Source: a virus. Taken from it: DNA of 39,940 bases. The notes beneath the pieces were generated by a model, which worked only from the letters and a program-made list of their open reading frames with translations, did no database searches and was not told where the DNA came from. Of this stretch, positions 1-39,940 are shown piece after piece (position 1 is the first letter of the stretch; every line of letters starts with the position of its first letter). Location of the stretch: positions 1 through 39,940 of IMG/VR virus record IMGVR_UViG_3300043395_002914; one strand, written 5' to 3'. Position numbers and translations under genes: made by a program.

Positions 1-127
1 CACCATCTCATCGCCGATTACCGGCGGCACCTTCACCGACCGTCCGCGCTCTGGCATCGGAAGCCGTTCCATCACCCATGCAAAAAACGCCGCAAGCGGA
101 AGCCCGGCAGCTTTCGCGGCCGGCTGA
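1..127. repeat. 127-bp terminal direct repeat, left copy
   Basis: Bases 1-127 are identical to 39814-39940. An exact repeat of this length at both ends of a contig is what a circular molecule produces when an assembler using a 127-base k-mer cuts it open. The reading frame of the gene at 360 continues across the join, which supports a real circle of 39,813 bp. It should not be read as a biological terminal redundancy without other data. Confidence 0.95.
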
Positions 128-360
128 GCTGCGGAAAACGCGGCAGTTCTCCAAACGGATTCCCGGAACTTCGCGCCGGATTTGCGGATGATTCCACGCG
201 CTTCCTTTGGAGCAAACACGCCAAGCGATTGATCCAATCCGCGCACCTGATTTGCCAGCACGCGCACCGCTTCACACTCCCGGCCACGGTTCGCCATGGC
301 AAGCGCATGCAAAAGTTGAAAGCGCGTCCAGGTCACGACGATTGCAAGTCTCGATGCCAT
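1..360 (-). CDS. early hypothetical protein, 5' part of a gene split by the contig cut
   Basis: This is a minus-strand gene that starts at ATG 360-358 and runs off the left edge in frame. It continues at 39813 and stops with TGA at 39775-39777, giving 132 residues in total. The protein begins MASRLAIVVTWTRFQLLHAL, has a central basic part rich in Arg, Lys and Ala, and ends EFRATLAEVAA. I recognise no family. It starts four bases after the stop of the 60-aa gene at 364, and its own stop overlaps the next ATG as ATGA, so it is the second gene of the leftward early operon. The short hydrophobic N-terminus could be a weak membrane or signal segment. It is easily missed because the cut splits it. 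Confidence 0.7.
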   Translation of the reverse strand, partial: MASRLAIVVTWTRFQLLHALAMANRGRECEAVRVLANQVRGLDQSLGVFAPKEARGIIRKSGAKFRESVWRTAAFSAAQPAAKAAGLPLAAFFAWVMERLPMPERGRSVKVPPVIGDEMV

Positions 361-363
361 GAG

Positions 364-546
364 CTAGGCCGCCGGTTGAGTTTGCTCCCCTTGTTTCTCG
401 TCGCGCTCGGCGAGCCGCTTTTTCAGCGCCTTCTGCCGTTTACAGGCGTCCGTTGCCACGTCCGGCGAGCCAAGCGCCTGGAGTCCACGTTCCAGCACTA
501 AGCGCAGCCGGTCGGCTTCCTCTTGTGTTTCGATTACAAGTTGCAT
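364..546 (-). CDS. first gene of the leftward early operon, 60-aa coiled-coil hypothetical protein
   Basis: I chose ATG at 546-544, which gives 60 residues beginning MQLVIETQEEADRLRL. A longer version would need a TTG start inside the operator palindrome at 579-594. The sequence is highly charged and helical (EEADRLRLVLERGLQAL, then KRQKALKKRLAERDEKQGEQ), which suggests a coiled coil. It sits where Cro sits in lambdoid phages, divergent from the repressor at 625, but it shows no helix-turn-helix. No family is recognised. Nothing SD-like precedes the start. Confidence 0.6.
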   Translation of the reverse strand: MQLVIETQEEADRLRLVLERGLQALGSPDVATDACKRQKALKKRLAERDEKQGEQTQPAA

Positions 547-624
547 GACGAAGAAAATTGCACGGCCAGCAACGCCTTGCAACAAAAATGTTGCGCGTCG
601 TGCAAAATTTCCTATTGTGCGCTT
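547..624. promoter_or_regulatory. divergent early control region with operator palindrome
   Basis: This short gap separates the leftward early operon from the rightward repressor gene. It contains the perfect palindrome GCAACAAAAATGTTGC at 579-594 (6-bp arms, 4-bp spacer), a good candidate operator. A possible sigma70 promoter for the repressor is TTGCGC (591-596), a 16-base spacer, then TATTGT (613-618). That would put the transcription start at about the ATG at 625, giving a leaderless message. The left -35-like box lies inside the operator, which would fit autoregulation. Promoter assignment is inference from spacing only. Confidence 0.55.
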
Positions 625-1062
625 ATGAGCCGATTTAGCAACGCACTAGAACAAGCCCTCTCTGCTACCGGATGGAATGCAAGCCGGTACGCGGAAGCGG
701 GCAACCTGCACAAGAGCCGCGTTTCCCGCTGGCTGAGTGGCGCAATCGCTCCAGAGCCGGACTCATTGCGCGAAATTATCGCGCCCTTCCCCGATCAAAT
801 CAAAGCCGGGCTTCTCGTTGCCTATACTCGCGACATTACCGAACGCGCAGCGCCCGGCCTTGTCGATGTCAGCGCGATAAGCTCCATTGTTTCCAAACCC
901 GTCGCCGACTATCTCGCCACCCCCAAACCCCCGGAGGGACTAAGCAACGAACTGCTTTCCCAAGTTTACCGCGTCGCCGAGCTGGCGCGCGACGTGCCCG
1001 AAATCGCCGCCATCTTCGCCGAGTTCGACCGCCTCATCCAGCGCCGCGCAATTAATCCCTGA
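625..1062 (+). CDS. HTH repressor-like regulator
   Basis: The protein has 145 residues with the start at ATG 625. The N-terminal ~50 residues form an XRE-like helix-turn-helix (ALEQALSATGWNASRYAEAG, then SRVSRWLSG and a PEPDSL segment). The C-terminal part is helical and acidic (ELLSQVYRVAELARDVPEIAAIFAEF), probably for dimerisation. There is no S24/LexA peptidase domain, so RecA-stimulated self-cleavage as in lambda CI is unlikely. It is divergent from the early operon and next to an operator-like palindrome, the usual place of the lysogeny repressor. It overlaps the tail of the convergent gene at 1052 by 11 bases. A Cro-like role is the main alternative. Confidence 0.75.
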   Translation: MSRFSNALEQALSATGWNASRYAEAGNLHKSRVSRWLSGAIAPEPDSLREIIAPFPDQIKAGLLVAYTRDITERAAPGLVDVSAISSIVSKPVADYLATPKPPEGLSNELLSQVYRVAELARDVPEIAAIFAEFDRLIQRRAINP

Positions 1063-1408
1063 GCGTCTCCAGCGCCGCGCGTAATACCTTCTCGCGGTCA
1101 TCGCGCTTCAACTCATAAAACGCCGGCGAAAACAGATCGATTGCATCAACGGAATACGGGTCAGCCTCCGCAATTTCCCGCCGGGCTTCATCAAGCGCCC
1201 GCTGAGCCTCCTGCAATCGCTCCCTGGCGAGTTTCGCGCGTGTCTGTTTCCATTTCTCGTCAAACCTTGCGCGCTCCGCGGCCCGCTCGCCGGTAGCCTC
1301 CAGGGCTGCATCAAATCCCCGCTTCCTGCCCTCGGTAAACGCAAGCCACAAGCCGCAAGCGCACAGCGCCGCGCACCCGGCAAAGGTAGAGATTTTGGAC
1401 GCCTTCAC
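1052..1408 (-). CDS. membrane-anchored coiled-coil hypothetical protein
   Basis: This 118-residue protein starts with GTG at 1408-1406; no ATG is available. Residues ~7-24 are a hydrophobic, Cys-rich segment (STFAGCAALCACGLWLAF) that could be a transmembrane anchor or a poor lipobox. After it comes a long charged helix (ERARFDEKWKQTRAKLARER, then LQEAQRALDEARREIAEA) and a short C-terminal domain. The gene is convergent with the repressor and overlaps its end by 11 bases. A minus-strand gene standing alone in the lysogeny region could be a prophage-expressed envelope protein such as superinfection exclusion, but that is only context. No family is recognised. Confidence 0.6.
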   Translation of the reverse strand: MKASKISTFAGCAALCACGLWLAFTEGRKRGFDAALEATGERAAERARFDEKWKQTRAKLARERLQEAQRALDEARREIAEADPYSVDAIDLFSPAFYELKRDDREKVLRAALETLRD

Positions 1409-1701
1409 GGGCGGAAATTACAGTCCGGGCGCGCGCACGCAATTCGCAAAATGCGGCATTTTCTGCAATTTTCCATCGCCTGCAACGCCTGTATTTATGC
1501 GGCTCGGCAAACTTTCTTTCATTCGTTTGCAGATTTTTGTTGCAACAAAAAGGAAAGCCGCTAATTTGCAAACCGTCGCCGGCAATCCTGCTGGCGGCCG
1601 CTGGATGGAAAACGAAGCGCCAACGCTCTCGTGCCGCTGTCCAATGATTAAACAAACGGCGGCCGGCTGTAACCGGTGAGAGCATTGGCGCAACTAATAC
1701 A
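1409..1701. promoter_or_regulatory. 293-bp divergent intergenic region with second operator-like palindrome
   Basis: This region lies between the leftward 118-aa gene and the rightward DUF932 gene and is AT-richer than its surroundings. It holds a perfect 18-bp palindrome, TTTTTGTTGCAACAAAAA, at 1534-1551. This shares the string TTGCAACAAAAA with the operator candidate at 577-588. Related half sites lie nearby (TTTGCAG at 1526-1532, ATTTGCAAAC near 1564). The same regulator may therefore control both regions. A plus-strand ORF at 1395-1679 is not convincing. I see no clear promoter boxes for the gene at 1702. Confidence 0.5.
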
Positions 1702-2580
1702 ATGAGCATCTCGTTTCACACAGTCAATCAAACCCGCGTTCAACGTTTCGGCAAGGGCGCGTCAATCCTTCGCAGCAACTCGCCGATTTCGGACGATCAA
1801 ATTCGGGCCGTTGCTCCGTCCATCTTCGCGGAGGGAAAGCACGCGAGCCGGTCGGATCGTTATAGCTACATCCCGACAAGTGAAGTTTTGAGCGGACTCC
1901 GCCGGGAAGGGTATCAACCTTTCGCCGTTTACCAGGGCGGAAGCGGCGATAATGAAAAGCGCAATTATACAAAGCACATGCTCCGCCTGCGGCATGAGTC
2001 CGTTGCAACTCCGGGCGTGGGTCAGACATTCCGCGAGATCGTTTTGATTAACGCTCACGACGGCACAAGCTCCTATCAACTCATGGCCGGAATTTTCCGC
2101 CTGGTCTGCTCCAATGGAATGGTTGTCGGCGACGGCACGATTGAACAAGTGCGCGTCAAACATTCCGGGGATGTCATTCCGTCAGTCATCGAAGGGTGCA
2201 ATCATATCCTGGCCAGGCTGCCGGAAGCCTCGGAAGCGGTGGCGGAAATGAATGCGCTGCAACTGAGCGCGCCGGAACAGCAAGCGTTCGCGGCGGCCGC
2301 GCTCCAGCTCCGTTATGATTCCGGGGAAGCTCCGATTCAAAGCGCGGAATTGCTCACACTCAAGCGCCGGGAAGATTCCGCTCCGACCTTGTGGAATACG
2401 TTAAATACCGTCCAGGAAAACGTGATCCGCGGCGGCCTGTCTTACGTCCAGCGCGATGAACGCGGCCGGCGCGTGGCCAGGCGTCAAACGCGGGAAGTGC
2501 GCGGCATTGATCAAAATACGGCCATCAACCGCGCGCTGTGGACTCTCGCGGAGGAAATGAAGCGCCTGAAAGCCGCATAA
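1702..2580 (+). CDS. DUF932 family protein
   Basis: This 292-residue protein matches the DUF932 (phage/plasmid-like, YfjQ/YafZ-type) family in length and pattern. It has an N-terminal YIPTSEVLSGLRREGYQPF segment, then the hallmark core HMLRLRHES, REIVLINAHDGTSSYQL and FRLVCSNGMVVGD, and a helical C-terminus ending WTLAEEMKRLKAA. Members are common on plasmids and phages. Their biochemical role is not established, and an anti-restriction role has been proposed for some. It is the first gene of a rightward accessory block, and a large hairpin follows the stop codon directly. The start is the ATG after TAATACA, with no SD close by. Confidence 0.85.
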   Translation: MSISFHTVNQTRVQRFGKGASILRSNSPISDDQIRAVAPSIFAEGKHASRSDRYSYIPTSEVLSGLRREGYQPFAVYQGGSGDNEKRNYTKHMLRLRHESVATPGVGQTFREIVLINAHDGTSSYQLMAGIFRLVCSNGMVVGDGTIEQVRVKHSGDVIPSVIEGCNHILARLPEASEAVAEMNALQLSAPEQQAFAAAALQLRYDSGEAPIQSAELLTLKRREDSAPTLWNTLNTVQENVIRGGLSYVQRDERGRRVARRQTREVRGIDQNTAINRALWTLAEEMKRLKAA

Positions 2581-2635
2581 ATTGCACCCAGGGCGCGCCC
2601 GGTCCCTCCAGCCGGGCGCGCAAGGGTGCAATTTT
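2581..2635 (+). terminator. two-tier hairpin after the DUF932 gene
   Basis: An outer 9-bp stem (ATTGCACCC at 2581-2589 with GGGTGCAAT at 2624-2632) encloses a perfect 10-bp GC stem (GCGCGCCCGG at 2593-2602 with CCGGGCGCGC at 2612-2621). The loop is nine bases, and the structure ends in TTTT. It begins right after the TAA of the upstream gene. It fits an intrinsic terminator or attenuator lowering expression of the genes at 2654-3937. A structured regulatory RNA is the alternative. Confidence 0.7.
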
Positions 2636-2653
2636 GCGCCGCTTCAAATCATC

Positions 2654-3205
2654 ATGAAAACTCCAACCGAAAATCGAATTGCCGATTCGCTGCCTGATCC
2701 GGCCGCAACGGCGCGCTCCATTCATTCCCAGGCGGCCACGCTTGCGTGTCCGCCCTGCACCTGCGGAAGCCCTGGCGCAAGCTGGCGCGGGGATCGTCGC
2801 GGGCTCCGCGTTTATTCGTGCGATAGCTGCGCCGGCGCGGATGTCGTCGCGGAAATTGAAAGCGCCTGCGGGTTTCCCGTCTCCTGTGAGACAATCCGCG
2901 GCCGCGTTGCGCTGTGGCCATCAACGCGCACGGTGACGGATCGCGCGGTGCAGGCTGAGCGCCTGGCCGCCCTGGCCGCGCTCCTGGGCTCGTCCGTATT
3001 CTGTGAAAGCATGGTGTTTCTGCCTGGCGTGCCGTGGCGCTCCGCGGTTTGTCCTTCGTGCGGCGAGTGCGGCCGCCTGCACCTTACGCAATCCCGGCCG
3101 GCGCGCGCGCTCCTGGCTTGCCTGGCGTGCGATATGGCAACCAATGAGAGCGGCGCGTGGGTATTCTATGCCGGCGGCATTACGTCGGGAAAGGGGAGCA
3201 AATGA
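2654..3205 (+). CDS. zinc-ribbon protein with primase-like N-terminal finger
   Basis: The protein has 183 residues from ATG 2654. Upstream in-frame sequence is occupied by the hairpin, so this start is preferred. The cysteine pairs CPPC/CTC and CDSC around residues 34-60, followed by a GADVVAEIE segment, resemble the zinc ribbon that opens phage primases. A second set (CPSCGECG, then CLAC) lies near residues 135-165. There is no Toprim, polymerase or helicase domain, so at most it is a stand-alone or decayed DNA-binding zinc protein. Its TGA overlaps the ATG of the next gene. The resemblance to primase fingers is my reading of spacing, not a search result. Confidence 0.6.
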   Translation: MKTPTENRIADSLPDPAATARSIHSQAATLACPPCTCGSPGASWRGDRRGLRVYSCDSCAGADVVAEIESACGFPVSCETIRGRVALWPSTRTVTDRAVQAERLAALAALLGSSVFCESMVFLPGVPWRSAVCPSCGECGRLHLTQSRPARALLACLACDMATNESGAWVFYAGGITSGKGSK

Positions 3206-3762
3206 GGCCGGCCGCTCACACTCCGCGGCCGTGGCGTTATCAGCCCGGCACAAATACCGTGCGCGCTGTGCCGCAAAATTACTGGCTGGCAACGATGGAA
3301 AGCGGTGAGGCTGATTCGTGCCTGGTCGCGGCCGCGCCCTGCCTCCTGGCCGCCATGGAGCGCCTGGAGCGCGGCATCCGGCTTTGGATGTCCAGCCCGG
3401 TGGAAGATTCCGACCTGGAAGCCGCGCGGGCCGCCATCGGCCAGGCCAGGCGCGCCGGCGCTCACACTCCGGGGCCGTGGTTTTATGATGAGGGGGCCAA
3501 GCTGATTCGCGCGCGGGCGTCCGGGGCGCTGGTTGCGTCGATGAATAGTTGGGACGGTGCCGTAAATCATGAGGCTAACGCGCACGTGATAGCGGCCGCG
3601 CCCTGCATCCTGGCCGCCCTGGAGCGCCTGGTTGAAGGGGTCCGGCTTTGGATTTCCAAACCGGTGGAAGATTCCGACATGGAAGCCGCGCGGGCCGCCA
3701 TCGGCCAGGCCAGGCGCGCCGGGGAGTTTTTGCTTGCCTCCGGGCGCGCCGGCCATGAATAG
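3202..3762 (+). CDS. tandemly duplicated HTPGPW-type phage protein
   Basis: The protein has 186 residues. The start ATG 3202 overlaps the previous stop (ATGA) and is preceded by a strong AAGGGGAG ribosome site. It consists of two copies of one module. Each has HTPxPWxY, a short strand region, then the AAAPCxLAAxERL and RLWxSxPVEDSD motifs and EAARAAIGQARRAG. The pattern HTPGPW...NAxxIAAAPxLLxAL is familiar from many small phage proteins of unknown function, which normally carry one module. The DNA of 3328-3459 and 3592-3722 is nearly identical at an offset of 264 bases, so the duplication is recent. Function unknown. Confidence 0.75.
   Translation: MRPAAHTPRPWRYQPGTNTVRAVPQNYWLATMESGEADSCLVAAAPCLLAAMERLERGIRLWMSSPVEDSDLEAARAAIGQARRAGAHTPGPWFYDEGAKLIRARASGALVASMNSWDGAVNHEANAHVIAAAPCILAALERLVEGVRLWISKPVEDSDMEAARAAIGQARRAGEFLLASGRAGHE
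3328..3722 (+). repeat. intragenic direct duplication, about 130 bp x 2
   Basis: 3328-3459 and 3592-3722 match with only scattered differences and begin with GCGGCCGCGCCCTGC. The offset of 264 bases equals 88 codons, so the frame is kept. It is the DNA record of the module duplication in the gene at 3202. Confidence 0.85.
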
Positions 3763-3937
3763 CTGCCGGTCCATGAATACGCGCAAACCGAAAAGGGGGC
3801 GGCCGCTGGAGTCTCCCGGTGGATCGAGCGAGTGGCTCCGCATCCGGCTGCCGGCCGCTGAGCTGAAAGCCATCGATGCGGCCGCCAGGGCGGCCAGGAA
3901 AAGCCGCACGGCGTACGTTCGCGAGCGCCTCCGATAG
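3755..3937 (+). CDS. small ribbon-helix-helix DNA-binding protein
   Basis: The protein has 60 residues with ATG at 3755, overlapping the end of the previous gene by eight bases; a second ATG at 3773 would give 54 residues. The basic N-terminus (TRKPKRGRP) is followed by a pattern typical of CopG/Arc-like ribbon-helix-helix proteins: strand SEWLRIRLPA, helix ELKAIDAAARAA, helix RTAYVRERLR. Such proteins bind operators as dimers. As the last gene of the rightward block it may regulate that block or the integrase. The strong terminator at 3967 follows. Confidence 0.6.
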   Translation: MNSCRSMNTRKPKRGRPLESPGGSSEWLRIRLPAAELKAIDAAARAARKSRTAYVRERLR

Positions 3938-3966
3938 CCGAAAAACCGGCAATAAAAACCACAATC

Positions 3967-4005
3967 AGCGGCTCCAGTGCCCAAACTGGGGCCGCTTCGT
4001 TTTTG
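3967..4005 (+). terminator. bidirectional intrinsic terminator between convergent blocks
   Basis: A 12-bp stem (AGCGGCTCCAGT at 3967-3978 with ACTGGGGCCGCT at 3985-3996, one G-U pair) has a six-base loop and is followed by TCGTTTTTG. Read leftwards, the same hairpin is followed by GATTGTGGTTTTTATTG. It lies between the end of the rightward block (3937) and the end of the integrase gene (4024), so it probably stops transcription from both sides. Confidence 0.85.
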
Positions 4006-4023
4006 TTCCGGTATCCCCTGGGG

Positions 4024-5343
4024 TCACAACTTGCTGAGCCCTGACCGCACCGCGGCCGTTGCGCCGCCGGACACTCCGCCGCGGGCATCCTCCAGGGAAA
4101 TCCCGATGTCCTCGCCTAGCTCGCCCCAGGAATAAAACCGCGCCTGGTAGTGCCGGCCCGCATCCGCCGGCCCCTTGTGACGGATGAACGCCTCGCCAAC
4201 CTCCCGGCTTCGATACTTCGCCGCCATGCGCTGCCGAGCCCATCGGCGTAACTCGTAACCGGCTTTGGAAAACTCCTCCGCAGGCACAAACGCCCGCATC
4301 CATTCCGCGTGCTCCCTGTCCACCACATTACGCCGCTCCGTTTCCGTCGCCCCTGGCACCGCCAACGCATCCGCATTCTCGAGATCCACCCCGAGCGCCC
4401 GCCACGCCCCCGCCAGCTCCTGCATCACCTCCCGCTTCACCGGCACCTGACCAAACGAAAACCCCTTCGGCAGAAAATTGCACCGCTCCGAAAACTCCAG
4501 CACCCACTGCCAAGCCCCGCCCGTCTGATACTGGATTTCCTTAAACCACCCCACGCGCACCGCCCAAATCTCATTATTCCGCAGCCCCAAAAACTTCGCC
4601 AGCAAATGCACCACATAAAGCCGCGGATTCTCCACCTTCAAAACCGCCGCTGCCGCCGCCATCTCGCCCAAACGCGCCCCGGAAAGCTCATCGTGCTGCG
4701 GCGCCGTGCTCCCAAACCCGCCCGCCTTCAAAAACCCGCCCAAATCCGGCACCGCCAGCCCGGTATAGCAGCGCAACGCCTCTGCCGAGAAACAAGCCCG
4801 CGCCTGACGCAACATCGAATCCCCCGACCGCCGCCGCGACGCCTCCCCGCGAACATCCCCAGGCTGAACCCCCGCAAGCCAGTTCACCCGAAACGACTTC
4901 ACCAATTCCTCCGTCAAAACCGATACCGCCAACTCATCCACCGCCGCCCGCTCTGCTTCGTCCGGCTCGGGTTCCCTCGCCCATGCCACCACCGCCCGCA
5001 AATTCCGCCAATACGCCGCCCGCGCCGGCTGTCCGGGCGGCCGCACTGCCTCCCGCTCAATCCGCTCAAAATACCGCTCCCGCAGTTCGCCAAGCGTCGC
5101 AGCATCCGAGTGCCAGTTCAAATAACCCAGCTTCTCCCATCGCCCTTCCCGATGCGCCTTATTGATTTCCTCCATCAACCGCCGCGCCTCCACAAGCGCC
5201 GTCGCCTTCACCGGTGTCTTGGTGGAAATCCATTTTTCTTTCACCACGCCATCCACCGTGCGCTTCACGCGAAACGTCCAGTTCGCGCCGGGCGTGCGCT
5301 GCAATAAGTTCGGGGTTTTCGATTTCGTAGGAGTAGCCTTCAT
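4024..5343 (-). CDS. int: tyrosine-type site-specific integrase
   Basis: The protein has 439 residues. The N-terminal ~90 residues are an arm-binding-like basic domain, followed by a SAM-like core-binding region (~85-200) and a catalytic domain from ~220. Visible catalytic motifs are the first Arg box GLRNNEI (R255), the second box YELRRW (R366, with Tyr363 where His is usual), RHK (H389) and HYQ (candidate nucleophile Y399). It recombines attP with a host attB. The attP lies directly upstream (5344-5602), and one TGCTAC arm site overlaps the start codon, which suggests the integrase represses itself. Arg-box spacing supports the family call; the His-to-Tyr change is unusual but not unique. 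Confidence 0.88.
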   Translation of the reverse strand: MKATPTKSKTPNLLQRTPGANWTFRVKRTVDGVVKEKWISTKTPVKATALVEARRLMEEINKAHREGRWEKLGYLNWHSDAATLGELRERYFERIEREAVRPPGQPARAAYWRNLRAVVAWAREPEPDEAERAAVDELAVSVLTEELVKSFRVNWLAGVQPGDVRGEASRRRSGDSMLRQARACFSAEALRCYTGLAVPDLGGFLKAGGFGSTAPQHDELSGARLGEMAAAAAVLKVENPRLYVVHLLAKFLGLRNNEIWAVRVGWFKEIQYQTGGAWQWVLEFSERCNFLPKGFSFGQVPVKREVMQELAGAWRALGVDLENADALAVPGATETERRNVVDREHAEWMRAFVPAEEFSKAGYELRRWARQRMAAKYRSREVGEAFIRHKGPADAGRHYQARFYSWGELGEDIGISLEDARGGVSGGATAAVRSGLSKL

Positions 5344-5602
5344 GCTACCCGCACTGCTACACCGTAGTTATTCACGCAAGCAAGCGAAAACAGCGGTATA
5401 AAATGCGATTTTGCTACACCAAACAAATGACGCATCAGAGAAACACGGAATCACGCCCAAACCCTCCAGAGTAGCACCGCGCTGGCTCGTCATGATTTGT
5501 AATCATCAGGTCGCCGGTTCAACTCCGGCTGCTGGCTCCCTCTGTTAAACGAGGGGTTTGGGTAGCATGGCTGTGGATGTCATGCTACGCGGTTTGCTAC
5601 CT
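5343..5602. other. attP region: tRNA-Thr(TGT) 3' half core with seven TGCTAC arm-type sites
   Basis: 5491-5537 folds as the 3' half of a tRNA. It has an anticodon loop TTTGTAA (5496-5502, anticodon TGT, Thr) in an ATGA/TCAT stem and a T-arm GCCGG-TTCAACT-CCGGC (5513-5529). The acceptor 3' strand TGCTGGC follows (5530-5536), then T and CC. No matching 5' half lies upstream, as expected when a phage restores a host tRNA on integration. Around it are seven copies of TGCTAC: plus strand at 5343, 5355, 5412, 5583, 5595; minus strand at 5471, 5562. The pair at 5562-5569 and 5581-5588 forms an 8-bp inverted repeat. These look like integrase arm sites flanking the core. Confidence 0.82.
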
Positions 5603-8600
5603 GCGAAATTGTTCTGAGTCTTTGCGCATCTGCTCTCTCACGCGGGCTTTCGTTGTGCTGTCGGGGTCGTTTAGAAGCTGCTCCATGCCGATATTGTAAA
5701 CGGCTTTTTCCCACGCCTTCAAAACCTGGTATCGCTGATTCTGCTGCGGCGTGCGAAGATTTCCTCGGCTTTCGAGGTAGGTGAACTCTTCTCTGAGCGT
5801 CCGCACTTCCGCCGGCAGCGCAAGCCGTTCGTTAGCGCCCGGCATGCGCTTGTTTTTCTGCGCGGCGTCCTGCTGCTGTCTGTATCCGTAATCGGTCACT
5901 TTCAGCATGCCGTTTATTACGGGCGTGTTGTCGATGAGGATTTCCGTCGTGGTTTCGGATCGTGGGTTGTAGCGGATGAACGAGTTGACGCCCGTTTGCC
6001 CAACAGTCCACGCAAGCATGGATTTCACAGCTTCCGAGCCACCGGCGAGGTGTTCGTCGTCGCTGAGGATGTGGCGTCCGCGGAACTCGTCGTAAGGATT
6101 CTGGCCGGTGAGAAAGGTTTTCCATCCGTCGCCGATTTTAATCAGCGGCGAAACGCCCGGCACGTCGGCATCGACGACGCCCAAACTTGCGGCGATGCTG
6201 CTGCTCACGTCGGGCGCGCTCGTGGTCGCGTTCATTTCCTGCACCTGCGGGCCAAATGCGCCGGCCTTTGCGAGTCGCGTGGCGGCATTGGAAAGCAGGT
6301 TGTCAAACATCCCGGTGACAAGCCGGTCGGTCGGGTCTTTCGGGATTCGCAAATAAGTAACCTTGCCCTCGGCGTTCACTTCGCTTGCGCCGGTGTAGCC
6401 TACCGGGATGACGTCGTAATTCTTCCGGTCGTGGTCGCCGATGCCGTCGAGAAGTCGCTTGATTCCTGCACCAAGCAAACCAAGCCCGCCGGCAATCGTA
6501 ATCATGCGCGGAACTCCGGAAACCAACGCCCAACGCATCCACCACGCCGCCGCGCTCGTGCCTGCCTTGCCCGGCTGCGAAGTCCGCTTCCAGCCTTTGC
6601 TGGCGAGCTTTGCATCGGTCGCCCAAGCCTTCGTCCAGATATTGAAAAACGGGAAGATTGCGCCGGGTATGTTTGCGTGTTTTCCCTTCCGTCCAAAGTT
6701 CGGAGTCCCTACCGCGTTGCGCGCAAATGCTGCCGCGTCGGTCGGATTCCATCCCAGCACGCGCAGCCGCTGGTAGGTGTCCACCTTGCCAATCAGCTCG
6801 TTAATGCGGCCGGCGGTCTGGATCGTGCGAAGCACTTTGCCGATGACGGGCATCTGGCTCGGCATCCAGCGGCTTTGCTCATCGGCGGGAAGCAATCCAT
6901 GCGCCTGCAAAATCCTGTCAAACGCATTATCCACCACGCCCGCGGTTGCGCTGAATGTCGCCTCGCCGGGCGTGATTGCGAGATTGTCGAGCATTTCCGC
7001 GATGATGGGCATTTGCTCGCCGCGCTTCACCAGGGCGCGCACCGCATCGAGCGCGGGATTCTCGCCGATTTGCTTTACCAGCGGGAGCTGCCGCAGCACC
7101 GCGCCCCATCCGATTCCCATCGGTCGCGTGAGAAGATTGCGCCGGATGTCGCGAATCGGGTTCGTCACCAACTGGAAAATCGGGTTAAACGTAATGAACA
7201 GGGGATAGAAAACTTTGCGGAACGGCACCGAAAGCAGCTCAATAATGGCATCAAGGAGAGGCACCGGTGTATTATCGAACATCATGGCCACTTCGCGCGG
7301 CACGTTATACCAAACCATGTTTCCGCGCTCGCGTAGTGCAATCTGCGCCTGCCCTGGCTCCCTCGGCGGCACCGGGGAAGTGCGGCCGTCTGCACTCTTG
7401 CGCGTTTCTGCGAGCCGGATTTCCGCGCTGAAGCTCTGCTTCATGAGATCCACCGTGGCCAATTTCAACCGCTGAAATTGAATCGCCCGCTGCAACGTGA
7501 GCACTTTCAAAACCGTGGACAGAAACGGCGATGCGATGTCCTTCATCGTGCCGGTCTGCTGCGAGATTCCCGCCGGCACGTAGGTATCGATATACTCCAG
7601 CGGGATGAACGCCGCGTAGTGGTCGCGGTTCGCTTCGATGAGCGCCATTTGCTCATCGGTAAACAGCCCGATTTTGTGAGCCTCGCGCATTTCGGCGAAA
7701 ACCTCGTCGTGAAATTTCTGCACGGCCGCCTCTAAGAGCGTCTGCCGTTTGAGTCCGTTGCGCAGTCGCTCGGCAAGCAGCGCCTGGCGCGCCGTTACCG
7801 CTGTGTGTCCGGCCGGGTTGGCGATGACAGAGCGGCCCGACGTGGCAAAACCCATGTCCTTTGCCTGCCGTTCGCTGAGCTTGTAGGATTCATTCGCGAT
7901 GCGGTCGAAGAACAAATGCGCTCCCAGGTCGTCGGGCGTGAATCCGGCATCTTGCAGAGGCTTCAATACCGTTCTGTCCATCCGCTCCAGCCATCGCCAA
8001 TGCTCGTTTCTCGCCAGCGGATGCGAATCAAACAGCGTCTCCACAAGCAGCGCGGCGGGCGTCGGGCCTGCGTCGGCGGCGCGGTCGCGTATCGGCGCGT
8101 ATTGGTCAAAGAATGCCTGTTTCAGCATCGCCATGCGTCCGCGGAAACCGGCGAATCGCTGCTTGCGTTCCTCAAACTTCCGCAAAAACGCTTCCTCTCC
8201 GGCCGCCATCATTTCATCGATGCGCGCGCGTCGGTCCGCCTGGCGCGTGAGGAATGGCTGTTTCAGCCATGCCTGCAATTCAAACAGCGCCGCCTTTACC
8301 TCCGGCTTCGCGTCGAGCCCGCGGAAGAAGTTGCTGAAAAACTTCGGCGCAATGCGCTTGGCCGTGGCCGGCGAATTGAAAAGCACGGAAATAAAATCCG
8401 CGTACAGCTCCACGCCGCTTTCCCTGTATCGGATGTAATCCTTCGTTGCCGTGGCGCGGTCAATCGGCTTCCAGTGCTCGGTGAGTGCGATCAGCTCGGC
8501 GCGGAACTCTTTGTTTGTCGGTCCCGTCGAAGTGTATCGGTCTTTGAGGAAATTACGGAGCGAATGAATCCGCCCCCAAAGGTTGCCGCGTTTCAGCGTT

Positions 8601-11600
8601 TGCTGCGGCAGGTAGTCAACCAGGTGGCCGATTTCGTGAGCCATTACTTTTGTGGCAAGCTCCGGGTCGCGGAAGATCGCGGGATTCAAGCGCACCATGC
8701 CCTTGCCAATTCCTACAAACTGGCCAAGCGCCTTGCTCATGTTTTTGATGAACAGCTCGTTTCCAGTCAGCTCCTTGTAAAGCTCGTAAAGCTCCGGCAT
8801 TTCAACCGGCTTGATGTCCGGCAGTCCGGCAAGCGGCACCTTTGCATACGCGCTGCCGGAAACAGTAAACACCGGCGATGCCGGCCCGGCGTCGTTTGTG
8901 GCTCGTGGCGCGGCCGGTGTGGCAACGCTCGCCTGCACCTTCGGCTTTGCTCCGCCCTCGCTCGCGCTGGCCAGTCCTTTGTTGATGAAATGATTCACGG
9001 CGCGAATCACTGCGTCCCCGGCCGTCTCCTGGCGTCCTCCTAGCAGGTCGCCAATCTGCGCCTGGTCGGCCTGCCAGTTTCGCACGGTGCGATCAATCAG
9101 CCGGAACAGCGTCGCGGCATTGGCAATGGTCGGCTCCGGGATTGGCCGGCCCTTCGCATCCGCTACCACTGCGGCCTGCAAACCCTGCGCGACAACGCGC
9201 GAGACGATGGAAGCCGGATCAAACTCCGTTTGCCGGGCGACGGTATCCAGTGCGGTCTGGATCGTGGTCGCTCCAGATTTTAACACGTTTACAAACGTGC
9301 GCGCGACGGCATCCGCGGCCGTGTTGCCGTCCTCGCCAATCGCGCGCAACCGTAGCAGCGCCGGCACGGCGGCATCGAGCAAGCCGCGCGTGGTCGTGCC
9401 TGCGCTGCGGGCGTCCATCCGCACCTCTGCGAGTGCGGGCGCGCGGAATGCCGCATTTGCAAGTAATCGGATCGTGTAGTCCTGGGCGGCCGCGGGATTC
9501 TCGGCCAGCGAGCCGGCAAGATTGCGGTCCACCGTGCCGGCCTTAATCAGTCCGCGCACAAACTCCTGGGCGTCGGCCGGCGCAATATCCATGGCCATTC
9601 CCTCCAGGGCGGCCGGTGCGATGTTCTGCGCGTCAATCTCGGCGCGCTTCGCGTGCGCCTGCACCATGCCCGGCGACGGGTTGAGCATGTCCACGATTCC
9701 CTGCAACCGCTCGCGCTCGCCCGGCTGGCGTAAATCGAATGTTCCCAGGTCGCGCTGCAATTCGGCATCCGGTGAGTCGGTCGGTGCGAGTCCAAAGTTC
9801 GCCGCCTTCGCGTTCTCCAGCTTCCGCAATTCCGCGCGCTTCTCCGGCGGCAGATTTGCGATTGCCCATCCGCGATTGTTTCCGCCAAGCGTCGTGCGCG
9901 TTGCCGTGCCGTCCTCGCCGATGATGGTCGCGGCCATCCGCGGCCCGGTGGATGCGTCCGGCGAGTCGGTGACGTGCCGGCGCGGATCAAAATTGTTCCG
10001 GGTATCAAGCTGCTTGTCCCGTTCCTCCGGCTGCGAGTAGTCGCGCGTATTCTCCAGCGGGTAGGCGGGATTTGGCCCCATCATTTCCCCCGCGTGCGAA
10101 GTCTGCGTCTCGCTTGTGTTTGCCCAAACATACCGCGCCGGGAACTGCGCGCCGCGCGCGCCGAAAACCACCGTCTCCGCGCCCGGCACAACGCCGCCCT
10201 TCGGCACCGTGATGGCCGCTCCAGGTGCCGCCGGCGCGGGTGTCATCGCCGCGGCCGCCGCGGGTGCGGCCGGTGCAGGCGTGCCGATGCCGGCGTAAGG
10301 GTCTGCGCCGATAACACCCGCCGGCTTTGCCTTCGCGGTCGTGGTCACTTCCGTAATCGGTCGCGAGAAACTGAGCATCTGCCGCGCCGATTGCTCCAGC
10401 TCTGCGGGCACCTTCCCGGCCGCCGCGAGGTCATCCAGTGCATTCACGGCCTGATTGTAAACAAGCGATTCCTCCCGGCTGAGCGGCTTCACTCCATCGG
10501 GAAGCACTCCATTCGGGCTGGCCTTTGCGCGCTCCATTACGATTCCGCGCTTAACGATTTCCTCCACCTTGGCCGGGCCGTATTCGCGAAACTTCACGCT
10601 ATGGCCGGCAAGCAGTGCGGAAAGCGTCGCGGTCGTGGCGAGCTGCTCCGGGGAAAATTCCTTTTGCAGTCCGGCCGCCATCATTCCGCCCTGCACCGCG
10701 GTATCCGTCGCCGCGCCGATGCCAGCGGCAGCTCCGACCGTCTTGGCCACAAACCCGGCCGCCGCCTTCTTCCCGCTGTCCGCCGCCACCATCTTCGTCG
10801 CGTCGGCGAGCTTCCCGATTGCAGCCGGTGCCGTCACTGCAAACGCGGCAATTTCTCCAGCCTGCGAAATGCGCGGCTCCAGCGCGCCGGCCGCGGTGAA
10901 TGTCCGCAACGTTTCGGAATGCTTTGCGATGCGTTCCTCAATCGCCCGCTCTGCTGCGCTCGTGACAAGCGCGCCCGCGACACTTCCGACAAATGCGCCC
11001 GCGGCCCGTGCCTGTGGTCCGCCCGGCACGCGCGCGCCAATCGCCGCGCCGCCCTGTGCGCCTGCGAGCATTACGCCGCCGCGCCCTGCGCCAAGTAGCA
11101 GCGCCTTCGTTTTCGGGTCTTTCCCGGCATCCTCCAGGAGTTGCACGCGCTCCTTTACCGCCGTCTCTGCCGCGGCTGCATCCTTGTCGAGCGTCGCCGC
11201 CTGCTCTGCGGTCAAAACGCCGGCCTTCACTGCCTGCTGCACGCCCTTCTTGAAACGATACGGGTCCAGCTCCACGCGGCCATTGTTCACCCGGTAGGCT
11301 TCGGTCAGCGGGCCAAATTCCATCGAATCGGGCTCGCGCTTCATGCTGAACACTTCGCCGCCCTTTGCCTGCAACGCCAGGGCGCGTGCGGTTTCCGGGT
11401 TGTTGCTTGTGTCGCCGGGGCGCATCCCGATTTCGTAATAAACCCGCGCGGCTCCGGGCTCGGAAACATCCGCCATGCGGCCCTCTTTGAAAATGTCGCT
11501 CGCCAGTTTTCCGGCCGTCTCCAGCTTCCTTAGCGTTCTGTCCGTGTGCTCGCCGAAAATTGCGAGCTGCTCGCTGTCGAGCTTTGCCAGCTCTGCGGCC

Positions 11601-11788
11601 GGCCGGACTATCGCGACGCTTTCAACGGGATAATCGGAATCGGGCGCGGGGAGTCGCCTTGGCGGTTGTGATTCCGGCGCGCCGATGTCTGCATACGGGT
11701 CCGCCGGTGCATCGACGGTGCCGATTCCTGCATACGGGTCCGCGGCATCGACAGTCCCGATGCCGGCATAAGGGTCTTGTGGGTCCAT
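5597..11788 (-). CDS. 2063-aa polyvalent internal virion (ejection) protein with zinc-peptidase motif
   Basis: This is the largest gene. The N-terminus carries three DPYAGIG-type repeats, and a fourth lies near residue 500. Residues ~228-380 are Gly/Ala-rich and hydrophobic, suitable for membrane insertion. Residues ~600-820 resemble ParB/DdrB-like parts of phage polyvalent proteins (TLGGNNRGWAIANLP; RSAGTTTRGLLDAAVPALLR). A zincin motif HEIGH lies at 1051-1055, with a likely third ligand E1127 in ELYADF. A stretch near 1525-1555 (FNPIFQLVTNPIRDIRRNLL) matches the LPD38-type region. Such giants sit inside podovirus heads and are ejected with the DNA. It is the last gene of the late operon, and its stop overlaps an attP arm site. 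Domain limits are approximate. Confidence 0.8.
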   Translation of the reverse strand: MDPQDPYAGIGTVDAADPYAGIGTVDAPADPYADIGAPESQPPRRLPAPDSDYPVESVAIVRPAAELAKLDSEQLAIFGEHTDRTLRKLETAGKLASDIFKEGRMADVSEPGAARVYYEIGMRPGDTSNNPETARALALQAKGGEVFSMKREPDSMEFGPLTEAYRVNNGRVELDPYRFKKGVQQAVKAGVLTAEQAATLDKDAAAAETAVKERVQLLEDAGKDPKTKALLLGAGRGGVMLAGAQGGAAIGARVPGGPQARAAGAFVGSVAGALVTSAAERAIEERIAKHSETLRTFTAAGALEPRISQAGEIAAFAVTAPAAIGKLADATKMVAADSGKKAAAGFVAKTVGAAAGIGAATDTAVQGGMMAAGLQKEFSPEQLATTATLSALLAGHSVKFREYGPAKVEEIVKRGIVMERAKASPNGVLPDGVKPLSREESLVYNQAVNALDDLAAAGKVPAELEQSARQMLSFSRPITEVTTTAKAKPAGVIGADPYAGIGTPAPAAPAAAAAMTPAPAAPGAAITVPKGGVVPGAETVVFGARGAQFPARYVWANTSETQTSHAGEMMGPNPAYPLENTRDYSQPEERDKQLDTRNNFDPRRHVTDSPDASTGPRMAATIIGEDGTATRTTLGGNNRGWAIANLPPEKRAELRKLENAKAANFGLAPTDSPDAELQRDLGTFDLRQPGERERLQGIVDMLNPSPGMVQAHAKRAEIDAQNIAPAALEGMAMDIAPADAQEFVRGLIKAGTVDRNLAGSLAENPAAAQDYTIRLLANAAFRAPALAEVRMDARSAGTTTRGLLDAAVPALLRLRAIGEDGNTAADAVARTFVNVLKSGATTIQTALDTVARQTEFDPASIVSRVVAQGLQAAVVADAKGRPIPEPTIANAATLFRLIDRTVRNWQADQAQIGDLLGGRQETAGDAVIRAVNHFINKGLASASEGGAKPKVQASVATPAAPRATNDAGPASPVFTVSGSAYAKVPLAGLPDIKPVEMPELYELYKELTGNELFIKNMSKALGQFVGIGKGMVRLNPAIFRDPELATKVMAHEIGHLVDYLPQQTLKRGNLWGRIHSLRNFLKDRYTSTGPTNKEFRAELIALTEHWKPIDRATATKDYIRYRESGVELYADFISVLFNSPATAKRIAPKFFSNFFRGLDAKPEVKAALFELQAWLKQPFLTRQADRRARIDEMMAAGEEAFLRKFEERKQRFAGFRGRMAMLKQAFFDQYAPIRDRAADAGPTPAALLVETLFDSHPLARNEHWRWLERMDRTVLKPLQDAGFTPDDLGAHLFFDRIANESYKLSERQAKDMGFATSGRSVIANPAGHTAVTARQALLAERLRNGLKRQTLLEAAVQKFHDEVFAEMREAHKIGLFTDEQMALIEANRDHYAAFIPLEYIDTYVPAGISQQTGTMKDIASPFLSTVLKVLTLQRAIQFQRLKLATVDLMKQSFSAEIRLAETRKSADGRTSPVPPREPGQAQIALRERGNMVWYNVPREVAMMFDNTPVPLLDAIIELLSVPFRKVFYPLFITFNPIFQLVTNPIRDIRRNLLTRPMGIGWGAVLRQLPLVKQIGENPALDAVRALVKRGEQMPIIAEMLDNLAITPGEATFSATAGVVDNAFDRILQAHGLLPADEQSRWMPSQMPVIGKVLRTIQTAGRINELIGKVDTYQRLRVLGWNPTDAAAFARNAVGTPNFGRKGKHANIPGAIFPFFNIWTKAWATDAKLASKGWKRTSQPGKAGTSAAAWWMRWALVSGVPRMITIAGGLGLLGAGIKRLLDGIGDHDRKNYDVIPVGYTGASEVNAEGKVTYLRIPKDPTDRLVTGMFDNLLSNAATRLAKAGAFGPQVQEMNATTSAPDVSSSIAASLGVVDADVPGVSPLIKIGDGWKTFLTGQNPYDEFRGRHILSDDEHLAGGSEAVKSMLAWTVGQTGVNSFIRYNPRSETTTEILIDNTPVINGMLKVTDYGYRQQQDAAQKNKRMPGANERLALPAEVRTLREEFTYLESRGNLRTPQQNQRYQVLKAWEKAVYNIGMEQLLNDPDSTTKARVREQMRKDSEQFRR

Positions 11789-11794
11789 AAGCGT

Positions 11795-13021
11795 CTAGCC
11801 TTTTGTCATTACCCGCCCGTCCAGCGTGCGGAATTTTGTTCCGGCGGGCAGCTTGCGCGCCTCGTCGGGGGAAAGCGTGGGGATACCATCCTCGGTGGGC
11901 AATGGCGGAAGCACGTCGCCGCCGGTGTCGCCTGAGCCCTGGAGCGGGTCGGCAACCGGAAGCGCATCGCTCGCCGGCATCGTCGGCCCGGCAAACTTCG
12001 CGCGGTCGCCCGCCGATGGCTTCACTTGTGGCGCGGTTTTGGGTGCAGGCGTCCGCACCGTGGATGGCTGCGGTTCCGTGCGCGGAGTTGCAACCGGCCG
12101 CATTGCGGTTAGCTGTGCCTCAATTCCAGCCTTTCGTGATTGCAGCTCCTTCACTCGCTCCGCGCGCGATGAATTGTTGAGGAAACCAAAGCGGTTGTCA
12201 CCGGTCGCAATTTGCTGCGCGTGATCAATCAGCTCCGCGTCAATCTTTCCAAGCTCTTGCGTGAGCGTTCCAAACATCGTTGCGGTGGCCGCGTCCATCG
12301 GCTTGGCCACGGTGCCGCTCGCCGCTCCGGGCGGGAACTGCACGCGCACGCCGCCCTTTCCATCCGGCACAACGATTCCCTCGCGGCCGCTCACGTTCAC
12401 GCGCGGCGCGGTCGCCGGGTCAAACGGAGTTGCCGCGGTGCCAGGCATTACGTTTCCGCCTCCGCTCGGCGATGTCCGCACAAACTGCCCTCCGCCTGGA
12501 ATCGGCACAACGTCCTTGGTCGGGTCAAACTGCCATTCTGCGCGCGGCTTCTCCACGAATTGAAACCGTCCTTTTCCTACCGGCACCGGCACAAGCCCGG
12601 CATTCGTCGCCGTCTGCAAATCCTCCGCGCTCGGCTGCCATGGCTTCTCCGGCATCTGGAGATACTGCAACCGGCCGCCTCCCACCGGCGCGGCAAGATA
12701 GCCGGCCGCCTTCAACTCCGCCGCCATTTCCGGCGAGATTGTCGCGCGGTCGGCTGCCGCTTGCATGTCCTGGTAAAGCATCCCGGCGCGGCTGGCGATT
12801 TCGCGCTTCTTCGATAGATTACCCTGCGCAAACTGCTGCACTTCCTCGGGCTTCAAAATGCCCTTCTGTGCCGCAAATTGAACCGTCCCCGCGAGGTGGT
12901 CGATTTCCTTTTGCGTGAGCTGCATTTTCTCGTTGCTGTCTGCGTATTCCTGCGCGGCCTGCGCAATTCCAGCGGCGAGGATTTCGCCGCTCCGGTCTGT
13001 GATTCCTGGTGCGTATGGCAT
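11795..13021 (-). CDS. internal virion protein candidate
   Basis: The protein has 408 residues. The start is supported by AGGAG seven bases before ATG, one of the few clear ribosome sites here. The N-terminal ~110 residues are helical (IAQAAQEYADSNEKMQLTQK, then EIDHLAGTVQFAAQKG). The middle has alternating GGGRLQYL and GKGRFQFV strand motifs, and the C-terminus is a Pro/Ala/Thr-rich low-complexity tail. It lies six bases upstream of the 2063-aa ejection protein and downstream of another helical internal protein. The trio resembles the internal-core gene sets of T7-like phages by position only. No direct family match is recognised. Confidence 0.6.
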   Translation of the reverse strand: MPYAPGITDRSGEILAAGIAQAAQEYADSNEKMQLTQKEIDHLAGTVQFAAQKGILKPEEVQQFAQGNLSKKREIASRAGMLYQDMQAAADRATISPEMAAELKAAGYLAAPVGGGRLQYLQMPEKPWQPSAEDLQTATNAGLVPVPVGKGRFQFVEKPRAEWQFDPTKDVVPIPGGGQFVRTSPSGGGNVMPGTAATPFDPATAPRVNVSGREGIVVPDGKGGVRVQFPPGAASGTVAKPMDAATATMFGTLTQELGKIDAELIDHAQQIATGDNRFGFLNNSSRAERVKELQSRKAGIEAQLTAMRPVATPRTEPQPSTVRTPAPKTAPQVKPSAGDRAKFAGPTMPASDALPVADPLQGSGDTGGDVLPPLPTEDGIPTLSPDEARKLPAGTKFRTLDGRVMTKG

Positions 13022-13034
13022 CTTAGTCTCCTGC

Positions 13035-14108
13035 TTATTTCCGCTTCATCGCCGTCGTGGCAATCGTGGTCCCGGCCTTTATTCCGGCCGCTCCTATCGC
13101 CGCCGCATTATTGGCCGCGGCAATCGCGCGGGCCTGCGCGGCGTTGTAGTTTGTGTTGTTCACGTCGCTGCCGTAGTCGAGAAGCTGCGAGAGCATCGCC
13201 GCGCTGTTTCCCTGCGGTCCATTCAGGAGCGCCGCGCCGGCCACGGGCGAAAGCGCCGTGCGTGGCGTGAGCATTTGCAAAAGCGGGTTCAGTCGCGCCT
13301 GTGTCGCGCCCTGCGCGTTGAGGATGAAAGAGCGGTCTGCGCCTTCGGCGGATTGATTCATTCCCTCCACGCCCTGCTGGAAACCACGATTCGCCACCAT
13401 TTCCTGCAACAGCCCGGCCTGGATACCGCCCGCGATTTGCGCCCGCTGCGCTGCGCGATTCTGCCGCGCGCCGTAAAGGTTCATGATCTCGTCAACGGCC
13501 GCCGCGTCGCCGCCGAAAAGCCCGCGAGCCGATGCCGCCGCGCGCGAGTCCTGCACTATCTGCCGTTGTTCATCCGCGCCAAGCTGGCCGCCAAGCGCGA
13601 GCTGCGAAAGCGCGTAGTCGTTAAGCCGCTGATTGATGTCCGACGGTCCCGCGTTCATCGCGTCGGTGTTCATGCGGTCGAGGAGCGGACTGCGGGTGCC
13701 TGCACTGGCGATGAGTTCCTGCAACGCCGTCCCCGCCTGCTGCCAGCCGGGATTCAGCTTTTCCAGCGTCCGCGTGAGCGCCGGTCCAAAGCGTCGGAGA
13801 TCCGCAACATCCTGCCCGCGCTGCGCGGTCGTCGCCTGCCGTTCGTATTCCGCGAGCTGCGGAAACAGCCGGATGGCATCCTGTGCGGAACGCCGGTTGA
13901 TGTCCATCTGCTGAAACGCGCTCAGATAATCCTGCTCGCGCTGCATCCGGAGTGCATCGCCGGAAACGCCCAGCGTGTCGCCGATTTCCGCGCCCATGTT
14001 GCGCTGATTTGCCGCTGCCGCTTTCCGCGCTTTTGCCTGCTGGGCTGCGCCGTATGCAGTGCTGCCTGCAGCCACAACGCCGCCGATGATTGCAAGTGCC
14101 GAACTCAT
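13035..14108 (-). CDS. internal virion protein candidate, helical, N-terminal hydrophobic segment
   Basis: The protein has 357 residues. ATG 14108 overlaps the cupin gene stop (ATGA). It begins with a Gly/Ala hydrophobic segment (ALAIIGGVVAAGSTAYGAAQ), a common opening of podovirus internal or DNA-transfer proteins. It then becomes Gln/Ala-rich and helical (NQRNMGAEIGDT, QQMDINRRSAQDAI), ending in an Ala-rich TTAMKRK tail. Composition and position fit a gp14-like membrane-spanning ejection protein. This is inference from architecture. Confidence 0.62.
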   Translation of the reverse strand: MSSALAIIGGVVAAGSTAYGAAQQAKARKAAAANQRNMGAEIGDTLGVSGDALRMQREQDYLSAFQQMDINRRSAQDAIRLFPQLAEYERQATTAQRGQDVADLRRFGPALTRTLEKLNPGWQQAGTALQELIASAGTRSPLLDRMNTDAMNAGPSDINQRLNDYALSQLALGGQLGADEQRQIVQDSRAAASARGLFGGDAAAVDEIMNLYGARQNRAAQRAQIAGGIQAGLLQEMVANRGFQQGVEGMNQSAEGADRSFILNAQGATQARLNPLLQMLTPRTALSPVAGAALLNGPQGNSAAMLSQLLDYGSDVNNTNYNAAQARAIAAANNAAAIGAAGIKAGTTIATTAMKRK

Positions 14109-14620
14109 ATTTGTAATAATGGTAGAGATGCGCGGAACTCTTGAATGAGTCGCTCATCTCGAATGGTTGCGGACGCCTTGTCCACAATGTGGTTTTCCAG
14201 AGCGGAAATGTCACGCTCATTCGATGGGTTTTCGTGGACTGTCATCCACCTGCATTCCTCGTGGATAAGAAGCACTTTTCGCACTCCCACCTCGGAGATG
14301 ATTGTGTCTCCAGCCTTCACGTCCACGCGCTCGCCATTCATTAGCACGGTTGCGCTTCCGGAAAGCACGATGTTCATGTGCCGGGTGCGGTGTTTGTTGC
14401 CCACGACAAGCGTCTGTGCGGGCATGGTGATAGTGCGGAAATAGGTCGTGCCCGTAAACTCATGCAATACGGGCAAATCCTGCTCGCGCCACATTTCCCG
14501 CATCGCGTGCGCCATTGCCACGGCCGCGCGCTCAAACGCCCGAGGGCTCATGGTCATTTCCACCGGCGGCCTTGCGCTCCGCAAGTCGTGCACGGTCAGA
14601 AATGAAATCAGCGCGCTCAT
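14105..14620 (-). CDS. cupin-fold virion-module protein
   Basis: The protein has 171 residues. A central beta-rich part reads HMNIVLSGSATVLMNGERV, then VKAGDTIISEVGVRK and LLIHEECRWMTVHENP, which is the usual order of strands and turns in a single-domain cupin. The His residues (HMN, HEE, VHEN) are possible metal ligands. The N-terminal helix AFERAAVAMAHAMREM precedes it. Proteins like this occur in the tail or internal-protein region of podoviruses, where their role is unclear. Starts and stops overlap both neighbours as ATGA. An enzymatic role cannot be excluded. Confidence 0.6.
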   Translation of the reverse strand: MSALISFLTVHDLRSARPPVEMTMSPRAFERAAVAMAHAMREMWREQDLPVLHEFTGTTYFRTITMPAQTLVVGNKHRTRHMNIVLSGSATVLMNGERVDVKAGDTIISEVGVRKVLLIHEECRWMTVHENPSNERDISALENHIVDKASATIRDERLIQEFRASLPLLQI

Positions 14621-14829
14621 TTGACCGGGGCAAAATAGACCGGCACTCCGCGCAGATAGCCGATGAGTCCCGGCGTGGTCGGGCGCAACTCCGCGTCGAA
14701 CTCACACTCCGGCTCCGCCAGCGGCGTGAACTCCGCGTGCCCCCACAGCATCCGGCAATGCTTCGGGCACGGGATGCGCACCGGCGTTGCGTCGCCATAG
14801 GCGCGGTCGATGACTTCGGCGTCGGTCAT
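14617..14829 (-). CDS. hypothetical protein, 70 aa
   Basis: This small protein has a CPKHC cysteine pair and a C-terminal GLIGYLRGVPVYFAP strand segment. It is coupled by ATGA overlaps to the tail fibre gene before it and the cupin gene after it, so it is a genuine member of the late operon. No family is recognised; the Cys/His pair might bind metal. Confidence 0.6.
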   Translation of the reverse strand: MTDAEVIDRAYGDATPVRIPCPKHCRMLWGHAEFTPLAEPECEFDAELRPTTPGLIGYLRGVPVYFAPVK

Positions 14830-16892
14830 GGCAATTCAAGCCCGGTGCAGACAATGCGCAGCGCGGGCGTTACGCTGTCGGCTTTCACCCATACGGTTTG
14901 CGATGTGGAAAGCGGGAGGTAGAACGGAATCGCGCCGGTCGTGAAGCTGTTCACGCCGGTTGTGGTCGTTCCTGCGCCAAACGTGATTTCCCCAAGCCCG
15001 CTGCTGGTAGCCGCGAGCGAGCCGCGAGTCACGCCGCTGGATGTTCCGAACGTCCCGCGGATGGCCGTTACGATGGCCGGAATCTTGTCAAAGCCCGGTG
15101 TCGCTCCAATCTGCGTGTAGGATGCCGTTACCGTGCTCGCCAGCATGACGGCCGGCGTGATGTTGATTTGATGTCCGCGCTGCGAAAATTCGTCAATCTG
15201 GCTGCTGCCGTTGGTGGTGAAGCATCCGACCACGCCGGAAATAAATGCGTCCGGTGCCACAGTCCAGGGGTCCACACTCCACAGGTGCGAGAAAGGCGTG
15301 AGCTTTCCGGTTTCATCGCACGCCAGGCGGATGTGATAGTGCTGGTTGGTGGTCAGCGCGCTTCCGTGCGTCACGTTGGTTGCCGGAATCGAGCCGCAAA
15401 CCACGGCGAGCCCGTCGCGTGAAACGCAAACCGCTTCCGACACGGCCGCGGTGCATGTGGTTACAGAGTCGCGCGTGATTGCAAGCCCGGTGGCAGTGCG
15501 TGCCGTGCTGGCAATCGGCCCGCGCGTCACCGGCGGGCTCCAGAACGTAACCGGTGCAGTGCCGCGGATGAGCTGAGCTTGCGCGACGCGCACGGATTTT
15601 GCGCCGCTGTCGAGCGTCCCGGTCGGGAATCGCAGACTGATTTTCGCGCCGTTCGTCCAGTTCGTATAGCTCGCCGGCGTGAATGAGAGCGTCACGCGCG
15701 TCCATGCGCCGGACGGGCACGCCTGCATCGATTGCGCCAGGCGGTTTGTAAACGTCATGTTGTTTGCTCCGCTGCACGTGTCGATGCGGAGTTGCGGCGT
15801 GAAGCTCGCGCCGGTGTTGTTGTACACCCACCAGGAAACATTCAGAGTCTCCGCGAGCAAATGCGCCGCCATGTGGGAGAACAGGAATTGATGCACGTCC
15901 GTTGTGCCCGTTGCGGCCGGGTCGCCTGTCACCTGCACCGCGTATTTGCTGCGCGTGTCCGGTGCGCTGGCAACGCGCGTCACCAGGCAGGTGGTTCCGC
16001 CGTCGCTCGGTGTTACGCCCCACCGGGAAAAATAGTAATTGTTGGCGTCCTCCACCGCGAGCTTGAACGCCGCCTCTCCAACAAGCCACTGCGCGAAAGA
16101 TGCGTTCTCAAAGTAGTTGGCCGGGTCGCTTGCCGTGGTCGCGGCGGTCGCGCTGGAAACCGGCGGAATGCGGCGCGGGCTCGCAATCTGGCCGGGCTCC
16201 AGCCGTGAATAGTAAACGCGCCATTCCTTGCTGGCGCTGTTGAGTCCGGGCAACTGCACCGACATAATCCCGCCGCGTCGCGTCGCGGTGATGTATGAGC
16301 TAAGGTCAATCAGGAGCGTGATGGTTTTCCGCTCGTTGGCTGCCACTGCGCCAAGGGTCGCCGTCGTCTGCTGCGTGACTGCGGAAAAGTCATCCATCAC
16401 GTCGCACGTTTCCCATACCAGTGTGGGCGTCTGGCTCGTGCCGGTCTTGTTCTCCAGCTCAATGGTGAGCGTCGCCTTATCCTCCAAAAGCGCCGCGGCA
16501 ATGCTGGATGAGAGCCGCTGCCCGATGTTCACGCTGGTTGCATTCGCCTCGCCGGTGATGCTCGCGCAGTAAATCACGTGGTTATGCACTGCATCCGCGC
16601 TGCGTGCCACGGTCGCGCCGGTGCTCGGTCCCGGTGAATACGTGCCTTTTGCATACCAGTTTGAAGCCGTCACCGTCCACGTCGCCGGCAATGAAATCGT
16701 GGTGGTTGACCAATCCCGGAAGTCGGAATTTTGAAGGTAGTTGGTATTCGAGACGGCCGCGGCGAGATTGTTTGCAATCGCGGTGTGATCCGCGCTTGTC
16801 AACGCGACGCTCGGCACCGCCGCGAGTCGCAGCTTTGCGTATGTTACGGTTTCGTCGTCAACCCAGGTGTGTCCGGCTGTTACTTGTGGCAT
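14826..16892 (-). CDS. tail fibre / receptor-binding protein with two jelly-roll-like modules
   Basis: The protein has 688 residues. The N-terminus (WVDDETVTYAKLRLAAVPSV) resembles the virion-anchoring start of phage fibres. Two related modules follow. Each opens with NYxxNxxFxxW (~52 and ~262), continues with Ser/Thr-rich beta strands and ends near a conserved RLEPGQ or QAQLIRG segment followed by SPP or IPP. This is a pattern seen in carbohydrate-binding jelly-roll domains of fibres. The C-terminal ~200 residues are Gly/Thr-rich beta sequence, likely the receptor tip. It lies directly downstream of the nozzle gene. Receptor unknown. Confidence 0.7.
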   Translation of the reverse strand: MPQVTAGHTWVDDETVTYAKLRLAAVPSVALTSADHTAIANNLAAAVSNTNYLQNSDFRDWSTTTISLPATWTVTASNWYAKGTYSPGPSTGATVARSADAVHNHVIYCASITGEANATSVNIGQRLSSSIAAALLEDKATLTIELENKTGTSQTPTLVWETCDVMDDFSAVTQQTTATLGAVAANERKTITLLIDLSSYITATRRGGIMSVQLPGLNSASKEWRVYYSRLEPGQIASPRRIPPVSSATAATTASDPANYFENASFAQWLVGEAAFKLAVEDANNYYFSRWGVTPSDGGTTCLVTRVASAPDTRSKYAVQVTGDPAATGTTDVHQFLFSHMAAHLLAETLNVSWWVYNNTGASFTPQLRIDTCSGANNMTFTNRLAQSMQACPSGAWTRVTLSFTPASYTNWTNGAKISLRFPTGTLDSGAKSVRVAQAQLIRGTAPVTFWSPPVTRGPIASTARTATGLAITRDSVTTCTAAVSEAVCVSRDGLAVVCGSIPATNVTHGSALTTNQHYHIRLACDETGKLTPFSHLWSVDPWTVAPDAFISGVVGCFTTNGSSQIDEFSQRGHQINITPAVMLASTVTASYTQIGATPGFDKIPAIVTAIRGTFGTSSGVTRGSLAATSSGLGEITFGAGTTTTGVNSFTTGAIPFYLPLSTSQTVWVKADSVTPALRIVCTGLELP

Positions 16893-16896
16893 AAAA

Positions 16897-18534
16897 TTAG
16901 GTGGTCGGCAGGAATGCCCGCTCCACGGTCGCGCCCTCTACCTGCGCGCCTTTGAGCTTTGAGGTTCCGCGCGAGCTGGTGAATGTGAGCTGGCAGAAAC
17001 GGCCGGTTTCCTGCATCGCAAACCGGTTTGAAAAGTTCTGCCGGCGATTCAGCACGATGCCGGTTCCAAGCACCATGGCGGGATTCAAGATGACCGCATA
17101 GTCCGCGCGCCCGGAATCGCCGTGGTCGTTGTTGGCGTTTGTGGAAGTCCAGCGTTTACCCGCGACAATGCAGGCGGTGCGGTCGCGTGTCAGCGTCACC
17201 GGGTAGAGTGGCTGTGTCTCTGCGTTGCCGTCCACGTTTACGCTCACGGCGGTTTGTCCGTGCCATTCACTCGTGGCCAGTTGTGCCGCGTTCCAGCGTT
17301 TGCGCGTGGCGTGTCCGGCGAGATAGCCGCGCGTGGTGAGCGTGCCGGTGATGTCTGCGGCTGCCGGCGTCAAATCTTCCTCGCCTTCATAAAGCCCGTA
17401 GCAATTTCCAGCCGTGAAGTCGGCCGCAAATAACCGGCGCTCGCCGCGCCATGTTGCGAGAAACAGCGCATCGATGGGGAAGGGGAAGGTGTGCATTCCT
17501 TCCCATTGGTTCGTGACGAGGTTGAAAACGAAAACCGCGTTGTTTTCCGTCGCGCCCTCGGTCGGCACGGCGAGGAAATAACGGTCGCCCCAAACCGCTG
17601 CCTGTGCCTGCGCGATGAATGCCCAATTCACGACGCGCCGCAATGTCGGCTCGATGTCGTAGCTTACGGCCACGGCTGCCGTCTCGATGCGCTCCTGTAC
17701 GACCTGACGCACCCGATACACTCCCGTGCCGGACAGAAACAGCACGTCGCCGCCGGTCGAGCAAACCGCTTCGCTCGCCACGCATCCCATGTCTGCATTT
17801 ACGACGGAAACCGACAGGCCCGCGAGCGCGCCGGAGATCCCGGAAACGAGGAAAGTGGACCGTCCTTTGAACACAAGCGCCGCCGCCTGTGTAAACGGGA
17901 AAACCCGCGTAATGGCATCCGCGCGGCCGGTGTCGAGTCGCACGCGGTTGGTGATACCAAACTTCCCCAGCTCGCCGATGTCGCCGATGTCGAGATTATC
18001 CTCGTCGGCGGGAATCAAAACGCGGTCGTTGAGGATTTCCGCGTGCGATGCGAGCGGGCAAGGCCGGGTGCCGTCGTTTGCATCGGTGCGGTCCAGAACA
18101 ATGAAGCCCGTTGTCCCATCCCATACCCATGGCTCCAATCCGTCGCGATACGCTACGATGCGGTCGAACTCCTGCGTGAACCGCACGCGCTGCGCGACGG
18201 TGCCAGGCGTCGCGACGCTGACCGGGTCGCACCCTTCCTCGCACCAAAGCGCGCCGGTCGCCGTGATGGCAATCACTCCCTCGGTGCGGGTGGATGGATG
18301 CCGCATTTGCGCGACGCCAAACAACTCCGCACCCAGGCGCAGCCATGCCGGCGACACTGCACCGCGGCGAGTGGTCGCCTCGCCGTCGATGAACTCCACG
18401 TTTTCCGCCCATGCGCAAACGCCGGGCGGCAAAAGCTCCGGGGAAAGGCGCGTATTCACGCCGATAAACCCGGCATCGCCATCGATGACCGCGGCTTCCT
18501 CGCCCTGTAATTGCAGCTCAAAACGTGTGGCCAT
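16897..18534 (-). CDS. tail nozzle (tubular protein B-like)
   Basis: The protein has 545 residues. The N-terminal segment GFIGVNTRLSPELLPPGVCA, then AENVEFIDGEATTRRG, is the hallmark opening of podovirus nozzle proteins. It is followed by many blade-like beta repeats (VIAITATGALWCEEG, RIVAYRDGLEPWVWDG, VLFLSGTGVYRVRQ, FVFNLVTNQWEGM). The protein should form the distal tube of the short tail. It sits between lysis genes and the fibre gene. No SD is visible, and a strong hairpin lies just before the start (18548-18610). Confidence 0.72.
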   Translation of the reverse strand: MATRFELQLQGEEAAVIDGDAGFIGVNTRLSPELLPPGVCAWAENVEFIDGEATTRRGAVSPAWLRLGAELFGVAQMRHPSTRTEGVIAITATGALWCEEGCDPVSVATPGTVAQRVRFTQEFDRIVAYRDGLEPWVWDGTTGFIVLDRTDANDGTRPCPLASHAEILNDRVLIPADEDNLDIGDIGELGKFGITNRVRLDTGRADAITRVFPFTQAAALVFKGRSTFLVSGISGALAGLSVSVVNADMGCVASEAVCSTGGDVLFLSGTGVYRVRQVVQERIETAAVAVSYDIEPTLRRVVNWAFIAQAQAAVWGDRYFLAVPTEGATENNAVFVFNLVTNQWEGMHTFPFPIDALFLATWRGERRLFAADFTAGNCYGLYEGEEDLTPAAADITGTLTTRGYLAGHATRKRWNAAQLATSEWHGQTAVSVNVDGNAETQPLYPVTLTRDRTACIVAGKRWTSTNANNDHGDSGRADYAVILNPAMVLGTGIVLNRRQNFSNRFAMQETGRFCQLTFTSSRGTSKLKGAQVEGATVERAFLPTT

Positions 18535-18547
18535 GATTGAAAGAAAA

Positions 18548-18610
18548 TTGTGTCACTCCCGGCGGGCTCCGGCGGGCGTCCGACTCGCCGTCGTCGCCGG
18601 GGTGACACAA
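18548..18610 (-). promoter_or_regulatory. strong hairpin upstream of the nozzle gene
   Basis: TTGTGTCAC (18548-18556) plus CCCGGCG (18558-18564) pairs with CGCCGGG (18595-18601) plus GTGACACAA (18602-18610). That is 16 bp with one bulged base around a 30-base loop. Read leftwards it is followed by TTTTCTTTC, like a terminator tail, and then by the nozzle ATG at 18534. It may be a terminator or attenuator that sets nozzle and fibre expression apart from the genes before it. Confidence 0.6.
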
Positions 18611-18732
18611 AGAGAAATGCGGGCGTCTGCCGAATGCAGGCCGCCCGACCACGCACCGGCACCGCCAAGGCTCCCGCCCCGACCTGCGCGGGACAATCGG
18701 CAATGCTGCATGGAGAAGTGAAAGAGGCTCAT
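18553..18732 (-). CDS. possible small protein, 59 aa, doubtful
   Basis: An ATG at 18732-18730 overlaps the amidase stop as ATGA, the coupling used across this operon, and opens a 59-codon frame beginning MSLFHFSMQHCRLSRAG. The sequence is Gly/Ala/Arg-rich with no membrane segment or lipobox. It does not look like a spanin, and its end runs into the hairpin. It may be chance coding in an otherwise non-coding stretch of about 190 bases. Confidence 0.25.
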   Translation of the reverse strand: MSLFHFSMQHCRLSRAGRGGSLGGAGAWSGGLHSADARISLCVTPATTASRTPAGARRE

Positions 18733-19352
18733 GGTTGATGAACCTCCGGTAGTCCTTTGAAGCCGCACGCCTCGCGCACCTGCTGCATGGGGAACAGCGG
18801 GCCGGGGTCGAGCTTGCGTTCCGGCGCGATGCAATCGTGTCCGGTGATGTCGTCGAGATTATATTTGGAAACCAGCGCCTTGCAGATCGCGGTCACGGCT
18901 TCGATTTGCACCGCGGGATAAAGCTCCCAAAGCCGTTTGGGTCCGCCATTGCGGTGCGTGGCCATGGCAAACGTCGCGCCGTGTTTGCGAGCCCATGACT
19001 GCGCGCCTTCATCGTCGCCGGCATTTGCAATTTCAATGCCGATGGTGAAGTCATTGCATCCCGTGTATTCGCGCTTGGTCTTCGGGTCCACCCACCGCGA
19101 CACTCCCGCGTGCCCGGCGGTGCTGTTGAATGCGCGGCATTGCGTGATTGTCCCGTCGCGGTCCACGACGAGATGTGCCGATACTCCGCGCTCCCGCATT
19201 GCATGGATGCTGCTTTCCCCGCTGGCTCCGCCGGTGAAATGAAGCACGACCGCGCGGCGAATCGCCATCGGCTTTCCGCCGGCAATGATGTTGCGAGCCA
19301 CGGCTCTGCCGTCGATGGCGAGAAAATGCGCGCTGTCGATGGAGAAGTTCAT
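18729..19352 (-). CDS. N-acetylmuramoyl-L-alanine amidase (endolysin)
   Basis: This 207-residue Amidase_2 (PGRP/AmpD-like) enzyme cuts the bond between MurNAc and the stem peptide. Visible hallmarks are the first zinc ligand in VLHFTGG (H38), HLVVDRDGTITQ, the catalytic-site Glu in IGIEIAN (E107), and GHDCIAPERKLDPGP with H172, K180 and D182. It has no signal peptide, so release should depend on a holin. It follows directly (ATGA overlap) the small single-span membrane protein at 19349-19699. The length fits a single-domain endolysin without a wall-binding domain. Confidence 0.88.
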   Translation of the reverse strand: MNFSIDSAHFLAIDGRAVARNIIAGGKPMAIRRAVVLHFTGGASGESSIHAMRERGVSAHLVVDRDGTITQCRAFNSTAGHAGVSRWVDPKTKREYTGCNDFTIGIEIANAGDDEGAQSWARKHGATFAMATHRNGGPKRLWELYPAVQIEAVTAICKALVSKYNLDDITGHDCIAPERKLDPGPLFPMQQVREACGFKGLPEVHQP

Positions 19353-19699
19353 TTTGGCTGCACTTGCTGCTGGGATAGCTTCATCTCGCGAATCTCGCGG
19401 AGCGCCGTGGTGTTGGCCGTGATTGCGGCTTCGGTTTCGGCGACAATTTTTGTCAGTTCGTCGCGCACGAATTTATTCAGCTCGTCATGTTTCGTCGCGA
19501 GCGACGAGATTTGCCCTGTGAAATACTTGGCGAGCATCCACATCGCGAGCAGCCCGATGACAAGCAGGGCGATGAACAGCCAGCGGTCATTCTGCTGGGC
19601 TGCGGTGTCGATGACTGTTTTCAGGTCTGTTGGGTTCATTTCAATTTCGGCGGCGTGCTGTTGGGCTTTGTCCAGAAACTCGGCAAGGGCTGCGTTCAT
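19349..19699 (-). CDS. single-span membrane protein, holin or spanin candidate
   Basis: The protein has 116 residues: an N-terminal soluble helix, one transmembrane segment at ~40-58 (WLFIALLVIGLLAMWMLAK) and a long charged coiled-coil C-terminus (LATKHDELNKFVRDELTKIV, then AETEAAITANTTALREIREM). It is coupled to the endolysin gene. The single span plus periplasm- or cytoplasm-facing coiled coil could be an unusual holin or an inner-membrane spanin. No second lysis membrane gene is evident nearby. The role is inferred from its neighbour. Confidence 0.6.
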   Translation of the reverse strand: MNAALAEFLDKAQQHAAEIEMNPTDLKTVIDTAAQQNDRWLFIALLVIGLLAMWMLAKYFTGQISSLATKHDELNKFVRDELTKIVAETEAAITANTTALREIREMKLSQQQVQPK

Positions 19700-20041
19700 T
19701 TAGTGGATGGATGCGAACGCGATGCCGATGCCGGGCGTGTCTGCAATGTCCAAAGTTCCGCAGAACATTACCCAGAGTCCATCGGTGAATTTGATTGGCA
19801 CGGCGAGCTGAACGGTGGTTCCCGCAGCGACTTTGAATGCGCCAACAATTCCGTCGTTGCTGTCCGGGGTGACGTTGCCGGTGCCCTCCACGAGAATGAC
19901 AAACGCATCCACGTTGCCGGTTTCAGTGACGACGAGATTTTGCAGCATCCCGCTGCTTTCGCTGATCTTGATTGCCGCGGCCGGTGTGATGCTTGGCATG
20001 ACAAGCTGGCCGGGGTTTGGTGTGACGTATAGGTTGCCCAT
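19700..20041 (-). CDS. virion-module hypothetical protein, beta-rich
   Basis: The protein has 113 residues, almost all beta-strand pattern (LQNLVVTETGNVDAFVILVE, then TTVQLAVPIKFTDGLWVMFC). This resembles small head or tail accessory proteins that ornament phage particles. It lies between the adaptor and the lysis genes. The TAA is followed at once by the ATG of the next gene. No family is recognised. Confidence 0.55.
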   Translation of the reverse strand: MGNLYVTPNPGQLVMPSITPAAAIKISESSGMLQNLVVTETGNVDAFVILVEGTGNVTPDSNDGIVGAFKVAAGTTVQLAVPIKFTDGLWVMFCGTLDIADTPGIGIAFASIH

Positions 20042-20044
20042 AAA

Positions 20045-21115
20045 TTATGCGACTCGCACGCGGTAGCGGCGGGTCTGGTGTTGGTGGTTGTTGACTCCCT
20101 GGAGCGCGCTTTCGAGCGCGGCGTTGCCTTTGTTCTCGCGGGCAATCGCGGTGGTTTCCTTTCCGTCTGCGCGCAGCAAGTCGGCGCTCGCGTAGTAGCG
20201 CACGGCGGTTGCGAATAGTGCGGGTATCTGGATTCGTGTCCACGTGGCGGTGTCCGTTTCGGGTGCGGTGTTGGCGACGTTCCCGGCTTTGTTCGCGATG
20301 CACTTAAAGCAGTCGCCGCCGGTCGTGGAGTAGCGCACCATCCCGGCGGTCACGGATTCCGTCGCCGTCCATTCCGTGCCGTCGAGCACGGGCGGGGTGG
20401 ATTGCGCTTCCATCCATACGCGGGCGTATCCTTCCGGCACGCGGATTTTGTCGCCCTCCAGCTCGTAATCAAGCCGCGGCGCCACTCCGATGCGCGGGTC
20501 TGCTCCGTAAACCTCATGCACTTTGTAGGTGCTTGCGCTCGCCGTGGTGTAGGTGTCGAAAACGGCGGCTTTGAAATACTCGTCGTTTTCCTCCGGTCGA
20601 ATCGCGCGCAGCACGGAATTGCTCACGGCGAGCGTCCATGTTTCCGCAACTGTGATTGTTTTTCCGTCCACGGCCAGCACGGTCGTTGTCGCCGTAGGGT
20701 CGCCGGGTTTGTAAATGATGTCGCCTTCCTCGGCGTCGGGTGCGGTCGTGAATGTCACGACGCGGAAATTTGCGGTGAGAACGTCAATCGCGGAGATCAC
20801 GCCAACGGTCGCGTCGCCAATTGTAGCGTCGGGGTCGGTGAATGGTTTGGTGACTTCCCAAAATGACTCGCCAAAGCGGACAATGGTGCCGGCCGTGTAG
20901 GTGGTGCCGGATGCCGGATTGTATGCAGTCGGCCACAGCCACGCCTCCAGCGTGGTCATCGTGTCCGGCCATGGGTATTCCTCCCATACCAGGCGCAGCG
21001 CCTCGGATACGGCCACAACCATGGCGCTCTGTTGCTCCGGGGAAATCTGCCGGCTGCTCACGCCGGCGAGTTGCGCGACGCTTCCAAGAATGGTTTTGAG
21101 CGGAATGGCGTTCAT
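20045..21115 (-). CDS. head-tail adaptor candidate
   Basis: The protein has 356 residues from ATG 21115, chosen because it overlaps the upstream stop as ATGA; an in-frame ATG 18 bases earlier is less likely. The N-terminal helices (LKTILGSVAQLAGV, EQQSAMVVAVSEALRLVWEE, then YPWPD) and the C-terminal helical region (LFATAVRYYASADLLRADGK) bracket a beta-rich insertion. This is the layout of podovirus adaptor (gp11-like) proteins. Its place after capsid and before nozzle fits. Moderate confidence. Confidence 0.5.
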   Translation of the reverse strand: MNAIPLKTILGSVAQLAGVSSRQISPEQQSAMVVAVSEALRLVWEEYPWPDTMTTLEAWLWPTAYNPASGTTYTAGTIVRFGESFWEVTKPFTDPDATIGDATVGVISAIDVLTANFRVVTFTTAPDAEEGDIIYKPGDPTATTTVLAVDGKTITVAETWTLAVSNSVLRAIRPEENDEYFKAAVFDTYTTASASTYKVHEVYGADPRIGVAPRLDYELEGDKIRVPEGYARVWMEAQSTPPVLDGTEWTATESVTAGMVRYSTTGGDCFKCIANKAGNVANTAPETDTATWTRIQIPALFATAVRYYASADLLRADGKETTAIARENKGNAALESALQGVNNHQHQTRRYRVRVA

Positions 21116-21444
21116 GGGCGGATGATTCTGCAATGGCGCGATTCGTCGCGCACTTTCATGGCGGGATTATCGCGCACCATGTCTTTGATGAACCGCTCAT
21201 CAGTCCAGCAATGCGGCCCGTAAATGCGCACCATTTCCCAATAAATCGCAGGGTCCACCACGGCGAGCCGCTCGCCGACGTGCTCGTTGTGAATCATTCC
21301 CCGCCGTGCCCGCGCCATGCGTTCCTGCCGCTCTTGTGCGAGCGCAATCTTTGCACGGTGTCCGGTTTCCACTTCCGCGAGGAAATCGCGAAACAGCTCG
21401 CAATCTTCTGCGGAGTCGATGTGGATGTCGGTGAGCAGTGGCAT
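21112..21444 (-). CDS. virion-module hypothetical protein, 110 aa
   Basis: The start was taken at ATG 21444 (MPLLTDIHIDSAED), because the longer frame enters the hairpin at 21463-21503. The protein is charged and helical: ELFRDFLAEVETGHRAKIAL, then AQERQERMARARRG, then a globular IYWEMVRIYGPHCWTDERFI tail. It lies between decoration and adaptor genes, so a head-completion role is possible. Family unknown. Confidence 0.6.
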   Translation of the reverse strand: MPLLTDIHIDSAEDCELFRDFLAEVETGHRAKIALAQERQERMARARRGMIHNEHVGERLAVVDPAIYWEMVRIYGPHCWTDERFIKDMVRDNPAMKVRDESRHCRIIRP

Positions 21445-21462
21445 GGTGAGGAATCGGGAATC

Positions 21463-21503
21463 AGCGCCCGGCGGCAAGCTCCTACACCTGGCCGCCGGGC
21501 GCT
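21463..21503 (-). promoter_or_regulatory. perfect 12-bp hairpin downstream of the capsid genes
   Basis: AGCGCCCGGCGG (21463-21474) pairs with CCGCCGGGCGCT (21492-21503) around a 17-base loop. It follows the decoration gene stop at 21520. Leftward sequence after it is not U-rich, so it is more likely an mRNA end-stabiliser or partial terminator than a full stop. It could explain high capsid but lower tail expression. Confidence 0.6.
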
Positions 21504-21519
21504 TTCTTCCCCCCGAATA

Positions 21520-22002
21520 CTATTGCTGGAATGCGGCCTTCGCGATGTCCGCCATGTTGACGATTCGCAAAAGGACAATCAGCTCGCCCTGCGTGAGCGC
21601 GTTAAGGTTTTTCCCGGCCATCGATGATACCTTGATGTCCACGGTATCCGCGGCCGTGTAGGCCAGCATCGTGCCGGTGCCGGCCTTGCTGGTGACAACC
21701 GTGCCGTTGGCGTTCACTTCCATGGAAGCAAGGAAGCGGTCCACGTCGCCGCCGTCGCCGACTTCGATTGCCGTGGTGTTGAACGCATTGTCTGCGGAGT
21801 CTTTGAACTGCGTGCGAACATGCACCGCGCACGCCAGAACAATGTCGCCCGCTTTTACGTCGATTAGCTCCAGCGTCTGCGCGGTGGCATTCGTTGTGAG
21901 GTCGAGGTCGGCGTGCGTGACTTTGAAGGCGTGCGTGAAGCCTGTTGCGGATTCCGTCGTGCCGAGTGGCAGCGGAAGTGTCGTGATTCGTGTATTTGGC
22001 AT
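21520..22002 (-). CDS. capsid decoration protein candidate
   Basis: This 160-residue beta-rich protein directly follows the major capsid gene. Segments such as GFTHAFKVTHADLDLTTNAT, TLELIDVKAGDIVLACAVHV and VDIKVSSMAGKNLNALTQG suggest a compact beta domain. Similar-sized genes next to the capsid gene often encode decoration or head-stabilising proteins. The leader before ATG is A-rich without SD. Function rests on position and composition. Confidence 0.5.
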   Translation of the reverse strand: MPNTRITTLPLPLGTTESATGFTHAFKVTHADLDLTTNATAQTLELIDVKAGDIVLACAVHVRTQFKDSADNAFNTTAIEVGDGGDVDRFLASMEVNANGTVVTSKAGTGTMLAYTAADTVDIKVSSMAGKNLNALTQGELIVLLRIVNMADIAKAAFQQ

Positions 22003-22043
22003 AACTTATCGAGTCTTGATGTTTGTGCTCAGTGTCCCGCGGC

Positions 22044-23078
22044 TTATTGCAGCGTGGTGATTGCGGTTTCGGTGGATGGCTTGATTGCCACGTGTGCGCG
22101 CGGGTCGCCTGGGTGCCACAGGTGCATGGCTTTGAGGACGCGCTTGTCGCCGCCGCCGTCATTGCCGAGCGGCTCGTCGAACGTGCCACGGCCAAACGGA
22201 TGCGATTGCACCATGTCCATCTCGAACAGGTAGCCGCGCTGGTCGGTCGGCATGAAGAAATCCGGGTGGACTTCCACAACGCCCCACGTGGTTTTGAAGA
22301 ACGTCACGCCCGTTGCGATGGTGTCGCCCTGCTCGGCATTGTAGCGGCGCACCTGCGTGAAGCTGGCCACGTCGGCGATGCGGCAGTTGAAGAGGTCGAT
22401 ACGCTCCTGCAAGTCCGCGGCCATGACGCCGTGGAGCTGGCATTTCGTGCCGTTGTTCTTCCACCGGATTTTCAGCAACTCCACAAACTTCTCTTCCGTG
22501 AAGTTCGCGAGCGTGCCGGTGTAGATTTGTGTGGATGGTGTCCGCACTGCTTCCGGCACCGGCTGGTCGGTCTGCGCCGTGGATTGCAGCCATTTACCGG
22601 CACCGCGGAAACGGCTGCCGTTGTTTGCGCCGCGGTCGGGCTGGCTGTCGTTGTCCGACAGCATTTCGATTTCCATGCCCTCAGCGATTGCGCGGAGCTG
22701 GTCGGCGGCCGCCATGGCGAGGCGCGCGGCATTGGTGCCGCGATTTGCGCCGGCGGTCTGGGCAGTGGTTCGGGCAACGCTGCCGATTTCGGCGGCGATG
22801 TCTCCGACTCCAAAGCCTTCCTTCCAGACACCGACGCGGGCGGTGACTTCCTCCTCGCCGGTTTGACCGTTAATCACGGTCACGGGCTGGCCATCGGACT
22901 TGCCGGATGTCGAGCCCTTGCGGCTGAGTTTGACTTTGTATTGATGCGTGAGCTGGTCGATAGCTGGCCCCTGGGTGAGCTTCGACTTGAACGGCGTTTC
23001 CGGCGCGATGGTCGCGAACAGAATGTTGGACCATGAATCGGGTTTCCCCTTGATTTGGTCAGTGGTTACTACTGGCAT
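22044..23078 (-). CDS. major capsid protein (DUF5309/SU10-like HK97 fold)
   Basis: The protein has 344 residues. The N-terminal pattern ILFATIAPETPFKSKL is followed by a hydrophilic THQYKVKLSRKGSTSGKSD arm. Then come long helices (AARLAMAAADQLRAIAEGM) and the EMLSDND segment. The C-terminal FKTTWGVVEVHPDFFMPTD and RGYLFEMDMVQ strands match the DUF5309/SU10 capsid pattern as I know it. It forms the icosahedral shell by HK97-like assembly and lies right after the scaffold gene. The leader is A-rich (AACAAGCCAAAAACAAACAC) with no SD. Exact family is not checked by search. Confidence 0.8.
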   Translation of the reverse strand: MPVVTTDQIKGKPDSWSNILFATIAPETPFKSKLTQGPAIDQLTHQYKVKLSRKGSTSGKSDGQPVTVINGQTGEEEVTARVGVWKEGFGVGDIAAEIGSVARTTAQTAGANRGTNAARLAMAAADQLRAIAEGMEIEMLSDNDSQPDRGANNGSRFRGAGKWLQSTAQTDQPVPEAVRTPSTQIYTGTLANFTEEKFVELLKIRWKNNGTKCQLHGVMAADLQERIDLFNCRIADVASFTQVRRYNAEQGDTIATGVTFFKTTWGVVEVHPDFFMPTDQRGYLFEMDMVQSHPFGRGTFDEPLGNDGGGDKRVLKAMHLWHPGDPRAHVAIKPSTETAITTLQ

Positions 23079-23124
23079 TGTGTGTTTGTTTTTGGCTTGT
23101 TGGTGGACGCCATGAAAACGGTCG

Positions 23125-24102
23125 CTATCCGCGCGGGCCTACGAGGCCGGTGCCAAGCAGCACGTCGGCGACACTGCGCCGGTCACCGCCGCTTGCGCGG
23201 AGAAGGTCGAGAGCTTTGGCCGCGTCGAGATGCCCGGCCGGCGCGCCGCCGGTCGCTGCGGGCTTTGGCACGGCAGGCGGACGCGGTGTAGTGCGGGCGG
23301 TCGGACTCACCGCGGGCGGCGTTACCCTGCGCGTGCGTGCGCGGAATCCTGCAATCATGTCCGCAATGGCCATCGGCCCGGCGGGAAGCTCGGCAATCGC
23401 TGGCAGCGCCTTGCTGAATTTTGCGTAAAGCGCGCCGTCCTCGGTTTCCGGTTTCGCGATCCACGGATACGCCTTCACCGCGTCCGCCTCTACAGCCTTG
23501 CGCTGCTCTGCGGCCGTGGCGCGCTGTTGAAGCGCGGCGTGTTGTGCGGGAATCGCTTTGCGAAGCTCGTTATCGAAACGGGCAAATTGCTGCCGCACCT
23601 GCTCCGACGTAAATTCGATGGTGTTGCCGTCATCGCCCTGCACGCTTGCGCCATCCCAATTCTGCAACGCCCAATCGCGCATCCGCTCGCAATAGTCCTC
23701 ATGCGCCGCGAGCTGTTCGGGCGTGGTCGCCTCGCTCGCGGATTTCAGGAACGTCGATGCAGGCTTTGCGGGCTCGGGCTCGGGTTTAGCCTGCTGGCCT
23801 TCCAACTCTGCGACGCGGGCGCGGAGTTTTTCAAGTTCGCTGCTCTCCGGTGCCGGGTCGGGTTGCGGTTCGGGGTCTGCGCCCGGTGCCGGCGGTTCAT
23901 CGCCCGCCTCGGGTGCATCGGGTGCCTGCTCCGGGGCATCGTGCGCGCCAATCAATCCGGCAATCGCATCGATGGAATCACTGCCGCCGCCGCCGGGTGC
24001 GTCGTTATCGAGCGACGGTGCCGGGTCGCCCGTGGGTGCGTGTGCGGGCTCGGGTGAGTTGCGGCGGATGATGTGCTTTCGGACGAAGTGATTGAGTTTC
24101 AT
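23125..24102 (-). CDS. capsid scaffolding protein
   Basis: The protein has 325 residues from ATG 24102 (MKLNHFVRKHIIRR). The start 33 bases upstream would read through a hairpin. It has a basic N-terminus, a long acidic Pro/Asp/Glu-rich region (APDAPEAGDEPPAPGADPEP), a coiled coil (ELEKLRARVAELEGQQ) and a helical C-terminus. This composition, with its place just before the capsid gene, is typical of scaffolds that guide shell assembly and then leave. A perfect 7-bp hairpin (24103-24122) abuts the start codon. Confidence 0.72.
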   Translation of the reverse strand: MKLNHFVRKHIIRRNSPEPAHAPTGDPAPSLDNDAPGGGGSDSIDAIAGLIGAHDAPEQAPDAPEAGDEPPAPGADPEPQPDPAPESSELEKLRARVAELEGQQAKPEPEPAKPASTFLKSASEATTPEQLAAHEDYCERMRDWALQNWDGASVQGDDGNTIEFTSEQVRQQFARFDNELRKAIPAQHAALQQRATAAEQRKAVEADAVKAYPWIAKPETEDGALYAKFSKALPAIAELPAGPMAIADMIAGFRARTRRVTPPAVSPTARTTPRPPAVPKPAATGGAPAGHLDAAKALDLLRASGGDRRSVADVLLGTGLVGPRG

Positions 24103-24122
24103 GCGGACGTGCTTTCGTCCGC
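24103..24122 (-). promoter_or_regulatory. hairpin touching the scaffold start codon
   Basis: GCGGACG (24103-24109) pairs with CGTCCGC (24116-24122) over a six-base loop. Its last base directly precedes the scaffold ATG. A ribosome must open it or start right after it. It may tune scaffold level or be a protein-binding operator. Confidence 0.5.
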
Positions 24123-24160
24123 GTATGCGCCTCAAAAATCATTCCGCCAAACATCGCCGC

Positions 24161-24210
24161 CGGAAGTGCAGGGAAATGCAGGCTAATGCCGGGAAGTGCT
24201 GGCAAATGCG
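24161..24210 (-). repeat. five tandem 10-bp repeats between a small gene and the scaffold gene
   Basis: The plus strand reads CGGAAGTGCA, GGGAAATGCA, GGCTAATGCC, GGGAAGTGCT, GGCAAATGCG in exact 10-bp register. The gap has no gene. Ten-base phasing places each copy on the same DNA face, as for a protein-binding array, though an RNA role is possible. Confidence 0.75.
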
Positions 24211-24212
24211 CT

Positions 24213-24404
24213 TTAATTGCGCGCTTTTATTCTATCGTTTGCCTGTTTTATTCGCCGCAGTGCCTCCATTGCTTTTTGTCGCGGTGTTTTCCAGCAAACC
24301 TGCCATTCAAATATTTTGACTTTGGCTCCAGTTATCAGGTCGGTGAATACGTTTGATGCACCGCCTCCGCAGTCCGGTAGCGCCTTTATTTCAATCGTTG
24401 TCAT
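24213..24404 (-). CDS. small hypothetical protein, 63 aa
   Basis: ATG 24404 overlaps the stop of the membrane protein gene (ATGA). The N-terminal strand half (TTIEIKALPDCGGGASNVF, then TGAKVKIFEWQVCW) is followed by a basic helix (PRQKAMEALRRIKQANDRI). The tandem 10-bp repeats begin three bases after the stop. No family is recognised. Confidence 0.6.
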   Translation of the reverse strand: MTTIEIKALPDCGGGASNVFTDLITGAKVKIFEWQVCWKTPRQKAMEALRRIKQANDRIKARN

Positions 24405-24838
24405 TTCTTAAACTCCCGCCCTTCGGGCTCTGCGTCTTTGAGGCTGAACAGATACGCGCGGAATCGCCTCGTCGCGTCGAGCGCCGCGGCGGCGAATACG
24501 CGCTGGTCGGGCGTCACGTCCTCGCGGCAAACGCCGGCAACGGCATCGGCAAGGAAATGGTCCAGTGCATCCTCAACAAGATGCAGCGTCGGGCCGTCCT
24601 CCGCAATCCACTCCGCGGCGATGGTGCGCAATTCATCCTGGGTGAGCGGTGCGCGCGTCCGCACTAGCACGACGGGTAGCGGCGGTTCTTCGCGGATAAG
24701 ATCGAAAGCGCCGCGAGACTTATCCGCGTCGCGCTCCTCGTCGCGCAGCTTGAAAAACAGGCTGAGAAGCGCGCCGGTGCAGAACGCCGCAAGCAGGATG
24801 AGGATGACGTAAAACGAAACGTGTTGGTCGAAGGTCAT
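24401..24838 (-). CDS. membrane protein between portal and scaffold, 145 aa
   Basis: The start ATG 24838 overlaps the portal stop as ATGA. Residues ~8-29 form one transmembrane helix (SFYVILILLAAFCTGALLSL), followed by a charged cytoplasmic-type domain with helices (DELRTIAAEWIAEDGP, FAAAALDATRRFRAYLF). A membrane anchor inside the head-assembly cluster is unusual. It might anchor assembly to the membrane or act in lysis or exclusion. No family is recognised. Confidence 0.65.
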   Translation of the reverse strand: MTFDQHVSFYVILILLAAFCTGALLSLFFKLRDEERDADKSRGAFDLIREEPPLPVVLVRTRAPLTQDELRTIAAEWIAEDGPTLHLVEDALDHFLADAVAGVCREDVTPDQRVFAAAALDATRRFRAYLFSLKDAEPEGREFKK

Positions 24839-27024
24839 GGCTGTGTGGGTTGAGCTTTGTTCCACTCCAGCGGCTTCACTCCACGCAGTCCGGTGCCCTG
24901 GTTCTGCTGCTGCTGCATTCCAAACTCCAGGTGTTTCACAAACCGCTGGAACAGCATCGCGCTATCCGGCTGATTTTTGAGGCGCTCGGCGTTGGCCGGG
25001 TTTGCGAGGATTTCGTTAAGCGTGTCGAGCTGGAGCGTGTAATCGTCATTCCCGACCGGCGGCATGTCGGGCTCAATGCCGGCGAGGATGTTGGTCCATG
25101 CGGTCTTGACCCGTGCGCGCTGTGCCTCGGCGGCCTGTTCGGGCGGTTGGATGAGTCCGCGGGCAAGCTCGGGGTCGAGGATGTTTGCCGCCATTTCGAG
25201 AAAGCGCGGGATGTTGACCGCGCCGGTGCGGTCGCTGGCGATGATGAGTTCCTTGTAAGCCCGGATGCGTGCGACGGCGTTTTCAAAATCAAGGTCCATT
25301 GCGTTGAAGGAAAGGCTCACGGAATACTGGCCGCGGATGTCGTTGCGGCTGACTTTGAAGATGCTGGTGGGATCGTCCGCAATCGCCTGCGCGGTGGTTT
25401 CCGGCAGATACTGCTGGGCCAGTTTCAGCGTGAGCTGAACCAACTCCGCGCATTGCGTGAGAAAGGATGATGCCTTGTCTTTCAACGCGAGCTGCCACAG
25501 CGGCGCGGGCACGGTGTCCGATACGCGCGCAAAATAGCCGTCCACTTCGCGCTCGGTGTATTGGGTCACGAGTGTATTGTCGGTCGGGTTCTGCGGAATC
25601 GGCAGCCAGCGGAGATTCTCGCCTTTCTTCTCGGAGAGCTGCACGGCCGGGCCAAGCTCCAGCGCCGTCTTTGCCAGCGCGCCGGTGCGCACGATGGGCG
25701 GCAGATTCGTCACGTCGTTGCGGTTCATGCGGCCGTCCCGCGTGTGTTTCAGCTCATCCTGCCAATGCTTGCCGACTTCGGAAATCGACCGGCTTTCCAC
25801 GATGGCGTGTTCGTTCGTCTCGCGCTGGAATTGCACAAACGGGAACATCCCGGAATCGTCGGGAATGATGTCGTGAAAAGCGTATTGGTCTTCGCCGGCT
25901 TCGTTCTCCGGGCGCATCGGGCAAAACACGGTGAGATACATGACGGGAAGCTGGTGCTCCTCGTGCGTGCCGAGTGTGTAAAACCAAACGACTTCGATCA
26001 AATGCTGCTTCTCGGTCGGGTTGTTCCACGCCGGCCGGTGCGGTCCTTTGCCCGCTTTGTCGAGCAACGTTGCGCGGCTGCCGTCGTCGAACGATTGCCC
26101 GCGGCCGTGCTCGCAAACATCCTCCACCCATTTCTCATCCCATCCATTTGCAAGCGCCGTCTCGCGCACCTGCGCCTCGGTGAGCCACATGCGGCGCGCA
26201 ATCCATCGCGAATCCTGCACCGTCTCCATGGTCGCAGGAAAGAAAACATCCACCCACGGACGCAACGCACGCCAGCGCGGGAGCGAGGAAACAACCTCCA
26301 CGTCGGGCACCTCCGTCTCGCCGTTCTCGCGCAGCTCGCGGAGGATGCGGCCGGCGGCGGGCTTTTTGAGAATCGGCGAAAGCCCAAGCAGCAACTGCAC
26401 CGCCTGCTCGTCGCGGGTCGGGTCCATGAGGATGTCCATAAACTCCAGCGGTGCCATGTCGCCCGCTTCGCCGGCGGCTTTGGCTGCGGCGAGCATTCCG
26501 GCAAACACAAGTTTCCGCGAAGTGAGCCGGGGCTTTTCCTCCCACCATGCGCCCATGATGGAATAACCATACTGCTCCTGCCAGCGCGCCGCGATTTGAA
26601 GCTGACGCCGCGCCATGCCTTTCAGGTGGTTTTGGAAAAGCCAGCGTAGCAGCGTGGTCACGGTCTTTGCATTCGCCGTGTCCTTCATCGGGTTGAGTGC
26701 GGACGCCCGTAATTGCGCTGCGTCCCATGTGGCCATCATGATGCGCACCTGCTCCTGGATAAGTCCATCCACCATGAAATGCCGCGTGTCCCATGCGCCC
26801 TCCCATGGCCACGCGCGGCCTTTGCCTTTCAGCTCATCCCATGCGCGGCCGTCGTCGCTTTGTCCCGGCCAGAGCGCGTTGGCGGTGTCGTAATCGCGCA
26901 CCTGTTGCGCACGGTAAACGAGCGCGTCATTCAGCGCGTCGGTGAGTTCTTTGGTGAGGTCTGCGGGACAGACTTCTTTTCCGAGCATGGTTTGCTCGCG
27001 GGCTTCGTCTTCGGTGTGTGTCAT
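24835..27024 (-). CDS. portal protein
   Basis: The protein has 729 residues from ATG 27024, which overlaps the upstream stop (ATGA). The longer in-frame extension to 27249 is rejected because it overlaps a coupled gene. The portal is the dodecameric ring through which DNA enters and leaves the head. Support comes from size, position between terminase and scaffold, and the early WPWEGAWDTR segment (~71-80). That segment resembles the YPWPGAsD signature of podovirus portals. A long helical middle, a beta-rich wing and a Gln-rich C-terminus (GMQQQQNQGTG) follow. Confidence is high for role, moderate for subfamily. Confidence 0.8.
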   Translation of the reverse strand: MTHTEDEAREQTMLGKEVCPADLTKELTDALNDALVYRAQQVRDYDTANALWPGQSDDGRAWDELKGKGRAWPWEGAWDTRHFMVDGLIQEQVRIMMATWDAAQLRASALNPMKDTANAKTVTTLLRWLFQNHLKGMARRQLQIAARWQEQYGYSIMGAWWEEKPRLTSRKLVFAGMLAAAKAAGEAGDMAPLEFMDILMDPTRDEQAVQLLLGLSPILKKPAAGRILRELRENGETEVPDVEVVSSLPRWRALRPWVDVFFPATMETVQDSRWIARRMWLTEAQVRETALANGWDEKWVEDVCEHGRGQSFDDGSRATLLDKAGKGPHRPAWNNPTEKQHLIEVVWFYTLGTHEEHQLPVMYLTVFCPMRPENEAGEDQYAFHDIIPDDSGMFPFVQFQRETNEHAIVESRSISEVGKHWQDELKHTRDGRMNRNDVTNLPPIVRTGALAKTALELGPAVQLSEKKGENLRWLPIPQNPTDNTLVTQYTEREVDGYFARVSDTVPAPLWQLALKDKASSFLTQCAELVQLTLKLAQQYLPETTAQAIADDPTSIFKVSRNDIRGQYSVSLSFNAMDLDFENAVARIRAYKELIIASDRTGAVNIPRFLEMAANILDPELARGLIQPPEQAAEAQRARVKTAWTNILAGIEPDMPPVGNDDYTLQLDTLNEILANPANAERLKNQPDSAMLFQRFVKHLEFGMQQQQNQGTGLRGVKPLEWNKAQPTQP

Positions 27025-27290
27025 TGCGGCAGGTCGATGTTGAGTTTCTCCGCGATGGTTCTTGTGCGATACCACGCGCGGCCTTTTATCAGCTCCGGTT
27101 TTCTCGCCGGATTTGGACGCTGCTTTGACGCTTTTTTCGAGCCGGCCTTGCGCCGCGCGTGCTCGTAATACTCGCGCGGAATGGTGCCGGTGGAGATTAA
27201 GGCATCGATGGCGGATTGAGTCAAGCCAGCGCCCGTGAGCCACTCGCAAAGCTGCGCGTATCGAATGAGAATGCCGAGTCGTTTGGTCAT
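27021..27290 (-). CDS. small basic protein upstream of the portal, 89 aa
   Basis: The N-terminal helices (RLGILIRYAQLCEWLTGAGL, SAIDALISTGTIPREYYEHA) are followed by a Lys/Arg-rich stretch (RRKAGSKKASKQRPNPARKP) and a second basic motif. It may bind DNA. Its place between terminase and portal would suit a packaging accessory or an out-of-order small terminase, but I cannot assign it. Confidence 0.6.
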   Translation of the reverse strand: MTKRLGILIRYAQLCEWLTGAGLTQSAIDALISTGTIPREYYEHARRKAGSKKASKQRPNPARKPELIKGRAWYRTRTIAEKLNIDLPQ

Positions 27291-27303
27291 AGGAGTGTGG
27301 TTT

Positions 27304-27552
27304 TCATAAATCTAAAATCGGAGTGCAGTCCGGGCGTGCGCACAGCTCTGCGATGGATGGCGGGAAAAGCTGGCGCTTGCCGGCCGCCGTCAAAATCCGG
27401 TCCACGTCCGCGCTGGCAATTTCGTAGAGGTCCACGCAAAGGTCGCTGCACCAGCCGCGCGTGATGAGCCATTGCCACGTTTGCCGCGGTGTCATTCCGC
27501 GCCAGTGGCCTAGTGTCTCCAGCGGATGCCAGTTTTTGCGTTTCCTGCTCAT
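27304..27552 (-). CDS. hypothetical protein after terminase, 82 aa
   Basis: ATG 27552 overlaps the terminase stop as ATGA, which fixes the start; a longer in-frame version is rejected. It has a Trp-rich N-terminal half (NWHPLETLGHWRGMTPRQTW) and a helical C-terminus with CARPDC. No family is recognised. Confidence 0.65.
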   Translation of the reverse strand: MSRKRKNWHPLETLGHWRGMTPRQTWQWLITRGWCSDLCVDLYEIASADVDRILTAAGKRQLFPPSIAELCARPDCTPILDL

Positions 27553-29312
27553 TTGGTAAATCCCCGCCCACGGTGAAATGCCGGCGCTGTGCTGTCGTGA
27601 AAAGTCGGCTCGCCGACGAAGTAATAACGCGCGCAGTCGAGCGGGTCTTTGCATGCTTCGTCCACCTTACTGCGCTGCCGCCAGTTGAGCGCGGAGAACG
27701 TGGTTTGCTCGCATTCCTCGGCGACATACCAAAGCGGCTCGTTCAACAGCGGCGCGATGGGTTTTGTTTGATCGTAGCTGAGATATTTCGAGTTCATTAC
27801 CTCCAGCCCGACGTCGATGCTCACGCCGCTTGCGACGGTAAATTCCATCGCCGGCCCGATGATGTTTCCCTCTGCGTCTGTCTGTTCCTCGGCAAACAAG
27901 TCCTGGAGCGTCTCGGCATCGTCCTCGTCCTCGGTCTGCCGTTTGGCCACGGCCGCGCGCGGGTCCATGATGCGCTCATAAATCTCCTCGTGGTTTGGTC
28001 CCGGCACCCATGCCGTGCCGTTCCATTGCCAGCCCTCGGCTTCCAGAATGAGCTTTTTTTGATCAATCACGGAAAGCCCGATTTTCATTTGCGCCGGCCC
28101 TGGGTCGCCGTTCCATTTGTTTTCGTTGCCACTCCGAACGGCCCATTCGCCAAAGCGCCCGCGGTCGGGCCATTCGCGATAGGTGCAATGCCGTCCGTTC
28201 TCGTCGCACGCCATCCACGCCATAAACGGGTTTCGCGCAGCGGCCGGGTCGTAGATCATGCGGCGCGTGCTCTTTTTGGTGAGGATGCCCATGCTTTCGA
28301 GCTTCGCGCGCGGTACGATGTTGGCCGCGCCAAACTTCGGCAGCGCCTTCCCGGTGACGTTCCGGGCGTAGCCATACATACGTTTTTCAATGGTCGGAAT
28401 ATCCCATTTCTTATCGTGCATGAGCTTGGTCAGCTCCGCGCCTGCACCAAGCGGGTTGTCCTCGCTCCAGAAATAAAGGATGTTCAGCCCCGGCTGAACG
28501 CCCTTTTGCCTCCGCGGCATGTGGCCGGTCGGCCAGTCCTGGTGCTCGGACGCCCGATAGTCGTCGGGAAGGTGAATTGCTCTTTCGCTTTCCAATGTCT
28601 GCGCGCCGTTCAAGACCTGCGCGATGCCGGGCGTGATGCCGTCGAGCGGCGTGTAATCCCAAATCGTCGTGAGCGTCTGGCCGGCTCCGGGGAGACGATA
28701 GGCCAGCGTTTCCATGAGCGAGAGCGGGAATTTTTCCGACGCGACAATCAGCGTGTATCCCGCACCTTCAAAGCGCCGGTGGTCCTGCATGTAGTTGCCA
28801 AACTTGACACGCGAGCCATTGCCCAAAATGACGGTGCCATTGGCAAACCCGGTGCGCGGGTGATAGCTCATATTCGTATCGCCCCTCTTTGCGCGCTTGC
28901 CGATGTCCGGCTTCCATTCCAGCGGCAGATAGTGCGCGAAAATGGATTGATGAACATCGATGCTCTGTCCCTCGTCGTTGTGCAGAAACAGCACGTTTGC
29001 CTTTGGATTCTTTACGCAATGGCGCATCGCGGCCCAACAGGTGAACCATGTTTTCGTAGAGCGGTTCGCGCCGAAGATGACGAGGAAACTTGATAACCAA
29101 AGCAGCTCCTCCGCTTCCTTCCATTTCGGCGGCGCATAGCCGTAGTTGAACGCGTCGCTCTCCCGTTTCGCGATGAGTTCCTTCCGCTTTTTTTCAATCT
29201 CCCGCAGCACTTGCGGCGCGCGGCTTCCCTCCTTTGCCACAATCGCGCGGATTTGGTCCGGCGTCGGGACTGCAACAACAGGGTCGGGCGTGAATGGGAA
29301 GTTTACCGTCAT
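27549..29312 (-). CDS. terL: terminase large subunit
   Basis: The protein has 587 residues from ATG 29312 (MTVNFPFTPDP), which overlaps the upstream stop as ATGA. The ATPase part has a Walker A GANRSTKT with K87, where the usual GANRSGKT Gly is Thr. A candidate Walker B lies in YTLIVASEKF, with Ser-Glu instead of Asp-Glu. The nuclease part begins near RMIYDPAAARNPFMAWMACD, whose Asp residues are likely metal ligands. It pumps and cuts DNA at the portal. No recognisable small terminase lies beside it. Confidence 0.82.
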   Translation of the reverse strand: MTVNFPFTPDPVVAVPTPDQIRAIVAKEGSRAPQVLREIEKKRKELIAKRESDAFNYGYAPPKWKEAEELLWLSSFLVIFGANRSTKTWFTCWAAMRHCVKNPKANVLFLHNDEGQSIDVHQSIFAHYLPLEWKPDIGKRAKRGDTNMSYHPRTGFANGTVILGNGSRVKFGNYMQDHRRFEGAGYTLIVASEKFPLSLMETLAYRLPGAGQTLTTIWDYTPLDGITPGIAQVLNGAQTLESERAIHLPDDYRASEHQDWPTGHMPRRQKGVQPGLNILYFWSEDNPLGAGAELTKLMHDKKWDIPTIEKRMYGYARNVTGKALPKFGAANIVPRAKLESMGILTKKSTRRMIYDPAAARNPFMAWMACDENGRHCTYREWPDRGRFGEWAVRSGNENKWNGDPGPAQMKIGLSVIDQKKLILEAEGWQWNGTAWVPGPNHEEIYERIMDPRAAVAKRQTEDEDDAETLQDLFAEEQTDAEGNIIGPAMEFTVASGVSIDVGLEVMNSKYLSYDQTKPIAPLLNEPLWYVAEECEQTTFSALNWRQRSKVDEACKDPLDCARYYFVGEPTFHDSTAPAFHRGRGFTK

Positions 29313-29710
29313 ACGCAAATCATGGGCGGCATCGGGAAGCTGACGGACGGGTGACGCCATAGGTGCAGAACGTGCGGGTGGGTGTTCACGTACTCGCTCG
29401 CGGCGGGGTGGTATTGAACAACGCACTCGTCGGCGCTCCAGAACAGCGATTTGAGCGTGCACATTTCATCCCATGTCGGCGTGCGCTGTTTTTCGTTTGG
29501 CTTGCCTAGATGAAGGCGTGCGTGCGCGCTGACGTGATCCCATTCGCCGGCGATGCCGTCGCCGTCGTGGCTTTTTGTGGCGATAACGCACAGCGTCACA
29601 GGCACGCCATGCAGCGGAATCATGAACTGGCCGAACTTGTCGCCAGTGTCGCTCTGCATCGAACCTGAGCGCACGCGGTATTTTTCAATATGGCTCCAGT
29701 CCTCTCTCAT
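29309..29710 (-). CDS. DUF7694-like phage protein
   Basis: The protein has 133 residues. ATG 29710 overlaps the HTH gene stop (ATGA), so a 357-codon open frame extending further right is a shadow. Conserved-looking segments are GQFMIPLHGVPVTLCVIA, EWDHVSAHARLHL, PTWDEMCTLKSLFW, ECVVQYHPAASEYVN and LHLWRHP. The EWEHVS...P.W.EM...HP..Y.N...LHLWR pattern is one I associate with the DUF7694 phage family of unknown function. Its place before terminase is noted, but it looks enzymatic rather than like a small terminase. Confidence 0.7.
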   Translation of the reverse strand: MREDWSHIEKYRVRSGSMQSDTGDKFGQFMIPLHGVPVTLCVIATKSHDGDGIAGEWDHVSAHARLHLGKPNEKQRTPTWDEMCTLKSLFWSADECVVQYHPAASEYVNTHPHVLHLWRHPSVSFPMPPMICV

Positions 29711-30483
29711 TTTTCGCACGCCTCCGCGATTTTCCCGGCCAGTTGTGAAAGCTCGCGGAATAGATCCGCCAGGGCGCGAGTCGCCGGCGGATGTTGCGCC
29801 GGGGCAGGCGGCGCGGCCGGGGTTCCCGGACGGCTGCGAAACGCCTCCGGTTTTTCCGTCCATAGTTTGTCCCCCTGGCCGGTCAAAAGCCATTCCTCGC
29901 GGATGCCCATCGTGTCGTGGAGCTTTTTGAGCACGTGCGGCAGAATGCAGGTGCCGGCGCGGATGGTGTGGTGATAGTCGGACGTGCCGATTCCGGTCAG
30001 CTTTTGCAGCGCGGTGACTGCACCAAACGGCGCGGGAATGCCTATGCCCGGCGCGCCCCATCCCATATCTGCGAGCTGGCGGTTGATGCGGTAATGGATT
30101 TCCGCGTGTTTGGATGCCGGGATTACCGATGTGCGGCAGCCTCGCGGAAGATTGTTCCGTGCGGGCTTCCTGCGGGCTGCCGGCCGCGGCATCGCCCTGG
30201 CTGGCATCGATGCGGCCGCGGCCGGCTTTGGCGGTGCAGGCGGCCGCACTCCGCCGGCGAGCTGCCGAATGATTTCCAGGCGGCCGGCCGGCGGTTTGAT
30301 TGCGGCCGGCGCGGCCGGCTCGGCGGCGGTGTAGGTGCAGGGCTCCGTGACTCCGTTCTTGATCCGGGCATAGCGCCGCCAATAAGCCTCGCGCTTCTGC
30401 TTCGGCTCGCTCTCGGCGAGCGCGTCGTATTCGGCAAGCGCCTGCTCTGCGGAAATCGTCATGTCGAGCGTGATAGTCGTCAT
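29707..30483 (-). CDS. HTH regulator with CI-like C-terminal DNA-binding motif
   Basis: The protein has 258 residues from ATG 30483 (ATGA overlap). The N-terminal half is Ala/Pro-rich with helices (EQALAEYDALAESEPKQKRE). Residues ~140-210 resemble an XRE-type HTH: FGAVTALQKLTGIGTSDYHH, then IRAGTCILPHVLKKLHDTMG and the ending EEWLLTGQGDK. The WLLTGxG ending is common in CI-type repressors. A regulator heading the packaging genes may control late transcription or bind packaging DNA. There is no S24 domain. The role as small terminase is an open alternative. Confidence 0.6.
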   Translation of the reverse strand: MTTITLDMTISAEQALAEYDALAESEPKQKREAYWRRYARIKNGVTEPCTYTAAEPAAPAAIKPPAGRLEIIRQLAGGVRPPAPPKPAAAASMPARAMPRPAARRKPARNNLPRGCRTSVIPASKHAEIHYRINRQLADMGWGAPGIGIPAPFGAVTALQKLTGIGTSDYHHTIRAGTCILPHVLKKLHDTMGIREEWLLTGQGDKLWTEKPEAFRSRPGTPAAPPAPAQHPPATRALADLFRELSQLAGKIAEACEK

Positions 30484-30668
30484 ATCTCCGGTAGTTCGTT
30501 CACTTGTTGATCCGTCATTTCGCGCAGTTCGATAGTGATGCGCTCGCCGGCGCGGCCGCGCTCGTTGGCGTAGGTTTGCAGCGTTTCCCAAAGGTCATCC
30601 TTGTTCGCGCAAACGCACCAGGTTTGCCCGTCTGCCGCCTTTGGCTCCACTACCAGGCGCAAGCTCAT
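30480..30668 (-). CDS. hypothetical protein, 62 aa
   Basis: A short protein coupled on both sides by ATGA overlaps. It has strand-helix-strand form (LRLVVEPKAADGQTWCVCAN, DDLWETLQTYANERGRAGER, then ITIELREMTDQQVNELPEI). No family is recognised. Confidence 0.65.
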   Translation of the reverse strand: MSLRLVVEPKAADGQTWCVCANKDDLWETLQTYANERGRAGERITIELREMTDQQVNELPEI

Positions 30669-32695
30669 TTGACTCCTTTCCGTGCCTTTTCGAGTTCCGC
30701 TTTCAGATCGACAATCAGCCAGTTGCAAACCTCGTGCGCGGTGTCATCCCAGCAGGTGATGCCAAGCTGTCCGTCGTAGCCGGGGCATGTGTGGGTGAGC
30801 ATCAGCGCCCATAGCGCCACAAGCTCCAGAGGCTCGCACGTGGCCGCAAATTGCGGCACCATTTCGCGGTGGCTGGCCTTGTCCTGGAGCTTTAGTTTTT
30901 TCGGCTCCATGTTCAGCAGCTTTGCGCAGTCGCGGGCGATGTCGTCGGGCAGGCGGTCGGCAAGGGTGCGGACTGCGAGCCGGAATGGGACTGTGACGAT
31001 GGCCGCTGCGTGGTCGGGAGTGATTGCGCAGACAATCGCCGCCTGCACCCGTGCCACGATTTCTTTGCCCTCCGTTACTTTTTTGCGGCGTTCCTTCTCG
31101 CGGTCGTCGTGGCCGGTGTCGGGCTTTTCCTCCTTGATGAGCCCTTTGTCCTTGAGCAGCTTTTTTACGAGCGCCGTGGGGAGAATGCGGTAAATGCTGC
31201 CGGTCGCGGGAGATTGCGCGAAGATGAGGTCTTTCGTGGTGAAGCCGTTCACGAGCAAATCGGCGAGCGGCCGTTTTTTCGCGTCGAAGCTCAGCCGTGA
31301 AATGTATCCGCTGTCGGAAAGGTCGCAGTATTTCCAGTCGAGGTTATCGTAGCTGCCATACTGGCCAAGCCCGGCGGCTTTTGCCTGCGCGGCGGTCCAG
31401 ACGGTGCCGCCGTCCTTCCGGTGGTTCTCAGCATCGCGCTTGAATTGCTCCGCTGCCTTGTCTTTGAGGCATGACGGCTTGCCGCAAATGTCTCCGCGCT
31501 GGCCCGTGAAATCCTCCTGATTGCCGCTTCGGAACGGGCATTTCTCGCACGAAAGCGGCTTGCCTTCGGGTCCGGGCAAAGTGGCATCCTCGGGGTCAAA
31601 CTCCACGTTTTTCAGCTCGGCGGTGTATCGCTCGCGGATGACGTTGCTTGCCGTCTCGTCGGTCCAGCGGTCGCGGATGGCGTTCTCAATGGCTTTCTTC
31701 TGGCTGTCCTTGTCGAAAATGCCGGCCAGTTTGACCGCGACGGAAACGGAGAGCTGTTTTGAGTCGAGCGCCTCAATGGCGAGCTTTGGCAGCCCGGCCA
31801 GGCGCGCCCATGCGTAGGACTGGCTTTTGCCTCCAAGCGCAAACTTGTGGCCAAGGCTTTTCGACGGGTCGGCTTCGTTCCAATAACTCCAGCCGTGTTT
31901 TCTGCAAAGCCGGTCATAGTTGCGAATGCGCTCGCTCGGCGTCAGGTCGGTGCGCTGGCAGTTGTCCAGGTCGGCCAGCTCTGCGGCGAGTTCGCGGGAA
32001 ATCTGCCCGTAATCGCGCACCGGAACGGTAATCATCCCCAGGTGCAGCGCGACGCAACGGCGGGAATTGCCGCCCCAGGGAATATGCGTGAACTGCGCCG
32101 GAATCTTGTGCTCTGCGCGCTCGGAATCGCTAATGCGCCGGATGTTGAGCGGGTTGATGATTCCTTTCGTGCGGATGCTTTCCACAACGGCCGGCGGAAT
32201 GTCTTTGATGTGCAGCTCATGCCCGTTGTTGCGGGCGTTCTCGTAATCGTAAAAAAGCTGCGCGAGCGGGAACGCGTCGTTTGTCGTGACTGCGAGATCA
32301 AGCGGTTTTGGTGCAGGTGCCTGCACTTTGGCCGGCGTCGGTTTCGTTTGCGGCTTGGCCGCGGGTTTTGTGGTTTTCATGGTTTTTGGTTTGTTTGTTT
32401 TGCTGGTTGGTTTTTTGGTTTTCATAGAATCGTCCGCGGTGGCCGCGGGTTGATGCACGCCGGCGTTGATGCCTCCGGGTGTTAGTTCGCCATTGCCGGC
32501 GGCCCATGCATGAGCGGCCATGCTTTCGGCTTCGTCCGCTGTCTCCGCCTCCGCGGTGTATATCCACGCCACCGTTGGCGAGCGGCGCGCTTCTACTTGC
32601 TGCGTCACGTCAAAGGGCTCGCGTGAAATAATCGGCCGCTCATTGCGGCGGGCGGCAAACGTCGTGAGATAGGCAAGCCAGTGTCGTTTATTCAT
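30665..32695 (-). CDS. ParB-like (Spo0J/RepB type) DNA-binding protein with zinc module
   Basis: The protein has 676 residues from ATG 32695 (ATGA overlap). A Lys/Thr/Pro-rich linker (~90-130) precedes a ParB N-terminal domain around 150-250: IKDIPPAVVESIRTKGIINP, then HIPWGGNSRRCVALHLG. A helical DNA-binding part follows (DLTPSERIRNYDRLCRKHG, SQSYAWARLAGLPKLAIEAL). A Cys cluster near 383-410 (CEKCP, CGKPSC) should bind zinc. ParB folds are CTPases that slide on DNA, or regulators. No ParA partner is present here, so regulation or replication roles are more likely than partition. Confidence 0.75.
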   Translation of the reverse strand: MNKRHWLAYLTTFAARRNERPIISREPFDVTQQVEARRSPTVAWIYTAEAETADEAESMAAHAWAAGNGELTPGGINAGVHQPAATADDSMKTKKPTSKTNKPKTMKTTKPAAKPQTKPTPAKVQAPAPKPLDLAVTTNDAFPLAQLFYDYENARNNGHELHIKDIPPAVVESIRTKGIINPLNIRRISDSERAEHKIPAQFTHIPWGGNSRRCVALHLGMITVPVRDYGQISRELAAELADLDNCQRTDLTPSERIRNYDRLCRKHGWSYWNEADPSKSLGHKFALGGKSQSYAWARLAGLPKLAIEALDSKQLSVSVAVKLAGIFDKDSQKKAIENAIRDRWTDETASNVIRERYTAELKNVEFDPEDATLPGPEGKPLSCEKCPFRSGNQEDFTGQRGDICGKPSCLKDKAAEQFKRDAENHRKDGGTVWTAAQAKAAGLGQYGSYDNLDWKYCDLSDSGYISRLSFDAKKRPLADLLVNGFTTKDLIFAQSPATGSIYRILPTALVKKLLKDKGLIKEEKPDTGHDDREKERRKKVTEGKEIVARVQAAIVCAITPDHAAAIVTVPFRLAVRTLADRLPDDIARDCAKLLNMEPKKLKLQDKASHREMVPQFAATCEPLELVALWALMLTHTCPGYDGQLGITCWDDTAHEVCNWLIVDLKAELEKARKGVK

Positions 32696-32997
32696 GCTGC
32701 TTCCTCCCCGGTGCGGTCGTGCTGGTGAGTCCTGGCTTTCCGCGGGCATTCGCGGCCGTGCCAGTCCGGGTTTCCGTAGGCGCGTGGTGTTGCAATTCCT
32801 CCGTATAGCGCCGCCAGTTTTTTTGCCTCCGCCTCTCCGCCTTCCCATCGCTGGAATTTCTTTTCCACCCATTGCGCCGTTGCTCCTACTGCGAGCCATC
32901 GAGTCGGGCGAATCGGCGCGTCCGGGTTATCCGGCTGAATGCAGGCGGCGAGGGGCTCTGTCACGCACCAGGGGCCAAGCGGCGGCAAGTCTTTCAT
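32692..32997 (-). CDS. hypothetical protein, 101 aa
   Basis: ATG 32997 overlaps the upstream stop (ATGA). Trp-rich segments (PLGPWCVTEPLAACIQPD, QWVEKKFQRWEGGEAEAKKL) and a basic C-terminus (RECPRKARTHQHDRTG) suggest a small nucleic-acid-associated protein. No family is recognised. Confidence 0.6.
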   Translation of the reverse strand: MKDLPPLGPWCVTEPLAACIQPDNPDAPIRPTRWLAVGATAQWVEKKFQRWEGGEAEAKKLAALYGGIATPRAYGNPDWHGRECPRKARTHQHDRTGEEAA

Positions 32998-33584
32998 GGC
33001 TTGGGTGGGCGCGGGATATAGAACCATTGCCCGGTTAAGTTGAGAACGTAAGTTTCGTGGCCGTCAGGATAGCGGGCGCTTAGCTCCGGGTCCGTGTCCT
33101 GGTCGCGGTAAAGCTCAATGATTCCAGCGGCGTGATTTTCGCTTTCGCGAAACCAGTAAAAACCGGGGAAAATGGGGCGGCGATTGCTCCAGCATCGAAT
33201 GCCGGAACGGAACCTTAGCAAATTTGCCTCAATGGCTTCCTCGCGGCATTCGCTGTCCAGGGTGTCGAATGGCCCGGAAATTCTGGCCATGATTCCAAGC
33301 CATAGGTCATCGCTTGCGTTGTCGTCGCCAAGTATTCCCTGGCCCTGCTCCAGATCGCGCACGCGCTGCGCGTTTGCGATGACGGCCGCGCGCGTGGCAA
33401 TGCGCGCCTCCAGCAATTTGCGCGCGGTGAGCGTGAGCCATGCCGTATCCTCAATGCTGGTGAAACCGCTGCGCTCCTGTTCCTCCCGGATGGAGTCGAG
33501 CCGCCTTAGCGTTTTCTGTTCGTCCTCGGGCCTGAGCCATTCCATTTCCGTGCCAGGCACGCCAAAGGGTGCGGTGTCGCTCAT
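32994..33584 (-). CDS. hypothetical protein, 196 aa
   Basis: The start is at ATG 33584, overlapping the DHH gene stop. The helical N-terminal half (PEDEQKTLRRLDSIREEQER, LTLTARKLLEARIATRAAVI) is followed by a mixed domain with FPGFYWFRESENHAAGIIEL, then YVLNLTGQWFYIP. It lies directly after the DHH phosphoesterase. No family is recognised. Confidence 0.6.
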   Translation of the reverse strand: MSDTAPFGVPGTEMEWLRPEDEQKTLRRLDSIREEQERSGFTSIEDTAWLTLTARKLLEARIATRAAVIANAQRVRDLEQGQGILGDDNASDDLWLGIMARISGPFDTLDSECREEAIEANLLRFRSGIRCWSNRRPIFPGFYWFRESENHAAGIIELYRDQDTDPELSARYPDGHETYVLNLTGQWFYIPRPPKP

Positions 33585-34600
33585 ACGCTTTCCTCCGTGG
33601 TAAAGCCGGCCGCTTCCGGTTGTCCGCCGCCGCCGTTGGCGAGGGCGATGCGGAGGGCGGTATTGTCGCCCTTGCGGGAGCGGATGGAGTGAACCACGCG
33701 CACGACGCCGTTTAGAGTTGCGGACGGATAGAGCGGCTTGCGGTAGCGCACGACGGCCGCGGGCATCCCCTGGAATTTCTCCAGCAATGCGTGCGCGATT
33801 TCGCTTTGCCACACCGCACTCTCGACCGTCGGCAGCCATTCGAGCGTGCCAGTTTCCGCAGTGCGGTATGGCGCGAAGTAGGCGTTTTTGATGATGCTCT
33901 CGACGGCGGCTTGGCGGCAGCGCAGCGCGATGGTGCCCTCGCTAATCACATCGGCCCAGTCATCCTCCGGGCGGCACGGGTCGGCGTAGCTGGTGATGAT
34001 GTGGTCGAGGCTCTCAAACCATTCCCGCTCGCCCCATTTGTGCGGAATCAGGAACAGCCCTTCGTGCAATGCCTGGCACTGGAATTTTCGGGTGACGTCA
34101 TACGCCGGGTCTTTTTCATGCCGCCACAGATCGCGGTCTGCGATGAGTTGGAGCGGGTAGGGGATTTTTTTCGGCCAGCTCGCCGTGGCTTCCTGGGAGT
34201 AATTGCGGAAGTACGTCCATGCCAGCTCCACGCCGGCGAGCGCGCGGTTGAAGCGGTATCCGAAATCGCATTGCGTATCCGCGGCGAGCCACTCGCCGAC
34301 CGTGCCAAGCGCCGTTTCCACCGGGCCGGCGTGGTGGTCCAGGATCACCAATTCGCTGCACCGTTTGGCCAGGCCAAGCAGGCCGGCAGCGATTTCATCG
34401 GCTCCGTTGGTTTTGTGCGGCCATGAAAAATCCACGATGAAAACCCGCGAGCCCTGCGGGATTTCCGGGAATGGCTCGCCGTACTGCACGGAATGATATT
34501 CGGCGGCGTCGCCGAAAATTCGCCAGGCGCAATAGGCGCTGGCCACTCCGTCGTGGTCGCGGTGGAATAGAACGAGGATGTTTTTGTCGCTGGTGTTCAT
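33581..34600 (-). CDS. DHH family phosphoesterase
   Basis: The protein has 339 residues. The DHH fold is recognised by HRDHDGVAS (D15, D17), IVDFSW (D57) and the namesake LDHHAG (D88-H90), then a further Asp in ADRDLW. The C-terminal DHHA1 motif reads GGGGQPEAAGF, where the usual His of GGGH is Gln (Q327). The family hydrolyses short RNA, cyclic di-nucleotides or polyphosphate with Mn. The changed His may alter substrate handling. The gene is coupled to a 26-aa membrane miniprotein upstream. A role in nucleotide signalling or RNA turnover during infection is inference. Confidence 0.8.
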   Translation of the reverse strand: MNTSDKNILVLFHRDHDGVASAYCAWRIFGDAAEYHSVQYGEPFPEIPQGSRVFIVDFSWPHKTNGADEIAAGLLGLAKRCSELVILDHHAGPVETALGTVGEWLAADTQCDFGYRFNRALAGVELAWTYFRNYSQEATASWPKKIPYPLQLIADRDLWRHEKDPAYDVTRKFQCQALHEGLFLIPHKWGEREWFESLDHIITSYADPCRPEDDWADVISEGTIALRCRQAAVESIIKNAYFAPYRTAETGTLEWLPTVESAVWQSEIAHALLEKFQGMPAAVVRYRKPLYPSATLNGVVRVVHSIRSRKGDNTALRIALANGGGGQPEAAGFTTEESV

Positions 34601-34677
34601 TTGGCGCGGATGTAGGCAACTGCCAGTGCGGTGAATGCGGCCACGATGATGGCGGCGGCGATGGTTTTGGGTTTCAT
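34597..34677 (-). CDS. 26-aa membrane miniprotein coupled to the DHH gene
   Basis: The frame from ATG 34677-34675 to TGA 34597-34599 encodes 26 residues: a basic MKPK start, a hydrophobic span (TIAAAIIVAAFTALAVAYI) and an RAK end. Its stop overlaps the DHH start codon as ATGA, and it begins six bases after the previous stop, so it fills the gap exactly. The shape is that of a single-span membrane micropeptide. It may recruit or regulate a membrane step, or simply couple translation. Confidence 0.65.
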   Translation of the reverse strand: MKPKTIAAAIIVAAFTALAVAYIRAK

Positions 34678-34683
34678 GGGGAA

Positions 34684-35118
34684 TTAGGGGCGGATGGTAA
34701 TGCCTTTGCTTACGAGAATTTCGTGGAATTGCTCGCCGGTAATTCTGCCCGCAGCTCCAAACCTGTTTTTGTGAAGGAATACGTCCCCCCCTTCCATGTA
34801 TTCAAAAACCAGCGCCGCGCTCGCTTGCTCGTCTCTCTTTGCCGTTACCTGGACGGCAAAGTAATTTCCGGCCGTTAAAGCGTCGGCCGGCTTCCTGACA
34901 ATCATCATGAAGCCATCCACTTTTTTGATTAAGTATCCGTCGTCCGGGTCAAATCCGTATTTTTTTCCAAGGTCCTTCCAGAATTGAACAACGTCCTTTT
35001 CAAGTTCCTGGGTTTGGTTTGCGTGGTAGTTCAGGGCGACTTGTAGCGAGCGGTCCAGGGCCATTCTGCCGGATGTCAATTCGTCCAGCCGGTTGATTTC
35101 GTGTGCGTTGATTTTCAT
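34684..35118 (-). CDS. hypothetical protein, 144 aa
   Basis: ATG 35118 overlaps the previous stop (ATGA). The N-terminus is helical (MALDRSLQVALNYHANQTQE, then LEKDVVQFWKDLGKKYGF). It is followed by a strand-rich part (YLIKKVDGFMMIVRKPADAL, FAVQVTAKRDEQASAALVF) and a short helix. No family is recognised. Confidence 0.65.
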   Translation of the reverse strand: MKINAHEINRLDELTSGRMALDRSLQVALNYHANQTQELEKDVVQFWKDLGKKYGFDPDDGYLIKKVDGFMMIVRKPADALTAGNYFAVQVTAKRDEQASAALVFEYMEGGDVFLHKNRFGAAGRITGEQFHEILVSKGITIRP

Positions 35119-35309
35119 AGGTTTTCGATGGTTGGTTTTGTGCTGATTGCCGGTTCACGCGCCGGCCGCGTTTCGCGGATTTGCCGCAGAAATTCTTCAA
35201 ATGTTTGAGGGTGCGCGATGGAGCGCGCGACGCCGGCGGCCGCCCTTTCTTTTTGCTCGCGGTAGATCGCGCGGAGCATGGCAACGGTGATTGATAGTTG
35301 CGCCTTCAT
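35115..35309 (-). CDS. small helical protein, 64 aa
   Basis: Coupled at both ends by ATGA overlaps, directly after the helicase gene. Mostly helical and basic (ITVAMLRAIYREQKERAAAG, TFEEFLRQIRETRPAREPAI). No family is recognised; a helicase partner is possible from position only. Confidence 0.6.
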   Translation of the reverse strand: MKAQLSITVAMLRAIYREQKERAAAGVARSIAHPQTFEEFLRQIRETRPAREPAISTKPTIENL

Positions 35310-36922
35310 GCCTCGCCGCTCCCTTCTCCGTGTTTCGGGCCGCTATTGTCCGCGGCGTTTGCCTGGCGCTTTGCGGGGTTGTTTGAGTAAAGCTCCTTCG
35401 TCCATCCCTCAAACCAGCATTGCTCTCCGTGATACCAGCATTTTGCGTGGCCGGTGCTGCCGGCGCGCTGTTTGAGAATGTGAAGCTCTGCGTATTTGGC
35501 CGCGTCGTCCTTGTCGCAATCGCGCCAGCCTCCGCTATCGTTCGGCACCTGGCCGATTCGCTCCATGAGCTTGGCCTTTTGCGCGTCGGTCTTGGCGTAG
35601 TATCCGGGCCGGACGGGCGCTAAAACAACGTCGGCATCCTGTTCCAGTTGCCCGCACTCGCGCATATCCGACAACAGCGGCACGTGGCCCGGCCGGTCGT
35701 CCACGTCGCGGTTGAGCTGCGCGGCCACGATGAGCTTTACTTTGAACGCGCGCGCAATCGCCTTCAATCCGCGCGAGACTTCGGAGACTTCCTCCAGGCG
35801 GTTGCGCTTTGCCTTGTCGCTGCTGCTGGTGATTAGCTGCGCGTAGTCAATGACGATGACTTTCACGCCTAGCTGCTCCACCGCGTAGCGGCATTTGGTC
35901 GTGAGCTGCTGGATCGAGATTGCGGGCGTGTCGTCAATCCAGAGCTTGATTGGCTTCTGGCCGGAACTTTCCGGCGGCACGTATTCCGACAGCTTCACCA
36001 TTGCTTCATTGATCGCGCGGTCGAATGCCTCGCCTCTGGCCATGAATCCGTCAGCAAATCGCTTGATGCTGATGCCGGTGATTTGGGCAACAAGCCGGTC
36101 GCCAAGCAACGCCTCCGACATTTCCACGGAGAAAATTGCCACGGCCAGCGGGTTTGCGTGGTCCGGGTTTTTGCTCAACGAGTTCCACCGCGCCATGTGC
36201 AACGCCGCCTGGAATGCCAGCGCCGTTTTTCCCATGCTTGGCCGGGCGGCAATCAGCCAAAGTTCCTGATCCTGGATTCCGTCCGTCATGCGGTCGATGT
36301 CCGCAATCCCGATGCACCCGCCGGAAACGCGGCCGCGCATTTCACTCCGCTCCATGAGCCGGCGCATTCCGTCCTGGAGGATTTTGCGAATCGGCACGAA
36401 TTTGTTGGCGGAAGCGGCACCGGTCGCCGTGAGAACGCACGCGCGCTTTTGCAGTTCGTCGGCCAGGGCCGTGGCGTTTTCCGTCTCGCTATACGCGCGG
36501 GCGGCAATCTCGGTGCAGTCAATGATGATCTGCCGGGCCAGCCTTTTTTCTGTAACTATGTCGATGTAATACGCGGCATTCGCCGCGGTCGGCAAAAACG
36601 TGTAGAGCGATGTGAGAAAGCCCGCGCCGCCGATTCCATCGAGTTTCTCCCGGCTGCGTAGCGTGTCGGTGAGGGTGATGAAATCAACCAGCTTCTCCGC
36701 TTCAACCAACTCCACGATCAGCCGGTAAATGGTTTCGTGCGCGGGAATGTGGAAACAGTCCGGGGTGACGCCTTTTTCCTGACAGAGATTCAGCACGGGC
36801 CGGGGCGCGAGAAGGAGCGAGGAAAGAACGCCCTGCTCGGCTTCCGGGCTTTGCGGTAGCATGCGGTGAACGTCCGGCAGGTATCCGGCTTTGCGTGCGA
36901 GGTTGGCGGATGCTTCGGACAT
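35306..36922 (-). CDS. DnaB-type replicative helicase
   Basis: The protein has 538 residues from ATG 36922. The N-terminal DnaB domain (MLPQSPEAEQGVLSSLLLAP, then FHIPAHETIYRLIVELVEAE) is followed by a RecA-like motor. The motor has Walker A ARPSMGKTA (K232), a Walker B-like VIVIDYAQL (D359) and the downstream IVAAQLNRDVDDRPGHVP and LLSDMRECGQLEQDADVV motifs. It unwinds the fork 5' to 3' and is normally loaded by an initiator or loader. The replication initiator with internal iterons lies immediately upstream (stop 36925), so the two form a replication pair. The C-terminal extension (~480-538) is low complexity. Confidence 0.9.
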   Translation of the reverse strand: MSEASANLARKAGYLPDVHRMLPQSPEAEQGVLSSLLLAPRPVLNLCQEKGVTPDCFHIPAHETIYRLIVELVEAEKLVDFITLTDTLRSREKLDGIGGAGFLTSLYTFLPTAANAAYYIDIVTEKRLARQIIIDCTEIAARAYSETENATALADELQKRACVLTATGAASANKFVPIRKILQDGMRRLMERSEMRGRVSGGCIGIADIDRMTDGIQDQELWLIAARPSMGKTALAFQAALHMARWNSLSKNPDHANPLAVAIFSVEMSEALLGDRLVAQITGISIKRFADGFMARGEAFDRAINEAMVKLSEYVPPESSGQKPIKLWIDDTPAISIQQLTTKCRYAVEQLGVKVIVIDYAQLITSSSDKAKRNRLEEVSEVSRGLKAIARAFKVKLIVAAQLNRDVDDRPGHVPLLSDMRECGQLEQDADVVLAPVRPGYYAKTDAQKAKLMERIGQVPNDSGGWRDCDKDDAAKYAELHILKQRAGSTGHAKCWYHGEQCWFEGWTKELYSNNPAKRQANAADNSGPKHGEGSGEA

Positions 36923-36924
36923 GG

Positions 36925-38037
36925 CTAGGCGAGAAGTTGCTGACGGATGTGCTCGGGTAGCTCGGTCCACACGGCCGGGATTTCGGCGTGTGGCCAGCGT
37001 TTCACGGCGCGGGCTCGCCAGTCGTCCGCGGGCGGGGTGGTCATGCTGCCGCGACTGCCGGCGGTGCTGGTGTCCGCACTGCTGCCGTAACGGGCGAGGG
37101 CGATGTCGAACGCAATGGGGAGCTTTTCGGCGAGCTTCTCCATGTTGATGAGCCAGTCGTAGCGGAGGTCTTTCGGCGTATCTGCGCCGGCGTCGAGCCG
37201 GGCTTTGCGCATGGCTGCCAGGGCCGCCCATTTTTTTTCATCGGCCGGAATGACTCCGTGACTGACGTGCTCGATGAGCGAGCCAAAAGCGATGGTGCCG
37301 ATGTCGCGGTTGGCACCAAACAGCGTGCGAATGCGCAAGGCCGCCTCGGCAGCGAGTGCCGCCGGCTTCACCAACCCGCCCCCTTCTTTTTTTTCTGCCT
37401 TTTCCGTCAACGAAGTGACGGCATCCGCATTGTCCCCTTTGGGGACGATAGGGGTATCCTTCTCTTCTCTTACCTTCTCTTCTCTTTCTTTACTTGCTCC
37501 CACGTTCTCCCGACTTGTCGGGAGATTGTCGGGACATTCTCCAGTGTCGTGTAAGTCGCTCGAATCCTGCTTTGATTCGGGAGAAGTCGGGAGATTGTCG
37601 GGAGAAAGCCGGATGTTGTCGGGAGAGGATTCGCGCATCCAATTTATTTCCGGCGATGTCAGAACGGCAATCGATAGCTCGAAATCCTCGGCATTCATGC
37701 CCGTCATGTCGGCCATGTCCTCGGTCGTGTATGGGCCGTCCTCGTCGGCAAGGTAGCCTCGTGCGGCGCTTTTTGCAGCCAGTTGCGCGATGAGCACCCA
37801 ACAGGCAAATACCACCGCCTTTTTTTCGTTCCGCATAATTCGCCGAAAGCCTTTCCCGTCGTGCTTTGTCGGCAGCAAAACGAACGGCAGCCGTGCGAGC
37901 TTCCGGGTGTGGGAGTTTTCAAAGTGCTCTGGCCAGTCGATGATTGACCAAAGCGGCCGCTCCAGCGCAGGGCCGTGCCATTTCTTCGCCAGCCGGGCAA
38001 TCGCCGCGGCCGGGTTGTGCAGTGTGTTAGTGGCCAT
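36925..38037 (-). CDS. replication initiator with internal iterons
   Basis: The protein has 370 residues. The start ATG 38037 overlaps the upstream stop as TAATG. A winged-helix-like N-terminal part (~55-135: RRIMRNEKKAVVFACWVLIA, then TTEDMADMTGMNAEDFELSI) fits phage initiators that bind origin repeats. Residues ~138-178 are encoded by the iteron cluster and read as SPDNLPTSP-type repeats. An acidic/basic linker (EREEKVREEKDTP) and a helical C-terminal domain (EKKWAALAAMRKARLDAGAD), which could contact helicase, follow. Architecture and the adjacent DnaB gene parallel lambda O. Identity is by analogy. Confidence 0.7.
   Translation of the reverse strand: MATNTLHNPAAAIARLAKKWHGPALERPLWSIIDWPEHFENSHTRKLARLPFVLLPTKHDGKGFRRIMRNEKKAVVFACWVLIAQLAAKSAARGYLADEDGPYTTEDMADMTGMNAEDFELSIAVLTSPEINWMRESSPDNIRLSPDNLPTSPESKQDSSDLHDTGECPDNLPTSRENVGASKEREEKVREEKDTPIVPKGDNADAVTSLTEKAEKKEGGGLVKPAALAAEAALRIRTLFGANRDIGTIAFGSLIEHVSHGVIPADEKKWAALAAMRKARLDAGADTPKDLRYDWLINMEKLAEKLPIAFDIALARYGSSADTSTAGSRGSMTTPPADDWRARAVKRWPHAEIPAVWTELPEHIRQQLLA
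37505..37626. repeat. 11-bp iteron cluster, probable replication origin
   Basis: Perfect TTGTCGGGAGA copies lie at 37515-37525, 37595-37605 and 37616-37626. Near copies lie at 37526-37536 (TTGTCGGGACA), 37574-37584 and 37584-37594, and an inverted copy TTCTCCCGAC at 37505-37514. Spacing is mostly 11 bases, one helical turn, so copies share a face. A pyrimidine tract of CTTCTC/TTTC type (37457-37493) adjoins and could be the melting region. The cluster lies inside the initiator gene, as origins do in lambda O. Confidence 0.8.
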
Positions 38038-38480
38038 TAGAAGGAAACGAATGCTCTGGCGTCGCGAGGATGCTGCGGCCGCGGGCCGTGGTAGGACCAT
38101 GTGGCACCTTCGACGTGCCGGGCTTTGCAGACCTGTCCGGGGCGGAAGTGGTTCAGCGTTTGGGTGCCGTCGCTGTAGGTCGGCACCTTCAAGGTAAGGC
38201 AGCCCCCGCCGCCTTCTTTTTTTTCGGCCAAAACGATGTGCTGGTTTGTGACCTTGCGGACGATCCTCAGCTCGGCAATTTCTGGATCCGTGCAATCCTT
38301 TTCCTCCGCGCCGATTTTTTCCAAAATGGCCGCCAGTCCGGCATCGCTGTAAACGATTTCTGGAGTCCGTGTGAAGTGCAGGGGCATTGTCAGCGGTATG
38401 GTCCTGCGAAGCGTGGCAAGCAGCTCCGGCGGCACTCCCAGCGCGGCGGCGAGGTCTGATTCGGTGATGGGTGTATTCAT
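38037..38480 (-). CDS. hypothetical protein, HTH-like N-terminus, 147 aa
   Basis: The N-terminus (TESDLAAALGVPPELLATLR) looks like a helix-turn-helix, followed by a strand-rich part (VTNQHIVLAEKKEGGGGCLT, then FRPGQVCKARHVEGATWSYH). It lies between the HTH gene at 38492 and the initiator, and its stop overlaps the initiator start. No family is recognised. Confidence 0.6.
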   Translation of the reverse strand: MNTPITESDLAAALGVPPELLATLRRTIPLTMPLHFTRTPEIVYSDAGLAAILEKIGAEEKDCTDPEIAELRIVRKVTNQHIVLAEKKEGGGGCLTLKVPTYSDGTQTLNHFRPGQVCKARHVEGATWSYHGPRPQHPRDARAFVSF

Positions 38481-38491
38481 GTGTGCAAGTG

Positions 38492-39307
38492 TCAGGACTC
38501 CTTTGTTTCTGAGCCGCGCTCGTCGGAATGAGTTGGCAAGTTGGGAGGGGGGGGCAAAGTTTCGACCCCCTCCCCCCCTGGGGGCATCGTTCCGATGGCC
38601 GGCGGTCGGTCGGACGGTGTAGCAGGATGGGTAGCAGACACGCCGCCGGACAGAGGTAAAGCAGGTGATGGCATATCACCGCCACCGAATGCGCCGGCGC
38701 TTGCCTGGGATTCACCAGCACCGGGCGGGCCCTTTTGCGGCGCGCTCTCCGCGCTCAAACCGATTGCGGCCGGCTCTGCGGCCGGGAGCGATTCGATATA
38801 CGCGGCGAATGCATCCACCGGCGCAACCTGGAGAACTTCAACGCGGGCCGTCGCGCCGCCGCTTAGGAGCTGGAGCTTTTCCGTTGCAATGCCAAGCGGC
38901 ACAGCGAGCGCGGCCGCGGGAAGGTCGTTCACCTCGTCGCGCAAACGCTCGCTGGCATCGGCCACAAACTCCGCCAGGGCGCGCACTGTTTTCTCGCGTA
39001 GGGTATCTACGGAAAAGCCCTCACGGCGGCGGATGGCGCGCACGGTATTCACTGAGCAACCGACAAGCCGGGCAACCGTCTTGACGCCTGCACCGGCCGC
39101 TAAAAGGTCCACGGCCGTCTTATAGTCCGCCGGCCGCTGCGAAAAAAAGCGGTCCCCGGTATATTCTCCGGCTTTCTCCTGTATCGCCTGCCGTTCCGAA
39201 AAATTCGCATTTTCGGGAAAAAGAAAGGGGCTGGTTGCCAGTGCGGACGCCGGGACTGCCTCGCCTTTATCGGCTGCAAAAAAAACAGCGGCGCGGGTTC
39301 GCATCAT
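38492..39307 (-). CDS. HTH protein with low-complexity tail
   Basis: The protein has 271 residues. ATG 39307 overlaps the upstream stop (ATGA). A helix-turn-helix lies at ~64-96 (AVDLLAAGAGVKTVARLVG, CSVNTVRAIRRREG), like those of resolvase-type or phage early regulators, followed by a helical domain (TVRALAEFVADASERLRDEV). The C-terminal ~90 residues are Pro/Gly/Ser-rich and contain a G8 tract and a C7 tract in the DNA (38547-38554, 38572-38578), a slippage-prone spot. Exact function unknown. Confidence 0.65.
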   Translation of the reverse strand: MMRTRAAVFFAADKGEAVPASALATSPFLFPENANFSERQAIQEKAGEYTGDRFFSQRPADYKTAVDLLAAGAGVKTVARLVGCSVNTVRAIRRREGFSVDTLREKTVRALAEFVADASERLRDEVNDLPAAALAVPLGIATEKLQLLSGGATARVEVLQVAPVDAFAAYIESLPAAEPAAIGLSAESAPQKGPPGAGESQASAGAFGGGDMPSPALPLSGGVSATHPATPSDRPPAIGTMPPGGEGVETLPPPPNLPTHSDERGSETKES

Positions 39308-39552
39308 TTCGCCGCTTCCTCCTTCTTCGGTGGCTGTGACTGAACCGTCGCAGCATCGAGCCAGGCACGATAAGATGACACCGGCACTCTCCATTCCTTG
39401 CCAAACTTCCGCCCTCGCAACTCCCCGCTGCGGATAAACCCGACGACGGCCGCCGATGAAAAACCGTGCGCGCCTGCAATCTGTAGCACGGTGAAATGTT
39501 GTTCGGGCGTCTCCAGCGGCGCGCCGGAAATAGGCTTGTGCGGGCGCGCCAT
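39304..39552 (-). CDS. excisionase-like HTH_17 protein
   Basis: The protein has 82 residues from ATG 39552. The short winged-helix pattern (FTVLQIAGAHGFSSAAVVGF, IRSGELRGRKFGKEWRVP, VSSYRAWLDA) is typical of excisionase-family (HTH_17/MerR-like) DNA-binding proteins. It could be the Xis partner for the integrase or a small early regulator. It sits in the early operon, far from int, so expression on induction would help excision. Family call moderate; role uncertain. Confidence 0.65.
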   Translation of the reverse strand: MARPHKPISGAPLETPEQHFTVLQIAGAHGFSSAAVVGFIRSGELRGRKFGKEWRVPVSSYRAWLDAATVQSQPPKKEEAAK

Positions 39553-39553
39553 A

Positions 39554-39778
39554 TTACCAGACCCTCCTAACTTCCGCCAGCTTCGCCGCAAAATGCGCCT
39601 CGCAAATGCCGTGCGAAAGACAATCCTCCAGCCCCGCAAATTCCGGCTGCCGGTCGAAGCAATCCGCACAAACCTGCGTCAAAAAACCCGCCGCCCGCTC
39701 ATCGCGTGCCGTCGAGGCGACATCGATGCACGAAACCGGAGACGACGCAAAAAACAAAGGTCGGCGAGCTGCCTTCAT
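39554..39778 (-). CDS. Cys-rich hypothetical protein, 74 aa
   Basis: ATG 39778 overlaps the stop of the split gene (ATGA). Cysteines occur as CADCF and C...GICEAHF, a likely zinc site. The N-terminus is basic with a hydrophobic patch (ARRPLFFASSPVSCI). No family is recognised. Confidence 0.6.
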   Translation of the reverse strand: MKAARRPLFFASSPVSCIDVASTARDERAAGFLTQVCADCFDRQPEFAGLEDCLSHGICEAHFAAKLAEVRRVW

Positions 39779-39940
39779 GCCGCTACCTCCGCAAGCGTAG
39801 CCCGGAACTCCTGCACCATCTCATCGCCGATTACCGGCGGCACCTTCACCGACCGTCCGCGCTCTGGCATCGGAAGCCGTTCCATCACCCATGCAAAAAA
39901 CGCCGCAAGCGGAAGCCCGGCAGCTTTCGCGGCCGGCTGA
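39775..39940 (-). CDS. early hypothetical protein, 3' part of the split gene
   Basis: This is the continuation of the gene starting at 360. Bases 39814-39940 duplicate 1-127, and the unique part (39775-39813) encodes the last 12 residues and TGA. The reading frame stays open throughout the repeat on both copies, which supports joining the ends. See the entry at 1-360 for the protein. Confidence 0.7.
   Translation of the reverse strand, partial: QPAAKAAGLPLAAFFAWVMERLPMPERGRSVKVPPVIGDEMVQEFRATLAEVAA
39814..39940. repeat. 127-bp terminal direct repeat, right copy
   Basis: Identical to 1-127; one copy should be removed when closing the circle. Confidence 0.95.

Follow-up and report, generated by a model that had tools for sequence, protein, structure and literature searches.

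A probable replication origin within a phage initiator gene: an iteron array adjoining an easily melted tract with a 5-bp period

Results

An initiator-like gene followed by a DnaB helicase

We analysed a stretch of viral DNA of 39,940 bp with approximately 61% G+C (IMG/VR record IMGVR_UViG_3300043395_002914, called here the window). A direct terminal repeat of 127 bp is found at positions 1-127 and 39814-39940, and the record is therefore probably a complete genome. A gene on the minus strand (36925-38037) encodes a 370-residue protein (P0001) resembling initiators or replisome organisers, with a possibly winged-helix-like N-terminal domain, a linker predicted to be disordered whose coding sequence holds the candidate origin, and a helical C-terminal part. 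The next gene in the operon (35306-36922, minus strand) encodes a DnaB-type replicative helicase of 538 residues (P0002), with matches to DnaB_C (218.8 bits, E = 1.1e-64) and to the DnaB N-terminal domain (78.6 bits, E = 4.1e-22) that are both far above the cut-off.

Several other features of the record were recorded. A DHH-family-like protein (33581-34600, minus strand; E = 1.3e-5, just below the cut-off) is encoded near the replication genes, and a ParB-like protein (TIGR00180, E = 1.1e-6, below the cut-off) at 30665-32899 on the minus strand. Tandem 8-bp GGTTTTGT-like repeats inside the ParB-like ORF (32364-32422) are among the least stable windows of the record. A DUF932 protein (1702-2580, plus strand; E = 4.4e-46) belongs to a short group of plus-strand genes at the left end, and a 2063-residue protein (5597-11788, minus strand) carries repeated DPYAGIGTVDA-like units at its N-terminus, matched by 36-bp DNA repeats at 11682-11776.

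Iterons and an unstable tract within the coding sequence

The word TTGTCGGGAGA is present at 37506-37626 in three perfect copies, three imperfect copies and one inverted copy, and on the sense strand of the gene the array reads TCTCCCGACAA. In the direction of the gene, perfect copies at 37616-37626 and 37595-37605 are followed by a copy with two mismatches (AAGTCGGGAGA, 37584-37594), a degenerate copy with three mismatches that keeps the core TCGGGAGA (37574-37584), a copy with one mismatch (37526-37536) and the third perfect copy (37515-37525), all of them on the plus strand; the inverted copy (37506-37516, minus strand) has two mismatches. Steps from start to start are 21, 11, 10, 48 and 11 bp, which correspond to one or two helical turns save for one gap. 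An earlier note, made from the sequence, had reported three perfect, at least three near and one inverted copy in a mostly 11-bp register, next to a pyrimidine tract and in a gene followed by a DnaB-type helicase. These observations were confirmed, the 48-bp gap being the exception to the register, and the pyrimidine tract proved to be the longest in the record (37457-37511, plus strand).

As a single word, TTGTCGGGAGA with up to two mismatches is not rare, since it was seen 15 times across the record against 9.4 expected. Close pairs of 9-mers in the initiator gene numbered 31. Synonymous shuffling of the gene (2000 replicates) gave 3.5 such pairs on average and never more than 18, and the repeat density of the gene was reached in 0/2000 cases. 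The array is the densest 130-bp repeat segment of the record, and no comparable repeat cluster was found elsewhere in it. The iterons lie approximately 410-525 bp into the gene, away from its start. Some are in codon phase 0 and others in phase 2, and the peptide is SPDN in one phase and LPTS in the other. Copies in two phases that specify different peptides indicate that the constraint is on the DNA.

Directly after the array in gene direction lies AGTAAAGAAAGAGAAGAGAAGGTAAGAGAAGAGAAGG (sense strand), which forms this longest pyrimidine run. The pyrimidine/purine tract with a 5-bp period at 37447-37500 (sense strand AGAAG AGAAG GTAAG AGAAG AGAAG) is a candidate unwinding element. Periodicity at lag 5 had a z-score of 4.9, and a value as high was obtained in 0 of 500 synonymous shuffles. 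Nearest-neighbour energies identified 37447-37491 as the least stable 45-bp window in the 39,940 bp, though it is coding, and this easily melted DNA adjoins the iterons. No DnaA box was found near the site, the single match in the record being at 25975. GC skew, computed as the earlier note had proposed, left 37.5 kb unmarked; the cumulative minimum fell near 15 kb, possibly confounded by the orientation of the genes there, and the skew is uninformative, speaking neither for nor against the origin reading.

The N-terminal domain is related to Phage_rep_org_N

Against Pfam, the whole 370-residue protein gave no match above the cut-off; the sole weak one was to Phage_rep_org_N (PF09681; 11.9 bits against 23.3). 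A homologue (L128) scored 17.3 bits against the same family and cut-off. Profiles were more telling. A six-member profile of the N-terminal domain aligned with Streptococcaceae members of Phage_rep_org_N over 79 columns (hhalign 93.7%, E = 1.9e-7), and a nine-member HMM gave 28.2 bits to a member of that family (L149), with reversed controls at 1.1 or below. Profile comparison thus shows the domain to be a remote homologue of Phage_rep_org_N, and the initiator-like N-terminus recognised in the earlier note finds its kin there.

No Phage_rep_O domain was detected by the Pfam scan of the protein, and the Pfam and NCBIfam scans contained no Rep_3-type domain of the kind found in iteron-plasmid Rep proteins. 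At maximum sensitivity the family profile did not report lambda O, and gave -1.1 bits to P22 gp18 and 1.8 bits to TP901-1 Rep. A lambda-O-like identity of the initiator was rejected on the lack of profile similarity to lambda O or P22 gp18.

The conserved part of the domain (YRI-DW...PTKHDGkG...W...AAK...GxLaDedGPlt; 37636-37953, minus strand), delimited by alignment, was modelled confidently by AlphaFold, with pLDDT of 85-96 over most of residues 60-140. Residues ~143-222 were predicted to form a disordered linker, which coincides exactly with the stretch encoding the candidate origin, and the C-terminal part was helical and poorly resolved. The order of structural elements in the N-terminal model is winged-helix-like. 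Its structural matches were winged helices, the best being CodY (Z 5.2, rmsd 3.0, 70 aligned residues) and the rest below 5, scores that are modest; a Foldseek search of the model against the PDB returned nothing at E < 0.001, and there were no lambda-O or DnaD structures among the re-aligned chains.

Iterons and tract recur in distant homologues

Searches of viral contigs, phages and plasmids with the whole 370-residue protein gave no relatives, and the capsid protein used as query gave none either. Relatives were reached only through hand-made DNA patterns for the PTKHDGxG motif, applied to viral contigs and followed by a profile; the first, stricter pattern had found none. This yielded eight distinct distant homologues (L129, L130, L131, L132, L133, L172, L173 and L182) with 26-36% full-length identity, and no close relative was found.

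Iterons follow the N-terminal domain in four of these genes, with sequences that differ and a step of 10-11 bp that is kept: GTCCGGAA in L129 (steps of 11 and 11 bp), CCAGCGGA in L130 (ten copies, mostly at 10-bp steps), TCGTCGCG in L172 (10 and 10 bp) and CCCCGGAG in L173 (10 and 10 bp), the last being weaker and suggestive (21/300). They were significant in the window, L129, L130 and L172, and not in L131, L132, L133 or L182. In those relatives whose iterons are clear, the codon phase rotates through all three. A 5-bp tract follows the iteron region in the window, L129, L130, L132, L133 and L172, matched in each case by no more than 8 of 500 synonymous shuffles; L182 has a 4-bp form, and the 5-bp signal of L173 is weak. 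At lag 5 the mean z over nine loci was 2.9, and at lag 10 it was 2.3; the corresponding means in 18 control ORFs were 0.2 and 0.05. In L131 (3469-3873) the reading frame ends right behind the N-terminal domain, and the non-coding DNA downstream holds CTACAGGACAGGACACGACAATACAG, a 5-bp tract (3/1000 shuffles). Retention of a tract in non-coding DNA, together with the conserved iteron spacing, indicates that selection acts on the DNA.

The tract falls in the least stable 1.6% of its gene in the window, L129, L133, L172 and L173, and also in L017, a locus described below; in L130, L132 and L182 its instability was not outstanding within the gene. We also considered the 5-mers as TnnT units of the DnaD type. 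This pattern was matched by 8/9 units in L133, 7/9 in L172 and no more than 4/9 in the window, and this reading is not claimed. In L129, L130 and L132 the gene that follows encodes DnaB, and no helicase was found adjacent to the homologue gene in L131, L133, L172, L173 or L182. In the L130 record, a ParB gene lies just beyond DnaB. Alignment of homologous initiators, the check suggested in the earlier note, showed that the position of the repeats is kept, whereas their sequence and the protein linker drift.

Other readings of the repeats

Initiators often repress their own genes, and the sites lie inside the gene, so that the iterons might be an autoregulatory operator and not an origin. We regard this as unlikely, since the sites are ~410-525 bp into the gene and border the record's least stable DNA, and since the pair of iterons and tract recurs in the homologues, in a location matching that of the origins annotated in lambda and P22.

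The repeats might instead reflect selection for an SPDN-type peptide, with the similarity in DNA being secondary; SPDN or CPDN does occur at three places in the protein. However, copies from the two codon phases specify different peptides, their spacings of 10 and 11 bp are not multiples of three, and the synonymous shuffles never reached the observed repeat density. The rotation through all three phases in relatives with clear iterons, the predicted disorder of the linker and the tract of L131 in non-coding DNA also oppose this explanation, to which we give very little credence. It is equally improbable that the locus is a decayed or secondary origin, either a start that was once the main one and has weakened, or one of a pair. 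The 48-bp gap that interrupts the array and the one degenerate copy could be read as decay, but the three perfect copies and the intact 5-bp tract argue for maintained selection, and the record holds no second cluster of this kind. A centromere for the ParB-like protein of 30665-32899 is hardly credible: that gene is present and repeats can be partition sites, but a ParB match is absent in 8 of 10 related or analogous records (several of which are fragments), in the relatives the repeats go together with the initiator gene, and DNA that melts easily would serve no evident purpose in a partition site.

Similar arrangements outside the homologue family

Viral contigs were scanned for two close copies of TTGTCGGGA, which gave 118 matches, approximately half of which may be due to chance by base composition. 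The scan reached L017, its near twin L108, and L085, in which the gene just before DnaB has an N-terminal domain unrelated to that of the window and carries CCCGACAA iterons at 11 bp, followed by a tract with a period of 5 bp (L017) or 6 bp (L085). The CCCGACAA core, at 11-bp spacing, is located at L017:4055-4074 and L085:9329-9370, and its presence in initiators with unrelated N-terminal domains may reflect convergence or shared recognition. Another match, L006, had four copies and was rejected as an initiator locus because the gene whose 3' end holds them is primase/helicase-like by eye.

Phage_rep_org_N genes of Streptococcaceae mostly contain a 6-bp tract (mean z 2.8), with 11-bp repeats in L159, L160 and L166. 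In the cyanophage Leptolyngbya phage Lbo-JY16, the gene before the helicase (L197:1774-2499) has repeats at lags 11, 12 and 23 and a 6-bp TCACCT tract, and is a candidate for another intragenic origin. All these cases (L017/L108, L085, L197 and the Streptococcaceae genes) are leads and do not constitute a survey. In ten regions around the best DnaB matches in the phage collection, a 5-bp tract was found in 0/10 of the longest upstream ORFs. In seven of the ten (L192, L194, L196 and L198-L201) a long gdpP-like gene, the same in each, precedes dnaB, and these 'phage' records look like bacterial chromosome.

Discussion

The array and the adjacent pyrimidine tract very probably constitute the replication origin of this phage, lying within the gene that encodes its own initiator. 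The earlier note had proposed a probable origin here, and that proposal is strengthened by the retention of repeats in homologues and by the adjoining DNA, the least stable in the record. The evidence comprises the repeats, which are constrained at the level of DNA, an unstable tract next to them, the order of the genes, a remote relationship to Phage_rep_org_N, and iterons and tract that persist in homologues. Iteron binding, melting, helicase loading and use of the origin in vivo are putative steps.

By analogy with lambda, where binding of O at the iterons opens a neighbouring A+T-rich region (PMC5043065), initiator binding would be followed by opening of the tract and recruitment of DnaB. 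The 370-residue protein would contact the 11-bp iterons through its N-terminal domain, for the most part from one side of the helix given their spacing of ~1 or 2 turns, and the complex would melt the tract at 37447-37500. The C-terminal part of the initiator could then bring the phage's own DnaB, the product of the next gene, to the opened strand. The interdomain linker, predicted to be disordered, seems able to accept any residues that the origin DNA happens to specify, which would allow an origin to be accommodated there.

The recurrent short-period tract is the most interesting feature of this case. No description of such a tract in phage origins was found in the open-access literature searched, which is weak evidence of absence as subscription papers are mostly outside it. 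We tentatively raise the possibility, which we hold to be doubtful, that the 5-bp tract is a distinct and so far undescribed origin element, a ladder of short units read on the melted strand that aids helicase loading and is common to initiators with otherwise unrelated N-terminal domains (the family of the 370-residue initiator, the L017 type and, in a 6-bp form, Streptococcaceae Phage_rep_org_N members, L085 and the cyanophage L197). DnaA-trios or the DnaD recognition element would be the comparators for such a ladder. In Bacillus subtilis oriC, short repeated units next to the initiator boxes are read in single-stranded form by an initiator or, in the case of DnaD and its recognition element, a helicase-loading protein (PMC10201434). 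The window resembles oriC in having short repeated units beside its candidate iterons; unlike it, oriC is chromosomal and DnaA-based, and the likeness is an analogy only. If the tract were a real loading element, phages would possess a short-unit single-strand ladder like those of bacterial chromosome origins, and the odd low-complexity peptides in these phage replication proteins (EENRIEENRVEES, TGQDRTGQD, PDN repeats) would be a by-product of origin DNA.

The analysis provides a precise origin candidate for a phage with no DNA-level relative in the collections searched. It also suggests a rule for searches: in the gene before DnaB, the disordered linker should be inspected for 10-11-bp iterons followed by a tract with a 5- or 6-bp period.

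Intragenic origins are already established in lambda, P22, TP901-1 and Tuc2009, and the window origin would join that known class. The replisome organisers of TP901-1 (ORF13) and Tuc2009 (Rep2009) reportedly bind direct repeats that lie in their own genes and act as ori (PMC8965321), as we propose for the window. TP901-1 differs in that its Rep scores only the 1.8 bits given above against the N-domain profile and its gene has no significant 5- or 11-bp period. Phage_rep_org_N (PF09681) members of Streptococcaceae prophages share with the window the remotely homologous N-terminal domain, 11-bp intragenic repeats (in the three genes named above) and a short-period tract in the same linker; in contrast, their tract is mostly of 6 bp instead of 5 bp, and the window protein lies below the Pfam cut-off.

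The earlier note had recognised the lambda O layout in the locus, and this stands as far as iterons and origin within the initiator gene are concerned. In lambda, too, the iterons lie inside initiator gene O, and a purine-rich stretch that melts easily comes after them in the same direction, but the lambda iterons measure 18-19 bp and have an internal dyad bound by O dimers (PMC5043065). The gene after O encodes the loader P and not a helicase, and the initiators are non-homologous. On profile evidence the window initiator is of a different, uncharacterised family from those of lambda and P22. In both phages, analysed as controls, the least stable stretch of the gene is at or just beyond the repeats. 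In P22, repeat periods are near 23-24 bp, with an additional 7-bp period, and gp18 has no profile similarity to the window initiator. As in the window, however, the P22 origin is annotated inside the initiator gene (18), the repeats are followed by an easily melted window, and the phage's own DnaB-like gene (12) comes next. P22, with its initiator and then its own DnaB-like helicase, is thus the exact parallel in layout, rather than lambda.
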